A DNA stretch of 60,383 nt from Gemmatimonadota bacterium (GTDB lineage: Bacteria; Gemmatimonadota; Gemmatimonadetes; Longimicrobiales; Gaopeijiaceae). Positions 1 through 60,383 of the stretch are shown here, one piece after another (position 1 is the stretch's first letter; each line of letters begins with the position of its first letter). The notes beneath the pieces are model-generated. The model was not told the origin of the DNA, searched no databases, and saw only the letters and a list, made by a program, of their open reading frames with translations. Both the position numbers and the translations under genes were made by a program. Location of the stretch: NCBI GenBank assembly GCA_026706635.1, contig JAPOYJ010000083.1:1-60383 (forward strand), read 5' to 3'.

Positions 1-140
1 TGGTTAGCTTCGGCTTCATGGCCAGCCTCCTGTGGTTGTGGGCTTCCAAGCCCGTCTCACTGTGCAGCGCCCCGAAAGGTGGCGACTGCGTTAGCAGGAG
101 GTTGGCCTTCTCATGTCAATCTGGACCTCTCCGCTCCGCT

Positions 141-176
141 GTCGGTGCTCGCGCGAGATTATCCGCGGACTCCTAG
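141..176 (+). repeat. Tail fragment of the interspersed TAGCAG repeat
   Basis: This stretch carries the repeat tail (core GCGCGAGATTATCC followed by GCGGACTCCTAG). The same tail ends the full-length copy at 31773-32023 and recurs at about 52081-52135. The terminal CTAG supplies the TAG stop codon of the minus-strand vapC-like gene that begins here. Only the tail half is present; the roughly 140 bases to its left show no gene. Confidence 0.7.
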
Positions 177-580
177 CGTCCGACCGTGTCGACTCCCTCG
201 GCCTCGGCGGCGCGGGCAAGCTTGCGGTCCAGCGTCGCGAGCGGATGTCGGCCGCGTAGCGCGAGTTCCAGGTAGCCCGCGTCGTAGGCGCTCAGGCCGT
301 GGGCCCGGGCAAGGCGCATAACCTCTTCTCCATGTGGCGCATGATCCAGCCGGAGACGCAGGTCCTCGAACAGCGAGAGCGCCAGTTCGGAGTCCGCCGG
401 TTCGATCCGGCCGAGGCGCTCCGCCCTGAGCAGCACGTTGCGGATCTCGAACCACAGCAAGGCGGGCGCGACCGCACCGTGGGCGACGACCGCGTCCAGC
501 GCGGCATCTGCGGGGCCGGAATGCTCGTCGGCGAGTACCCAGGCGGCCGCGACAGAGCAGTCCAGGACGGGTGCCGTCAC
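173..580 (-). CDS. PIN-domain ribonuclease toxin (VapC family)
   Basis: A 135-residue PIN-domain protein, the usual VapC length; VapC toxins are metal-dependent RNases that cut tRNA or rRNA when their antitoxin is lost. The N-terminal acidic residue is in LDCSVAAAWVLADE, a conserved glutamate is in WFEIRNVL, and the C-terminal acidic pair lies in LSAYDAGYLELAL and LATLDRKL. It follows the antitoxin gene with a 4-base overlap, so the two are translationally coupled. Its stop codon falls inside a repeat-family tail. Assignment to the VapC family is from motif pattern; the RNA target is unknown. Confidence 0.88.
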   Translation of the reverse strand: MTAPVLDCSVAAAWVLADEHSGPADAALDAVVAHGAVAPALLWFEIRNVLLRAERLGRIEPADSELALSLFEDLRLRLDHAPHGEEVMRLARAHGLSAYDAGYLELALRGRHPLATLDRKLARAAEAEGVDTVGR

Positions 581-819
581 CGTCTGCCTTCGTCGCGCAT
601 CGACAGAATCTCGGAAACCGTGGCCCCCCGGATCCGGGTCCGCAACGCGCGCAGACTCTTCGCCGCTCGTGCCGCCGCCCTTCGGTCAGGCCAGTCCGCC
701 GGGACGAGCATTGCGGTCGGGCGGCCGCGCTTGGTGATGAGCACGGTCTCTCCCGCCGCGACCTGGTCCAGTAACCTGGAGAGGTGGGTCTTGGCTTCGA
801 AAGCGCCGATTTCGCGCAT
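577..819 (-). CDS. Antitoxin of the Phd/YefM family
   Basis: An 80-residue protein with the Phd/YefM signature: an N-terminal IGAFEAKTHLSRLLDQVAAGE segment (read here in two parts, IGAFEAKTHLSRLL and DQVAAGE) followed by VLITKRGRPTAMLVP. This fold binds operator DNA as a dimer, and the C-terminal tail neutralises the toxin. It is the first gene of a two-gene operon with the PIN toxin, overlapping it by four bases. A perfect 5-bp inverted repeat about 35 bases upstream (854-869) is the likely autoregulatory operator. Confidence 0.88.
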   Translation of the reverse strand: MREIGAFEAKTHLSRLLDQVAAGETVLITKRGRPTAMLVPADWPDRRAAARAAKSLRALRTRIRGATVSEILSMRDEGRR

Positions 820-853
820 GGTGGATCGCTCGCTGGAGTAATGAATAGACCAG

Positions 854-869
854 CCTACAGTCTAGTAGG
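854..869. promoter_or_regulatory. Candidate operator of the Phd/PIN operon
   Basis: CCTAC-AGTCTA-GTAGG is a perfect inverted repeat located just upstream of the antitoxin start at 819. Phd-type antitoxins usually bind such palindromes. The assignment rests on position and symmetry only. Confidence 0.4.
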
Positions 870-1373
870 ATTGATCTCATGAGCGCAAAGAGGGGGCCGG
901 ATCACTGAGCTGGTCCGGGGCAGACGATCCGGCCGAGACGCTCCGCCCCGAGCAGCACGTTGCCACCTACATGCTCACGGAGGTGAGGGTGGTGCTCCGG
1001 GCGCTTGGCGGCGTGACCAGGAGCTTGTTACGCGGACGAGTCGGAGCGGACGACGCTCCCGCCCGGGGAGCGTGGGCGGGCGGATAGTTCGCGAGCCTCC
1101 GCGCGAGCACCCGACGGACCACCCGAGCCTGGAAGCTGAAGGAAGCGGCCTACAACCTCTGGAACAATCAGCCGACCACATTGTACACAGTACTATGTGA
1201 CTTCGGTGTGCCTGCAGCACCACGGCCCGAGGCAAGGAGCAGGAGTGCGGATTGCGGTGTGCGTCGAAGACTATGGGGGATGTCCTGACTGAGGCCGAGA
1301 CCGGTGCGCCCGAGTCGTCCGGCCTGGATTGCGATCGGGCGGTGGAGTAGCCGGAGACCCGGAGGAGGCGAGA
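870..1373. other. Intergenic region with a vapC gene scrap
   Basis: No convincing gene is seen in these 500 bases. Bases 926-963 match 404-441, inside the adjacent PIN gene, at 36 of 38 positions and in the same orientation, so this is a remnant of a second, related PIN gene. The rest lacks recognisable coding, apart from a near-palindrome at about 1183-1200 containing TGTACA. Confidence 0.5.
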
Positions 1374-2375
1374 ATGAACAGGGCGGTAACGATGGCACTG
1401 CTGGTGGCGGTGGCCTGCAGCGAAGAGACGGAACCGGAGGCGCCGTACCCCGCCACGGTGTTGGTGTCCCCGGAGACCCTGGAGTTGGCCAAGCTAGGGG
1501 AAGAACTCCGCCTGACCGCCATAGTCAAGGACCAGAACGGCAATGCCATGGACACCGTGCGTGTCCAGTGGTCCAGCGAAGACGCAGCGGTGGCGTCGGT
1601 CAACCCGACGGGTCTTGTCAGCGCCCAGGGGAGCGGCGAGACCAGGATTCTCGCCGCTGTCGGGGACATCTCGGGTGCAGCGGCCATTACGGTGAGTCTG
1701 GTCCAGCGGGATGCACTCATGAAGCTCTTCGAGAGCCTGAACGGAGACGGTTGGAACAGGAAGCGCAACTGGGGAACCGAAACCGCGCTCGGTGAATGGG
1801 CCGGCGTGACGACGGACGAAGACGGCAACGTTGTGGGTCTGTCCCTCGCGCGCAATAACCTGAGCGGGGAGATCCCAGCCGAAATCGGGCTCTTGAAACA
1901 CTTGGTGGGCTTCGACCTGGCTTTCAACGAAGACGTCGCGGGTACCATACCGCCCGAAGTCGGCGAACTGGAGAATCTCACAGCACTGCTGTTGCACCAT
2001 AACGCCCTGACCGGCGGAATTCCGCGCGAGATCCTGCAGCTGAGCCGACTCGATACCCTGGACCTCCACCACAATCAACTGTCCGGGCCCCTGCCGGAAT
2101 GGCTTGGAGACCTGCCGGCAGTCGGATACCTCAGTCTCTGGGGCAACGACTTCACGGGCTCACTGCCAGCCTCGCTGGGCGATCTGGAATCCCTGGAGGA
2201 TCTCTACGTCAACACTCTGGAGCTGAGTGGCCCGCTGCCACGAAGCCTGATGAACCTCTACCTTAACTCGTTCTTCTGGTATTGGACCGACCTCTGTTCG
2301 CCCCCTGACGACGAGTTCCAGGCGTGGCTCGAGTCCATCCGCTACCACGAGGGGGGTAGCGTCTGCGATCAATGA
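1374..2375 (+). CDS. Putative lipoprotein with a bacterial Ig-like (Big_2) domain and leucine-rich repeats
   Basis: A 333-residue exported protein. The ATG at 1374 is preferred because GGAGG lies about 10 bases upstream and it opens directly into a hydrophobic signal ending LVAVAC, a plausible but imperfect lipobox. Residues about 25-105 resemble a Big_2 fold (VSPETLELAKLGEELRLTA, VKDQNGNAMDTV). From about residue 120 there is a GDGW...NW capping segment, then about five plant-type leucine-rich repeats with the N-x-L-S/T-G-x-I/L-P pattern (NNLSGEIPAEIG, NALTGGIP, NQLSGPLPEWLG). Such proteins are thought to act in cell-surface binding; a ligand cannot be named. Confidence 0.8.
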   Translation: MNRAVTMALLVAVACSEETEPEAPYPATVLVSPETLELAKLGEELRLTAIVKDQNGNAMDTVRVQWSSEDAAVASVNPTGLVSAQGSGETRILAAVGDISGAAAITVSLVQRDALMKLFESLNGDGWNRKRNWGTETALGEWAGVTTDEDGNVVGLSLARNNLSGEIPAEIGLLKHLVGFDLAFNEDVAGTIPPEVGELENLTALLLHHNALTGGIPREILQLSRLDTLDLHHNQLSGPLPEWLGDLPAVGYLSLWGNDFTGSLPASLGDLESLEDLYVNTLELSGPLPRSLMNLYLNSFFWYWTDLCSPPDDEFQAWLESIRYHEGGSVCDQ

Positions 2376-2529
2376 CTGGTGCACTCTCGGGCCCCTCATC
2401 CCCTGTCCGGCGCCCGGCCCGGATTCCGCTAGATTGCCCGCAGATCGCGGCGCGGGGAGCTGGCCTGCGGTCGCGAGCCGCACCACACTCAACCCCCACA
2501 CGCACGCTGAACGCGAGCAGAGAAGGCGG

Positions 2530-3117
2530 ATGATGCGCAGAGTCACCTTGGCGGCCGCGACGGCCGCAGCTCTCGGCACGGCCGCGCTGGACAAGGCCGC
2601 AGCCCAGGAGACGGACGGCCTCATCGGCGTCGGGGCGATGGCCCCCGACCTCGAGCTGGACGGCGCGACGCGCCACGGCGTCCTCCGCGAGAAGATCCGG
2701 CTGAGCGACTACCGCGGCGAGACGGTGGTCCTAGCCTTCTTCTTCAGGGTCAGGACCCCTGGCTGAACGGTTCAGATGAGAGCGTACCGTGACCAGTACG
2801 CAGAGCTCTTCAACGAAGGCCGCAACGTGGTTCTGATGGCGATCTCCAACGACCCGGCGGAGGCGGGCGCGTCGTGGCTGAAGGACGAGGATTTTCCGTA
2901 CGTCTTCGGCAGCGACCCCGACGGTGCCGCCTTTGCAGCATTCGGCGACTCGCCCCGGGACGGCGGCATGGTCGGCAGCCGCGCCGTGATCGTGGTCGGG
3001 CCGGACGGCCGCGTGGCCAAGGTGATCCCCCGGTTCAACCAGGTGGACCCAGGGGCCTACTCGGAACTCGCGGCCGTGATCGACGAGGTGACGCCGGAGG
3101 CGGAGGAGGGGTCCTGA
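2530..3117 (+). CDS. Candidate selenocysteine-containing peroxiredoxin (AhpC/TSA family), exported
   Basis: Two reading frames, 2530-2766 and 2776-3117, are in the same phase and separated only by TGA at 2764-2766. Read through, they give one 195-residue AhpC/TSA protein: signal peptide to about residue 26 (AAAQ), redoxin start GAMAPDLELDG, VVLAFFFRVRTPG, then the TGA at codon 79, then TVQMRAYRDQY. The TGA falls precisely on the peroxidatic cysteine of the family's TPxCT motif. A hairpin at 2782-2801 with its loop 21 bases past the TGA fits a bacterial SECIS. The product would reduce peroxides outside the cytoplasm. The alternative is a Cys-to-stop nonsense mutation. The 3' end overlaps the convergent thioredoxin-like gene by about 60 bases. 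Confidence 0.72.
2782..2801 (+). promoter_or_regulatory. Candidate bacterial SECIS hairpin
   Basis: GCGTAC (2782-2787) pairs perfectly with GTACGC (2796-2801) around an 8-base loop CGTGACCA. The loop begins 21 bases after the in-frame TGA and has G as its second base. Both are features known for bacterial SECIS elements, which bind SelB and lie within the coding region just after UGA. A competing 5-bp stem, ACGGT/ACCGT (2767-2771 with 2786-2790), is also possible. Confidence 0.6.
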
Positions 3118-3629
3118 AGGAGCGCCTCTACGGCCTCGACGAGCTCCTGGTTGGGCCCTGCGCCCGTTGAGACCACTCTTCCCTCCCCGTCCACCAACAC
3201 CACGATCGCTGTCGTGAGCGCCCTGTAGGCCCTCACGGCCTCGCCGCCCGCGTCGTACACGTAGGGGTACCCGTGCGAGTGCCGCTCCACATGGCGGCGC
3301 ACCCTGCGGCGCGACTGCGAGACCGCCACGGCGACCGCCACAACGCTGACTTCTTCCCCGAAGCGCTCCTGAACGCGGTCGATCTCCGGCTGCAGCGCCT
3401 CGCACTGCTCGCACCACGACGCCCAGAACTCGATTAGCGCTGTGCGCCCGCCGATGACCTCGAGGAGCGAGACGGGGTTGCCCTCCATGTCCTCGACGAG
3501 AGCGTCCGGCGCCGGCGTGCCGGGGGGGAGCCCGAGTCCGCTCGAGCTCTCCTGGGCGGCGGAGGCCAAGGGGATCGCGCAGGCCAGGGCGGCGGCGGGA
3601 GCGATGGCTAGGCGACTCCGTACGCTCAC
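3057..3629 (-). CDS. TlpA/ResA-like thiol-disulfide oxidoreductase
   Basis: A 190-residue thioredoxin-fold protein with an N-terminal signal peptide (cleavage near ASAAQE). The active site is in FWASWCEQCEALQPE, a CxxC typical of TlpA/ResA proteins, which reduce disulfides outside the cytoplasm, for example during cytochrome c maturation. The fold continues with VSVVAVAVAVSQ and IVVLVDGEGRVV. In place of the usual cis-proline region there is RALTTAIVVL, so the cis-Pro seems missing, which is odd. It converges with and overlaps the seleno-peroxiredoxin candidate. The DsbD-like protein at 9234-9959 could supply electrons. Confidence 0.8.
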   Translation of the reverse strand: MSVRSRLAIAPAAALACAIPLASAAQESSSGLGLPPGTPAPDALVEDMEGNPVSLLEVIGGRTALIEFWASWCEQCEALQPEIDRVQERFGEEVSVVAVAVAVSQSRRRVRRHVERHSHGYPYVYDAGGEAVRAYRALTTAIVVLVDGEGRVVSTGAGPNQELVEAVEALLQDPSSASGVTSSITAASSE

Positions 3630-3927
3630 ACCTCGTCTCCTCGACTTCCTGGGCCCGGGCAGGACCGGAGCCTCCCTGGCAAGAGGGTTCGGCCCCCGCG
3701 ATTGACGGACTGCACGATCTGCACATCGATAACCTCGCGCGGCGAGGAGGTGTCGCGCCAGACCTGTCCCGCCGACGACCGGAGACGGGGTGCCGCCCCA
3801 GGCAGGACGAGAAGCTCATTGCACGTGTCACTCCATCGTCCCGAGCAGATCGGCGATCGGTCCACGAGGCATCGCCATCCATCTTCCCATCTTCATCCAA
3901 GCTGCTGAATCGCTGCTCTCGCAGGAA
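3630..3927. other. Intergenic region, no gene seen
   Basis: Open frames here are short and lack family features or good ribosome sites. The right edge leads into a sigma-54-like promoter at 3928. A promoter for the leftward thioredoxin-like gene presumably also lies here but is not recognisable. Confidence 0.4.
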
Positions 3928-3943
3928 TGGCACCCTTCTTGCG
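3928..3943 (+). promoter_or_regulatory. Candidate sigma-54 (-24/-12) promoter
   Basis: TGGCAC-CCTTC-TTGC matches the RpoN consensus TGGCAC-N5-TTGC with the required spacing of GG at -24 and GC at -12. It is 68 bases upstream of the lipoprotein gene at 4011 and in the same orientation. No activator gene or enhancer site was identified nearby; the hybrid kinase to the right has an OmpR-type output, not a sigma-54 activator. Confidence 0.5.
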
Positions 3944-4010
3944 CTACGGTCGCGTACAGGGTCGCGATCACCCCGGCCGCGACCGCTCAACCCCTACCTT
4001 GGAGGTTACC

Positions 4011-4409
4011 ATGCTCGCGGAACGCTGCATTCTTGGACTCGCCCTGCTCCCTGCCGTGATCGGCGTGACCATCGCCGGCTGCGACACGCCAACGCAGGAA
4101 AGCGACGAGGAAGGCGGAAGGCGGTACGCGCCGTCCGAGACCGCGCGGGAAACGCGGCGCGGCATCGATCTGGTCATGCGCTACGAAGCGGCCAACCAGC
4201 GGTTCACCGGTACCGTCACGAACACCACGAGCAGCACGGTGGCTGCGGTCCGCGTCGAGATCCATCTGTCGAACGGAGAGGAGCTCGGCCCAACTCCACG
4301 CAAGGACTTGGGCGCGGGCGAGTCCGTGCCCGTCACGCTCGACGCGGGCGGCCAGGACTTCGACTGGTGGAGCGTGCACGCCGAAACCGGAGGTGGCGGC
4401 GGGGGATGA
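4011..4409 (+). CDS. Small putative lipoprotein
   Basis: A 132-residue protein. The start at 4011 is preceded by TTGGAGG, and the N-terminus is a hydrophobic signal ending VTIAGC, a good lipobox, so the mature protein would be lipid-anchored at Cys24. The C-terminal 70 residues (RFTGTVTNTTSSTVAAVRVEIHLSNGEELG) look like the beta-rich FxLYD-type fold seen in small bacterial lipoproteins; that likeness is an inference. It ends in a glycine run. It has a sigma-54-like promoter upstream and a strong terminator downstream, so it is probably a single-gene transcript. Confidence 0.75.
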   Translation: MLAERCILGLALLPAVIGVTIAGCDTPTQESDEEGGRRYAPSETARETRRGIDLVMRYEAANQRFTGTVTNTTSSTVAAVRVEIHLSNGEELGPTPRKDLGAGESVPVTLDAGGQDFDWWSVHAETGGGGGG

Positions 4410-4439
4410 GGGGATGGGTCAGGTCGCATGAACCGCAGG

Positions 4440-4476
4440 AAGGCCCTTGGCGGGGAGTTCCCGCCAAGGGCCTTTT
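4440..4476 (+). terminator. Strong rho-independent terminator
   Basis: A perfect 15-bp stem (4440-4454 with 4460-4474; core AAGGCCCTTGGCGGG) around loop GAGTT is followed by a run of Ts. It closes the lipoprotein transcript. Because the stem begins with AA, it may also serve the convergent kinase gene. Confidence 0.93.
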
Positions 4477-4607
4477 CTCGAGACCTACACGGGTGGGTAC
4501 CGGAGGATCGATCCAGTAGACCCGGTCGGCATCTACGCTCAGAGAGGAACAACGTCGGCTACTGGCCCGAACCCCCGGAGAATGTCCTGGACAGGTAGCC
4601 ACGGGTG

Positions 4608-6965
4608 TCAGACAGCGTTCGGTCGTTTCGCCCGATCTGGAATGGCCATCCGATAGCCGACGCCGCGCTTGTTGAAGATGTAGGTGGGATTGGCCGCATC
4701 ATCGCCAAGCTTCCGGCGCAGCCTCTTGACGTAGGTTCGTACGCGCACCGAGTCTCCACCGCCGCGGCGGCCCCACACCTGCCGCAGCAGACTCCGAGTG
4801 GTCACGACGTTGCCCGCATCGAGCGACAGCGCCCGCAGCAGTGCGAATTCGGTGGCGGTGAGCTCGACCGGCCTGCCTCCGACGCTGACTTGACGCTCGC
4901 CGTAGCGGATGCACAGGTCACCCACTTCGAATTCCTCGGGTACGGCCGCCCGCCGCAGCGCCGCCCGGATCCTCGCCACAAGCTCCATCGGCGAGAAGGG
5001 CTTGACGATGTAGTCTACCGCCCCCATTTCGAGTACTCTCGCGATCGTCTCTTCCCTGCTGTAGCCGGAGACGAAGATGACTGGCAGGTTGGCCAGCTCG
5101 GGCACCTGCTCCATCAACTCGATCCCGTCAGCGCCGGGGAGCATTAGGTCCAGCAGGACAAGTCCGGGCTCCTCGGTCCGGATCATCCGCGGCAGCTCCC
5201 GCGGGTCGCCGGTGATGAGCGGGGCGTAGCCCGCCCTCGAAAGGACATCGCGAACAAGGCGCAGCATGTGCGGATCGTCGTCTACGACCAGGATGCGTGT
5301 GCGCTCGCGACCATCCCGGGGCTCCGCCGCGGAACTGCCCCCGGAGTCGGGCGGCGCCTCCCCCGCGACCGGGATTGTGAAGGTGAATCGCGTGCCCCGG
5401 CCCCGGCCACCGCTCTCGGCCCGGATGCGGCCGCCGTGCGCGTCCACAAGCCCCTTGCAGATGGCAAGCCCCAGGCCGTAGCCCGTCGTCACGCCCTCCT
5501 CACCGCTCGGAGCATACTTGCGAAACAGGTGCGGCAGGCGCTCGGGCTCCACCCCCCGGCCCTCGTCGGCCACCGAGATGGCAACATGCACGCCGTCCTG
5601 CACGGCCCCGACCAGGATGGGGGATGACTCCGGCGAGTGCTGAGCCGCGTTGGCGAAGAGGTTGTTCAGGACCTGGACGATACGTCGGCGGTCGGCCATG
5701 ACGGGAGGCAGGCCCGCAGGCAGGTCCACCACGATGGTGTGTCGGCCCCCGCCGCTGAGAAAGGTATTCCTCGCCCGGTCCACCAGCTCCGCCACCTCGG
5801 AGGATTCGGCCCTCACCGACAGAGCGCCCGTCTCGATGCGTCCGGCATCGAGGAGATCGCCGATGAGTCCGCGCATGTGGTCCGCCTGCTCGTCAATGAT
5901 CTGGAAGAAAGCCCGCTGCTCGGCGGGGTCCAACTCGGGCGACGCCGTCAGCACGGTCGTGGTCGATCCCTTGATCGAGGTCAGCGGTGCCCGCAGCTCG
6001 TGGCTCACCAGGCTGAGGAACTCGGTACGCGACCGCTCGAGCTCCTCCAGCGGCGCCAGATCCTGCATCGCGACGACCATCGATACGACTTCGCCCTCCT
6101 CCGAGCGGATCGGGGTCGTGTTGATCAGCATCTTAACGCTGCGGCCGTCAGGCACCGACAGCTCGATCTCCTCGGCGCGCACCCGCCGGCCCACGCGGAG
6201 CTCCCTGGCCAGGGAGGCCTCCCGGATGGCAATCTTCCGCCCGTCCAGAAATCGGCCAGTCATTGTGTTCAGGAGATCCTCCGGTGCCTGACCCGGAGCG
6301 CGCAGTCCCTCCACTATCCGTTCCGCCTCGCGGTTGAACGACACCGCTCGTCCGGTCCTGGCATCCAGGACTGCCACGCCCACCGGCGATGCGTCGATCA
6401 GCGCCTCCAGATCACCTCGGGCTCGGCTCTCGTCCCGGTAGGCACGGGCGTTGGCGATCGCGACGGCCGCCTGCGACGCGAAGAGTACCAGCACATCTTC
6501 GTCCTCGTTCGTGAACTCCCCTCCGTCCCGCTTGTCGCTGAGGAAGAAGTTGCCGAGATGTTCGCCCCGATAGTACATCGGTGTGATCTGAAGGGTGCTC
6601 GTATCCCAGAGGCTCGAGGAGAAGCCCAGGGAGTCGAGGAAGCCTGACACGTCCCCCACTCGCAGCGGTGCAGGGAGATTCCGAAGGTATCGCAGGAGCC
6701 GAGGCCCATCCGGCCACTCCGCCATCCGCCGATGCTCCTCCGCCGTGAGCCCGGAGGTGACGAAATTCTGCATCTCTCCCTCGGAGTCGATCGTCGTGAT
6801 CAGGCCGTAGTGGGCGCCGGTCAGCGTGCGGGCACTCTCCACGATCTCGTGTAGCACCACCTCGACGTCGAGGCTCTCGCTGATGCGCAGCATCGCGGTG
6901 CTCAGCTTCGCGGTGCGCTCCCGCAGCGCCCGGTTCTCGTGTCTGAGTTCCTCCAGAGTGCTCAT
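4608..6965 (-). CDS. GAF-PAS histidine kinase fused to an OmpR-type response regulator
   Basis: A 785-residue cytoplasmic protein carrying a whole two-component pathway. Start ATG at 6965 is chosen because AAAAGGCGA lies upstream and the longer frame has no conserved sequence. Domains: short coiled coil 1-20, GAF about 25-175, PAS about 185-300, HisKA with phospho-accepting His322 (SHELRAPLTS), HATPase with N-box NNLFANAAQH and G-boxes DEGRG and GYGLGLAIC (about 430-535), receiver with Asp606 (LLDLMLPG) and Lys655, and a winged-helix DNA-binding domain 680-775 (YIFNKRGVGYRM). No membrane segment is seen, so it senses a cytoplasmic or diffusible signal. Targets are unknown. Confidence 0.92.
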   Translation of the reverse strand: MSTLEELRHENRALRERTAKLSTAMLRISESLDVEVVLHEIVESARTLTGAHYGLITTIDSEGEMQNFVTSGLTAEEHRRMAEWPDGPRLLRYLRNLPAPLRVGDVSGFLDSLGFSSSLWDTSTLQITPMYYRGEHLGNFFLSDKRDGGEFTNEDEDVLVLFASQAAVAIANARAYRDESRARGDLEALIDASPVGVAVLDARTGRAVSFNREAERIVEGLRAPGQAPEDLLNTMTGRFLDGRKIAIREASLARELRVGRRVRAEEIELSVPDGRSVKMLINTTPIRSEEGEVVSMVVAMQDLAPLEELERSRTEFLSLVSHELRAPLTSIKGSTTTVLTASPELDPAEQRAFFQIIDEQADHMRGLIGDLLDAGRIETGALSVRAESSEVAELVDRARNTFLSGGGRHTIVVDLPAGLPPVMADRRRIVQVLNNLFANAAQHSPESSPILVGAVQDGVHVAISVADEGRGVEPERLPHLFRKYAPSGEEGVTTGYGLGLAICKGLVDAHGGRIRAESGGRGRGTRFTFTIPVAGEAPPDSGGSSAAEPRDGRERTRILVVDDDPHMLRLVRDVLSRAGYAPLITGDPRELPRMIRTEEPGLVLLDLMLPGADGIELMEQVPELANLPVIFVSGYSREETIARVLEMGAVDYIVKPFSPMELVARIRAALRRAAVPEEFEVGDLCIRYGERQVSVGGRPVELTATEFALLRALSLDAGNVVTTRSLLRQVWGRRGGGDSVRVRTYVKRLRRKLGDDAANPTYIFNKRGVGYRMAIPDRAKRPNAV

Positions 6966-7529
6966 TGGTCGCCTTTTCGGGGTCGAAGTGCAGCCAGCTG
7001 GCCGCGGTGCGACGAGCGTGGCGCGGCAGTGCTCTCGATACACAGTGAGACGGATTGTTGCGTACCGCAAGTGCGACTGTAGGAACAGTAACACGACTAA
7101 CACACGATATGGGACCTAATATTCACACAACGTACACACAGCCGGTGGACCATGTGCGTGTCACCTACCTGATGCCGCGGACGGACCGCCGGTTGGGACT
7201 GCCGCGATCAACCCCACGTTTGCCGCGCTCGCTTCGCTGCCGTCGGTTGTCGCGGCGCTGAGGTGGCTGATCTAGCAGCTGCGGAAGAGCCAGCCCCCCA
7301 GAGGTTGCCGTGCGCCGCGCCCGTCCTCCGGAGGGACGAAGGTTCGTACGACCGAGGCCGCGTCCGTGCGGGAGTCACCCTAGACTAGTCGACCCCCGGG
7401 AACAAAGGGGAATTGCCAGGGTACACGCCTTGTCAGCTATTCTACGAGCACATCACGGCCTCGGACGACGACCCGACACTTGGCTGTCAGGGGCGTACCC
7501 CCGGAGCCCACCAAGAGGAGTGGAAAGAA
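6966..7529. other. Divergent intergenic region
   Basis: This 560-base region separates the leftward kinase gene from the rightward Ig-like lipoprotein gene and must hold both promoters. Bases about 7060-7140 are AT-rich for this genome, with repeated ACAC/CACAC runs. No gene or clear palindrome was found. Confidence 0.4.
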
Positions 7530-9074
7530 ATGAAGCGATTGACCCCCATGTTGTTCCTGTTGCTGCCGGGCTGCGGCGAGCCGCCCAACGAGCCGCCAAC
7601 GGCGGTGGGAGATATCCCGGACCACGAGCTGTTCGTGATGGACGAGGAGGAGATCACCGGCCTCTCGACCTACTTCGAGGATCCGAACGAGGACACGCTG
7701 ACCTATAGGGCGCAGAGCACCAATGCCAGCGTGGTCAGGGTGGCGGTTGGGCAGAACGATGTCCTGACGCTGACCGGAGCTGGCCAGGGCAACGCGACGG
7801 TGACGGTGACGGCCACGGACCCCGATGGCGAGTCGGCAACGCAGAAGTTCGATGTGACGGTGCCCAACCGGGCTCCGGAGACCGTGGGATCGATCCCTGA
7901 CGGGGCCGTGTTTATCGGCGACACGATCGGTCTGCCGCTGACGGTGGTCGACTCGTTCTTCACGGATCCCGATGGAGACGATCTGACGTACAGCGGCGAG
8001 AGCTCGGACGAGGGGGTGGCGACCATCGAGATCACCGGCACGGCGTTGGTGTTGGTGGGAGTCGGGCAGGGAGAGGCGGTGATGACGGTGACGGCGACCG
8101 ACCCGGGCGGGGCGAGTGCAAGCCACCAGGCACGGATCGCGGTCCCGAATCGTGATCCGGTGGTGACGGCGGAGATCCCGGAGCAACGGGTGAAGGTCGA
8201 CGAAACGGTGGTCGTAGACCTGCTCGCCCATTTCGAGGACCCGGACGGGGACTTGCTCAGTTTCGCGGTGTCCGTGAGCGCTCCCGACCGGGTGAGGGCG
8301 GACGAAGCGGACGGCAGGTTGCGACTCACGGGACTGGCGACGGGCAGCTCCCAGGTCACGGTCACTGCCGAGGACGGGTTCGGGGCGAGTGTCAGCACGG
8401 ATTTTGCGACTACCGTCACTTCTTCCGAGGCACAGGTGTTCGAGGACCAATTCGAGGATCTGGAGAACTGGGCGGACTCGACCGGGGAGCTGGGCACGGC
8501 GAGGGTCGAGGACGGAGATCTGCACATCATCATCGATGAGCAGGTCGACGAGGACTACGAGATGTTGCCGTACATCTTCCACGAGCTGCCCGGGGAGGAC
8601 GGCCACGACGGCGCGTGGGAGATCGAGTACCCGGTATGGGAGAGGGAGGACAACGCGATCGCAGTCGTCGAATTCTGGGTTATTGTCGATCGCGACGGCG
8701 TGGGCGGATTCGTCTTCACCCTGGACTACGACCAGGCCAACTGGAACGCCTCGTGGATGGACGAGGATGGCGAGTTGTCCTCGATTGCCGATGGCGAGGA
8801 CGAGGAGTGGCCCGACGACAGCATGATCGACTACGGCGGCGTGACGGACATCGTCTTCGGGTTGGAGGACAACGTGGTGTATGCCCGTGGCAACGACGGC
8901 GTGGAGATCTTCTCGGTGGACATGTCCGGCGAGTTTCCGGGCGGCGCCGACCCGCCGCACCATTCCAAGTGGATCGCCTACCGCTGGTTCTCGTACGTCG
9001 AAGCCGAGGAGGAGGTCGAGTTCGGCACCGACGGCGCCGTGATCGGCTCGGTGAAGTTCACCTACGCGAAGTGA
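7530..9074 (+). CDS. Large putative lipoprotein with three cadherin/Ig-like repeats
   Basis: A 514-residue surface or periplasmic protein. The ATG at 7530 follows an AAGAGGAG ribosome site and opens a signal peptide ending LLLPGC, a lipobox. Three tandem repeats follow (about residues 25-110, 111-205, 206-300), each with a calcium-binding-like acidic block: FEDPNEDTLTY, FTDPDGDDLTY, FEDPDGDLLSF, and each ending like TVTATDPDG. The C-terminal 200 residues are highly acidic and probably form a beta-sandwich resembling carbohydrate-binding modules (VEFWVIVDRDGVGGFVF), though I cannot name the family. Role in adhesion or glycan binding is an inference. Confidence 0.78.
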   Translation: MKRLTPMLFLLLPGCGEPPNEPPTAVGDIPDHELFVMDEEEITGLSTYFEDPNEDTLTYRAQSTNASVVRVAVGQNDVLTLTGAGQGNATVTVTATDPDGESATQKFDVTVPNRAPETVGSIPDGAVFIGDTIGLPLTVVDSFFTDPDGDDLTYSGESSDEGVATIEITGTALVLVGVGQGEAVMTVTATDPGGASASHQARIAVPNRDPVVTAEIPEQRVKVDETVVVDLLAHFEDPDGDLLSFAVSVSAPDRVRADEADGRLRLTGLATGSSQVTVTAEDGFGASVSTDFATTVTSSEAQVFEDQFEDLENWADSTGELGTARVEDGDLHIIIDEQVDEDYEMLPYIFHELPGEDGHDGAWEIEYPVWEREDNAIAVVEFWVIVDRDGVGGFVFTLDYDQANWNASWMDEDGELSSIADGEDEEWPDDSMIDYGGVTDIVFGLEDNVVYARGNDGVEIFSVDMSGEFPGGADPPHHSKWIAYRWFSYVEAEEEVEFGTDGAVIGSVKFTYAK

Positions 9075-9081
9075 GGACGGG

Positions 9082-9109
9082 CCGGGGGGTGGCGACGGCC
9101 ACCCCCCGG
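9082..9109 (+). terminator. GC-rich hairpin, probable terminator
   Basis: A perfect 12-bp stem, CCGGGGGGTGGC with its complement, surrounds the loop GACG just after the lipoprotein stop codon. No T run follows, so it may act as a 3'-end stabiliser or a weak terminator. Confidence 0.55.
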
Positions 9110-9233
9110 TCATCGGTCACCCGAAACCACCGGGACGACCCCTCCTAGCCCATCGGCGGATGCGCCGCGGTCCAGCGCGGACAGCAACCCTGCCAGAATG
9201 CCGACACCCGCTCCTGGCTGGGCGGGTGGCCCG

Positions 9234-9959
9234 CTACAGGCTGTATCCGGCCTGGACGAAGTAGTACTGCGCCACTCCCAGCATGACGACGGCCGCCGCC
9301 CGCTTGACGACCACCATCCACCTGCCGGCCCGCGGCAGTCGCGACAGCGTCCCCGAAAAGAGCCCCACCGCCACCAGTAGCGCCGTCATCCCCAGGGAGA
9401 AGACGAAGAGGTAGGCGAATCCCATGAACCCGGCGCGCGTGGCGGCGACCCATGCGAGCACGGCCGCGAAGGCGGGCGCCCCGCACGGCGCGGCCACAAC
9501 TCCGGAAGTCGCCCCCAGCACGAAGACGGCTCCGTACGACCCTCCGTCGCGAGCCCCGGCCCAGGCCGCTAGGCGCTGCGGCACCCGCACCGGGATCACG
9601 TCGAACATGGCCAGCGCGAAGACGAGGAGGAGGTTGCCGATCGCCAGGAGCGCCCAGGGGCTGGCGCTCACCGTCCCGAAGAGGGTGCCGGTGAGCCCCG
9701 CCAGGAGCCCGAGCGCGGCGTAGAGGAGCGCCATGCCCGTGACGTAGGTCATGGTGAGCCCGAGGGTGCGTCGCCAGGGCTGCCGGTCGCGCGCGGTCCC
9801 CGAGATGACCGACGCGGTGATGGGTATCATGGGGTAGACGCAGGGGGTGAGGCTCGTGGCGACGCCTGCCCCGAAGAGGACCACGAGGGCGAGGAGGGGG
9901 TTTGCGGCGAGCGCCTCGGAGAGCCCCCCGGCCGCCTCCTGGGATGGAAAGGCGCTCAT
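9234..9959 (-). CDS. DsbD/CcdA-type thiol-disulfide transporter membrane domain
   Basis: A 241-residue integral membrane protein with about six helices. Two conserved cysteines lie in proline-flanked motifs typical of the DsbD beta domain: TSLTPCVYPMIPI near residue 40 and VVAAPCGAPAF near residue 158. These carry electrons from cytoplasmic thioredoxin across the membrane to periplasmic acceptors. The start at 9959 begins a short hydrophilic stretch before the first helix. It lacks the N- and C-terminal thioredoxin-like domains of full DsbD. A copy of the interspersed repeat lies directly upstream, ending about 25 bases before the start. Confidence 0.88.
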   Translation of the reverse strand: MSAFPSQEAAGGLSEALAANPLLALVVLFGAGVATSLTPCVYPMIPITASVISGTARDRQPWRRTLGLTMTYVTGMALLYAALGLLAGLTGTLFGTVSASPWALLAIGNLLLVFALAMFDVIPVRVPQRLAAWAGARDGGSYGAVFVLGATSGVVAAPCGAPAFAAVLAWVAATRAGFMGFAYLFVFSLGMTALLVAVGLFSGTLSRLPRAGRWMVVVKRAAAVVMLGVAQYYFVQAGYSL

Positions 9960-9984
9960 CGCCCCAACCGGCTAGGACAACTGG

Positions 9985-10130
9985 GCACAGAGCGAGGCCA
10001 AGGGCACAGGCACTGTAAACCGTGAATTACAATTTGTAAAGCATACATTACAATGTGGAGAAGCGAGCGAGCGGTCCGGCGGGGATGCAGCGCCGCTCCT
10101 GCCGTGGGGAGCCTGTCCTCGGGCTGCTGG
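9985..10130 (-). repeat. Repeat-family copy (head plus AT-rich core), inverted
   Basis: Read on the minus strand this matches the copy at 54767-54912: AGCAGCCCG head, CCCACGGCAGG, GCGGCGCTGCA, then the core with TGTAATGTATGCTTTACA and a GGTTTACA, then CCTCGCTCTGTGC. As at 54767, it sits just upstream of a gene in the same relative orientation, here the DsbD-like gene. The core contains the perfect palindrome TTACAA-T-TTGTAA. Confidence 0.75.
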
Positions 10131-10360
10131 CATGACCGGGCCCTCCGTAGGTGGCGGTTAGGGCGGCGCGAGGGGAAAGCCGCAGCCTAAACGTAAGGCC
10201 GAGCCAGTCCGCATTCCGCGAGGCAGCGGGTCAGTGCGGCCGACCGCGAGGAGTACCAGAGCGACCGTCGTCACGATCATCGTCCGTCGATCTCTCGGCA
10301 CACCGCTTCGTGCCCGCTCTCGCCTGGAGGCGGCTCCCCGCCCATGGGGCAGACCGTTCG

Positions 10361-10390
10361 TTGACACGCCCCAAGCGCAGACTCTACCTT
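10361..10390 (+). promoter_or_regulatory. Candidate sigma-70 promoter of the act operon
   Basis: TTGACA at 10361 and TACCTT at 10385 are separated by 18 bases and lie 68 bases upstream of actA. The -35 is perfect, the -10 is weak. The remaining sequence between 10131 and 10457 shows no gene. Confidence 0.42.
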
Positions 10391-10457
10391 TCCTCGGCGC
10401 GACAGGTGCGCCTGGGATTCCATCTCTCCTCCTAACCGACCCGCCAGCGGGTCCTCG

Positions 10458-11045
10458 ATGCCGACTCCGCAAACGCGCAGGCTGTGGCTGGCACTATCGG
10501 CAGGGACATTCGCCCTGCTCCTCGTCGCCGTTACCGTCGGCTTCAGACGGCCCCCCGTCGAGACCCCGGTAGCCCAGCTCGCCCAGCTCGGGGAGCTGGA
10601 CCCGACCTCCCAGCCGATCCAGTTCCCCCACGACACGCACGCCGGGCAGTTCACGATGTCGTGCCAGTACTGCCACTTCTCGGCCGAGCGCTCGGTGGAC
10701 GCCGGCATCCCGCCCGTCTCGCTCTGCATGGGCTGTCACCTCGAGGGGATCGTCGGTGGCCGCACCGAGCAGGCCCAGGCGGAGATCGGCAAGGTGCGCA
10801 GCTACTACGCCGCCGGGACTCCGATCCCGTGGAAGCGCATCTACAAGGTTCGCGATCACGTGAGGTTCCCCCACATGCGCCACGTCGCGGCCGGGGTGAC
10901 GTGCCAGACGTGCCACGGGGAGGTGCAGGAGATGGGCGTGCTGGAGGTCGTGGCGCCCGAGGCGGGCGATCTGCGGATGGGCTGGTGCGTCTCCTGCCAC
11001 CTGGAGCGCGGTGCCTCCCGGGACTGTACGGTATGCCACTACTAG
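10458..11045 (+). CDS. actA: Alternative complex III pentaheme cytochrome c subunit ActA
   Basis: A 195-residue membrane-anchored multiheme cytochrome. A single N-terminal helix (about residues 10-30) is followed by a periplasmic part with five CxxCH heme sites at residues 69 (CQYCH), 90 (CMGCH), 149 (CQTCH), 177 (CVSCH) and 190 (CTVCH). ActA passes electrons from the iron-sulfur protein ActB within alternative complex III, a quinol-oxidising complex that replaces cytochrome bc1. It is the first gene of actABCDEF, only four bases before actB. Length and heme number fit the family. Confidence 0.95.
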   Translation: MPTPQTRRLWLALSAGTFALLLVAVTVGFRRPPVETPVAQLAQLGELDPTSQPIQFPHDTHAGQFTMSCQYCHFSAERSVDAGIPPVSLCMGCHLEGIVGGRTEQAQAEIGKVRSYYAAGTPIPWKRIYKVRDHVRFPHMRHVAAGVTCQTCHGEVQEMGVLEVVAPEAGDLRMGWCVSCHLERGASRDCTVCHY

Positions 11046-11049
11046 CCCG

Positions 11050-14000
11050 ATGAGCGAACTCGGACGGCGCGACTTCCTGAAGGTCGTCGGCGTAGGCGGC
11101 GCCGGCGCCGCGGCCGCCGGATGCTCGACCGACGAGGTCGAGCGGCTGATCCCCTACGTCGTGCCCCCGGAGGAGATCACTCCCGGGGTCGCGACCTGGT
11201 ACGCATCCACCTGCGGCGAGTGCGAGGGCGGCTGCGGGATCCGGGTGCGCACCCGCGAGGGCCGCGCGGTCATGATCGAGGGAAATCCCGACCACCCGAT
11301 CTCCCGGGGCGGTCTCTGCTCCCGCGGGGTGGCGGCTCTGCAGGGGCTCTACAATCCCGACCGCATCGCATCGCCGCTGCGCGCGACCTCGGACGGCTTC
11401 GAGCCCGTCGGCTGGGACGACGCGCTGGAGCTCCTCGCCGAGCGGCTGGGAACCGGAGGGCGCTCGCTCTTCCTTACCGGTCGCAAGGGGCCGGCGGAGG
11501 GCCACCTCCTGGACCGCTTCGCGGCGGCTGTCGGAGGGCGCAGAGTCGTCTACGACCCCCTCCACGACTCGGCTCTGCGCGAGGCGGTGGGGATCGCCTT
11601 CGGGGTCGACGCGCTGCCGAGCTACGACATCGCGGCGGCAGACCTCCTCGTCTCCTTCGGGGCCGACTTCCTCGAGACATGGATCTCGCCGGTCCGCTTC
11701 GCCGCCGACTTCGCGGCGATGCACGGCGTGGACCACGGGGCCAAGGGCAGGTTCGTATTCGTCGGGCCAAGGCTCTCGCTCACCGGACAGAACGCCGACG
11801 AGTGGATCCCCGCCAGGGCGGGCTCGGAGGGGAGGATCGCTCTGGCGGTGGCGGGCGAGCTCGTCCGGCGCGGTGGAGACGCCGGACCGTACAGCGGCAT
11901 GGTGGCGCAGCACACACTCGAGGACGCCGCCCGCGACGCCGGGGTCGAGGTGGAGGCGCTCTCGTCGCTCGCCGACCACTTCGCGGCCGGATCCGCCCTC
12001 GCGCTCGGTCCCGGCCTGGCCGGACACCACGAGCGGGCCACGGCGTCGAATCTGGCGGTCCTCATCCTGAACGCGGCCGCCGGGAGCCTGGGGCGGACGC
12101 TCACCGTCTCCGCCAGCCCCGATACCGAGGCCTCCTCCTACGGGGCCGTGGTGGACTGCGTCGAGGAGATGGGATCGGGCACCTACGGCGTGGCGATCGT
12201 CTCCGGGACCAACCCGGCGTACGCGCTGCCGCCCGACGCGGGCTTCCTGGACGCCTTCGCGAAGGTGCCCTTCAGGGTCGCCTTCGCCACGGCAATCGAC
12301 GAGACCGCGGCGATGGCCGACTTGGTGCTCCCCAGCGCTCACGCGCTCGAGTCGTGGGGCGACGGTGCCGCCACGCTGCCCACCGGCGACGACGGGGCTG
12401 CGCAGTCGGTCTACTCGGTGCGACAGCCCGCGATGCGCACGGTCCCGCTCTTCGACGCCCACCCGATGGCGGACGTGCTCCTCGAGACGGGTCGCCGCCT
12501 CGGCCACGACCTGGGTGCGCCGACCCTCAGGGAGTACATCCGCTCGGTGCACCCGGCCACCCTTCCGGGAGGCGCCGGGGAGGGGAATGCGGCGCTCGCG
12601 GCCGAAGCGAGGTGGCGGGAGGCGCTCAGGGCCGGCTTTCTGACGCACGGGGGCGACGCGGAGCGGGTGTCGGCGATGATCCGTCCGGGGAGGGCGGTCG
12701 ACTTCGACCTTCCCTCGATCGCGGGCGACGGCCACCTGACTCTCCTGGTGCATCCCTCGCCGCGCTTCGGCGACGGCAGCCACTCCAACAGCCCCTGGCT
12801 GCAGGAGCTCCCGGACCCGGTCTCGAAGGTGATGTGGCATTCGTGGCTGGAGATGAACCCCGCCACGGGCGAGCGCATGGGGCTCCGGAGCGGCGACCTT
12901 GTGCGCGTCGCCACCGGGGAGGGCGAGGTGGAGCTCCGCGTCTTCCTCTACCCGGGAATTCGCGAGGACGCGGTGGCGATTGCGATGGGCGGCGGCCACA
13001 CGGACTACGGCCGCTTCGCCAACGGCAACGGGGTCAACCCGATGACGCTCCTGCCGGGTGCGTCGGACGCGGCTTCGGGGACGCTGTCGCTGATCTCGAC
13101 CACGGCCACGGTCACCCCGACGGGTGCCTGGCGGCGCCTCGCCTCGACCGAGGGGTCGAGCGACCAGGACGACCGCAACGTCGCCCCGGCGGTGGCTCTC
13201 GCCGCCCTCGGGCACGGGCATGCCAATGGGCACGGTGGCGGCCACGACGGCCAGAATGGCCACCACGGCCTCCACGAGCTTCAGGAGGCGGGCGGCTTCC
13301 AGGGCGTGCCGACCGAGGGACGCGCCGAGGACTTCCCCCTTCCGGGCTCGGACTTCGGCGAGTACGGCGAGGATCACCCCAGATGGGCGATGGCCGTCGA
13401 TCTGGACAGGTGCAACGGGTGTGGCGCCTGCATCACGGCGTGCCAGGCGGAGAACAACATACCATGGGTGGGGGAGAACCAGGCGCTGATGGGGCGCGAG
13501 ATGCACTGGCTGCGCATGGAGCGGTACTACGAGACGGTGGATGCCTCGCACTCCGGGCCGCTCGACATCCGCTTCCTCCCGATGCTCTGCCAGCACTGCA
13601 ACAACGCGCCGTGCGAGCCGGTCTGCCCCGTCTTCGCGGCGTACCACACGCCGGACGGCCTGAATGCCCAGGCGTACAACCGCTGCGTCGGGACCCGCTA
13701 CTGCGCCAACAACTGCCCGTACAAGGTCCGGGTCTTCAACTGGTACAGGTACACCTCCGATCCGGAGAAGGGCGGGAACATCCCCGAACCGATGAACTGG
13801 CAGTTCAACCCGGACGTCACCGTCCGCGACAACGGCGTCATGGAGAAGTGCACCTTCTGCGTGCAGCGCATCCGGGACGCCGGCAACCGCGCCCGGCTGG
13901 AGGGGCGCGAGGTGGCCGACGGCGAGGTCCGGACCGCCTGCCAGAGCGTCTGCCCGACCGAGGTGATCAGCTTCGGCAACATCAAGGACCCGAAGTCGCG

Positions 14001-14124
14001 CGTCAGGGCGCTCGCCGAGGACGAACGCTCGTACCGGGTCCTCGACCCGCTCATCAACACGCAGCCGGCCGTGCACTACCTCAAGAAGGTCACCCACCAC
14101 GAGGTGGAGGAGGGCGGCCACTAG
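11050..14124 (+). CDS. actB: Alternative complex III subunit ActB (molybdopterin-fold plus iron-sulfur protein)
   Basis: A 1024-residue periplasmic subunit. The ATG at 11050 gives a twin-arginine signal (LGRRDFLKVVG). The N-terminal two thirds is a molybdopterin-oxidoreductase fold (B1; family members lack the cofactor); from about residue 775 comes a ferredoxin-like part (B2) with cysteine groups in RCNGCGACITAC, CQHCNNAPCEPVC, RYCANNCPYK and CTFCVQR. They bind three 4Fe-4S and one 3Fe-4S cluster in known complexes. Between them, near residues 718-745, is a Gly/His-rich linker (HGHANGHGGGHDGQNGHH) that is unusual. It transfers electrons from the quinol site towards ActA or ActE. Confidence 0.95.
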   Translation: MSELGRRDFLKVVGVGGAGAAAAGCSTDEVERLIPYVVPPEEITPGVATWYASTCGECEGGCGIRVRTREGRAVMIEGNPDHPISRGGLCSRGVAALQGLYNPDRIASPLRATSDGFEPVGWDDALELLAERLGTGGRSLFLTGRKGPAEGHLLDRFAAAVGGRRVVYDPLHDSALREAVGIAFGVDALPSYDIAAADLLVSFGADFLETWISPVRFAADFAAMHGVDHGAKGRFVFVGPRLSLTGQNADEWIPARAGSEGRIALAVAGELVRRGGDAGPYSGMVAQHTLEDAARDAGVEVEALSSLADHFAAGSALALGPGLAGHHERATASNLAVLILNAAAGSLGRTLTVSASPDTEASSYGAVVDCVEEMGSGTYGVAIVSGTNPAYALPPDAGFLDAFAKVPFRVAFATAIDETAAMADLVLPSAHALESWGDGAATLPTGDDGAAQSVYSVRQPAMRTVPLFDAHPMADVLLETGRRLGHDLGAPTLREYIRSVHPATLPGGAGEGNAALAAEARWREALRAGFLTHGGDAERVSAMIRPGRAVDFDLPSIAGDGHLTLLVHPSPRFGDGSHSNSPWLQELPDPVSKVMWHSWLEMNPATGERMGLRSGDLVRVATGEGEVELRVFLYPGIREDAVAIAMGGGHTDYGRFANGNGVNPMTLLPGASDAASGTLSLISTTATVTPTGAWRRLASTEGSSDQDDRNVAPAVALAALGHGHANGHGGGHDGQNGHHGLHELQEAGGFQGVPTEGRAEDFPLPGSDFGEYGEDHPRWAMAVDLDRCNGCGACITACQAENNIPWVGENQALMGREMHWLRMERYYETVDASHSGPLDIRFLPMLCQHCNNAPCEPVCPVFAAYHTPDGLNAQAYNRCVGTRYCANNCPYKVRVFNWYRYTSDPEKGGNIPEPMNWQFNPDVTVRDNGVMEKCTFCVQRIRDAGNRARLEGREVADGEVRTACQSVCPTEVISFGNIKDPKSRVRALAEDERSYRVLDPLINTQPAVHYLKKVTHHEVEEGGH

Positions 14125-14137
14125 GATGCGCGCCACT

Positions 14138-14171
14138 CGAATGCCGTGGGCGGTTTGTCCACGGGCTGCTA
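14138..14171 (-). repeat. Repeat-family head unit inside the act operon
   Basis: The reverse complement reads TAGCAGCCCGTGGACAAACC then GCCCACGGCATTCG, matching 31773-31806 with one mismatch. It forms a 6-bp CCGTGG/CCACGG hairpin. It lies in the 61-base gap between actB and actC, inverted relative to the operon. Confidence 0.85.
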
Positions 14172-14185
14172 CGGCTGCATAGGCC

Positions 14186-15550
14186 ATGGCGACCGCCGAT
14201 CTGACGCAGCGGGGCGCGCTCCCCAACCCGGACGTGCGTCGCTACGAGGACGTCAACCGCGACGTGCTCCGCGTCATGTCGCGTCCCGGAGCCGGCTGGT
14301 GGGCGCTCTTCTCGATGGCGGCCGCCGGGGTCGGCGTCTTCCTCGTCTGCTGGTTCTACCAGATCTACAAGGGGATCGGCGTCTCGGGGCTGAACGCTCC
14401 CGTGGGGTGGGGCGTCTACATCACCACCTTCGTCTTCTGGGTGGGCATCGCGCACTCGGGAACGCTCATCTCCGCGATCCTCTTCCTCTTCCGCGCCCCG
14501 TGGCGACAGGCGATCTACCGGGCGTCGGAGGCGATGACCGTCTTCGCCGTGATGACCGCGGGCCTCTTCCCCCTGATCCACGTGGGACGGGTCTGGCACG
14601 CCTACTGGCTCGTCCCCTACCCCAACTCGCGCTTCCTCTGGCCGAACTTCCGGTCGCCGCTGGTGTGGGACGTCTTCGCGATCACCACCTACTTCACCGT
14701 CTCGGCGGTCTTCTTCTACCTGGGGACGATCCCCGATCTGGCGGCGGCGCGCGACCACGCACGGGGCCTCAGGAAGAAGTTCTACCAGATCATCTCGCTG
14801 GGGTGGCGCGGCACCGACCGGGAGTGGCACCACTTCTCGAAGGCGTACATCTACCTGGCCGCGCTGGCGACCCCGCTGGTCCTATCGGTGCACTCGGTGG
14901 TGTCGTGGGACTTCGCGATGGCGATCGTGCCCGGGTGGCACACCACGATCTTCGCGCCCTACTTCGTCGCCGGCGCGATCTTCTCCGGCGTCGCCCTGGT
15001 GATCACCCTGGCGGTGCCGATGCGGAAGTTCTTCGGCCTCGAAAAGTACCTCACGGTCAAGCACTTCGAGGCGATGGCCAAGCTCTGCATGCTCACCAGC
15101 GCCATCGTGCTCTACGCCTACCTGGTCGAGTACTTCCTGGCCTGGTATTCGGGCGAGCCGCCGGAGCGGGGGTCGTTCTGGAACCGGGTCTTCGGGCACT
15201 ACTGGTGGGCCAACTGGATCATGCTCACCTGCAACGGGCTGGTGCCGCTCATGCTCTGGTTCCGGCGGGTGCGAAGATCGATTGCGGCGCTCTTCGTGAT
15301 ATCGATCTTCATCAACATCGGGATGTGGTTCGAGCGCTACGTGATCATCGTGACCTCGCTCTCGCACGAGTACGAGCCGTGGGCGTGGGGGCTCTACCGC
15401 CCCTCGATCATCGAGATGGGGATCCTGCTCGGCAGCTTCGCCTGGTTCGGCTTCTGGTTCCTCCTCTTCACGCGGCTGCTTCCGCCCGTGGCGATCGCGG
15501 AGATGAAGGAGGTGGTGCCCCCGCCCAGACGAGGAAAGGCGGCCGCATGA
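14186..15550 (+). CDS. actC: Alternative complex III membrane subunit ActC (NrfD family)
   Basis: A 454-residue polytopic membrane protein of the NrfD/PsrC family with about ten helices. It forms a quinol-binding membrane core of alternative complex III. Typical sequence includes WGVYITTFVFWVGIAHSG and HSVVSWDFAMAIVPGWHTT, the latter with the conserved His and Asp near the quinol site. The final codon overlaps the ATG of actD (ATGA). The actB-actC gap holds a repeat unit, unlike the tight spacing elsewhere in the operon. Confidence 0.95.
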   Translation: MATADLTQRGALPNPDVRRYEDVNRDVLRVMSRPGAGWWALFSMAAAGVGVFLVCWFYQIYKGIGVSGLNAPVGWGVYITTFVFWVGIAHSGTLISAILFLFRAPWRQAIYRASEAMTVFAVMTAGLFPLIHVGRVWHAYWLVPYPNSRFLWPNFRSPLVWDVFAITTYFTVSAVFFYLGTIPDLAAARDHARGLRKKFYQIISLGWRGTDREWHHFSKAYIYLAALATPLVLSVHSVVSWDFAMAIVPGWHTTIFAPYFVAGAIFSGVALVITLAVPMRKFFGLEKYLTVKHFEAMAKLCMLTSAIVLYAYLVEYFLAWYSGEPPERGSFWNRVFGHYWWANWIMLTCNGLVPLMLWFRRVRRSIAALFVISIFINIGMWFERYVIIVTSLSHEYEPWAWGLYRPSIIEMGILLGSFAWFGFWFLLFTRLLPPVAIAEMKEVVPPPRRGKAAA

Positions 15551-16095
15551 TCTTCCGCGCAAGACGTCGTCCGGGCCACCTGGGCTTCTTCGCCCTCTTC
15601 GAGCACCTGGACGCCACTGTGGACGCCTGCAAGGAGCTCCGCGCCAGAGGGTACCGGAGGCTCCGCGCCTACGCGCCGCTCCCCGAGCACGAGCTGCTCG
15701 AGGAGGGTCTGGCCCACAGGCACAGCCCCGTGCGCGTCTTCACCCTGGCGGGAGCCCTCACCGGCGCGGCGACCGGCTTCGCCTTCACCGCCTGGACCTC
15801 GATGGACTGGCCGCTCGTCACCGGGGGCAAGCCGATCCTGTCGATGCCTGCCTACGTGGTGATCGCCTTCGAGCTGGCGATCCTATTCGGCACCCTCTCG
15901 ACGGTGATCGGTCTCTTCCTGAACGCCGGGCTACCCAACTTCCGACCGCTGGTGGCGTACCACCCGGAGTGCTCCAACGGGAGCTTCGGCGTCTACGTGA
16001 CGGTGCCACCCGCCCAGGCCGCCGACCTCCGCGAGATCCTGGAGCGGCACGGCCCCAGCGAGCTTCGGGAGGACCCGGAGGGATTCGATGTCTGA
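15547..16095 (+). CDS. actD: Alternative complex III subunit ActD (DUF3341)
   Basis: A 182-residue protein with two membrane helices in the middle (FTLAGALTGAATGFAFTAW and a second around residues 95-125). This matches the DUF3341 subunit of alternative complex III, a small membrane subunit of unclear catalytic role that packs against ActC/ActF. ATG at 15547 overlaps the actC stop. Its own end overlaps actE by eight bases, so the genes are translationally coupled. Confidence 0.93.
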   Translation: MIFRARRRPGHLGFFALFEHLDATVDACKELRARGYRRLRAYAPLPEHELLEEGLAHRHSPVRVFTLAGALTGAATGFAFTAWTSMDWPLVTGGKPILSMPAYVVIAFELAILFGTLSTVIGLFLNAGLPNFRPLVAYHPECSNGSFGVYVTVPPAQAADLREILERHGPSELREDPEGFDV

Positions 16096-16816
16096 GGCTC
16101 GGCAGCGACGCGGCAACTGGGCGCTGCTGCTCGTGGCGGCCGCTCTGCACGGGTGCATCCCGGTCGACGACTTCCTGGGCGACGTCTTCGGGCGGAGCAT
16201 GCGCGACCAGCGTTCCTTCGACCCGTACGAGCACACGCTGCTCCCGCCCGAGGGCTCGGTGCCGTTTTCGGCGGGGAACTACGCGGCCGGTCCGTACCAG
16301 GTGAATGTCGGGCAGCCGGAGGGGGCGCTCGATCTGCCGCCCCCCTTCGCGCAGGAGGATCTCACCGCCCGCCCCGAGGTGCTGGACCGCCTCGTCAATC
16401 CGGTCCCGGCCACCCAGAGGTCGCTCGCCCGGGGCGAGGAGCTGTACGAGCGCGTCTGCATAGTCTGCCACGGCCCCGACGGAGCCGGTACGACGGGCTA
16501 CATCTTCGAGGTGCACCCCGCGATGGTGGCCTATCCGCTGCAGGGAGAGACCGCGAAGGGGCACAGCGACGGCTATCTCTATGCCTTGATCCGTGTCGGA
16601 CGGGGGCTCATGCCGGCCTACGGCCACCAGATCGGCCACTACGACCGCTGGCACGTCGTCAACCACCTCCGCCGGCTCCAGGGGCTCGTCACGGTGGTTG
16701 CGCCCGAAGCGGAGTCGGAACCAGCGGTGGACGAAGCGGCCGCCGGGGCGGACGACGGCGACCACGATGCGGATCTGGATCGGAGCCGCGACGACGCCCA
16801 CGGGGAGGCTGGGTAG
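16088..16816 (+). CDS. actE: Alternative complex III monoheme cytochrome c lipoprotein ActE
   Basis: A 242-residue periplasmic cytochrome. The N-terminus is a signal ending AALHGC, a lipobox, so it is probably lipid-anchored. One CxxCH heme site lies in YERVCIVCHGPDG near residue 125, with the likely methionine ligand in RGLMPAYGHQI. ActE accepts electrons from ActA or ActB and passes them to the terminal oxidase. The C-terminal 35 residues are acidic and low-complexity. It overlaps actD and is followed three bases later by actF. Confidence 0.93.
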   Translation: MSEARQRRGNWALLLVAAALHGCIPVDDFLGDVFGRSMRDQRSFDPYEHTLLPPEGSVPFSAGNYAAGPYQVNVGQPEGALDLPPPFAQEDLTARPEVLDRLVNPVPATQRSLARGEELYERVCIVCHGPDGAGTTGYIFEVHPAMVAYPLQGETAKGHSDGYLYALIRVGRGLMPAYGHQIGHYDRWHVVNHLRRLQGLVTVVAPEAESEPAVDEAAAGADDGDHDADLDRSRDDAHGEAG

Positions 16817-16819
16817 GCG

Positions 16820-18118
16820 ATGGCGCGCCACCTGGTTCCAGAGACGATTCCGCTGTGGCACCTAGGCCGGGGCCGGGCCGGAAGCGTGCTCCTGCGGCTG
16901 ATGGTGGTAGTCGGCGCGGTCTCCTTCTTCGTGACTCTCGGCAGCGATCCAGAGCTTGCGTGGAAGTCGTACGTGGTGAACTGGAACTACTTCGCCTCGA
17001 TCGCCCTCGGCGGGGTGATGGTCGGCGTGGTCACCTGGATCGTGAAGGCGAAGTGGAACTGGTCGGTACGCCGCATTCACCACTCCTTCGCCGCGTACCT
17101 GCCGATTGCCTTCGTCCTCTTCATCCCGATGCTGGTCTCGCTCAGGGAGGACTACTTCCCCTGGATGGCGATGATGGCGGACGATCCGATCGTCCAGAAG
17201 AAGGCGGCCTACCTGAACATCCCCTTCCTGGTGAGCAGGAATCTGGCAGGGGTGCTCGCGCTCTTCGCGATGGCCTGCGGCTTCGTCTATCTGGCGCTCC
17301 GCCCCGACCTGGGGAGGGCCGCGGCGATGCTGGCCTCGTCGGAACCCGGTGGCGGCGGCAGCTCCTGGTGGCGGGAGCGCTTCACCAGGGGGTGGGTCGG
17401 CCAGGAGCAGGAGGAGGCGCAGAGCTACCGCCGCATGACGCGGATGGCACCGCTCCTGGTCGTGGTCTACGCGCTCGTCATGACCGTAGTCGCGTTCGAC
17501 TGGGCGATGTCGCTCGAGCCGCACTGGTTCTCGACGCTCTTCGGCGGCTGGTTCTTCATGGGCGCCCTCTGGGGGGGCTTCGCCGCGACGGCCGTCATCG
17601 CCGTCTTCCTGAGGCAGCTGAGTCCCGTGGTGGAGGAGCACGTCGGCAAGTCGCAGCTCTGGGACCTCGGCAAGCTCACCTTCGCCTTCGCCGTCTTCTG
17701 GACCTACCTCTTCTGGTCGCAGTACATCGTCATCTGGTACGGGAAGCTGCCGTGGGAGCAGGCCTGGGTGGTCACGCGGGTGGGGGAGCCGTGGGGCGGA
17801 CTCTCGGCGGCGGTCATCGTGATGTGCTTCGTGGTCCCCTTCGCCGGGCTCCTCGGCGCTCGGCCCAAGCGGACCCCCCGCATCCTGCAGACCTTCGCGA
17901 TGGTGGTGCTCACGGGACTCTGGATCTGGCACTACATGCTGATCTTTCCCTCCCTGCACCACGCGGGCGACCCCGCCTTCTCGGCGGCGACTCCGCTGAT
18001 CGGGCTCATGTTCCTGGGCCTCTTCCTCATAGCCGTGCGGTGGTTCCTGGCCACCTTCCCGGGGATCCAGATCTGGCAGCCCCCGGTGGACCCGGAGCCC
18101 TTGGAGGCCGAGGGGTAG
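16820..18118 (+). CDS. actF: Alternative complex III membrane subunit ActF (second NrfD-like subunit)
   Basis: A 432-residue membrane protein with about ten helices, of the ActF branch of NrfD-like proteins. It resembles ActC in topology and is paired with it in the membrane core. Segments such as NYFASIALGGVMVGVVTW and VVAFDWAMSLEPHWFSTLF are typical of the family. It is the last gene of the operon. No oxidase genes or actG follow; the restriction-modification region begins after about 120 bases, so the usual caa3 oxidase partner is elsewhere. Confidence 0.94.
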   Translation: MARHLVPETIPLWHLGRGRAGSVLLRLMVVVGAVSFFVTLGSDPELAWKSYVVNWNYFASIALGGVMVGVVTWIVKAKWNWSVRRIHHSFAAYLPIAFVLFIPMLVSLREDYFPWMAMMADDPIVQKKAAYLNIPFLVSRNLAGVLALFAMACGFVYLALRPDLGRAAAMLASSEPGGGGSSWWRERFTRGWVGQEQEEAQSYRRMTRMAPLLVVVYALVMTVVAFDWAMSLEPHWFSTLFGGWFFMGALWGGFAATAVIAVFLRQLSPVVEEHVGKSQLWDLGKLTFAFAVFWTYLFWSQYIVIWYGKLPWEQAWVVTRVGEPWGGLSAAVIVMCFVVPFAGLLGARPKRTPRILQTFAMVVLTGLWIWHYMLIFPSLHHAGDPAFSAATPLIGLMFLGLFLIAVRWFLATFPGIQIWQPPVDPEPLEAEG

Positions 18119-18239
18119 GATCGCGCAATGACCGGCGCACTCGCATTCGGTGCTACGGCTCGAGGGCGGGCGAAATGGTGGCAATGAGAAGCGGGGGTCG
18201 CGCCGTTCCGGCGGATCGGCTCAAGGAGTAGGCCGAGCG

Positions 18240-19485
18240 ATGCCGAGATCGTTGGACAAGGAGAGTCGCATCCCGGTCGGGACCCAGTTCTCGCCCAACT
18301 TGATTTCGCTCTCCAGTTTCGTCGCGGCCGCGGTCGAGCACTCGGGCGACAGGGAGGCGCTCCTGGAAGCGGTGTGGCGGCCCGAAGTCAGGATTCGACG
18401 ACCCAGGAAGGAGCCCACCAAGAGACTGCGCAGCCTGCCACTGGAAAGCGCCGTCCAGTACGGACTTCTCGCGGAGGAGACGTACGAGGCGCGCCTCTGG
18501 CCCACGAACTGGCCGCGGTGGGGCCACCCGAGCTGTTTGACCGCTTCGCCCGCCACATCCTGCTGGAGTGCGGTGGACTGAGGGTCGTCGAGGGAATCGA
18601 ACAGATGCGGGCCGACGGCTTGAAGGTCACCGGCGATTCCCTGGCCGAGTTCCTGTCGTCGCAGGGGTTCCGCGTCACAGTCCACAACACGGCAGTCAAC
18701 ACGTTGCGCATGTGGCTTGCGGAGGCGGGTCTCTTTCCAACGGGAAGAGCGCGGGCCTGGGACGTGAATCCCGGAGCGAAACGTCGCCTGCTGCGACTCG
18801 ACGACGAGCAGATCGCGATGCTGGCCGGGTTGACGCCTGCTCAGGTGGCCTTCGTCGAGGGACTGTGCGCGTTGGACCCGAAGGGTTGGGTGCCGGCGAA
18901 CGAAGTCCGGGACTGGGCCGAGGCCTGTAGGGGGGTGACGATCGGTAGAGGATCCCTGCCGAAGGAAGTCCTGATCGCCCTGCGGGACGCGGGGCTCATC
19001 GAATACCGGACCAAGGGGACCGGAGGTGGTCCAGCGATCCCGACACGAAAGGCAAGGCCCTGGAGGCGTTTACGATACTCGTGATGCGGATGCTGGGCCT
19101 GCGGTTCGTGGGATGGCGGAAGCGGGCGGCGGCGGAGATCGACGCGCTGCTGGAAGGGGTCCTGGGTCCCGTTGCCACTCGCTGGCAGATTCAGTGCAAG
19201 AACACTCCGAGCAGTGCGGTGCGGCTGGAGGACATCGCGAAGGAGGTTGGCCTTGTTCCCATCACGGGTGCCACGCACCTACTCTTCATCGCGAACGCGA
19301 GATTCTCGAGTGACGCAGTGGAGTATGCCAGAAAGGTCTCGAAGAGGGCGGCCGTGGGCATCTACCTCCTGGACCGGGATGACTTCAACGCGTTGCGGAA
19401 GTCCCCGATGAGCATCGCCCGGTTGCTGAGAGTCCGCGCGGAAGAGATGCTGGATTCCGGAAGACCGGAGATGTACGGGCGATGA
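18240..19485 (+). pseudogene. Restriction endonuclease gene split by two frameshifts
   Basis: Three consecutive frames together read as one protein of about 415 residues: 18240 to about 18500 (MPRSLDKESRIPVGTQFSP), about 18500 to 19030 (HELAAVGPPELFDRFARHIL) and about 19030 to 19485 (DTKGKALEAFTILVMRMLG). Each junction is a -1 shift. The last part contains WQIQCKN, the Q-x-K end of a PD-(D/E)xK nuclease site as in Mrr-like enzymes. It converges with a DNA methyltransferase gene eight bases away, so together they are a restriction-modification pair. Two single-base deletions, real or from sequencing error, explain the frames. Confidence 0.72.
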
Positions 19486-19492
19486 CCGCCCG

Positions 19493-22490
<2,998 letters not shown>

Positions 22491-22500
22491 GGCGGGGTTG

Positions 22501-22525
22501 CCATATCGCCATATCGGCCATATGG
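22501..22525. promoter_or_regulatory. Candidate VapBC operator
   Basis: CCATAT-CGGCC-ATATGG (22509-22525) is a perfect inverted repeat, preceded by a further CCATAT half site at 22501, just before the antitoxin start at 22534. A near-identical arrangement occurs at 26843-26868. Ribbon-helix-helix antitoxins bind such short palindromic arrays. Confidence 0.55.
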
Positions 22526-22533
22526 TCATCTGT

Positions 22534-22773
22534 ATGAAGACGACTCTGAACATAGACGACACGGTCATGCGGCGCCTGCGCGAGGAGGCAGCCCGGCGTC
22601 AGACCACGATGTCCGCCTTGGTGGAGGCGGGTCTGCGCCTGGTGCTTGCGGACCCCGGTGAGGGGCAGGAGGGTGCGAAGCCCCTGCCGCCTCTACCGTC
22701 GTGGCAAGGCGGGGGGCAGCGGGTCGACGTCACGAATCGCGAGGAGCTGTACGGGGTGTTGGAGGGCGAATAG
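22534..22773 (+). CDS. Ribbon-helix-helix antitoxin (VapB-like)
   Basis: A 79-residue protein. MKTTLNIDDTVMRRLREEAA begins with the beta strand and first helix of a ribbon-helix-helix DNA-binding domain, then RRQTTMSALVEAGLRLVL. The C-terminal half (RVDVTNREELYGVLEGE) would bind the toxin. Its TAG stop is immediately followed by the GTG of the PIN toxin gene. A palindromic operator lies ten bases upstream. Confidence 0.88.
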   Translation: MKTTLNIDDTVMRRLREEAARRQTTMSALVEAGLRLVLADPGEGQEGAKPLPPLPSWQGGGQRVDVTNREELYGVLEGE

Positions 22774-23208
22774 GTGCTCGTATTCGACACGAACGTACTG
22801 CTCTACGCGGCGGACGAGGGCTCCGAGCATCACGAGCCGTGCCGCAGCCGGATCGAGGATGCGCGGCGGAGTGCGTCGCCAGCGTTCCTGACCTGGAACA
22901 TCTGCTATGAGTTCCTTCGGGCCAGTACGCACCGATGGGTCTACCGGTCGCCCTGGACACCGGATGCTGCGCGTGGATTCCTTACGGCGCTCGTGGAGTC
23001 GCCGGGGATCACGATGCTCCTTCCGACGCGCCGACACGCGGCGGTGCTAGAGCAGACGATCGGGGAACTGCCGGATGTTCGCGGGAACCAGATGTACGAT
23101 CTGCACACGGCGGTTCTCATGCGCGAACACGGGGTGGGCAGGATCTGCACGCGCGACACCGGGTTCCACCGGTTTCCGTTTCTGACCGTGGTGGATCCGC
23201 TGAGGTAG
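22774..23208 (+). CDS. PIN-domain ribonuclease toxin (VapC family)
   Basis: A 144-residue PIN protein, full length. Acidic residues are in LVFDTNVLLYAADEGSEHH, NICYEFLRAST, YDLHTAVLMREHG and ICTRDTGFHRFP, the four-acid PIN nuclease site. The GTG start is adjacent to the antitoxin stop with no spacer, typical of coupled TA genes. It should degrade a structured RNA when free of antitoxin. Confidence 0.9.
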   Translation: MLVFDTNVLLYAADEGSEHHEPCRSRIEDARRSASPAFLTWNICYEFLRASTHRWVYRSPWTPDAARGFLTALVESPGITMLLPTRRHAAVLEQTIGELPDVRGNQMYDLHTAVLMREHGVGRICTRDTGFHRFPFLTVVDPLR

Positions 23209-23274
23209 GGGGGTGCACATGCGATTCAAGGACAGGAGAGCGGTCGGGCCATGCGGCCCGGAGGAGCCCAACGC

Positions 23275-24837
23275 ATGAACATGAGGCAGATCTACGCTCT
23301 TACCGATGGCGGTGACTACCGGCTCGAGGTCCGAGACTTCGGCTCCATCGAACGGGCCGACGTCGAGTTTCGCCCACTGACGGTTTTTGTCGGGCCAAGC
23401 AATACGGGGAAATCCTACCTCGCCACGCTGAGCTACGCATTGCACCGGTATTTTGCGGCCGAAGCCGATCCCTATGCGTGGGGTTTCCGTCGATTCCCTC
23501 GAGTCCTGGATCGCGGACCGGACGGAACACCGCCGTTAGAGCTTCCCTCTGAACTTGCATCCTGGGCGGCAACCATCACTACGGACGATGAATTGCCCCG
23601 TCTTCCGGGCTCCGTTGGCGCGGCCGTGAGTGCCGAAATCGAGAGGGGCGAGCGCGTTGCTGGTCCGCTGCGAGAGGAAATCGTCCGCACGTTCGGCACA
23701 GCGACCGCCGCAGAGCTGGTCAGGCGGTCGACGTCAGGCGTCGCGGAAGTCGTAGTCGCTCCGTCCAAGCCGGTGAAGGTGGGTCTGCATGGCTATCGCA
23801 TTCGAGTGGAAGGAGATCAGATCGATGTTCAAGGGCTCGTCTCGGAATCGACCGACCCGCTCGCCGCCATAGGTCGGTCGCCCCAAGCGAAACGCTGGAC
23901 GCATCTCTTGCGACGTGAGGCGCTAAGGTACCAGTGGTTGGTATCGGACGAACGGGCCGGGAACCGCATCCAGACATTGCGTCTCAAGCAGATCGTCGGC
24001 CAGCTGGCGGAGGCGGCGCGACATCCCGTAGTCGGCCCATTGAAGAGGTTGGTGCATTACCTTCCGGCAGACCGGACGGGGATTATGCACAGTCACAAGA
24101 TGGTAGTTGCCGCGATAGTGCAGAACGCGGCTAAAGCCGGATTGCGGCAAGCGCCGGATGTCCCGACGCTCTCCGGGGTCTTGACAGACTTCCTGGAGGA
24201 ACTCATTCGCATGGGTGACAACAACGGGCGAGAAAAGCGGTTCCAGAAGGCGGAGCATGTCGCTGCAGAGCTTGAGAGGGTCGTCCTAGGAGGCACGGTG
24301 CGGGTCGAATCGTCCGAGACCAACTACCCTGAGTTTCTCTATCGTCCAGAGGGCTGGAGTGGCGACTTGTCCCTGATGAGGTCATCATCGATGGTTTCCG
24401 AGCTTGCTCCCCTAGTCCTCTACCTGCGCCATGTCGTGGAGCGTGGCGATGTGCTCATCATCGAGGAACCGGAGTCTCACCTCCACCCAGCCATGCAGGT
24501 CGAAGTGATAGGTCGGATAGCGAGAATCGTGGGTGCTGGCGTGCGCGTGATCGTGACCACGCACAGCGAGTGGGTGTTGGAGGGATTGAGCAACCTGGTA
24601 TTGGCGTCCAAGCTTGCGGAGGCCGAACAACGCGATGTGGGGTTGGACGGCCTTTCGCTTAGTGCGGAAGATGTTGGCGTGTGGGTGTTCAAGGCTGGCG
24701 ACTCAGGCGGAGGATCGATCGTAAGCGAGCTCAACCTGGAGGACGCGCGGTTGTATTCGTCTAGCTTTGACGACGTTGCTGCTTCTACGTACAACAAGTG
24801 GGCAACGATCGCTGACCTCGTGGAACGAGGGCAGTGA
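23275..24837 (+). CDS. AAA/ABC-type ATPase of a putative two-gene defence system
   Basis: A 520-residue ATPase of the OLD/AAA_15-like group. Walker A is VGPSNTGKS at residues 40-47, the signature-like segment is SSMVSELAPLVLYL near 375, Walker B is DVLIIEEPESHLHP from residue 392, and the switch histidine is in VTTHSEW. The long middle (about 60-340) has no recognised domain. Start at 23275 is chosen for GGAGGA ten bases upstream; 23251 is an alternative. Its TGA overlaps the GTG of a small nuclease-like gene, so the two proteins likely work together. Lack of a TOPRIM or HNH region sets it apart from OLD and PtuA proteins. Confidence 0.85.
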   Translation: MNMRQIYALTDGGDYRLEVRDFGSIERADVEFRPLTVFVGPSNTGKSYLATLSYALHRYFAAEADPYAWGFRRFPRVLDRGPDGTPPLELPSELASWAATITTDDELPRLPGSVGAAVSAEIERGERVAGPLREEIVRTFGTATAAELVRRSTSGVAEVVVAPSKPVKVGLHGYRIRVEGDQIDVQGLVSESTDPLAAIGRSPQAKRWTHLLRREALRYQWLVSDERAGNRIQTLRLKQIVGQLAEAARHPVVGPLKRLVHYLPADRTGIMHSHKMVVAAIVQNAAKAGLRQAPDVPTLSGVLTDFLEELIRMGDNNGREKRFQKAEHVAAELERVVLGGTVRVESSETNYPEFLYRPEGWSGDLSLMRSSSMVSELAPLVLYLRHVVERGDVLIIEEPESHLHPAMQVEVIGRIARIVGAGVRVIVTTHSEWVLEGLSNLVLASKLAEAEQRDVGLDGLSLSAEDVGVWVFKAGDSGGGSIVSELNLEDARLYSSSFDDVAASTYNKWATIADLVERGQ

Positions 24838-25295
24838 CAATTGTACGCTCGGTCCGCGAGCGGCTGCCGGAAGGGTGCTTTGCACGCAAGATCAAGAAGG
24901 GCCGGTGCTCACTGTCTCTGAGGTCAGCACCGACCGAGCGATTGCTAGTCGACTTGGATCGGCGAGGTGCACCGATTGGCGATCACGAGGAGCGTTGTGA
25001 CTACCTGTTTTTTGCCCAAGTCAAGGAAGAGAAAGACTGGGTTGCGCCCATCGAGCTGAAGGGCGGTGCAGTCAAGGCTTCGGAGGTCGAAGGCCAGCTC
25101 CAGAGTGGAGCTCGTGTAATCGAGCGACTTATTCCCGAAGGCGCGACCGTTCACTTCGTCCCCATCGTGGCCGGAACCTGCCATACGGAGGAGCTTAGGC
25201 GCCTCGGTCTCCGCAAGCTCGTTTTCCGCGGCACACAGACGCGAATCAAGCTGCGGCCCTGCAATTCGCCTCTGGTTGAGGCGTTCGGACGGTAA
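24834..25295 (+). CDS. Small putative PD-(D/E)xK-like nuclease partner
   Basis: A 153-residue protein I do not recognise by family. It contains HEERCDYLFF (Asp56) followed by WVAPIELKGG (Glu74, Lys76), an arrangement D-x(17)-ExK like that of restriction-type nucleases, and an N-terminal glutamate could complete the site. A strand-helix pattern (LRKLVFRG) follows. It overlaps the ATPase gene by four bases (GTGA). Together they resemble ATPase-sensor plus nuclease-effector defence modules. The nuclease call is a motif-level inference. Confidence 0.65.
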   Translation: MTIVRSVRERLPEGCFARKIKKGRCSLSLRSAPTERLLVDLDRRGAPIGDHEERCDYLFFAQVKEEKDWVAPIELKGGAVKASEVEGQLQSGARVIERLIPEGATVHFVPIVAGTCHTEELRRLGLRKLVFRGTQTRIKLRPCNSPLVEAFGR

Positions 25296-25334
25296 CAGTA
25301 CCGTCGAGTATCCTCCCGTAGCGTGTATACCGCC

Positions 25335-25484
25335 ATCCCAGGCTAGGCGGCGCAGCTCGCCGGATGTCAGAGTGCGCTCCCTCTGCCGCTCCGGGTAGCG
25401 CGTAACCTCCTCACAGGGGTTGGTCCCCTGGACTCTTCGGCCGTAGACGGCGGCTTCGAGCATGATGTCGGGCTCATGGTTCTT
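25335..25484 (-). pseudogene. Tyrosine recombinase (phage integrase) remnant
   Basis: A minus-strand frame reads IMLEAAVYGRRVQGTNPCEE, then VTRYPERQRERTLTSGELRR. This is the pattern at the junction of the core-binding and catalytic domains of phage and island integrases (G-x-NPC...V..Y.E..RER.L...EL). Neither the N-terminus nor the catalytic R-H-R-Y domain remains. It marks a former integrative element in this island. The rest of 25296-25559 shows no gene. Confidence 0.65.
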
Positions 25485-25559
25485 TTCCCCTGACCTGCCC
25501 TGCGGGTTTTGCAGTGTGCATACTTTACACGCGCCAAGGCGCGACAGGAGCAGAACGAC

Positions 25560-25793
25560 ATGGCTCGACAGGTCAACGTCATGGTGGACGAGGAATCCTG
25601 GCGCGTGATTCGGAGGTTGCCGCCCGGCCGCCGAAGCCGCGCCGTCAACACCGCGATTCACGAGTGGGCCGCCGCTGCTTGGAGGCGGGACGCTTCGGCC
25701 CGAATGGATGCGCACCGGGAACGGCTGCCCGCCGTCGAGACCGACCGGATCGTCCGGTGGATAAGGGAGGGTCGGGAGCGTCGCTTGCCGTGA
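25560..25793 (+). CDS. Small antitoxin-like protein
   Basis: A 77-residue protein, MARQVNVMVDEESWRVIRRL followed by PPGRRSRAVNTAIHEW, the strand-helix-helix order of ribbon-helix-helix antitoxins. A second basic helix follows. It overlaps the next PIN gene (GTGA). That partner appears to be internally deleted, so this antitoxin may be an orphan in practice. The direct upstream region has a GTGTGCATACTTTACAC near-palindrome at about 25515-25531. Confidence 0.75.
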   Translation: MARQVNVMVDEESWRVIRRLPPGRRSRAVNTAIHEWAAAAWRRDASARMDAHRERLPAVETDRIVRWIREGRERRLP

Positions 25794-25990
25794 TCGTCAC
25801 GCCGGACGCGTCGGTTCTTCTCAAGTGGGTTCTTCCGGGCGACGACGAGCAGGATACGGACGCGGCGCTCGGGTTGCGCGACGGCGTCTTCGTCACCGCG
25901 GATGAGCGGTGCGTCCGGCGCGCCTCGGAAGCCGGGGGGATCTCGTCGCTGCGGCGCTGGCACCCACCGCCGGGCCGCGAGGGCGCTTGA
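25790..25990 (+). pseudogene. PIN toxin with a large in-frame internal deletion
   Basis: Only 66 residues remain of a normal 130. The N-terminal strand and first acid are present (VTPDASVLLKWVLPG) and the C-terminal part (GVFVTADERCVRRA, TAD acid) follows directly after the residues DALGLRDG region, so about 60 middle residues with two catalytic acids are missing. The frame is kept. It is unlikely to be an active nuclease. Overlap with the antitoxin stop is intact. Confidence 0.72.
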
Positions 25991-26006
25991 CCCATGCCAT
26001 GAGAAG

Positions 26007-26023
26007 TGGTATCAGTATTACCA
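26007..26023. promoter_or_regulatory. Candidate operator over the AbrB antitoxin start
   Basis: TGGTA-TCAGTAT-TACCA is a perfect 5-bp inverted repeat ending on the first base of the antitoxin ATG at 26023. Autoregulation by the AbrB-like protein is likely but inferred. Confidence 0.4.
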
Positions 26024-26295
26024 TGGAAACTACCATTGACCAGGCTGGGCGACTGGTGGTGCCCAAGGCGGTTCGTGAAGCGAGCGGCCTAGCCCCCGGA
26101 ACCCGCCTCCGATTCCGGGTCCGGGACGGACGGATCGAGATCGAGCCAGTACCGCTGGAGGTGTCCCTTGAGCGGCGTGGCTCCGTCGTGGTCGCTGTGC
26201 CTCGGAAGGGACAGGCCGTCTTGACGGAGGCGGAGGTCGAGGAAACGACCGCTGGCCTCCGCGCGGGCGGCGCGCCGGGCGACGAGCAAGCATGA
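26023..26295 (+). CDS. AbrB/MazE-type antitoxin
   Basis: A 90-residue swapped-hairpin DNA-binding protein. METTIDQAGRLVVPKAVREA, with GLAPGTRLRFRVRDGRIEIE, is the standard SpoVT/AbrB domain. The C-terminal 40 residues would contact the toxin. It is nine bases upstream of a full PIN toxin gene, forming an operon. The start overlaps a palindromic operator. Confidence 0.92.
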   Translation: METTIDQAGRLVVPKAVREASGLAPGTRLRFRVRDGRIEIEPVPLEVSLERRGSVVVAVPRKGQAVLTEAEVEETTAGLRAGGAPGDEQA

Positions 26296-26304
26296 CGTAG
26301 CCCG

Positions 26305-26784
26305 GTGACTCGCTACCTATGCGATACCAGTGTGCTCGTCGCGACCGTGTGTTCCTGGCATGAACACCATGAGCGGACCCTTGTGGAGCTCGCGAGACGC
26401 GAGCGCGCGGCCGAGGAGCTGGTGCTGTCATCTCATTCGCTGGCTGAGGCGTATGCCGTATTGACGCGGCTCCCCGCACCCCATCGCCTGCGGTCCGTCG
26501 ACGCCGTCGCGCTCCTGGAGTCGAACTGGGGTCAGACCCCGGCCGTTCACCTGACGGCGGACGAGATCTGGCGCACGCTGCGCAGGGCACAGCGGCAGGG
26601 AGTGATCGGCGGTCCGACCTTCGACATGCTCATCGTGGCAAGCGCGCTGAAGGCGGGCGCCACGACAATCGTCACCTGGAACGAGCGCCAATTCGCCTCG
26701 TCGGCGCGGGAGGTCGACATCGTGGTTCCCCGTTGGTGCTCCTCCAACCGCCCGACCTCCGCGAATCCGGGCAACGTAGGTTGA
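26305..26784 (+). CDS. PIN-domain ribonuclease toxin (VapC family)
   Basis: A 159-residue PIN protein. Acidic sites are in YLCDTSVLVATV, SHSLAEAYAVLTRL, GPTFDMLIVASALKAG and VTWNERQF; the last position carries N-E rather than the more usual D, a variation known in this family. GTG start at 26305. The C-terminal 15 residues look like read-on beyond the usual end. Partner of the AbrB antitoxin just upstream. Confidence 0.88.
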   Translation: MTRYLCDTSVLVATVCSWHEHHERTLVELARRERAAEELVLSSHSLAEAYAVLTRLPAPHRLRSVDAVALLESNWGQTPAVHLTADEIWRTLRRAQRQGVIGGPTFDMLIVASALKAGATTIVTWNERQFASSAREVDIVVPRWCSSNRPTSANPGNVG

Positions 26785-26842
26785 TCAACGAGCGCGAGGG
26801 CGAGCTGGAACGGCGGCTGCGGTTCCGCCGAATGTCGTGATG

Positions 26843-26868
26843 ACCATATCGCCATATCGACAATATGG
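26843..26868. promoter_or_regulatory. Orphan copy of the VapBC-type operator
   Basis: CCATAT-CGACA-ATATGG (26852-26868), with an extra CCATAT at 26843, reproduces the operator before the RHH/PIN pair at 22501-22525 in sequence, spacing and half-site order. No antitoxin gene follows: the nearest frame (26893-27123) lacks family features. It is likely left from a deleted TA locus. The rest of 26785-27119 shows no supported gene. Confidence 0.5.
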
Positions 26869-27119
26869 CACACCATATCACATCGGTGCCCCATGAAGCG
26901 GCTGGAGGAACTCGCCAGGTGGGGAACGCGACGAACGATGACTTCCTCGGAGAGGCCCGGGGAGGAGAGCGCTCGGAGCAGGCAGCGGGCATGCGCCGAC
27001 AACGCCGATCATCCCCGCGCCGGGGAGCTGTTCGATCTGGAGCGGCTGCCCGCGTTCCACGACCCGTTCGCCAGCAACAGTGACTTGATTGGTCATATTG
27101 CCGAGACTAGATTGGTACC

Positions 27120-27401
27120 ATGACAATCGTCTCAGTCTCCGCGCTTAAGGCCAACCTCTCGCGCTACCTTCGCCACGTTCGGCGGGGCGGCGAAGTTCAG
27201 ATCCTCGACCGCGGCGTGCCGGTCGCTAGGCTGATGGCGCCCAAGCCGGGGAGTGACGACGCTGCTCGCGACCGGATGGTCCGCGATGGCCTGCTGAGGC
27301 CCCGCGAGGGTCCGGCCACATCGACTCTCGACAGCCCTCCCCTTGAGCTGCCGACCAGCATTTCGCTGGCTCTCGCCGAGGACCGGACCGACCGGCTGTG
27401 A
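27120..27401 (+). CDS. Antitoxin of the Phd/YefM family
   Basis: A 93-residue protein with the Phd signature: TIVSVSALKANLSRYLRHV, RRGGEVQILDRGVPVARLMA. A TTGGTACCA palindrome overlaps the start and may be its operator. The C-terminus is extended and likely unstructured without toxin. The TGA overlaps the GTG of the following PIN gene. Confidence 0.9.
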   Translation: MTIVSVSALKANLSRYLRHVRRGGEVQILDRGVPVARLMAPKPGSDDAARDRMVRDGLLRPREGPATSTLDSPPLELPTSISLALAEDRTDRL

Positions 27402-27829
27402 GGTATTGGGATGCCTCGGCGCTTGTCCCGCTGGTCGTCTCCGAGCCCGGGAGCCGGCTGGCCCGGAGCTGGCTTCTGAAAGACGACCACATCGTCACCT
27501 GGGCGTGGACGAGGACGGAGATCACGAGCGCGATTGAGAGGCGTGCGCGCGAAGGGGCACTGGCCTGGGTGGAGCGGCGGGCGGCTCTCGACCGGCTTCG
27601 CGGCTTCGCCGCTGGCTGGGACGAGGTGATCGATGTGCTTGCCGTGCGCACCCGGGCGAACGCGGTGCTGGCGCGGCACCCGCTTCGGGCCGCCGACGCC
27701 GGCCAGCTTGGCGCGGCCCTACTGGTAAGCGAGCAGCTCACGGGCCCGCTGGTGTTCCTCTGCCTCGACCAGCGCCTCGGCGAGGCGGCCGAGCGAGAAG
27801 GCCTCCGCGTGGCCTACACCGGCGATTGA
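27398..27829 (+). CDS. PIN-domain ribonuclease toxin (VapC family)
   Basis: A 143-residue PIN protein. Acidic residues in RYWDASALVPLVV, TWAWTRTEITSAIERRA, LRAADAGQLGAALL and FLCLDQRLGEAAEREG complete the four-acid site. GTG start at 27398 overlaps the antitoxin stop by four bases. After it, 27830-28071 shows no gene. Confidence 0.9.
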   Translation: MRYWDASALVPLVVSEPGSRLARSWLLKDDHIVTWAWTRTEITSAIERRAREGALAWVERRAALDRLRGFAAGWDEVIDVLAVRTRANAVLARHPLRAADAGQLGAALLVSEQLTGPLVFLCLDQRLGEAAEREGLRVAYTGD

Positions 27830-28071
27830 GGAGCTGGCGGATCTCGTGTTAGTTAGGCGAGTGGATCGGCGGACGTCCCCCTCCTCCAAGCACCGAGTTC
27901 GCGGCCTTCAGGTTGCGAAAGCCCGAGGTTGCCGCAATGGTCACATGGTCGGTGACTCCATCCACCGCGACAGGGGGAAGACCGCGGTAGGACCGGCTCC
28001 CATGACAACCATTCGAAGGAGGGAGAGTACGTGAGCCACGAACCGGAGCGCGAAACGCAGGGCGAGCGCCC

Positions 28072-28254
28072 GTGAGGCTGGCTGACGGGGTCAGTGAACT
28101 CAGGCGGCAGCTGAAGAGGCTCGCCGAAGAGGCCGATCGGATACCCCACGAGCACCGCTACTCGGCGATGACCGCCCAAGAGGCTGTCGCTACTGTGAGC
28201 CGGGCAGTCGTGTCAGATTCCGTGGTCGCCGATATCCTTGGACTCAAGAGCTGA
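28072..28254 (+). CDS. Small protein of unknown function in the ATPase operon
   Basis: A possible 60-residue protein, GTG start, ending three bases before the ATPase ATG. MRLADGVSELRRQLKRLAEE looks like an amphipathic helix. I do not recognise a family. The close spacing suggests it belongs to the ATPase/DUF4276 operon, perhaps as a regulator, but no evidence beyond position supports a role. Confidence 0.45.
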   Translation: MRLADGVSELRRQLKRLAEEADRIPHEHRYSAMTAQEAVATVSRAVVSDSVVADILGLKS

Positions 28255-28257
28255 TAG

Positions 28258-29430
28258 ATGCGCATCGAGAACATCAAGATCAGGAACTACCGGCTTTTCC
28301 GGGACGCCGAGCTGCTGAGGCTGCCCGAACTCACGATCGTCGTGGGTGCGAACGGATCCGGCAAGTCCACGCTCTTCGACGTGTTCAGCTTCCTTAAGGA
28401 TGCGCTGACCCACGACGTGGCCGCCGCCGTGACCCGGCGAGGTGGCTTTCGGGAGCTCGTCTCCCGCGGCAGCGCGGGCCCAATAGGGATCACCGTCCAG
28501 TTCCGGGAGAGCGGCGGCAGGCTGGCAACCTACCTTCTCGAAGTGGCAACCAACGGGGGCAGGGTCGTCGTCGACCGGGAAGTGCTCCGGTACAGGAGGG
28601 GCAGCTACGGGAAGCCTTGGCATTTCGTCGACTTTAGCCGCGGCGAGGGCTTCGCGATCACCAACGAATCGGTGTTCTGGCAGAAGGGGGTACGGGCCGA
28701 GAGAGAGGACTTCAGACTCGACGGGCCCAGCGTGCTCGCCATCAAGGGGCTGGGCCAGTTCAAGCGCTTTCGAGTCGTATCGGAGTTCAGGAGTCTGATC
28801 GAGAACTGGCACATCTCCGACTTCCATATCTCGGAGGCTAGGCCGAGTGTCGAGGCGGGATACGCCGAGCATCTGTCGACAAGAGGCGACAACGTGGCGC
28901 AGGTGGCGCAGTATCTCTACCAGAACCACTCCGAATTATTCAATCGGGTCCTTAGGGCAATGCGCGCCCGGGTGCCAGGCGTCAGCCGAGTTGAGGCGAA
29001 GCCCACCGAGGATGGCCGGCTGGTGCTGCGCTTCCAGGACCACACCTTCCGCGATCCCTTCATCGCTCGCTTCGTGAGCGACGGGACGATCAAGATGTTC
29101 GCCTATCTGATCCTCCTCTATGACCCGAAGCCGCATCCGCTGCTCGCCGTCGAGGAGCCCGAGAATCAGTTGTACCCGGACTTGCTGCTGGAACTGATCG
29201 AGGAATTCCGAGACTACGCGAGGCGTGGCGGCCAGGTCTTCGTCTCCACGCATTCCCCGTTTTTTCTCAACGGCGCCGGGCTGGATGAGGTCTACTGGCT
29301 CGCCAAGGAGAATGGATTCACGGAGGTCCGGCGGGCGTCGGCCGATGAGCTCCTCAAGGCGTTGGTGGACGAGGGAGACAAGCTTGGCACGCTTTGGAGG
29401 CAGGGGCTCTTCAAGGGTGCGAGGCCGTGA
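28258..29430 (+). CDS. AAA_21-type ATPase of a putative defence pair
   Basis: A 390-residue SMC/RecF-like ATPase. It begins IENIKIRNYRLFRDAELL; Walker A is VVGANGSGKST at residues 29-38, the signature-like FVSDGTIKMFAYLILL lies near 278, Walker B is LLAVEEPENQLYPD and the switch histidine is in FVSTHSPFFL. AAA_21 proteins of this size are often encoded next to DUF4276 or TOPRIM proteins in defence islands. Its TGA overlaps the GTG of the DUF4276 gene, implying coupled translation and a joint complex. Confidence 0.9.
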   Translation: MRIENIKIRNYRLFRDAELLRLPELTIVVGANGSGKSTLFDVFSFLKDALTHDVAAAVTRRGGFRELVSRGSAGPIGITVQFRESGGRLATYLLEVATNGGRVVVDREVLRYRRGSYGKPWHFVDFSRGEGFAITNESVFWQKGVRAEREDFRLDGPSVLAIKGLGQFKRFRVVSEFRSLIENWHISDFHISEARPSVEAGYAEHLSTRGDNVAQVAQYLYQNHSELFNRVLRAMRARVPGVSRVEAKPTEDGRLVLRFQDHTFRDPFIARFVSDGTIKMFAYLILLYDPKPHPLLAVEEPENQLYPDLLLELIEEFRDYARRGGQVFVSTHSPFFLNGAGLDEVYWLAKENGFTEVRRASADELLKALVDEGDKLGTLWRQGLFKGARP

Positions 29431-30002
29431 TAGGTCGGGTGGTATTCCTGCTCGAAGAGTACTCCATGAAGGCGCTTCTAGACGGGCTCCTTCCTCGCCT
29501 GTACCCGGAACTGATCTTTCTGTGCGTGCCCCATGACGGGAAGGGCGATCTCGAAAGGAGCCTCCCGAGAAAGCTCCGCGGCTGGCGAGAGCCCGGCGTC
29601 CGGTTCGTGGTGGTGAGGGACAATGACCGGGGTGACTGCGCGGACCTGAAGAAACACCTTCGCGGACTGTGCGCCGATCGGCCGGGGGAGGATTGCCTGA
29701 TCCGTATCGCGTGCCAGGAGCTGGAAGCGTGGTATCTGGGAGACCCAGACGCGCTGGCCGAAGCGTTCGCTAAAGAGTCTCTTCGCCAAATCGGCTCCAA
29801 GGCCCGGTTTCGCGAACCCGACGAGATTCCCTATCCCGCAAGAGCGCTCGCCCGACTGGTCCCGCAGTACCAGAAAATCGGTGGTGCGCGCGTCCTCGCC
29901 GACCACCTCGACCGCTGGCGCAACCGATCGCCGAGCTTTCACGCCATGATGGACGGGATCGAACGATTCGCATCGCGGCCGACCTTCACTCACCGACCTT
30001 GA
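29427..30002 (+). CDS. DUF4276 family protein (TOPRIM-like)
   Basis: A 191-residue protein. VVFLLEEYSMKALLDGLL near the N-terminus gives the conserved glutamates, RFVVVRDNDRGDC (Asp65, Asp67) the acidic D-x-D pair, and RIACQELEAWYLGD a further conserved block of DUF4276. The layout is that of a TOPRIM nuclease fold, as in AriB of PARIS systems (DUF4435). It forms a pair with the ATPase. The last residues (RPTFTHRP) run into DUF499 debris, so the natural C-terminus may be altered. Confidence 0.85.
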   Translation: MIGRVVFLLEEYSMKALLDGLLPRLYPELIFLCVPHDGKGDLERSLPRKLRGWREPGVRFVVVRDNDRGDCADLKKHLRGLCADRPGEDCLIRIACQELEAWYLGDPDALAEAFAKESLRQIGSKARFREPDEIPYPARALARLVPQYQKIGGARVLADHLDRWRNRSPSFHAMMDGIERFASRPTFTHRP

Positions 30003-30817
30003 CACATGGCAACCAATCACGAACGACCGGGACTATGAGCGACGGCTGAAACAGGCGTACCCAATCCATCCAGAGGTCTTCGACCGGCTCTACGAGGACT
30101 GGTCCACGCTGCTCCGGTTCCAGCGCACCCGGGGCGTGTTGCGGCCGATGGCCTCCGTCATTCACAGCCTGTGGGAGAGGGGGGACAGGAGTCCGCTGAT
30201 CATGCCCTCGCTGGTCCCGATCGACGACGCGCGCGTGCGGTCGGAACTCACGAGCTACCTGCCCGACCGCTGGGTGCCGATCATCGAGTCGGACGTGGAC
30301 GGTCCACACTCGCTGCCCCTACGTATGGATGGCGAGTACGGCAATCTGGGTAAGCTGAACGCCTGCCGGCGGGTCGCCCGGACCATCTACCTGGGGTCCG
30401 CCCCGCTGAAGGACGCTGCCCGCAAGGGCGTGGACGACCGTCGGGTGAAGCTCGGCCGCGTACTTCCGGGGGAGTCGCCCGCGATCTTCGGCGACGCACT
30501 GCGCCGCCTGGCAGGAGCGGCGACCTATCGTTCGGGAAAAGGAGACCCTGAATCTCGCCGGGACCGATGAGGGACGGACCGGCCCCAGACGTTTCCACGG
30601 AAGCGTCGCCATCGCTCCCTTGCGCGCCGGGAAGTCCGTCGCCCAGATCGCGGAAGAGGTGGTGTCGCACATGGAGAGCCTGGTCGGCTCGAAGGTCAAG
30701 CTGACCTTGGAGATCGAAGCCGAGATTCCGGATGGGGCCCCGGAGCATGTGGTTCGCACCGTCACCGAGAACGCGCGGACGCTGGGGTTCAGGAGTCAGG
30801 GGTTCGAGGACGAGTAG
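30001..30817 (+). pseudogene. DUF499 ATPase remnant
   Basis: Frame 1 from 30001 reads AYPIHPEVFDRLYEDWSTLL, then RFQRTRGVLRPMASVIHSLW and on to RRLAGAATY, the conserved middle of DUF499 proteins. After about 30530 the frame shifts and the text jumps to RRFHGSVAIAPLRAGK and TLEIEAEIPDGAPEHVVRTV, the C-terminus. The N-terminal two thirds and a central part are gone. DUF499 proteins are large ATPases commonly found with DUF1156 methylases in defence-like loci. Its final 30 bases reappear at the end of the RelE gene. Confidence 0.72.
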
Positions 30818-32258
30818 CGGAAGCACCGGATGATTTGCGGAAGGGCGGCAGATTGCCGACTCCGCGTCGCAGGCGGCCCAGCCGGGTGCCGATTCCGCGT
30901 TGCAGTCGGCCGAGCGGCGTGTCGCCTCTCGCCTTCTTCGCGCGCTTCCCGAACTCCTCTGCGACCTTGGTGCGGTCCGGCACGTCGCCCTGCGCGGTCT
31001 TGGCGAACTGTGCGTCGAGCGTGGCAATGTAGAGCTTGCCGAGCGCGGTTGTGAGAGTGAAGGCATTGGCCGCAGCAATCGCCCCGCCCACGACCGCGCC
31101 ACCACCCGGAATCAGTTTGAGGAGACCTCGAACGATGGCGTGACCGCCCGCCGCGGCAGCTGCGGGCCCGACCGCGGCCACCACAAGCGCTCTCAGGTAG
31201 GGTTCTGTGACATCGAATCCGAACAGTACGGACAGGCGCCCCAGCATTCGGTAATGAACTGCTACCAGCGCAGCAGCGTCGGCAACTGGGATCGGATTCG
31301 CCGCCGCTGCAGCTGCCAAACCGGAATATCTGAACACGATCTGGCTCGCTTGGGCCATCTTGAGTCGCATGGAGGCGCGCTGCGCAGCGATGATGGCACC
31401 TCTCGTGCCTTCAGGCAGCAACTCCACGGTCGCAAAGACCAAGTCCTCCAGCCCCATCGGATCCAGCGTGTTGCCGTCGTCGTCTGTCTCGGAAATCGCC
31501 CTCACGCGTACGACGTTCGCGGCTTCGGGAAGGAGACCCTGCACCTTGGCGCGAAACCCGGCGTCTCTCCGTGCCTTGGTAATGACCCCGAGCACGGGCA
31601 CGTGCTGAGCCAGCATCCGGCACAGGTTCTGCTCGGCGTCCTCGACCCGGCGGCCACCCTCGTGCACGCAGAGCCATGCGACGTGGATGTGGCGTGCCGG
31701 ATCGGGGTCGGCAGCCCTTCTTTGCACCAGTCGCGTCAGCTCGTCGAGTGTCTCCTCGAAGCCCTCCATCTATAGCAGCCCGTGGACAAACCTCCCACGG
31801 CATTCGAGCAGCGCTGCATCCCCGCTGGACCGCTTCGCTCGTCTCCCCTAGCTGTAATGTATGATATACATTGTGTAGTTCATGATTTACAATTCCCACA
31901 CCCGTGGCTTCGCTCTGCGTTGCTCCTCGGGCCGGTAGCGCTGCTACCAACCCTTCGTCGCGCCTTGCCAGCGGGGCGCTTCGCCGCTCTCGGTGCTCGC
32001 GCGAGATTATCCACGGACTGCTAGCCCGCGCGTGTCCCAGATCCCCAGCGGCACGCCGCTCTTCGTAATGAAGCGAGTGGTCTTGGTGACGGGCTTCCCC
32101 TGACCCGTAGCAACCATCCTGCCATGGAAGACGCTGTTGATCAGGGTGCTCTTGCCGACCCCGGCGCGACCCGCGATGAGCACGTTGCACATGCCCATTT
32201 CGTGGCCCGCCTTGTCGATCTCCGTCTTCAGGAGGTTCAGGAGGTCAGGATGCGCCAT
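30789..32258 (-). pseudogene. GTPase with DUF697-like domain, split by a repeat element
   Basis: The N-terminal piece (32258 to 32024) has the P-loop GRAGVGKSTLINSVF and the G3 motif WDTRGLA. The reading then enters the repeat element and stops. The rest continues from 31769 (MEGFEETLDELTRLVQRRAA) with VLGVITKARRD (G4-like) and a C-terminal membrane-like region of about 180 residues typical of DUF697 GTPases (SGLAAAAAANPIPVADAAAL). Combined length would be about 405 residues. Once the element is removed, a TAG still lies just before the second ATG. It overlaps the DUF499 tail by 29 bases. Confidence 0.78.
31773..32023 (+). mobile_element. Full-length copy of the interspersed repeat (MITE-like)
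   Basis: This 251-bp element starts TAGCAGCCCGTGGACAA and ends TTATCCACGGACTGCTA, which are inverted repeats with two mismatches in 17. Inside are the head hairpin, GCGCTGCATCC, the AT core with TGTAATGTATGATATACATT and GATTTACAATTC, then the GCGCGAGATTATCC tail. It encodes no protein. It interrupts the GTPase gene. Parts of it occur at eight other sites in this window. Flanks suggest a TA or CTAG target. Confidence 0.8.
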
Positions 32259-32410
32259 ACCGCAAAGCTAGCACAGACCGATTCGTCCACATTGGCCCTC
32301 TCCACCAACGCCACGGCACTCCTGTACCGGCGCCGGAAGCGCAACCGGGTCCGCCGCCGTTCCGAGGCGGGGGCCACGCCGCCCCCCGAGGCCGATGCCG
32401 GGCACCGGCC

Positions 32411-32433
32411 AGTTGTCTCGTTGTATAGCAACT
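32411..32433. promoter_or_regulatory. Candidate operator of the RelB/RelE-like pair
   Basis: AGTTG (32411) and CAACT (32429) form an inverted repeat, with a nested GTTG-TATAG-CAAC. It lies 45 bases upstream of the antitoxin start. Confidence 0.4.
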
Positions 32434-32477
32434 GCTAGCTTTGATCTTCGTCGGAGCCGCCAACCGAGGAGTGCGAG

Positions 32478-32702
32478 ATGGGGAAGGTGCAGATCAACGT
32501 CAGGGTGGACGAAGCCCTGAAGCGGGCGGTCGTCCAGTTCTGCAAGTCCCGCGGACTGGTCGTGAGTCACTTCGTCCAGGAGGCCCTGCTGGATCGACTC
32601 GAAGAGCTCGAGGACATCGACGATCTCAAGCGAATTCGACACGAGCCGACTCGGCCGCTGGCCGATGTGATCCGGGAGCTCCGGCTCGATGGGACGCTAT
32701 GA
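32478..32702 (+). CDS. Ribbon-helix-helix antitoxin (RelB/DinJ-like or related)
   Basis: A 74-residue protein: KVQINVRVDEALKRAVVQFC, KSRGLVVSHFVQEALLDRL, a ribbon-helix-helix pattern, then an acidic helix and RPLADVIRELRLDGTL as the toxin-binding tail. The start has GAGTGCGAG rather than a strong ribosome site. It overlaps the RelE gene by 14 bases, which fixes them as one operon. Confidence 0.85.
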   Translation: MGKVQINVRVDEALKRAVVQFCKSRGLVVSHFVQEALLDRLEELEDIDDLKRIRHEPTRPLADVIRELRLDGTL

Positions 32703-32991
32703 GGTCGAGGTCTCCCGCACGGCGGATAAGCAGCTGCGCAGGCTCCCTCGGGGCGATCAGGAGCGCGTGGTGCGCAAGACGCTTCTCCTGGCGGAGGACC
32801 CGTTTCCGCAGGGGGCGAGAAAGCTGACAGGATACGACGACGTCTACCGTGTGCGTGTCGGACGATACCGGGTCCTCTACAGCGTCTCCCGAAGTCGGCT
32901 GGTGATCGTCATCCTCAAGGTCGGGCACCGGAGGGACGTCTACCGGCGGGGTCGCCTCGGGTTCAGGAGTCAGGGCTTCGAGGAGGAGTAG
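32689..32991 (+). CDS. RelE/ParE-family toxin with a foreign C-terminal tail
   Basis: A 100-residue toxin. Conserved RelE sequence runs from RYEVEVSRTADKQLRRLPRG through RKLTGYDDVYRVRVGRYRVL to VILKVGHRRDVYRR, where family members normally end. Here 13 residues follow (GRLGFRSQGFEEE) that match the end of the DUF499 remnant (LGFRSQGFEDE) in DNA as well as protein. RelE toxins cut mRNA on the ribosome. Whether the tail affects activity is unknown. Confidence 0.9.
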   Translation: MGRYEVEVSRTADKQLRRLPRGDQERVVRKTLLLAEDPFPQGARKLTGYDDVYRVRVGRYRVLYSVSRSRLVIVILKVGHRRDVYRRGRLGFRSQGFEEE

Positions 32992-33088
32992 CCGTCGCGC
33001 CACCCATCCAACGAATCCCCACCAGCCCGGGGGGATGACGGCTACGCGCGCAACTTGCGCGATCCGGACCAGACGCCCGCGACGCCGA

Positions 33089-33349
33089 TCAGCGGGTTGA
33101 GCCAGGTGAGTCGACGGCCTTGCCCCCTCCCTCGTCGATGTCCACCACCAGGCAGCCGAGGGAGCTGGGGACAACTCCGATCGGAAGACCCTAGATACCC
33201 CGCTACCCCGCGTGCGCGCCCGCGCGCGCGATCACATCTGCGACCGCCCTCTTCTTCCTCTGCCAGGCCTTGCCGATCGGGGACTTGTCCTCGTTGCAGA
33301 GGACGAAGTGCGCGCCTCTCGCCGCGAGTTGCTCGATGATCTCATTCAC
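33089..33349 (-). pseudogene. Phage-type primase-polymerase N-terminal remnant
   Basis: One frame reads VNEIIEQLAARGAHFVLCNE, DKSPIGKAWQRKKRA, then two TAG stops (33203 and a second shortly after), then IGVVPSSLGCLVVDIDEGGG. This is the start of a bifunctional primase-polymerase domain, with VVDID as its catalytic acidic pair. The remainder is absent. GTG at 33349 overlaps the stop of the upstream gene. It is a fragment of a phage or satellite replication gene. Confidence 0.7.
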
Positions 33350-33569
33350 CCTGCCCCTCCTCCACCCAGTCCCGCTCCATCCGGCACATCTCGCGGGCGA
33401 TCCTGTCGGCCCTCTTGATGGCGAAGTCGAGGCGCTGTTCGAAGCCCGTCGCTCGCCTGGTCACCGGGAGCTCGACGCTGCCGAGCATCGCGTTGAGGGC
33501 GGCCGCCGCGTAGGTGCGGTAGCTGGCTAAGTTGCGCCTGAAGGAGGCCCCCTCGCCGCAGCTACACAT
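33342..33569 (-). CDS. Small hypothetical protein in a phage-like cassette
   Basis: A 75-residue frame from ATG at 33569 that overlaps the gene before it by eight bases and the primase remnant after it. Text such as YRTYAAAALNAMLGSVELPV and IAREMCRMERDWVEEGQGE is not recognised, but tight spacing on both sides supports it as real. It may be a phage accessory protein. Confidence 0.55.
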   Translation of the reverse strand: MCSCGEGASFRRNLASYRTYAAAALNAMLGSVELPVTRRATGFEQRLDFAIKRADRIAREMCRMERDWVEEGQGE

Positions 33570-33897
33570 GGTTGGCCTCCCCGTGCAGAATCCTGGGGTT
33601 GGCGAGCGTCGTGAAGGTGTCTCCGAACACCTGGAAGGCGGCTCCGGCGATGATGACCTCGGCCTCGCAGCCCTCGCCCCGCCTCCAGGCCTGCCAGGAG
33701 GGCGCGTCGGACACCTGCGGCCAGCAGGCCTCGACGGACTCCATGTCGAGGAAGTACATTGTTCCACTGCCTGGGGTGTTCACGACGAACGCCCAGAGCA
33801 GAGAACCGTTGTGGACCCGCTTCCTCACCGCCTGGGGCGAGATCCCCAGGACCTTGGAAAGGGAGCGGATGGTGGTGCAGGCGACGGTTGTCTTCAT
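33562..33897 (-). CDS. Putative DNA-binding protein of a phage-like cassette
   Basis: A 111-residue protein. The N-terminus TIRSLSKVLGISPQAVRKRV is a clear helix-turn-helix of the AlpA/excisionase-like or MerR-like type. The rest (GTMYFLDMESVEACWPQVS) has no recognised family. It is first in a leftward set of three tightly overlapping genes ending in a primase fragment, so it probably regulated a phage or satellite. Confidence 0.65.
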   Translation of the reverse strand: MKTTVACTTIRSLSKVLGISPQAVRKRVHNGSLLWAFVVNTPGSGTMYFLDMESVEACWPQVSDAPSWQAWRRGEGCEAEVIIAGAAFQVFGDTFTTLANPRILHGEANHV

Positions 33898-33986
33898 GTC
33901 GATCTCCTTGGGGAAGGGTTCGGCATGAAGTCTAGCGGAGAAGGTTGCGGGTTGTCAACCCCCGCCGCTACATCATGTGGTGGGGG

Positions 33987-34223
33987 CTAGTCTTCTTCCC
34001 CAGGGGTGGTGGCGTCCGGCTTCGCCCTTAGATGATGCTGCACTATCAGCCAGCCGCCGCCGAAGATCATTAGTAGCCAAAAGAGGACGCCGACCACTCC
34101 CTCCCCGCTCATGAGGTCGGCGGCGGCGAGGAAGGCGGCGATCGAGAACACGACGCCGAGAACCGTCACGACGATTCCGACGAAGAACAGCTGTTCGAGC
34201 CTGCGAAGGAGTAGTTCTTTCAT
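33987..34223 (-). CDS. Small two-helix membrane protein
   Basis: A 78-residue protein. Two hydrophobic stretches, FFVGIVVTVLGVVFSIAAFL and VVGVLFWLLMIFGGGWLIV, are separated by a short polar loop. I do not recognise it. It is followed on the minus strand by the phage cassette and preceded by portal-protein debris, so it may belong to the prophage remnant. Confidence 0.6.
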   Translation of the reverse strand: MKELLLRRLEQLFFVGIVVTVLGVVFSIAAFLAAADLMSGEGVVGVLFWLLMIFGGGWLIVQHHLRAKPDATTPGEED

Positions 34224-34232
34224 GCCTCGAAT

Positions 34233-34564
34233 CTAACCGCCCACCGGCGCCCGGAGGAAGCGCCGGAAGCTCTCCCGTTGGCCGGTGCCCTCCTGGCCGG
34301 AGCGGAAGAGCGCCACAGGCACGCCGCAGGCAGCGTAGACCTCCTCGGAGACCTTCTCCATGAGCTCCACCTAGGCCATGGGCGGGTCGGCGCCGAGGCG
34401 GCGGGGCTGCCAGTCCCCGGAGGGCCTGGTCGAGGAGCTGTCGCCGCCCACCCCGCGTTGGTGGACTCGACCAGGGCCATCTTGCCCCTCAGGGCGCGGA
34501 TGTCGGCCTTCAGGCTGGCGACGGTGGGGTCCTGGCCGTTCACCGGCAGGGGCAGGTGAGCCAT
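34233..34564 (-). pseudogene. Phage portal protein C-terminal remnant
   Basis: Frames read TVASLKADIRALRGKMALVE, STNAGW, then after a frameshift DWQPRRLGADPP, then a TAG, then VELMEKVSEEVYAACGVPVA and GTGQRESFRRFL. This order is that of HK97/Mu-like portal proteins (RG..ALVE...GW, W.PQRLG..PP, ...ACGVP..L...GTAQRE..RRF). At least one frameshift and one stop make it non-functional. It documents a tailed-phage insertion here. Confidence 0.68.
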
Positions 34565-34595
34565 GTCGGCTGGCGAGCGCCCGTGGTCGCCTCGA

Positions 34596-34757
34596 TCATC
34601 GACACGTCGTCGGGGCGCCGCCAGCCACCTCCCAAGTGCCCGGCTGGAAGGCGCGCGAGGCACCCAGCGCCAGCCATAGAAGTGAGGAGAGTACGAAGAG
34701 CACGGCGACGATCGCGATGTAGCCGACGATGGCTGCGAGTACGTTCCTGAGCATCAT
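34596..34757 (-). pseudogene. Truncated small membrane protein gene
   Basis: The frame MMLRNVLAAIVGYIAIVAVL with FVLSSLLWLALGASRAFQPG is the N-terminus of a membrane protein. It breaks off after GTWEVAGG, where the sequence changes to the portal remnant. The ATG overlaps the stop of the VOC gene (ATGATGA), so the two once formed an operon. Its 3' part was lost with the phage deletion. Confidence 0.6.
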
Positions 34758-35155
34758 CTTCCTCCCTTCTGTTTCTCTTCCGTAATCTGGATCAGGCTGC
34801 CGCACGTGTCGTCGAAGACTGCGGTGATGACCGTCCCCAGGTCCGCTGGCGGCTGCACGAACCGCACACCCTTGCCCACGAGACGGTCGTGCTCGGCCTG
34901 GACGTCATCGACGGCGAAGGAGGCGCTGGGGATTCCGTCCTTCATGAGCGCGGTCTTGAACGGACGGGCCGCGGGGTGGCCATCGGGCTCGAGCAGCAAC
35001 TCCGTCCCCTCGGGATCTTCCGCCGACACCACGGTGATCCAGGCGTGCTCTCCCAGGGGGATGTTGTGCTTCACCAGAAACCCAAGCGTCTCCGTGTAGA
35101 AGCGAAGTGCCTTCTCCTGGTCGTCCACGACGACGCTGGTCAGGTGGATTCTCAT
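34754..35155 (-). CDS. VOC (glyoxalase/bleomycin-resistance fold) protein
   Basis: A 133-residue single-domain VOC protein: HLTSVVVDDQEKALRFYTET, LGFLVKHNIPLGEHAWITVV, then ASFAVDDVQAEHDRLVGKGV. Metal-ligand positions include His at the start (H4) and Glu near LLLEPDGHP; the last is in IQITEE. Family members are dioxygenases, isomerases or resistance proteins; no substrate can be named. 35156-35363 downstream of the Fic gene holds only a loose match to the CCATAT operator near 35268-35300. Confidence 0.85.
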   Translation of the reverse strand: MRIHLTSVVVDDQEKALRFYTETLGFLVKHNIPLGEHAWITVVSAEDPEGTELLLEPDGHPAARPFKTALMKDGIPSASFAVDDVQAEHDRLVGKGVRFVQPPADLGTVITAVFDDTCGSLIQITEEKQKGGR

Positions 35156-35363
35156 TCCTAGATGCCCTCGTCCGTTGAGATGGGCCACCCCTCACCGAAT
35201 CGATACGCGAGCATGAGCCTGTGTGTCAACCTCCGCAACGGTCGTGGATCGTCGGAGATCCGATCGTATTCCTATATGGTATGGCGATATGGGAGTATGG
35301 CAGTTGGGCGAGCCGGGTTCGCCGATAGTGAGGTCGCCAGTGGTCCTCCGGGTGCCAGCGACC

Positions 35364-36716
35364 CTACTTCCCGTAGTCATTCAAAGCTCCCTCCAGGTCC
35401 CCGGTCGCGATGAACTCCTGACGCCGGCCGCGCTTGGTCGCCGCCAGCAGCCCCGCGGCCGCCAGCCTGACCAGATCGGCCCTGGCCGTGTTGGCCGTGA
35501 CGCCGTGACTGCTCCCGTGGGACTTGACCGTGTACCGGAATCCGGGGTGCCGCAGGGCGTGTCCCAGCAGCCGGACCTGCCGATGATTCAAGTCCGGCGA
35601 GCCCTGGAGCCGGTCTTCGATCGCCTGGATGTCGGACATCTTCCTCCCGACATATGACGCGAGCGCGTTGATGCTGCGGATGATCACACCGATGTGGTAG
35701 TCCACGAAGTAGGTGAGATCGCCGCCGTCGGTCTCCGTGTGCAGGTAGGACCTTGCGTACTTCGCCGGAGCATTCCGCAGGATCCCGGACACAGCCAGAT
35801 ATCGGGCGAGGGAGTAGCCCTGTCGGACCATCGACCAGTAGAAAAGGGAGCGCGCCACACGTCCGTTGCCGTCCACAAACGGATGGTCGTATCCGATCAT
35901 GAAATGAAGGAGTATCGCGCGGATCACCGGATGGACCCAGTCCTCGGGTGTCAGGTCGTTGGCGAACGCCACCAGCCGGTCCAGGCGAGCTGGTAGCTCT
36001 TCGGCGCGTGGGGGGACATGTGCGGTCTCGTCCGAGTGAACAAGCGTGACCACGACGTCGTCCGACGCGCTCCTGAACCGCCCGGCCATCGAGGAATCCC
36101 GTGTACCGTCCATCAGAATCCTGTGGAGTTCAAATACGTCGGCCCGGCCGAGATCCCGCCGAGCCAGCTCGCCGATCCGTTCCATCGCGTGATAGTTGTT
36201 GAGGATCATGCGCTCGCCATGGGTCCTCGGCCGGCGGCCCCTGCGGATCATCTCCCTGGCCGCCCGCCGGGTCGTCGAAGCGCCTTCCAGCTGGCTTGAA
36301 CGGATTGCCTCCTCCATGATCGAATTCGCGAGGAGGTGTTTCCCGCCGTGTCCCTCCACCAAGCCCCGGACCTGGGAATGCGGGCCCGTCATTCCAAGCT
36401 TCCGGTCGATCTCGTGAAGACCCTTTCGAACGGGCGCGGCGTGGACGAGCGAGAGCGGATATCCCTCCCTGCTCCTGAAGGACAACGTCTCCCGTGCGGA
36501 AAGACGGGCCATCCGCATCCCGAGCCACCATTCCTCGCGGGACAGGCCCTCCGGGGGTTCCCTGTGGCGCACGTCGTCCCAGTGGAGGTATCGGCCTGCG
36601 ACTAGCATCGAGGTCGTGCGGACGATCTCTGCGAGGCGCTCTGGAGTTGTCCTGCCGAGCAGACGGGCCATGTCCGGCGGCGTTGCGGGGATCTTCATCT
36701 CGGGCTTCCCATGCAT
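35364..36716 (-). CDS. Fic-domain protein (predicted AMPylator)
   Basis: A 450-residue Fic protein. The active motif is HPFVDGNGRVARS, a perfect HxFx(D/E)GNGRxxR. The autoinhibitory helix motif SSQLEGAS lies N-terminal to it, which is the class II arrangement: the glutamate blocks ATP until released. The C-terminus has a winged-helix-like region (SSHGVTANTARADLVRLAAA). Fic enzymes add AMP to target proteins. It has no antitoxin partner. An AT-rich inverted repeat (36724-36740) is directly upstream. Confidence 0.9.
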   Translation of the reverse strand: MHGKPEMKIPATPPDMARLLGRTTPERLAEIVRTTSMLVAGRYLHWDDVRHREPPEGLSREEWWLGMRMARLSARETLSFRSREGYPLSLVHAAPVRKGLHEIDRKLGMTGPHSQVRGLVEGHGGKHLLANSIMEEAIRSSQLEGASTTRRAAREMIRRGRRPRTHGERMILNNYHAMERIGELARRDLGRADVFELHRILMDGTRDSSMAGRFRSASDDVVVTLVHSDETAHVPPRAEELPARLDRLVAFANDLTPEDWVHPVIRAILLHFMIGYDHPFVDGNGRVARSLFYWSMVRQGYSLARYLAVSGILRNAPAKYARSYLHTETDGGDLTYFVDYHIGVIIRSINALASYVGRKMSDIQAIEDRLQGSPDLNHRQVRLLGHALRHPGFRYTVKSHGSSHGVTANTARADLVRLAAAGLLAATKRGRRQEFIATGDLEGALNDYGK

Positions 36717-36723
36717 GAACTGT

Positions 36724-36740
36724 CAATTCACTAGCAATTG
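36724..36740. promoter_or_regulatory. Candidate operator upstream of the Fic gene
   Basis: CAATT-CACTAGC-AATTG is a perfect 5-bp inverted repeat eight bases from the Fic start in an AT-rich patch. The protein's own C-terminal winged helix could bind it; this is speculation from position. Confidence 0.3.
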
Positions 36741-36837
36741 ATAATTCATGTGATTGAAGGGGTCAACCGACTGCGGGGCCGCGTGGTGCGCCCGCCTCTC
36801 ATGCTCGTCTCCGGGTTGGTCAGCACCCTGCGGCCGA

Positions 36838-37623
36838 CTATTCCCCCTCGGGAGACGGGACGCGCGTCCCGTCGGAGGGCGGTGTTTCCTCGCCAGCCCG
36901 CTCCAGCCGGTTCCGCACCTCGTAGCCCACCGACCGGATCAACCGTGCCTCGTGAGCATCCAGCCCCGTCCGACCGAAGACGGTGCGCAGTACGCGCATC
37001 ACGCTCCCGGGCTTCCGCGCCCTGAAGAAGTCCACGGCGGCCAGCCCCGCCTCCAGCGCCTGGTACATCTCTTCCAGCTCGGCGGCGGTGGCGGGTCCGA
37101 GCGACCGCTTCCCGGCGGGGAACTCGGGCGCCGCCGCGTCGGGGCGGGCGTCGGCGAGGAAGAGCTCGTATGCGATCACCAGGACCGCCTGGGCCAGGTT
37201 GAGCGAGGTGTAGTCGGGGCTGGTGGGGACAACGAGCACCTCGTGACACCTGTCCAGAGCCGCGTTGGAGAGGCCGCGGTCCTCACGGCCAAAGACGATG
37301 GCCACATTCCCGCTACGGCTCCGCTCCACTATCTGGCCGGCGAGCTCGCGCGGCCGCCGGTAGTTGCGCCGTGCCGTACGCGGGCGCGCCGAGGTGCCCA
37401 CCACGTAGGTCGCGTCCGCCAGCGCGTCGTCGAGCGACGGCACGACCCGAGCCGCCTCGACGATCCGCTCCGTGCGGTGCGCGATCCCTGTGATCCGCCG
37501 CGGATCGAACTCAGCCGGATCGACGACCGCGAGGCGCTCGAGTCCCATGTTGGCCATGGCGCGAACAGCCGCCGCGATGTTCACCACGTCCTGGGGCTGG
37601 TGGAGGACCACCGTGATCCTCAC
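36838..37623 (-). CDS. TrmH-family RNA 2'-O-methyltransferase (TrmJ-like)
   Basis: A 261-residue SPOUT methyltransferase. VVLHQPQDVVNIAAAVRAMA with the conserved N of motif 1, NVAIVFGREDRGLSN of motif 2 and VPTSPDYTSLNLAQAVLVIA of motif 3 form the knotted SAM site. The C-terminal helical extension (about 175-250) matches TrmJ, which modifies tRNA position 32; rRNA targets are possible. GTG at 37623 overlaps the stop of the MFS gene. Confidence 0.87.
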   Translation of the reverse strand: MRITVVLHQPQDVVNIAAAVRAMANMGLERLAVVDPAEFDPRRITGIAHRTERIVEAARVVPSLDDALADATYVVGTSARPRTARRNYRRPRELAGQIVERSRSGNVAIVFGREDRGLSNAALDRCHEVLVVPTSPDYTSLNLAQAVLVIAYELFLADARPDAAAPEFPAGKRSLGPATAAELEEMYQALEAGLAAVDFFRARKPGSVMRVLRTVFGRTGLDAHEARLIRSVGYEVRNRLERAGEETPPSDGTRVPSPEGE

Positions 37624-38810
37624 GGGTCGGCTTCCCCCGGCTGGGCCAGACCCGCTACGAAGATGACCGCTGTCAGGATCAGAGCGGCCCCCGCCACGTA
37701 GGGCAGCGCGAGCCGGATGTCGAAGAGGGCTCCCGCCAGCGCCGGACCCAGCACCCTGGCCAGCGACCCCACGCTCTGCCCCAGCCCCAGGACCGCTCCC
37801 TGCCGCTCGGGCCGGGTCGCGCGGGAGAGGAGCGCAAGCACGCTCGGTATCGAGCCGCCGTAGCCGATTCCGACGAGCACCAGGCCGCACAGTAGAAGGG
37901 GCGTGGTCGTGGCGGCGCTCAGGAGGAGAAGCCCCAGGCACAGGGGGATCCCGCTCGCCCTGAGCACCCTGAGCTCGCCGAAACGCGGTACCACCCTCCG
38001 CACCAGCCCGCCCTGAACGATCACCGACACGATCCCCAGGAGCGCGAAGAGGTACCCCGCCTGCCGCGTCCCCATCGCGAAGCGCTCGGACGCGAGAAGG
38101 GAGAGGGTCGGCTGAAGGGTGGCGAAGGCCATGGTAATGCACAGGTATCCCGCCAGGATCAACCGTATCTGCCGGGACTTCCCGGCCTCGGCCAGGGCGG
38201 CGCCGAGGTTGAAGCGCGAGCGAGCGCGGGGGATGCCGGGACGCCGGGATTCGGGCAGCCAGGCAAGAGCTGCGAGCGCGTTCGAGAGACAGAGCGCGGC
38301 GGCGGTGTAGCCGGGTGCCGCGGGCGAACCGGGGGAGAGGCCGTGGAGGATGCCTCCCAGCGCCGGGCCGACGACGAATCCCAGCCCGAAGGCGGCACCG
38401 ATGAGCCCGAGCCCGCTCGCACGGTGGCCGGGGGGCGTCACATCGGCGATATAGGCCTGTGCCACGGGGATAGTGGACCCCCCGATGCCGCCTACGGCGC
38501 GGGAGAGGAACAACAGCGCCAGCGAGTCGGCCCGGGCGAACACCGTGTATGCGAGCGCGCTCCCCAGCAGCCCCACGATGATGACCGGCCGCCGCCCCAC
38601 ACGGTCGGAGAGCCGTCCCCATAGAGGCGCCATGACCAGCTGAACGAGCGAATAGGTGGCGTAGAGGAGGCCGGTCTCAAAGCCGCTGGCCCCGAAGTCC
38701 GAGGCGTAGAAGGGCAGCACCGGCAGGACTATCCCGAAGCCGATGAGATCGACCAGCACTGCGAGAAAGAGAAGGCCGAGACCGGCCCGCCCTGCCGGGA
38801 CTTGCATCAC
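37620..38810 (-). CDS. MFS efflux transporter (TetA-like group)
   Basis: A 396-residue transporter of twelve helices. IGFGIVLPVLPFYASDFGAS and APLWGRLSDRVGRRPVIIVG (motif A) are typical of drug-proton antiporters of the TetA/Bcr type; motif C-like GFVVGPALGGIL lies in helix 5. It would export a hydrophobic compound in exchange for protons. The substrate is not predictable. Starts MMQV; either Met is possible. It overlaps the methyltransferase gene by four bases. Confidence 0.88.
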   Translation of the reverse strand: MMQVPAGRAGLGLLFLAVLVDLIGFGIVLPVLPFYASDFGASGFETGLLYATYSLVQLVMAPLWGRLSDRVGRRPVIIVGLLGSALAYTVFARADSLALLFLSRAVGGIGGSTIPVAQAYIADVTPPGHRASGLGLIGAAFGLGFVVGPALGGILHGLSPGSPAAPGYTAAALCLSNALAALAWLPESRRPGIPRARSRFNLGAALAEAGKSRQIRLILAGYLCITMAFATLQPTLSLLASERFAMGTRQAGYLFALLGIVSVIVQGGLVRRVVPRFGELRVLRASGIPLCLGLLLLSAATTTPLLLCGLVLVGIGYGGSIPSVLALLSRATRPERQGAVLGLGQSVGSLARVLGPALAGALFDIRLALPYVAGAALILTAVIFVAGLAQPGEADP

Positions 38811-38838
38811 GTCACAGCAGCACGCTGTGTACTACGCC

Positions 38839-40002
38839 CTACGCACGCAGCAGGTCCTTGGCGATCGTCTGCAGCTGCATGTTGTCGGTTCCCTCGTAGA
38901 TCGTGCCGATCTTCGCGTCCCGGTAGAGCTTCTCCACGGGGTACTCCCTGGTGAACCCATACCCCCCGTAGAGGTCGATGCACCCCGACGACACCGCCTG
39001 GGCGATCCGCGACGCGAAGATCTTCGCCATCGCCGCCTCGCGCAGGAATCTGGTGCCGGCATCCTTCGAACGGGCGGCGTTGTACACCATGAGCCGCGCC
39101 GCCACGACCTGGGTCGCCATCTCGGCGAGCTGGAACTGCACCGCTTGGAACTCGGCCACCGGGTGCCCGAACTGCTCCCGCTGCTGCACGTAGCGAACCG
39201 TGTGGTCGAGCGCGCCCTGGGCCAGCCCCACCATCTGGGCGCCGATGCCGATTCGGCCCTCGTTCAGCGTCTCGATGGCGACCTTGTAGCCCTGTCCAAG
39301 CTCGCCCAGGATGTCGGCGTCGGCGACCCGCACGTCGTCGAGGATCAGCTCCGTTGTGGACGAGGCCCGGATCCCGAGCTTGTCCTCCTTCTTCCCCACC
39401 GAGAAGCCGGGTGCGCTCCGCTCCACGACGAAGGCCGTGATCCCCTTGTACCCCCGCTCCGGGAGCGCGTTCGCGAAGACGATGTAGAGCCCCGCTTCGG
39501 CCCCATTGGTGATCCAGAGCTTCCGGCCATTCAGGATCCATCCGTCGCCTTCGCGCACCGCCCTGGTCGAGAGAGCGAAGGCGTCGGAGCCGCTCCCCGC
39601 CTCCGAGAGGGCGTAGGCGCCGACGGTGTCGGAGGCCAGCCGGGGCAGGTAGCGGTCCATCTGCTCCTCGGTGCCCCACTTGAGGATGGCGTTGTTGACC
39701 AGCGTGTTCTGGACATCCACGACCACCGCGACCGAAGGATCGACGCGCGAGAGCTCCTCGACGACCAGCGTGGCAGTGAAGAAGGAGCTGTCGATGCCGC
39801 CGTGGCGCTCGGGGACTTCGATCCCCATGAGGCCGAATTCGAATAGCATCCCGATGAGGTCGGAGTCGACCTGCTGCGCCTTGTCCATGCGGGCGACCCG
39901 GGGGGCCACCTCCGACTCGGCGAAGTCGCGCACCGCGTCCCGAAGCCCGCTCTCGTCGTCGCTGAGCGCGGTGAGTGGGGGACGGTTGGGGGGCGCTGCC
40001 AT
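38839..40002 (-). CDS. Acyl-CoA dehydrogenase, short/branched-chain type
   Basis: A 387-residue FAD flavoprotein. YALSEAGSGSDAFALSTRA and KLWITNGAEA are the substrate and FAD-binding signatures, RIGIGAQMVGLAQGALD and YGGYGFTREYPVEKLYRDAK the C-terminal family motifs. The catalytic base position falls in TIYEGTDNMQ (Glu). It oxidises acyl-CoA to enoyl-CoA, passing electrons to ETF. ATG at 40002 is preferred over the longer frame because homologous sequence starts there. Confidence 0.92.
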   Translation of the reverse strand: MAAPPNRPPLTALSDDESGLRDAVRDFAESEVAPRVARMDKAQQVDSDLIGMLFEFGLMGIEVPERHGGIDSSFFTATLVVEELSRVDPSVAVVVDVQNTLVNNAILKWGTEEQMDRYLPRLASDTVGAYALSEAGSGSDAFALSTRAVREGDGWILNGRKLWITNGAEAGLYIVFANALPERGYKGITAFVVERSAPGFSVGKKEDKLGIRASSTTELILDDVRVADADILGELGQGYKVAIETLNEGRIGIGAQMVGLAQGALDHTVRYVQQREQFGHPVAEFQAVQFQLAEMATQVVAARLMVYNAARSKDAGTRFLREAAMAKIFASRIAQAVSSGCIDLYGGYGFTREYPVEKLYRDAKIGTIYEGTDNMQLQTIAKDLLRA

Positions 40003-40148
40003 TCGCTCTTTCGGCGGTAGTCGTGAAGCCGGTAATCTAACGCCTCCCAACCTTGACGCTTCCGCCCCCTGCGGATTCTATTCTGTCGCGCCGGAGTGCC
40101 TCCGCGGTGGAGGCCAGGAGAGACGACCCAACCCGGAGGATGCGGCGA

Positions 40149-40535
40149 ATGTCGGAGATTCCCGATGGGCTCCGCTACACGACCGAACACGAGTACCTGA
40201 AGCCGTCCGACGACCCCGACGCCTTCTATATCGGAGTCACCGACTACGCGCAGGGAGAGCTCGGCGACGTGGTCTACCTCGAGCTCCCCGAGCCCGGCGA
40301 GAGCTTCGAGGCGATGGAGGCCTTCGGCGTCATCGAGGCGGTGAAGGCGGTGAGCGACCTCTACTGCCCCGTGGCCGGCGAGGTCCTTGCGGTGAACGAG
40401 GCGTTGGACCAGGACCCGGCGCTCGTCAACAGCGACCCCTACGGCGAGGGGTGGATGGTCCTGCTGAAGGTGGACGACCCCGACGGACTCGCCGACCTGC
40501 TGGACGCGGCCGGGTACGAGGCGCACCTCCCCTAG
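40149..40535 (+). CDS. gcvH: Glycine cleavage system H protein
   Basis: A 128-residue lipoyl carrier. It starts IPDGLRYTTEHEYLKP and has IGVTDYAQGELGDVVYLELP; the lipoyl lysine is Lys66 in FGVIEAVKAVSDLY. It shuttles the aminomethyl group between P, T and L proteins. The TAG stop is the first three bases of a repeat unit (40533-40573). gcvP follows after 41 bases; gcvT is not in the window. ATG at 40149 is used; one nine bases earlier is possible. Confidence 0.95.
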   Translation: MSEIPDGLRYTTEHEYLKPSDDPDAFYIGVTDYAQGELGDVVYLELPEPGESFEAMEAFGVIEAVKAVSDLYCPVAGEVLAVNEALDQDPALVNSDPYGEGWMVLLKVDDPDGLADLLDAAGYEAHLP

Positions 40536-40573
40536 CAGCCCGTGGACATGGTTTACAACGCGAGTGTCGCTAG
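40533..40573 (+). repeat. Short repeat-family copy between gcvH and gcvP
   Basis: TAGCAGCCCGTGGACATGGT, then TTACAACG...GTGTCGCTAG: head and a core scrap (GTTTACAA) bounded by CTAG on both sides. Its first TAG is the gcvH stop codon, and its end lies four bases before the gcvP start. Confidence 0.7.
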
Positions 40574-40576
40574 CTG

Positions 40577-43445
<2,869 letters not shown>

Positions 43446-43450
<5 letters not shown>

Positions 43451-43475
43451 CAGATAATGAGTAGAATCTGTCACG
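43446..43475. terminator. Perfect inverted repeat overlapping the gcvP stop
   Basis: CGTGACAGAT and ATCTGTCACG form a perfect 10-bp stem with a 10-base loop; the gcvP stop TGA is inside the left arm. No T run follows. It could be a terminator, a transcript-end stabiliser or a protein-binding palindrome. Downstream (43480-43520) is an AT-rich stretch with TGTAA/TTTACA motifs like the repeat core. Confidence 0.5.
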
Positions 43476-43591
43476 GCATTGCATCAATATGTAATCTGTA
43501 GTTTACATTTTGTAATCTTCATCGGACATTTCGAAGTATTCACCGTCTCAACGCGGACGGCGGACAAATCCGTGGACCATGAGGAGGAACC

Positions 43592-44290
43592 TTGGCCAAG
43601 CTGACCTTTCACGGGCAGTCGACCTTCGTCGTGGAGTGCGACGACGGAACGCGGCTCGTCATCGACCCCTTCTTCGACGACAATCCGCTCTCGGAGATCA
43701 GGCGCTCGGAGGTGGGCGCCGTGGACTACCTGCTGGCCACCCACGGCCACTACGACCACTTCGTCGATGCGCTGCCGCTGCTACGCGAGACGGAGGCGAC
43801 GCTGATCTCCACCTTCGAGATCGCCTCCTTCGCCGAGTCGGAGGGCATCGGCAAGGTGCACCCGATGCACATCGGAGGCGGCTACGGCTTCCCCTTCGGG
43901 CGCGTCAAGATGACCCCCGCCATTCACGGCGGGCAGGTGCACGGAGACACCACCGGACAGTACTCCACGACCCCCGGCGGCTTCCTGATGCACCTGGACG
44001 GCAGACGGATCTACCATGCGGGCGACACCGCGCTGACGCTCGACATGGGTCTGCTGAAGGGGAAGGTCGATGTGGCGATCCTCCCCATCGGCGACAACTT
44101 CACGATGGGCCCCGAGGACGCTGCAGAGGCGGTGGCCCTCATCCGGCCTCGGGTCGTGATCCCGGTGCACTACAACACCTGGCCGCTGATCGAGCAGGAC
44201 CCCGAGCGCTTCCGCGATCTGGTCGGCGAGCGGGCGGGCGACGGCGTGCGAGTGGAGATCATGGACCCTGGCGACAGCTACGCGCCCTGA
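43592..44290 (+). CDS. Metal-dependent hydrolase, UPF0173 (beta-lactamase fold)
   Basis: A 232-residue metallo-beta-lactamase-fold protein. The metal site is THGHYDHF, with further histidines in IHGGQ, YHAGDTALT and VIPVHYNTWP. It has the short UPF0173 length and the typical opening LTFHGQSTFVVE. TTG start at 43592 follows AGGAGGAA. The substrate is unknown. The lipoate ligase gene begins 11 bases downstream. Confidence 0.88.
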   Translation: MAKLTFHGQSTFVVECDDGTRLVIDPFFDDNPLSEIRRSEVGAVDYLLATHGHYDHFVDALPLLRETEATLISTFEIASFAESEGIGKVHPMHIGGGYGFPFGRVKMTPAIHGGQVHGDTTGQYSTTPGGFLMHLDGRRIYHAGDTALTLDMGLLKGKVDVAILPIGDNFTMGPEDAAEAVALIRPRVVIPVHYNTWPLIEQDPERFRDLVGERAGDGVRVEIMDPGDSYAP

Positions 44291-44301
44291 TTCCCCCAGG
44301 A

Positions 44302-45108
44302 GTGACCGGGGGCGACCTCGGACGGCTCTCCTGGCGCATTCTCGTGGACGGGCCGCTCCCCGGGGCCGCCAATATGGCTCGGGACCATGCGCTGGCGGAG
44401 CTTGTCGGCCGCGGCGAGGCCGTACTTCGCCTCTACCGGTGGAGGCCCGCCGCCCTCTCGCTCGGCCGCAACGAGCCCTTCGGGGAGATTCACCGGCGGC
44501 TCCTCGCCAGCCGCCCGGATGTCGGCGTCGTGCGGCGCCCAACCGGTGGGCGGGCCGTGCTGCACGACCGCGAGCTCACATACGGGGTGGCGGCGCCGGT
44601 GAGCGCCTTCGGGGGTCTGCGGGCCGCCTACCGGGCGATCAACCGCGCGCTGGTAGAGGGGCTAGGGCGGTTGGGAGTGGCGGCGGAGCTCGCACGCCCG
44701 GCGGCGCTGCCCCCTGGGGCGGGGGTCTGCTTTGCCGATTCGGCCGAGGGGGAGGTGGTGGCCGCGGGCCGAAAGCTCGTCGGGAGCGCCCAGAGGCGGG
44801 TCGGCGGCGCCTTCCTGCAGCACGGATCGCTTCTGCTGGACGACGACCAGGGTGCGCTCCTGGCGAGCGCTGGCGCGGGGGAGGACCCGGGGGCGGAGGC
44901 CGGATCGGGCCCCGCGACGCTGGCCGATCTCCTAGGCGCGGCGCCGCCGTGGTCGGCGCTGACGACCGCTCTGGCCGACGGATTCGCGGCCATGCTGGGG
45001 GGCAGCTGGCGGCGAGCCGCCATGACGCCCGCCGAGGTCGCACTCTCCGACCGGCTCATGGCACGGTACGACTCCAGGGAGTGGACGCGTCGCCGCGAGG
45101 ACCGCTAG
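44302..45108 (+). CDS. Lipoate-protein ligase / octanoyltransferase-fold protein
   Basis: A 268-residue BPL/LplA-fold enzyme. RRPTGGRAVLHDRELTYGVA is the lipoyl-binding RRxxGGxxVxHxxxxxY signature and GRKLVGSAQRRVGGAFLQHG the catalytic lysine region (K in GRKLVGSA). It attaches lipoate or octanoate to carrier domains. With gcvH 4 kb away, GcvH is a likely substrate. GTG start at 44302 is inferred; it could be LplA or LipM type. Confidence 0.88.
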   Translation: MTGGDLGRLSWRILVDGPLPGAANMARDHALAELVGRGEAVLRLYRWRPAALSLGRNEPFGEIHRRLLASRPDVGVVRRPTGGRAVLHDRELTYGVAAPVSAFGGLRAAYRAINRALVEGLGRLGVAAELARPAALPPGAGVCFADSAEGEVVAAGRKLVGSAQRRVGGAFLQHGSLLLDDDQGALLASAGAGEDPGAEAGSGPATLADLLGAAPPWSALTTALADGFAAMLGGSWRRAAMTPAEVALSDRLMARYDSREWTRRREDR

Positions 45109-45117
45109 CGCTCCAGC

Positions 45118-45146
45118 TTGACACCCCGCCCGCCAGTGCCCACTAT
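45118..45146 (+). promoter_or_regulatory. Candidate sigma-70 promoter for exbB
   Basis: TTGACA at 45118 and CACTAT at 45141 are 17 bases apart in the gap before exbB. The -35 is perfect, the -10 weak (three of six). Confidence 0.38.
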
Positions 45147-45253
45147 GCCACCCCTTGCGAATGGGTGCCGCGTAGCCGAGTATCCATGGTCGCGCCAGCG
45201 GGGCGCGACGAGAGTCCCTACCCACCTAGGCCCACCAGCCAAGCGGAGGAACA

Positions 45254-45958
45254 TTGACCAGCTTGATGAACATCTTCCACCTAGTAACCCAGCTCCCAGG
45301 CGTGGAATCCCAGGATCTGACCTTCATGGAGCAGATGCAGAAAGCCTGGCAGGACTCGGGCAACATGGCCTACCCCCTCGGGGCGTGCGTGCTGGTCGGG
45401 TTAGTCGTGATCGTCTGGAAGTTCGTCGACATCCTCATGAAGGGCAGAGCGACACACGATGTCCTGCGCCAGGTCGACGGTCTCCTCGCCCAGGGGCAGG
45501 TCAAGGATGCGCTCGAGCTCACCCGCGAATCCGATTCGCCAGCCGCCAACATCCTCCACGCTGGCCTGGAGCGGCGTGACGAAGGCACCGGGCGGGTGAC
45601 GAAGGCTATCGAGAACCAGGGGCTCGTCGAGCTCTCGAAGCTGGAGCGCGGCCTCGTGGTGCTGGCGACGCTCACCAATGTGGCCCCGCTGCTCGGCTTT
45701 CTCGGAACCGTTCTCGGGATGATCCAGGCCTTCCAGGCGATCGAGGTCGCGGGCGAGGTGGACGCGACCACGGTCGCGGGCGGCATCAAGGTCGCGCTGA
45801 CGACCACTGCGGCTGGTCTCTCAATCGCCATCCCGGTCAGCATCGCCCACAACTACTTCGTGTCGCGCATCGACAATCTGGTGATCGACATGGAGGAGTC
45901 CGCGCAGCGCCTAATCGACGTGCTCTTCGCGGCAGCCGGCGGCGGAGGCTCCTCCTAG
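45254..45958 (+). CDS. MotA/TolQ/ExbB proton channel protein
   Basis: A 234-residue inner-membrane protein with three helices: YPLGACVLVGLVVIVWKF, then after a cytoplasmic stretch NVAPLLGFLGTVLGMIQAF and VALTTTAAGLSIAIPVSIAH, the ExbB/TolQ signature pair. It would form the proton channel powering TonB or Tol. TTG at 45254 follows GGAGGA. No exbD or tonB follows; the TAG stop begins a short repeat and then slt starts. The usual partner must lie elsewhere. Confidence 0.9.
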   Translation: MTSLMNIFHLVTQLPGVESQDLTFMEQMQKAWQDSGNMAYPLGACVLVGLVVIVWKFVDILMKGRATHDVLRQVDGLLAQGQVKDALELTRESDSPAANILHAGLERRDEGTGRVTKAIENQGLVELSKLERGLVVLATLTNVAPLLGFLGTVLGMIQAFQAIEVAGEVDATTVAGGIKVALTTTAAGLSIAIPVSIAHNYFVSRIDNLVIDMEESAQRLIDVLFAAAGGGGSS

Positions 45959-45990
45959 CAGCCCGTGGACAAACCTCCCACGGACTGCTA
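45956..45990 (+). repeat. Minimal 35-bp repeat unit
   Basis: TAGCAGCCCGTGG...CCACGGACTGCTA is a near-perfect palindrome with nine-base loop, flanked by CTAG on both sides. It is the shortest complete copy, joining the head and tail ends with no core. Its TAG is the exbB stop codon. Confidence 0.88.
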
Positions 45991-46019
45991 GCCGAAATCT
46001 GCGGCCCGGCGGGGCCGTC

Positions 46020-48050
46020 GTGGCGCAGCTGCGCGGGCCCCTCGGGGTGACCGTGCGGCTGCTGGCGGTCGCGGCGGCCACCTGGGTGTGCGCCGCCCCG
46101 CTGGCGGCCCAGTCCGACTCGGCGTCCGGCGGCAACTTGGCTGAGCGTTCGCGTCTGGCCCGTTCGCTCGCAGCGGAGGGGCGGACGGGGATGGCGCTCG
46201 AAGTCGTTGACGAGCTCGCCGTGCGGGCACCCAGGCTCGCCGACTGGACGGCGCTCGCGGTTGCCGACACGCTGGCCACGCAGGGGGACACGAGGGCGGT
46301 TCGGCGGGCCACTTCCCTGATCGGGGACCTGCGGATTCAGCGCCGCGCGAGGCGGCTGGAGGCCGACGCCTGGGCCCATGCGGGCGAGAGTGCGCGGGCG
46401 CTGGAGGCTGTGCTGGAGCTCGCGGCCAACGATCTGGACGAGGAGGGCCCAGCCTCGCCTGGCGCCCTGCTGAGCCTGGAGTGGCGCCTCCGGCTGGCGA
46501 TCGGCGACTCGGTCGGGGCGGTGGCGGCGATGGAGCGGCTGCTCCGTCTGGAGGCGCGATCGCCGGACGTCCACGAGGCCGCGATGGCGCACTGGAGAGT
46601 GGCCGAGGCGTCGGGGCCGGAGGCGCTCCGACTGGTGGCGCGCGGGGCCGCCGCGGGGAGCGAGTACGGGACGGCGGTGAACGCATGGCGGCTCGCCGAG
46701 CGGCGCGGCGCCACCCTGACGGAGCGGGAGCTCATGGAGCTGGCTCGGGCCCATCGGGGGAGCGGCGACTCCCCGGGCGCAGCCGGGATCTACGAAGACC
46801 TTGCCCGGTCCGCCGAGACGGAGATCGCCTCCGCCGCGCTGGCCGCCCTGGCCGGGCTTCGGGCCCGCCAGGGACGCCGCGCCGAGGCGGAGGCTCTGCG
46901 CCGGGAGCTCCTGGAGCGCTTCCCCGCCCACCCCGACGCGCTGGATGTCCTCTTTTTTCGCGCCACCGACCAACACGGTGCCGGCCGTCTCGACGATGCG
47001 ATCACCGGTTACCGGAGTGTGGTGTCCGCGTCTCCCTCGGCGAACCGGGCCGGACTGGCGTGGATGCGGTGGGCCCAGATCCACCTCGGCAGGGAGGAGT
47101 GGGGGGCGGCGCTCGAGATCTTCGGCGGCTACCTGGTGGAGTTTCCCAGCGGCAGACGGTGGGAGGAGGCCAGCTACTGGGGTGCGTTCGCCGCCCGCCA
47201 GCTGGGGCGCGACGACCTCGCGGAGCGGCTGCTGGCCCGCCTGCTCTCGGAGAGCCCCCTGTCGTACTATGCGCTCCTGGCGGCGGAGCTCGAGGGTCGG
47301 GAGTTCGCGCCCGCCCTTCCGGCTGGCGAAGACCCGGTTGAGCCGCCGTGGCTCGCCGCCGAGATTGAGCTCCTCTCGCTCCTGGAGGAGGCGGGGCTGC
47401 ACGACGGCGTGGAGGCGCAGCTGGCGTTGGTCAGGGGTGCTGTCCAAAGCTCAGACGGCCACGCGCTTGCCCTCGCGTCGGCGCTGATCGCGGGTGGGCA
47501 TGTGCTCGGTGGGATCCGCCTCGGCCTGGAGGTGCGAGAGCGGGGCCGGCGCTGGGACATGCATCTGGCCCGCATTGTCTACCCCTTCCCGTACCGTGCC
47601 CTGATCGAGGCGCGGGCGCACGAGGCCGGGGTGGATCCGTACCTGGTGGCGGGCCTCATTCGCCAGGAGAGCGCCTTCGAGCCCGCCATCGCCTCGGGGG
47701 CGGGGGCGGTCGGGCTGATGCAGATCATGCCCGCGACCGGCAGGAATCTGGCCGCAGGGGCGGGGATCTCCGGCTTCCACACCGCCGACCTCGAGACGCC
47801 CGAGGTGAACGTCCGGCTCGGCACCGACTTCCTCGCCACGCTCCTCGACCGCTACGACGGCCACCTGCCGCTCGCGCTATCGGCCTACAACGCGGGTCCG
47901 ACGCGGGCGAATCGTTGGCGCCAAATGCCCGAGGCCAGCGATCCCCACCGCTTCACGGAGCGGATTCCCTTCGCCGAGACCCGGGAGTACGTCAGGCGCG
48001 TGACCCGCAACCGGGCGCTCTACCGGTGGCTGTACGGGACTCCCGGTTGA
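46020..48050 (+). CDS. Soluble lytic murein transglycosylase (Slt-like) with TPR repeats
   Basis: A 676-residue periplasmic protein. It has a signal peptide (to about residue 30, LAAQ), a long TPR-like helical region to about 520, then the SLT lysozyme domain: catalytic Glu550 in IRQESAFEPAIAS, GLMQIMPATG, LSAYNAGPTRANRW and FTERIPFAETREYVRRV. It cleaves peptidoglycan glycan strands to anhydro-muropeptides. GTG start at 46020, right after the repeat unit. The length exceeds E. coli Slt70 slightly. Confidence 0.92.
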   Translation: MAQLRGPLGVTVRLLAVAAATWVCAAPLAAQSDSASGGNLAERSRLARSLAAEGRTGMALEVVDELAVRAPRLADWTALAVADTLATQGDTRAVRRATSLIGDLRIQRRARRLEADAWAHAGESARALEAVLELAANDLDEEGPASPGALLSLEWRLRLAIGDSVGAVAAMERLLRLEARSPDVHEAAMAHWRVAEASGPEALRLVARGAAAGSEYGTAVNAWRLAERRGATLTERELMELARAHRGSGDSPGAAGIYEDLARSAETEIASAALAALAGLRARQGRRAEAEALRRELLERFPAHPDALDVLFFRATDQHGAGRLDDAITGYRSVVSASPSANRAGLAWMRWAQIHLGREEWGAALEIFGGYLVEFPSGRRWEEASYWGAFAARQLGRDDLAERLLARLLSESPLSYYALLAAELEGREFAPALPAGEDPVEPPWLAAEIELLSLLEEAGLHDGVEAQLALVRGAVQSSDGHALALASALIAGGHVLGGIRLGLEVRERGRRWDMHLARIVYPFPYRALIEARAHEAGVDPYLVAGLIRQESAFEPAIASGAGAVGLMQIMPATGRNLAAGAGISGFHTADLETPEVNVRLGTDFLATLLDRYDGHLPLALSAYNAGPTRANRWRQMPEASDPHRFTERIPFAETREYVRRVTRNRALYRWLYGTPG

Positions 48051-48105
48051 CTGGCGCGCCCTCGGAAGCCATGATTTCTCCCGCTGGCACGGTTGCAGTG
48101 CGGCG

Positions 48106-48133
48106 ACCCCCGGGGATTCCGGGGGTGTTTTTT
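48106..48133 (+). terminator. Rho-independent terminator between slt and csp
   Basis: ACCCCCGG pairs perfectly with CCGGGGGT around loop GGATT, followed by GTTTTTT. It terminates slt. Only 22 bases separate its T run from the csp start codon, so no csp promoter fits after it and it probably lies in the csp leader too. Confidence 0.9.
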
Positions 48134-48155
48134 CCCGAGATTGGAGGCTGGTTGC

Positions 48156-48356
48156 ATGCCGAAGGGGAAGGTCAGGTGGTTCAACGACGCCAAGGGCTAC
48201 GGGTTCATCTCCCAGTCCTCCGGCGAAGACGTGTTTGTGCACCACAGCGAGATTCAGAGCGAGGGATTTCGCACGCTCGCCGAGGGCGAAGAGGTCGAGT
48301 TCGAGCTTCGCGAGACCGAGAGGGGACTCCAGGCGGCAAACGTCACCCGTGGCTGA
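48156..48356 (+). CDS. Cold-shock domain protein
   Basis: A 66-residue CSD protein. [20 protein letters not shown] has RNP1 (KGYGFI) and VFVHHSEI has RNP2 (VFVHH). It binds single-stranded RNA or DNA and acts as an RNA chaperone. ATG at 48156 follows TTGGAGG. It overlaps the next VOC gene by eight bases, an unusual pairing. A terminator hairpin sits in its leader. Confidence 0.95.
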
Positions 48357-49101
48357 CGGGCTGCTGGGCCGCTTCGCCTGGTTCGAGCTCATGACCGGGG
48401 ATGTGGCCGAGGCACGCTCCTTCTACTCGCCGATCACCGGGTGGAGCACGAGCCTCTGGGAAGGGGCGAGCGGTCCCTACGAGATGTGGATGAAGGGAGA
48501 CCAGGCGGTCGCCGGGCTGATGGAGCTTCCGCAGCCGGATGTTCCCCCGTGCTGGCTGTCGTATGTCTCCACCCCCGGGCTGGACGGGACGCTGGCCAGG
48601 GTGCGCGACGCCGGGGGCTCGGTGCTGAGCGAGATGGCGGTTCCAGAGGTGGGCCGATTCGCCGTGGTCGCCGATCCGCAGGGTGGCGTGATTGCCGCGA
48701 TCGAGCCCGAAGGCGAGGCACCTGGCCACGATCGGCCCGCCGAGGTCGGGGAGTTCTCGTGGTGCGAGCTGGCGACGACCGACCCCGAGGGAGCGTGGCG
48801 CTTCTACGCCGAGGTCTTCGGCTGGGAGGACGCCGACACCATGGACCTTGGCGAGATGGGCATCTACCAGATGTTCAGCCGGGGCGCGCACCCGCTTGGC
48901 GGAATCTACCGTGCGCCGGAGGGGGTCCCCACCGGCTGGCTCTACTACGTGCGCGTCCCCGATGCAAAGGCTGCGGCGGAGCAGGTGAAGGAGCTGGGCG
49001 GCGCGATTCACAACGGCCCGGTCGAGGTGCCGGGGGGCGATCTCGTCGCCCAGGGAGTGGATTCGCAGGGAGTCGCCTTCGCGGTGCACTCGACGGCGTA
49101 G
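48349..49101 (+). CDS. Two-domain VOC family protein
   Basis: A 250-residue protein with two tandem VOC domains, each opening F-W/E-L-x-T-x-D-x-x-x-A: [20 protein letters not shown] at residue about 6 and [20 protein letters not shown] at about 138. Related proteins are annotated as CFP30B- or glyoxalase-like; function unknown. GTG at 48349 overlaps the cold-shock gene. Confidence 0.85.
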
Positions 49102-49198
49102 CGGTTCTGTCGGGCGGCTCGGGGGGAGGGTTTCGCACGGGCCTGCCCAGAGTCCGCATGGCCAGCCCCGGGCCTGTCGGACCTCGTAGCGCGGGCCA

Positions 49199-51997
49199 GT
49201 GAACGGTCCATCCACGGGGGAGGGCGGCCGCTCCCGCCTCTTCCTGATCGACGCGTACGCGCTGATCTACCGCTCGTACTTCGCATTCGTGAACCGCCCG
49301 CTCACGAATTCGCGGGGCGAGAACACCTCGGCCGCCTTCGGCTTCGCCAACTTCCTCTACGCAGTTCGCGACGAGCATCGGCCGGAGTACATGGCGATCG
49401 TCTTCGACGCCGGCCTGAGCCACCGCAACGAGCTCTACCCCCAGTACAAGGCGACCCGCGAGAAGATGCCTGACGAGCTGCGCGAGTCGCTCCCCCGGAT
49501 CCGGGAGCTGGTCGAGGCCTTCGGCGACCGGATCGTCGAGGTCGACGGGTGGGAGGCCGACGACGTGATCGGGACGCTGGCCACCCGCGCGGTCGAAGCG
49601 GGGGCGGAGGCCGTCATCGTATCGGGCGACAAGGACTTCTACCAGATGGTAGGCGACCGCGTGCGCCTTCTGAACCCGGGACGCGGAGGGCCGGCCGGGG
49701 TGGCGGCGAGCTGGCTCGACCGGGACGGGGTCGTCGAGAAGGTGGGAGTGGAACCCGAACGCGTGGTGGACTACCTGGCGCTCGTGGGTGACTCCGCCGA
49801 CAATGTGCCGGGTGCCCGAGGCATCGGCCCCAAGACGGCCCAGGCGCTCCTTGGCCGCTTCGGAAGCCTCGACGAGGCGCTGGACCGCGCCGAGGAGGTG
49901 AAGGGCAAGCGGGCGAGGGAGTCGCTGATCGCCAACCGCGACAAGATTCTGCTTTCGCGGCGGCTGGTGACGATCCGGACCGATCTCGAGGTGGAGGAGG
50001 GTCTCGACGACCTGCGCGTCGGCGAGCCCGACCGGGAACGTCTTCGCGCACTCTTCGCCGAGCTGGAGTTGCGGCAGCTGCTGGAGCGGCTCGGCGGCCC
50101 GGAGAGCGGAGGAGCGGACGGGTCGGGCGCCCGCGCCCGGGGCGAGTACCGGGTGGTGGGGAGTCGTGGGGAGGTGGCCGAGATCGCCGAGTCGTGCAGA
50201 GGGGCCGGTCGGGTCGGGGTCGCCGTGCTCGGCACTCTCCCGCAGCCATGGCGAGGGAGGATCGCCGGGGTGGCGCTGGCGCCGGGCGTCGGCAGCGCGA
50301 GCTACCTTCCCTTCGCCCACACCGACGCGGTCGCCCTCGAGCTGGACGGCTCCCGGGAGGAGGCGCACGGCAACCTCCCCGGGATCACGGCTGTCGAGGC
50401 GGCTCCTCTCCGCGAACTCCTGGCGGACCCCGCGATCACGAAGGTGGGGCACGACCTCAAGCGCGCCATGATCGTCTGCAAGCGCGCGGGGCTGGAGTTT
50501 GCCGGGCCGCTGAGGGATGTGATGGTCGCGTCGTATGTGCTCGACCCGGGACGCCGCAGCCACGATCTGGTCGCGCTCGCGGCCGAGGCGCTGGGAGTGG
50601 GGGCGACCACTTCGGCGAGCGTTCTCGGGACGGGACGGAAGCGCCGCGACTTCGGCGATCTCGCGGTATCGGAGGCGCTGGACTATGCGTGCGAGCGGGC
50701 GGAGCTGCCGCTTCGGCTCTGGGACCGCTTTGGCCCGCAGCTCGACGAGCAGGGCCTGCGCAAGCTCTTCGAGTCGCTGGAGACGCCCCTGATCGGGATT
50801 CTCGCCGCAATGGAGATGCACGGCGTGCTGATCGACGCCACGCTCTTCGCGGAGATGAGCCGGCTCCTCGCCGAGGAGCTGGAGGGGCGCCGCCAGTCCG
50901 TCTGTCGGCTGGCCGGGGAGGACTTCAACCTCAACTCGACTCCGCAGCTCCGCGAGATACTCTTCGAGCGCCTGGAGCTCCCGGTGCTGCGGCGCACCAA
51001 GACCGGTCCCTCGACCGACTCCAGCGTCCTGGAGCAGCTCGCGGTCCGGGGGCACGAGCTTCCGCGCCGCATCCTCCGCTATCGGAAGCTGGAGAAGCTC
51101 AGGAGCACCTATGTCGACGCGCTCCCCGCGCTCGTGAGCCCCGAGACGGGGAGGATTCACACGACCTTCAACCAGACGGTCGCGGCGACGGGGCGGCTCT
51201 CCTCCTCGGACCCGAATCTGCAGAACGTCCCCATGGAGATCCGGCGCGCCTTCGTCTCCCCGCCGGGGTGGGTGATTCTGACGGCGGACTACTCGCAGAT
51301 CGAGCTCCGCATCCTCGCCCACCTCTCGGGCGACAGCGTCTTCGTCAACGCCTTTCGCGAGGACAAGGACATTCACCGCGAGACCGCGGCGGTGATCTTC
51401 GGGGTGGATGACGAGGATGTGACCGGCGAGATGCGCGCTCGGGCCAAGACGGTGAACTTCGCCACCCTGTACGGGCAGGGGGCCTTTGGGCTCGCCAGCC
51501 GACTTGGGATTTCGCAAGAGGAGGCGCGGCACTTCATCGCCGAATACTTCGAGCGCTTCTCGGGGGTGCGCCGATTCCTCGACGAACAGGTGGCTCTGGC
51601 CCGCGAGCGGGGCTGGGTCTCGACGCTGCTCGGACGCCGCCGCTTCGTGCCGGAGCTGGAGGCGCGCTCCTGGCACGCACGGCAGTTCGGCGAGCGGGTC
51701 GCGCAGAACACTCCGATCCAGGGCACCGCCGCCGATCTGATCAAGGTGGCGATGATCAGGATAGCAGGGGCCATGGGTGACTCGGAGTGGGCTCGCATGA
51801 TCCTCCAGGTGCACGACGAGCTCGTCTTCGAGGTGCGCGAGGAGCGGGCGGAGGAGCTGGCCGCGGAGGTGGCGCCTGCGATGGAGTCGGCGGTGGAGCT
51901 GGAAGTCCCGCTACGGGTGGATGTAGGCGTCGGGAGAAGCTGGTACGACTGCAAGTCCCACGCGCACCCACACGGCGACACCACGATGCAACGATGA
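49199..51997 (+). CDS. polA: DNA polymerase I
   Basis: A 932-residue polymerase. Residues 10-300 are the 5'-3' exonuclease (FLIDAYALIYRSYFAF, VSGDKDFYQMV, LVGDSADNVPGARGIGPKTA). The 3'-5' exonuclease region (about 325-500) lacks the usual DxE of motif I (VGVAVLGT), so proofreading is probably lost, as in Taq. The polymerase follows: motif A ILTADYSQIELRILAHLSGD with Asp697, motif B RAKTVNFATLYGQGAFGL, motif C QVHDELVFE. It does repair synthesis and Okazaki maturation. GTG start. Confidence 0.96.
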   Translation: MNGPSTGEGGRSRLFLIDAYALIYRSYFAFVNRPLTNSRGENTSAAFGFANFLYAVRDEHRPEYMAIVFDAGLSHRNELYPQYKATREKMPDELRESLPRIRELVEAFGDRIVEVDGWEADDVIGTLATRAVEAGAEAVIVSGDKDFYQMVGDRVRLLNPGRGGPAGVAASWLDRDGVVEKVGVEPERVVDYLALVGDSADNVPGARGIGPKTAQALLGRFGSLDEALDRAEEVKGKRARESLIANRDKILLSRRLVTIRTDLEVEEGLDDLRVGEPDRERLRALFAELELRQLLERLGGPESGGADGSGARARGEYRVVGSRGEVAEIAESCRGAGRVGVAVLGTLPQPWRGRIAGVALAPGVGSASYLPFAHTDAVALELDGSREEAHGNLPGITAVEAAPLRELLADPAITKVGHDLKRAMIVCKRAGLEFAGPLRDVMVASYVLDPGRRSHDLVALAAEALGVGATTSASVLGTGRKRRDFGDLAVSEALDYACERAELPLRLWDRFGPQLDEQGLRKLFESLETPLIGILAAMEMHGVLIDATLFAEMSRLLAEELEGRRQSVCRLAGEDFNLNSTPQLREILFERLELPVLRRTKTGPSTDSSVLEQLAVRGHELPRRILRYRKLEKLRSTYVDALPALVSPETGRIHTTFNQTVAATGRLSSSDPNLQNVPMEIRRAFVSPPGWVILTADYSQIELRILAHLSGDSVFVNAFREDKDIHRETAAVIFGVDDEDVTGEMRARAKTVNFATLYGQGAFGLASRLGISQEEARHFIAEYFERFSGVRRFLDEQVALARERGWVSTLLGRRRFVPELEARSWHARQFGERVAQNTPIQGTAADLIKVAMIRIAGAMGDSEWARMILQVHDELVFEVREERAEELAAEVAPAMESAVELEVPLRVDVGVGRSWYDCKSHAHPHGDTTMQR

Positions 51998-52080
51998 CGA
52001 CGAGGCCAGAGTCGAGGCCAGAGTACATACAGTGCGAGGCCAGAGTCGGACCGGATTGTCCCGTCAAGAGAGCGTCGCGC

Positions 52081-52135
52081 CCTGCCGGCGGGGCGCGACG
52101 CCGGTCTCGGTGCTTGTGCGAGATTATCCACGGGC
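52081..52135 (+). repeat. Repeat-family tail fragment
   Basis: GCCGGCGGGGCGCGACGCCG followed by GTCTCGGTGCTTGTGCGAG and ATTATCCACGGG matches the tail of the full copy (31968-32016). It lies directly before the DUF1326 gene. Confidence 0.75.
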
Positions 52136-52139
52136 TCAT

Positions 52140-52748
52140 ATGACGAACGACTGGTGGGCCGAAGGGCTCCTCTTCGAGAACTGCAACTGCACCGCGGTCT
52201 GCCCGGGGCACATCCACTTCTCGCAGAGCTGCACGCACGAGCGCTGCCTCGGCTACTGGGCGATACGCGTCGAGGCGGGCGAGCTGGAGGGTGTGGATCT
52301 CGCCGGGGTGGTGGCGGTGATCGTCTACGACGCCCCGAGCGTGATGGTCGATGGGGGGTGGAGCCAGAGGATCGTCGTCGCAGAGCACGCCAGCGCGGAG
52401 CAGGCGACCGCTCTAGAGCAGATCGTCTCCGGGAAGGTGGGCGGACCGTGGGAGGTTCTCGCCAGATTCGTCGCCGAACCGCTCCCGACCCGGCGCGCGC
52501 CGATCGCGATCGAGGATCGGCCGGCCCGGAAGGCGGTGACGGTGGCGGGGCTGCTCAGAAGCACCGTCGAGGCGATTCGGGGCAGGGACCGCGCGGCGCC
52601 CGTCACCTTCAGCAACATCTACAACCAGATTCACGACTCGACGCAGGTGATCGCGCGTGGATCCTCCGAGTACGACGACGGCGAGATCGTCTTCGCCAAC
52701 GAGGGCAGCCATGGCCTCTGGTCGCGCTTCCGCTGGACGGGAGGGTGA
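52140..52748 (+). CDS. DUF1326 protein
   Basis: A 202-residue protein. FENCNCTAVCPGHIHFSQSC THERCLGYWA has the cysteine set of DUF1326 (CNC, C, C, C), suggesting metal binding. The TGA overlaps the GTG of the DUF2182 gene; DUF1326 and DUF2182 genes are recurrent neighbours, and a shared metal function is often assumed. No confirmed activity. Confidence 0.85.
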   Translation: MTNDWWAEGLLFENCNCTAVCPGHIHFSQSCTHERCLGYWAIRVEAGELEGVDLAGVVAVIVYDAPSVMVDGGWSQRIVVAEHASAEQATALEQIVSGKVGGPWEVLARFVAEPLPTRRAPIAIEDRPARKAVTVAGLLRSTVEAIRGRDRAAPVTFSNIYNQIHDSTQVIARGSSEYDDGEIVFANEGSHGLWSRFRWTGG

Positions 52749-53347
52749 CTTTCGGCCGGGCGCTCCCGATGTGGCTGGCGATGACTGCGGTGATGATGGC
52801 GCCGGTGGTCGCGCCGTGGATTCGGGCGCTGGTCAGAGTTGCCAGCACCGGTGGTACGGGAGCCTACCTGCCGACGGTCTTCGCCTTCGGGGCCGGGTAC
52901 GCCATCGCGTGGGGCGGCTTCAGCGTCTTGGCGGCGGGGGTGCAGACGGGGCTGACGGCGCTCGCGGTCCCGGTTCCCTTCGGCCTGGAGGCGCGCATGC
53001 ACTCGGGTATCGCGCTCCTCCTCGCCGGTTCGTTTCAGTTTACCCGCTTCAAGACGGCGTGTCTTCGCCGCTGCCGCTCGCCGCAATCGTATCTGCTGGC
53101 GCACTGGCGACCCGGGCTCGTTGGATCAGTGCGGGTAGGTCTCGGGCACGGCGTGGACTGCGTCGGGTGCTGCTGGGCCGTCATGGCGCTCGCGCTGGTG
53201 GTCGGGATGGCTCACCTGGCGTGGATGGGTCTCCTGATGGCGATCATGGTGGCCGAGATGGCGACTCCGCTGGGGGGCAGAATCACCCGTCCGGTCGGGG
53301 TGGCGCTGATCGTCGCCGGGCTGGTCGTGATCGGAGCGTCGGGGTGA
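52745..53347 (+). CDS. DUF2182 metal-binding membrane protein
   Basis: A 200-residue protein with about five helices. MWLAMTAVMMAPVVAPWIRA, FQFTRFKTACLRRCRSP and GLGHGVDCVGCCWAVMAL are typical of DUF2182; the Cys/His positions suggest metal binding in the membrane. GTG start overlaps the DUF1326 stop. Function unknown. Confidence 0.86.
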   Translation: MTFGRALPMWLAMTAVMMAPVVAPWIRALVRVASTGGTGAYLPTVFAFGAGYAIAWGGFSVLAAGVQTGLTALAVPVPFGLEARMHSGIALLLAGSFQFTRFKTACLRRCRSPQSYLLAHWRPGLVGSVRVGLGHGVDCVGCCWAVMALALVVGMAHLAWMGLLMAIMVAEMATPLGGRITRPVGVALIVAGLVVIGASG

Positions 53348-53430
53348 TCCTCGCCTCCGGCCACGCGGTGGCTGGCGTCCCCACGCGCCCCCACGTTGAC
53401 GCGGGACCCTTGGGGGCGGATACTCCCCAC

Positions 53431-54366
53431 ATGCCGAAGTCGCAACCGATTCCGATCGGTGGTGGCGCGACCATCATCGATCTGCACTTCGAGGGACACG
53501 CCTCGATCATCGGCGTCTGCGTGCTCGAGCTGGAGGACGGGATCGCGCTCGTGGATCCGGGCCCCGAGGCGAGGCTGGGCGAGCTCACCGAGGGGCTCGC
53601 GAGGATCGGGCGCACTCTGGAGGACGTGCGGGCGGTCCTTCTCACGCACATCCACCTGGACCACGCCACCGCGGCTGGCGCTATCGCCGCCCGTTCCCCC
53701 GGGGCGCGAGTCTACGTCCACGGCATCGGCGCACCGCACATGGCCGATCCGACGCGGCTCCTGGCATCCGCCGAGCGCATCTACGGCGATCGCATGGCGA
53801 CGCTCTGGGGGCGGTTCGTGCCGGTCCCGGCCGAGCAGCTGCGGGTCGTGGACGACGAGGATGTGCTCGAGCTCGGTGGCCGCAGCCTCGAGGTCGCGTA
53901 CCTGCCCGGACACGCCAGCCACCACGTCGCGTACCACGAGGCCGCGACCGGAACCGCCTGGGTGGGCGATGTGGGCGGAATCCGGATCGGTGGCGGCCCT
54001 CCGCTCCCAGTCACCCCACCACCGGATATCGATGTAGAGCTCTGGCGCGACTCGATCGCCCGGGTGATGGCGTGGTCCCCCGACCGCATCGTGCCGACGC
54101 ACTTCGGCGTCTACACCGACCCGGCGGCGCACTTCGGCAAGCTCGAGGAGGCACTTCTGGATTGGACGAGGTGGGTGCGGGGCTCGCTGGCGGACGCCAA
54201 CGGAAGGAGCGACCGGGAGCTCCGTGGCGACTTCGCCCGCTGGGTCGAGGACGGCCTCTCGGAGCGCCTCTCCGCCGAACTCACCGAGCGCTACGCCACC
54301 GCTTCGGGCTTTCCAGACTCCTGGTCGGGGCTGGCGCGCTACTGGCGCAAGCGCGGGATCGGATAG
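53431..54366 (+). CDS. Metallo-beta-lactamase-fold hydrolase
   Basis: A 311-residue enzyme. The metal motif is LLTHIHLDHATAAG, with HASHHVAY, VGDVGGIRI and PTHFG as further ligands. A C-terminal helical region (about 225-305) resembles that of MBL hydrolases acting on thioesters or lactones. ATG 53431 is chosen; an upstream GTG at 53344 would add 29 residues without conservation. Confidence 0.88.
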   Translation: MPKSQPIPIGGGATIIDLHFEGHASIIGVCVLELEDGIALVDPGPEARLGELTEGLARIGRTLEDVRAVLLTHIHLDHATAAGAIAARSPGARVYVHGIGAPHMADPTRLLASAERIYGDRMATLWGRFVPVPAEQLRVVDDEDVLELGGRSLEVAYLPGHASHHVAYHEAATGTAWVGDVGGIRIGGGPPLPVTPPPDIDVELWRDSIARVMAWSPDRIVPTHFGVYTDPAAHFGKLEEALLDWTRWVRGSLADANGRSDRELRGDFARWVEDGLSERLSAELTERYATASGFPDSWSGLARYWRKRGIG

Positions 54367-54373
54367 CCGCCTC

Positions 54374-54766
54374 GTGCTCTACGCCGCCCACTCGGGAATC
54401 CGCTACCTGGTCCTCGCGGCCGGGGTCGCCGTCGTGCTCTTCGCCCTCTACGGATCCCTGCGCAGGCGTCCGTACGCTCCTGCCATGGCGCGGCTCTCGG
54501 CGACCTTCGCCGGGCTCCTCCACCTGCAGATCCTGATCGGCTTCGCCACCCTCCTCTCGCGACCCTTCCACACCCGTCTGATCGGCCACATCTTCGCGAT
54601 GCTCGCTGCGGCCGCCGTCGCGCAGCTGGTCGGCAGCGTCATGAAGAGGCGTCCCGAGGAGGAGCGGAGCCATCTTCCCCACCTGGTCTCCGCGCTGGTG
54701 GCGCTCGCCCTGGTCGCCGTTGGCATCCATGCAATCGGGCGGGGCATGCTCCAGAGCACGCTGTAG
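54374..54766 (+). CDS. Small four-helix membrane protein
   Basis: A 130-residue protein with four hydrophobic helices and histidines near the membrane faces (YAAHSGIRYLVLAAG, LLHLQILIGF, LIGHIFAMLA, VAVGIHAIG). The pattern hints at heme or quinone binding as in cytochrome b561-like proteins, but no family is certain. GTG start inferred. A repeat element begins one base after its stop. Confidence 0.65.
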   Translation: MLYAAHSGIRYLVLAAGVAVVLFALYGSLRRRPYAPAMARLSATFAGLLHLQILIGFATLLSRPFHTRLIGHIFAMLAAAAVAQLVGSVMKRRPEEERSHLPHLVSALVALALVAVGIHAIGRGMLQSTL

Positions 54767-54912
54767 TAGCAGCCCGTGGACGAATTTCCCGCGGCAGGAA
54801 CGGCGCTGCACTCCCGCTGGATCGCTTCGCTTGCCCAGCCATAATGTAATGTACGCTTTACAATATGTAATCCACGGTTTACAATTCCCATATCCGTGGC
54901 TTCGCTCTGTGC
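54767..54912 (+). repeat. Repeat-family copy (head plus AT-rich core)
   Basis: TAGCAGCCCGTGGACGAATT, CCCGCGGCAGG, GCGCTGCACTCCCGC, then core TGTAATGTACGCTTTACAAT and GGTTTACAATTCCC, ending GTGGCTTCGCTCTGTGC. It fills the gap between the four-helix gene and the acyl-CoA dehydrogenase start at 54917, as the copy at 9985-10130 does for the DsbD-like gene. It could provide a promoter or regulator site. Confidence 0.8.
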
Positions 54913-54916
54913 TGCA

Positions 54917-56845
54917 ATGAGCACCTCCCGGTCTCCGAGCAACGCCCAGGAATCGCGCGATGTCGCCGAGGGTGCGCGGGAATCCCGGTGGGTGAAGCGG
55001 AGCTTCCTGAGGGAGCTCTTCGCCGGACGGCTCTCGCTGGAGCTGGTTCACCCGCACCCGGAACAGGACCCGGAGGAGGCCGTCCGCGCGGCGCCCTTCC
55101 TCGAGTCGGTGCGGGGCTTCGTGGAAGAGCACGTGGATGGCGACTCCTTCGACCGGGACGGGTGGGTGCCCGAATCGGTGCTCGAGGGGCTCGCCGAGCT
55201 GGGAGCCTTCGGAATCAAGATCCCGCGCGAGTACGGCGGGCTTGGCCTCTCGCAGATCTCGTACAACCGGGCTCTCGCGCTGGTGGCCAGCCGCTGCACC
55301 GCGACCGGGGCCTTCCTCTCGGCCCATCAGTCGATTGGACTGCCAACGCCGCTGGTCCTCTTCGGCACCGAGGAGCAGAAGCGAGCCTACCTCCCCAGGG
55401 CCGCCAGGGGCGAGCTCTCCGCCTTCGCGCTCACTGAGCAGATGGTCGGCTCCGACCCGGCCAACATGTCCACCTTCGCCGAACTTTCCGCCGACGGTTC
55501 GCACTACACGCTGAATGGCGAGAAGCTCTGGACCACCAACGGGCCGAGGGCCGACCTCCTCGTCGTGATGGCGCGCACCCCTCCGCGCGAGGGGGTGAGG
55601 GGGAAGCACCCGATCAGCGCCTTCATCGTGGAGAGATCCTGGCCCGGGGTCGAGGTGGGCGAGGTGTGCGACTTCATGGGGATGCGGGCGATCTCGAATG
55701 GCGTCCTCCGCTTTCGCGACGTCAGGGTGCCCGCCGAGAACCTCCTCTGGGGGGAGGGGCTCGGGCTCAAGCTGGCGCTGATCACCCTCAACACCGGGCG
55801 CCTGGCGCTCCCCGCCTTCTGCACCGCCACCGCCAAGAGCCAGCTTCGCGCCTGCCGCGCCTGGGCGGCCGAGCGGGTGCAGTGGGGCGCCCCGATCGGG
55901 GAGCACGACGCGGTCGCCCAGATGCTCGGGCGCATGGCGGCCGAGGTCTACGCGATGGAGGCCGCGGTGGAGCTGGCGGCCGCCATCTCGGCCCAGGGCA
56001 GGCTGGACATTCGCCTCGAGGCCGCGATCGCGAAGCTCTGGCACAGCGAGAAGGGATGGGAGCTCGTCAACTACGCGGTGCAGATCCGGGGCGGGCGGGG
56101 CTACGAGACGACCGAGTCGCTCAGGCGCCGGGGCGAGGACCCCTTTCCGGCGGAGCGCCAGCTCAGGGACGCCAGGATCAACACGATCTTCGAGGGTTCG
56201 AGCGAGATCATGCGCCTCTTCATCGCCCGCGAGGCCGTCGACAAGCACCTCTCGGTGGCGGGTGGCGCGGTCGATCCCACCCTGCCGTGGGCGCGACGCG
56301 CTCGGGTCGCGCTGCGGGCGGCCGCCTACTACTCCCTCTGGTACCCCGGGCAGTGGCTGGGCTGGGGCTGGTGGCCCCGCTACCGCTCCTTTGGGCCACT
56401 CGCCCGCCACATGCGCTTTGTGGAGCGAACGTCGCGGAGGCTGGCTCGCACGCTCTTTTGCGCCATAGTGCGCTTCGGAGCGGGCCTCGAGCGCCGCCAG
56501 GCCGTCCTTGGCAGGCTGGTGGACATCGGCGCGGACCTCTTCGTGATGACCGCGGCCAACGTCAGGGCGATGAAGCTCGCTGCCGAAGACCCGGAGGATT
56601 CGACCCCCGTCGAGCTCGCGGACGCAGCGTGCAGGCTCGCCAGGCGCAGGATCGCCGCCCGCTTCCGCACGGTATTCCGCAACGACGACACCGACATCTA
56701 CCGGATCGCCGCACGGGCGATGGAGGGACGCTACGCGGGGCTGGAGGGGGGCATCGCCGACGAGCTGGCGCTGGCGCAGGAGGAGCTTGCGGATGGGGAG
56801 ACGCAACCCGCCAGGGAGGAGGTCGGCGAGCCGGTAGCCACCTGA
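54917..56845 (+). CDS. Acyl-CoA dehydrogenase, long form (VLCAD/ACAD9-like)
   Basis: A 642-residue flavoprotein, longer than the 380-residue type because of a C-terminal helical extension (about 480-640) as in membrane-bound very-long-chain dehydrogenases. Motifs: FALTEQMVGSDPANMSTFAE, KLWTTNGPRADLLV, FEGSSEIMRLFIAREA (catalytic Glu). ATG at 54917 is used. Its stop shares an A with the ctaA ATG (TGATG), so they may be co-transcribed. Confidence 0.9.
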   Translation: MSTSRSPSNAQESRDVAEGARESRWVKRSFLRELFAGRLSLELVHPHPEQDPEEAVRAAPFLESVRGFVEEHVDGDSFDRDGWVPESVLEGLAELGAFGIKIPREYGGLGLSQISYNRALALVASRCTATGAFLSAHQSIGLPTPLVLFGTEEQKRAYLPRAARGELSAFALTEQMVGSDPANMSTFAELSADGSHYTLNGEKLWTTNGPRADLLVVMARTPPREGVRGKHPISAFIVERSWPGVEVGEVCDFMGMRAISNGVLRFRDVRVPAENLLWGEGLGLKLALITLNTGRLALPAFCTATAKSQLRACRAWAAERVQWGAPIGEHDAVAQMLGRMAAEVYAMEAAVELAAAISAQGRLDIRLEAAIAKLWHSEKGWELVNYAVQIRGGRGYETTESLRRRGEDPFPAERQLRDARINTIFEGSSEIMRLFIAREAVDKHLSVAGGAVDPTLPWARRARVALRAAAYYSLWYPGQWLGWGWWPRYRSFGPLARHMRFVERTSRRLARTLFCAIVRFGAGLERRQAVLGRLVDIGADLFVMTAANVRAMKLAAEDPEDSTPVELADAACRLARRRIAARFRTVFRNDDTDIYRIAARAMEGRYAGLEGGIADELALAQEELADGETQPAREEVGEPVAT

Positions 56846-57729
56846 TGGCGCGCCCCCTCCTCCTCTTCGTGCTCCTCTGGACGATGGCGCTGATCTTCCT
56901 CGGGAGCTACGTGCACGCCACCGAGGCGAGCCTTGCCTGCCCGGACTGGCCGACGTGCTTCGGGACGATGATGCCCGAGATGACCGGGGGCGTCTTCTGG
57001 GAGCACCTGCACCGGCTCTGGGCCGGAGCCCTGGTCCTCCTCTTCGCCGTATCGGTGGTGGTTCTCCGCCGCGGCTACCCTGAGCGCATCTGGCTCTTCC
57101 GCCTTGGGCTGGCGGGCATAGCGGCGCTCCTCGCGCAGTCGCTCCTCGGCGGCCTGACGGTGCTCCTCAGGCTCCCGGACGCGATCTCGGCCGCCCACCT
57201 CGCGATGGCGCTCGTCTTCGTGGCGCTGCTGACGACGCTCCTGGCGCGGACCGGTCGAGACCCGGCTGCCGCAGTCGACCGGGGAAGCGGAGAGCGATTG
57301 CTGGCGTTCCGGATGGGGCTGCTGGCGTCGCTCCTCCTCTACGCGCAGTCGATGGTCGGTGCCTGGGTGCGCCACCGGGACGCGGGGATGGCCTGTCCGG
57401 ACTGGCCGCTCTGCCTCGGCCGCCTCGTGCCTCCGCTCGAGTTCGGGATCGTGCAGCTCCACTACCTGCACCGGGTCCTAGGGGTGCTCGTCGCCCTGGT
57501 GGTGATTGCCTGCTCCTGGACGCTCCTCAGGCGGTGTGGCTCGCGCTCGGTGCGGCTCGCGGGCGCGGCGCTCGGGGGCGGCGTGGCCATGCAGGTCGTG
57601 CTGGGCTTCCTCTCGGTCGCGGCACGGCTGGACCCGGTGCTCGTGTCTCTCCACACGCTGCTGGCGGCCACCCTCCTCGCCGTCACCGTCTGGGTGGCGG
57701 CCTCCTCGTGGGAGAGAGGTCCGGCGTGA
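56845..57729 (+). CDS. ctaA: Heme A synthase
   Basis: A 294-residue protein of eight helices in two halves. YVHATEASLACPDWPTCFG and WVRHRDAGMACPDWPLCLG are the paired CtaA loops with cysteines and tryptophans, and the heme-ligand histidines lie in FWEHLHRLWAG, AAHLAMALV, LHYLHRVLG and SLHTLLAA. It converts heme O to heme A for cytochrome aa3-type oxidases. A DUF420 gene follows by overlap. Confidence 0.93.
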   Translation: MARPLLLFVLLWTMALIFLGSYVHATEASLACPDWPTCFGTMMPEMTGGVFWEHLHRLWAGALVLLFAVSVVVLRRGYPERIWLFRLGLAGIAALLAQSLLGGLTVLLRLPDAISAAHLAMALVFVALLTTLLARTGRDPAAAVDRGSGERLLAFRMGLLASLLLYAQSMVGAWVRHRDAGMACPDWPLCLGRLVPPLEFGIVQLHYLHRVLGVLVALVVIACSWTLLRRCGSRSVRLAGAALGGGVAMQVVLGFLSVAARLDPVLVSLHTLLAATLLAVTVWVAASSWERGPA

Positions 57730-58151
57730 CGGCCGAGGCGGTCGGGGAGGTGCTGGCCGGGGTCAACGCCTTACTCAACCTGACCTGTGCTCTTCTCCTC
57801 CTGGCGGGGGTGCGACACATCCGCCAGAGAAGGGTGAGGCGGCACCAGCGGTGCATGATCGGGGCCACCGCCGCCTCGGCGCTCTTCCTGGTCCTCTATG
57901 TGACGCGCTTCTCGCTAACCGGGACGCACCGGTACGAGGGGCCCGAGCTGGTGCGAAGGGTCTACCTGGCCGTGCTCTTCAGCCACATGGTCCTGGCCGC
58001 AGGGGTCGTCCCGCTCGTGCTCCGCCTCCTCTACCTGGCGCGCCGGCACCGCTTCAAGGCCCACCGCCGCCTGGCCCGCTGGACGCTCCCGATCTGGCTC
58101 TACGTCTCCTTCACCGGGCTCTTCGTCTACTACATGCTCTACCACTCCTAA
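57726..58151 (+). CDS. DUF420 membrane protein (CtaM-like)
   Basis: A 141-residue membrane protein with four helices. LLLLAGVRHIRQRRVRRHQR, YVTRFSLTGTHRYEG and FSHMVLAAGVVPLVL are DUF420 features; members such as CtaM are needed for maturation of heme A oxidases. GTG start overlaps the ctaA stop (GTGA). Together they form an oxidase-assembly cluster without the oxidase in view. Confidence 0.9.
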   Translation: MTAEAVGEVLAGVNALLNLTCALLLLAGVRHIRQRRVRRHQRCMIGATAASALFLVLYVTRFSLTGTHRYEGPELVRRVYLAVLFSHMVLAAGVVPLVLRLLYLARRHRFKAHRRLARWTLPIWLYVSFTGLFVYYMLYHS

Positions 58152-58176
58152 CGGCCCGCGTCGTAGCGGCCTGCGG

Positions 58177-58782
58177 TCACACTTCGATCCGCCACGCGCA
58201 GGGGTGCCCCTCGCCCTCGCTCCGGCAGCTCACCTTCACCATCCTCAGGTCCTTGCCGATTGCGCGATCCAGGGCGCGCTGGCAGAAGCCGGTGACGATC
58301 GCGCAGACGTCGCCGCTCGGATCCAGCCTCGCCAACGGGGAGTCCGCAGCCTCGAGGCGCGAGCTGCCAGCCTCGAAGGAGCCCACGCCGCGGCCGAAGA
58401 GATCCTCCAGATTGCGCTCGATCGTGCGCTTGGCGTGGTCCAGCCGACCCTCCCTAGCCTGCCACCGTCTGCGCTTGGGGATGCAGCCGTCGGCCAGGTA
58501 GGTGCCCGCCGCGTAGAGGATCGCGGCCGCGTCGGAACGCCGCACCACGACGCCGATCAGCTGCGCCAGCTCGTCGTGAGCCAGGCCCTTCCCCTGGCGC
58601 GAGCGTTCGCTGTAGAGCTGGATCTGCCTCTCCACCACCCCGCTCAGCCCAAGGCGCCGAGGCATCGTGTGGCCGAAGATCTCGTCCTCGAGGGTCTCGT
58701 CGGGGCGGTCGATCGCCTGCATCGCGCTGAGCACGGCTGCGGCGACGTCCGCGTCCACCGGCTGTACTCGGGTATCGGTCAA
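58177..58782 (-). CDS. V4R-domain-like protein
   Basis: A 201-residue protein. The C-terminal segment DVCAIVTGFCQRALDRAIGK with MVKVSCRSEGEGHPCAWRIE has the cysteine/glycine pattern of the V4R (hydrocarbon-binding) domain. The N-terminal part is helical. V4R proteins bind small hydrophobic ligands or metals; role unknown. Between it and the IS110 gene (58783-58956) no complete gene is seen, only a frame with RKGHKRMRRKD. Confidence 0.6.
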   Translation of the reverse strand: MTDTRVQPVDADVAAAVLSAMQAIDRPDETLEDEIFGHTMPRRLGLSGVVERQIQLYSERSRQGKGLAHDELAQLIGVVVRRSDAAAILYAAGTYLADGCIPKRRRWQAREGRLDHAKRTIERNLEDLFGRGVGSFEAGSSRLEAADSPLARLDPSGDVCAIVTGFCQRALDRAIGKDLRMVKVSCRSEGEGHPCAWRIEV

Positions 58783-58956
58783 GTAGCCCCGCGCTCTCTG
58801 GACGCCTCAGGAATCGCGAACACTACCTCCCGGAGCGGCTGAACGTCAACCCTTTAGCAGTATCCATGTCAACCGGCCCCCGGGGTTTCTCGAAGGCGAC
58901 ATTCCCGGCGGCGTCCTTGCGACGCATCCTCTTGTGCCCCTTCCGTCTGTACCAGA

Positions 58957-59958
58957 TCATCTGTGGACCGTCGCTGAAGCGGGGAGCGGTGGGAACGCCG
59001 GGCGGGAGCATCCCCGCGGCGGGCTCTCCGTCCAGGTGCGGTCCTGCCGCACGAGGGCGTTGGCAAGGATGAGGAGCTTCCTCATCACGGCCGTCAGAGC
59101 GACCTTCGGCGGCTTCCCGGCGGCTCGGAGCGCCTCGTACTTCCGCTTCAGGTCGGGATTGTGGCGGACCGCAGCCAGGGCGGGCATGAACAGGAGCCTG
59201 CGGACCCGGTGCCTGCCGCCCTGGATGAAGCTGCGGCCCTTCCATTTTCCGGACTCCCGGGTGATCGGAGCGAGTCCGGCAAGGCTGGCGGCACGGGCAC
59301 CCGTGAGCGCACCCAGCTCGGGCATCAGGACGATCAGCCCTGCGGCGGTGACGTCCGAGATGCCGGGGATGGAGGTCAGGATCTCGGCCCGGCGCTCCAG
59401 CGCCTTCTCTTCTCCGAGCCGACGCCGGATCTCGGCGTCGACGACCTTCAGCTGACGATCGATCTGCCTCAGCCTCTGCCTGCTGAGCCGTTTGCCCACG
59501 GCAGTGCGCAGGTGCTTGCTGCGGTTGAGTGTGGCGGTCCGGTCCCTGCGCAGCGCGTCGCGGACCTGCTGGAGCTCGGCGAGGTCGCGCTGCCCCTCCG
59601 ATCTCGCCTCGGTCGGGCGCAGGTCTTCGATCGCAGCCGCCATGGTGGCCAGCACGCTGGCGTCCACCGCGTCGGTCTTGGCGCGTCGGCCCAGGGACCG
59701 GGCGAAGGACCGGGCGTGGAAGGGGTTGATCGCGTAAATGGGGAGCCCTGCTCCCAGGAGGGCGTCCTCGAGGTCGCGATGGAAGGGTCCCGAGGGTTCG
59801 TACGCGATCCGGTCCACCTCGGAGCCGACCCAGACGATCAGCTTCTGGAAACCGGCACCGTCGTTGGAGAACCGGGCCGCCTCTCCCTCGGGGGCGGCGA
59901 AGGCGTCGAGCCAGTCCCTGGAGACGTCGATCCCGATGGTGCGGAGGATGGTGCTCAT
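58957..59958 (-). CDS. IS110-family transposase (DEDD)
   Basis: A 333-residue transposase. N-terminal RuvC-like DEDD domain: GIDVSRDWLD (Asp), IAYEPSGPFHR (Glu), KTDAVDASVL (two Asp). The C-terminal Tnp20 region has LTSIPGISDVTAAGLIVLMP and FIQGGRHRVRRLLFM with the serine-like SLAGLAPITRESG motif. IS110 elements lack terminal repeats, so ends are not visible. ATG at 59958. Frame intact. Confidence 0.93.
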   Translation of the reverse strand: MSTILRTIGIDVSRDWLDAFAAPEGEAARFSNDGAGFQKLIVWVGSEVDRIAYEPSGPFHRDLEDALLGAGLPIYAINPFHARSFARSLGRRAKTDAVDASVLATMAAAIEDLRPTEARSEGQRDLAELQQVRDALRRDRTATLNRSKHLRTAVGKRLSRQRLRQIDRQLKVVDAEIRRRLGEEKALERRAEILTSIPGISDVTAAGLIVLMPELGALTGARAASLAGLAPITRESGKWKGRSFIQGGRHRVRRLLFMPALAAVRHNPDLKRKYEALRAAGKPPKVALTAVMRKLLILANALVRQDRTWTESPPRGCSRPAFPPLPASATVHR

Positions 59959-60215
59959 GTGTTCTTCCCTCTCCTGTGCTTGTCGTGCGAGCCTCGATGC
60001 TCGTGTATCCATTCAGGACATGCGGGAGGAACGGTGGCGACCAAACTCATTTGCGGCCCCTCACGGCCAAGCCTGAAACGGTCCGGCCACCGTCCGTGCT
60101 GGATGCCCGCTCCGGCGACGCTGGGCCTCGCCTCCGCGGCCATCCAGCAGACCAAGCCACCCTCGCGTGGCACACACCTGAAAAACCAGCGAACTTCCCC
60201 AAGAATGGAACAGAC

Positions 60216-60250
60216 AAGCCCGTGGTCAAACCTCCCACGGCATTCGCCCG
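60216..60250 (+). repeat. Repeat-family head fragment
   Basis: AGCCCGTGGTCAAACCTCCC then ACGGCATTCG matches the head of the full element with one mismatch; the next bases diverge. The remaining 59959-60383 sequence after the IS110 gene shows no gene. Confidence 0.75.
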
Positions 60251-60383
60251 GCGGAGCATCCCTACTTCCATGAGAAGGCCAACAATACAATGCCGACGTG
60301 GCGGCTCCGCGTGAGCGGGCGGGTGCCCTGCCTCGTCGGATGCGAGGGTTGGTGTGGTGGTGGTGGTGCGATGCCTTGGAGGG

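Follow-up and report, generated by a model that had tools for sequence, protein, structure and literature searches.

An in-frame TGA almost certainly read as selenocysteine in a putatively exported peroxiredoxin of Gemmatimonadota

The stretch of DNA analysed here (60,383 nucleotides, referred to below as the window) corresponds to contig 59 in a Gemmatimonadota genome of 2.8 Mb and 96% completeness. It carries a peroxiredoxin gene with a TGA codon inside its reading frame and, on the opposite strand, a thioredoxin gene. The features of the locus are as follows:

2530..3117, plus strand: seleno-peroxiredoxin gene, 195 aa with selenocysteine (Sec) at position 79; the AhpC/TSA domain comprises residues 34-164
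2530..2604, plus strand: signal-peptide-like N-terminus, residues 1-25, MMRRVTLAAATAAALGTAALDKAAA; predicted cleavage after AAA, followed by Gln26, which suggests export
2743..2745, plus strand: Phe72 codon, seven residues before Sec (position -7), at the place of Pro in the PxxxTxxC motif
2764..2766, plus strand: TGA, Sec79, the peroxidatic residue
2782..2801, plus strand: bSECIS-like hairpin; stem 2782-2787 / 2796-2801, loop 2788-2795, CGTGACCA; loop consensus CGTGATCA
2980..2982, plus strand: Arg151 codon, invariant
3057..3629, minus strand: exported thioredoxin of ResA/TlpA-like type with the sequence WASWCEQC; its gene is convergent with the peroxiredoxin gene and overlaps it at the 3' end; a conserved neighbour and proposed reductant

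The gene located upstream (window 1329-2375, plus strand) is leucine-rich-repeat-like and had no match in the available flanks of the relatives.

The reading frame starts with the ATG at 2530 and ends with the TGA at 3115-3117, and translating the inner TGA as Sec gives a single frame of 195 aa. The Pfam analysis showed that the match to AhpC-TSA (PF00578, E 2.5e-21) runs across the inner TGA, from residue 34 to residue 164. In the window gene and its relatives alike, there is one inner TGA per gene and it always occupies the catalytic position, which reads TPGUT in the window gene vs TRGUT in most of the relatives. The comparison with 19 close relatives revealed an amino-acid divergence of 17.3% upstream of the TGA (residues 33-77) and 16.5% downstream of it (residues 93-185), and on either side the third codon positions account for most of the changes. 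As the divergence is nearly equal and falls mostly on third positions, we conclude that the part downstream of the TGA is translated. The original prediction, made from the letters of the window, had placed this TGA in phase within one AhpC/TSA protein, at the position of the peroxidatic Cys and with undiminished coding quality behind it; all three claims held, and the same alignment column is Cys in 28 homologues. The gene thus shows what is expected of a bacterial selenoprotein, namely an in-frame UGA at the catalytic residue with coding sequence beyond it.

To see how the TGA is distributed, orthologues were collected from genomes of the same family and of the class. An orthologue was found in 86 of the 121 same-family genomes (weak, non-orthologous matches in two further genomes, G054 and G077, were left out of this count, and the orthologue of G031 is split across two contigs). 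The TGA form is present in 85 of them and the TGC form in one. Among the 85 genomes with the TGA form, selA was detected in 80 and tRNA-Sec in the remaining 5, while the only TGC-form genome of the family (G114) has neither selA nor tRNA-Sec. The orthologue is present in other families of the class too. Of the 135 sequences in the non-redundant set, 107 carry Sec and 28 carry Cys at the column of the inner TGA. The alignment to Cys homologues that had been suggested along with the original prediction therefore gave TGC at the Sec site of 28 homologues and TGA in 107 genes. TGC-bearing relatives with signs of nonsense decay, which would have spoken against a selenoprotein, were not what this alignment showed; the reverse was seen, as it is the hairpin that has decayed in the Cys forms.

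The named relatives are metagenome-assembled genomes (MAGs) of Gemmatimonadota / Longimicrobiales, and the search of the plasmid collection returned distant matches only (<40% identity). Three sequences labelled Gammaproteobacteria (L090, L092, and L094) show 65% identity to the window protein, the same as the Gemmatimonadota sequences L097-L099, and probably come from mislabelled MAGs. It should also be noted that one genome, G168 (L149), carries tandem copies on the plus strand, one with Cys (926-1486) and one with Sec (1477-2049), both having Pro at position -7.

That 107 non-redundant genes from many genera and families share this TGA bears directly on whether a Cys codon (TGC/TGT) was simply mutated to TGA in one genome, either in a pseudogene or through a sequencing error: this reading has the inner TGA itself in its favour and nothing more, purifying selection is equal on both sides of the codon, and we rejected it as having practically no chance of being correct, since the TGA is conserved across the class.

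The search for selA, selB, selC, and selD, which had been suggested as a check, found all four in the same genome above the curated cut-offs: SelA with 474 bits, SelB with 330 bits, SelD with 386 bits, and tRNA-Sec (selC) with 77 bits and a TCA anticodon. The SelD gene (L017; G000 contig 1, 1264-2184, minus strand) itself contains a TGA within its frame, at the U of the motif GAGUACK. As SelD carries Sec, the genome contains at least one other selenoprotein. In two TGA-form genomes with an intact hairpin, G274 (L117) and G155 (L114), no tRNA-Sec match was obtained at E <= 1e-9; these genomes are 85% and 91% complete, respectively, and the gap is probably due to missing contigs.

A code in which TGA is read as Trp or another residue throughout the organism was rejected as well and is vanishingly improbable, as the window gene ends with an ordinary TGA stop at 3115-3117 (the relatives end in TAG/TGA), the single inner TGA per gene is confined to the catalytic site, where Trp is unable to replace the peroxidatic residue, and the full Sec machinery is present. 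Such a code would also call for TGA codons within many ordinary genes of the genome, and these were not seen.

The hairpin behind the TGA, GCGTAC-CGTGACCA-GTACGC, has a perfect 6-bp stem and an 8-base loop, and 21 bases separate the TGA from the loop, exactly as had been predicted. The bacterial SECIS element is a stem-loop located just behind the UGA, with a loop of 3-14 nt that has G as its first or second base (the bSECISearch model). The window hairpin fits this description and is nearly invariant in the 107 Sec genes. Its 20 bases are exactly GCGTACCGTGATCAGTACGC in 98 of these genes, and the others differ by 1-2 bases, nearly all of them in the loop. All 107 Sec genes share one and the same 3' arm, and 106 of them share the 5' arm; in the TGC homologues, the arms have decayed. 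A pattern search allowing for <=1 mismatch found the motif once in the genome.

The codons within the hairpin were then compared in 49 Sec genes sharing <70% identity, with the limitation that the binomial figures of this test ignore relatedness. Ala is encoded by GCG in 49/49 genes (background 39%), Arg by CGT in 46/48 (background 10%), and Asp by GAT in 46/49 (background 33%), CAG was found in 48/48 genes, and TAC in 49/49 at each of two positions. The codons adjoining the hairpin vary freely, in plain contrast to those inside it. Since synonymous sites of the hairpin are frozen, the constraint acts on the DNA and not on the protein alone. It is this conservation, and not the folding energy, that raises the hairpin above chance: its energy alone was not significant against shuffled sequences (z = -0.95 and -1.29), it was not the minimum free energy fold in the 80-nt context, and no Rfam family, SECIS or otherwise, matched this site. 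No compensatory base changes were seen in the stem, which is almost invariant among the Sec genes and so gives no covariation signal for pairing. The SECIS-like role proposed for the hairpin is nevertheless borne out by its arms and synonymous sites, conserved across the 107 Sec genes and decayed in the Cys forms. Two codons outside the hairpin are also skewed in the window and its relatives. Arg75 (2752-2754) is encoded by AGG, CGA, or CGG, with AGG at 46% vs a background of 10%, and Gln82 (2773-2775) by CAA at 67% vs 9%. The skewed codons may add to the sequence context in which the UGA is decoded.

With the Sec machinery complete, the TGA column kept in 107 non-redundant genes, and the hairpin intact in the Sec forms, the original selenoprotein reading stands. 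Comparative sequence evidence indicates that the UGA at 2764 is decoded as selenocysteine by the SelA/SelB/SelC/SelD of the genome and that the hairpin beginning 15 bases behind it directs this decoding. The apparent stop codon almost certainly specifies the active-site selenocysteine of a probably secreted enzyme that would destroy peroxides.

The predicted structure of the protein is confident (mean pLDDT 87.6), and its closest matches are Bcp/PrxQ and the 1-Cys AhpE. Together with the PF00578 match, the predicted peroxiredoxin fold identifies the product as a probable peroxiredoxin of the Bcp/PrxQ-AhpE structural type. Arg151, which we take by homology to be the active-site Arg of peroxiredoxins, presumably forms with Thr76 the pair of peroxide-binding residues. 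Thr76 (position -3) is present in 96% and Arg151 in 100% of the Sec forms, as in peroxiredoxins. Gln26, the first residue after the predicted cleavage site, is invariant across 77 aligned homologues, and the signal-peptide-like start points to export to the periplasm. The mature protein has no Cys besides the Sec site and no CxxC/UxxC motif; the mature part of the 107 Sec forms lacks a conserved Cys, with one stray Cys in one sequence. Judging from the sequence, the enzyme is of a 1-Sec type with no resolving Cys. In the periplasm, Sec79 with Thr76 and Arg151 would reduce hydroperoxides and would itself be converted into selenenic acid. With no resolving Cys in its own chain, the enzyme would have to be reduced by a dithiol from outside.

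The neighbouring thioredoxin gene is the best candidate for this role. Downstream flanks of 1 kb or more were available for 86 Sec loci; a ResA/TlpA-like gene is directly convergent (tail-to-tail) in 57 of these, and no relative of this gene was found in 120 kb of background sequence. In 28 of the 86 loci, the gene is absent from the available flank, so the partner is not universal. Some of the Cys homologues have a ResA/TlpA-like gene upstream on the same strand. The conserved gene neighbourhood suggests that the CxxC thioredoxin encoded next to the 1-Sec enzyme is most likely its reductant and would serve as its electron donor.

The absence of this neighbour from about a third of the loci would also agree with a selenoprotein that serves mainly as a seleno thiol-disulphide oxidoreductase or a chaperone, or with a peroxidase reduced by another thioredoxin or a small thiol, and so would the lack of a resolving Cys and the lost Pro of the motif, in which the protein is unlike canonical peroxiredoxins. 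Against another role, the protein retains Thr76 and the invariant Arg151, its nearest folds are the Bcp and AhpE peroxiredoxins, and it has neither CxxC nor UxxC; we therefore consider this alternative rather unlikely. The explanation that accounts best for the whole of the data, to which we assign a probability of about 0.96, is a true selenoprotein gene with hairpin-directed Sec decoding, whose product would be an exported 1-Sec peroxiredoxin with a ResA/TlpA-like donor.

Known Sec peroxiredoxins (TxxU) comprise a single characterised enzyme and sequences of marine metagenomes (PMC13188914, PMC1088965, PMC2398784). The characterised enzyme is PrxU of Eubacterium/Peptoclostridium acidaminophilum (Sohling et al. 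2001, as cited in PMC13188914), and Prx (TxxU) is among the commonest selenoprotein families in the Sargasso Sea and GOS data (PMC1088965, PMC2398784). The window protein resembles PrxU (NF040737) in belonging to the AhpC/TSA family (PF00578) and in having Sec as the peroxidatic residue and T at -3. It differs in its signal-peptide-like start and in a mature part free of other Cys, and it scored 35.3 bits against the PrxU cut-off of 270. Bcp/PrxQ (NF006960; PDB 3hjp, 3drn) are the best neighbours in both sequence and fold, with a score of 45.7 against the cut-off of 140 bits; however, these are cytoplasmic Cys enzymes, many of which have a resolving Cys, whereas the window protein has Sec and no resolving Cys. 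The 1-Cys AhpE of Mycobacterium tuberculosis (PDB 1xxu, 4x0x) has a similar fold (target-normalised TM about 0.86) and likewise a single redox residue, but it has no Sec and is about 25% identical. The Prx-like / redoxin selenoproteins of uncultured marine bacteria also have a thioredoxin fold (PMC1088965, PMC2398784); they carry a UxxC pair, whereas the Sec of the window protein has no partner Cys.

The window gene has Phe at position -7 and thus lacks the full PxxxTxxC motif of peroxiredoxins. AhpE has Cys with the usual Pro motif. In Sec peroxiredoxins, PxxxTxxU has been described as highly conserved (PMC13188914); unlike these PrxU-type enzymes, the window lineage mostly has Phe/Tyr in place of Pro. 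Because of this departure, and because its scores lie below the PrxU and Bcp cut-offs, we placed the protein as a variant of Sec peroxiredoxins and not as PrxU. Sec peroxiredoxins as such are already known, and what is described here is a class-wide variant.

Among the 107 Sec forms, position -7 is Phe in 79, Tyr in 16, Ile in 1, and Val in 1 (97 non-Pro), and Pro in 10; all 28 Cys forms have Pro. Four of these Cys forms (L107, L108, L109, and L139) are nested among Phe/Tyr Sec forms on the trees, one of which was built without the columns of the -7 trait and the hairpin. The independent Sec/Cys contrasts all run in the same direction and none in the opposite one, and since only four of them are well supported, the sign test falls short of significance (p 0.125-0.25).

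This small number of contrasts, as well as the ten Sec forms that kept Pro, would fit a Phe/Tyr residue that is unlinked to Sec and distinguishes a clade whose use of Sec is coincidental. The presence of Pro in every Cys form, including the four nested ones, and the lack of any contrast in the opposite direction make such a coincidence doubtful. With selenocysteine in place, the Pro at -7, which is otherwise strictly kept, seems to become less necessary; the pattern is plain in the alignment, and Sec would be its cause. We lean, by a narrow margin of confidence, towards a wider picture of class-wide exported 1-Sec peroxiredoxins in which Sec made the Pro dispensable, with an aromatic residue instead, each return to Cys restored it, and the enzyme acts with a ResA/TlpA-like partner in periplasmic peroxide defence.

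Our literature search found no description of selenoproteins of Gemmatimonadota, although such descriptions may exist. The finding adds a single-Sec peroxiredoxin, probably exported to judge from its N-terminus, to the selenoproteome of this phylum. Gene callers that treat TGA as a stop would split the gene in two, and its annotation is now settled for the whole, largely uncultured class. The swap of Pro for an aromatic residue, which accompanies Sec and is absent in the Cys forms, bears on what an enzyme gains from selenium other than speed. Should Sec free a constrained position of the active site, this would explain why the conversion of Sec to Cys takes more than one change.
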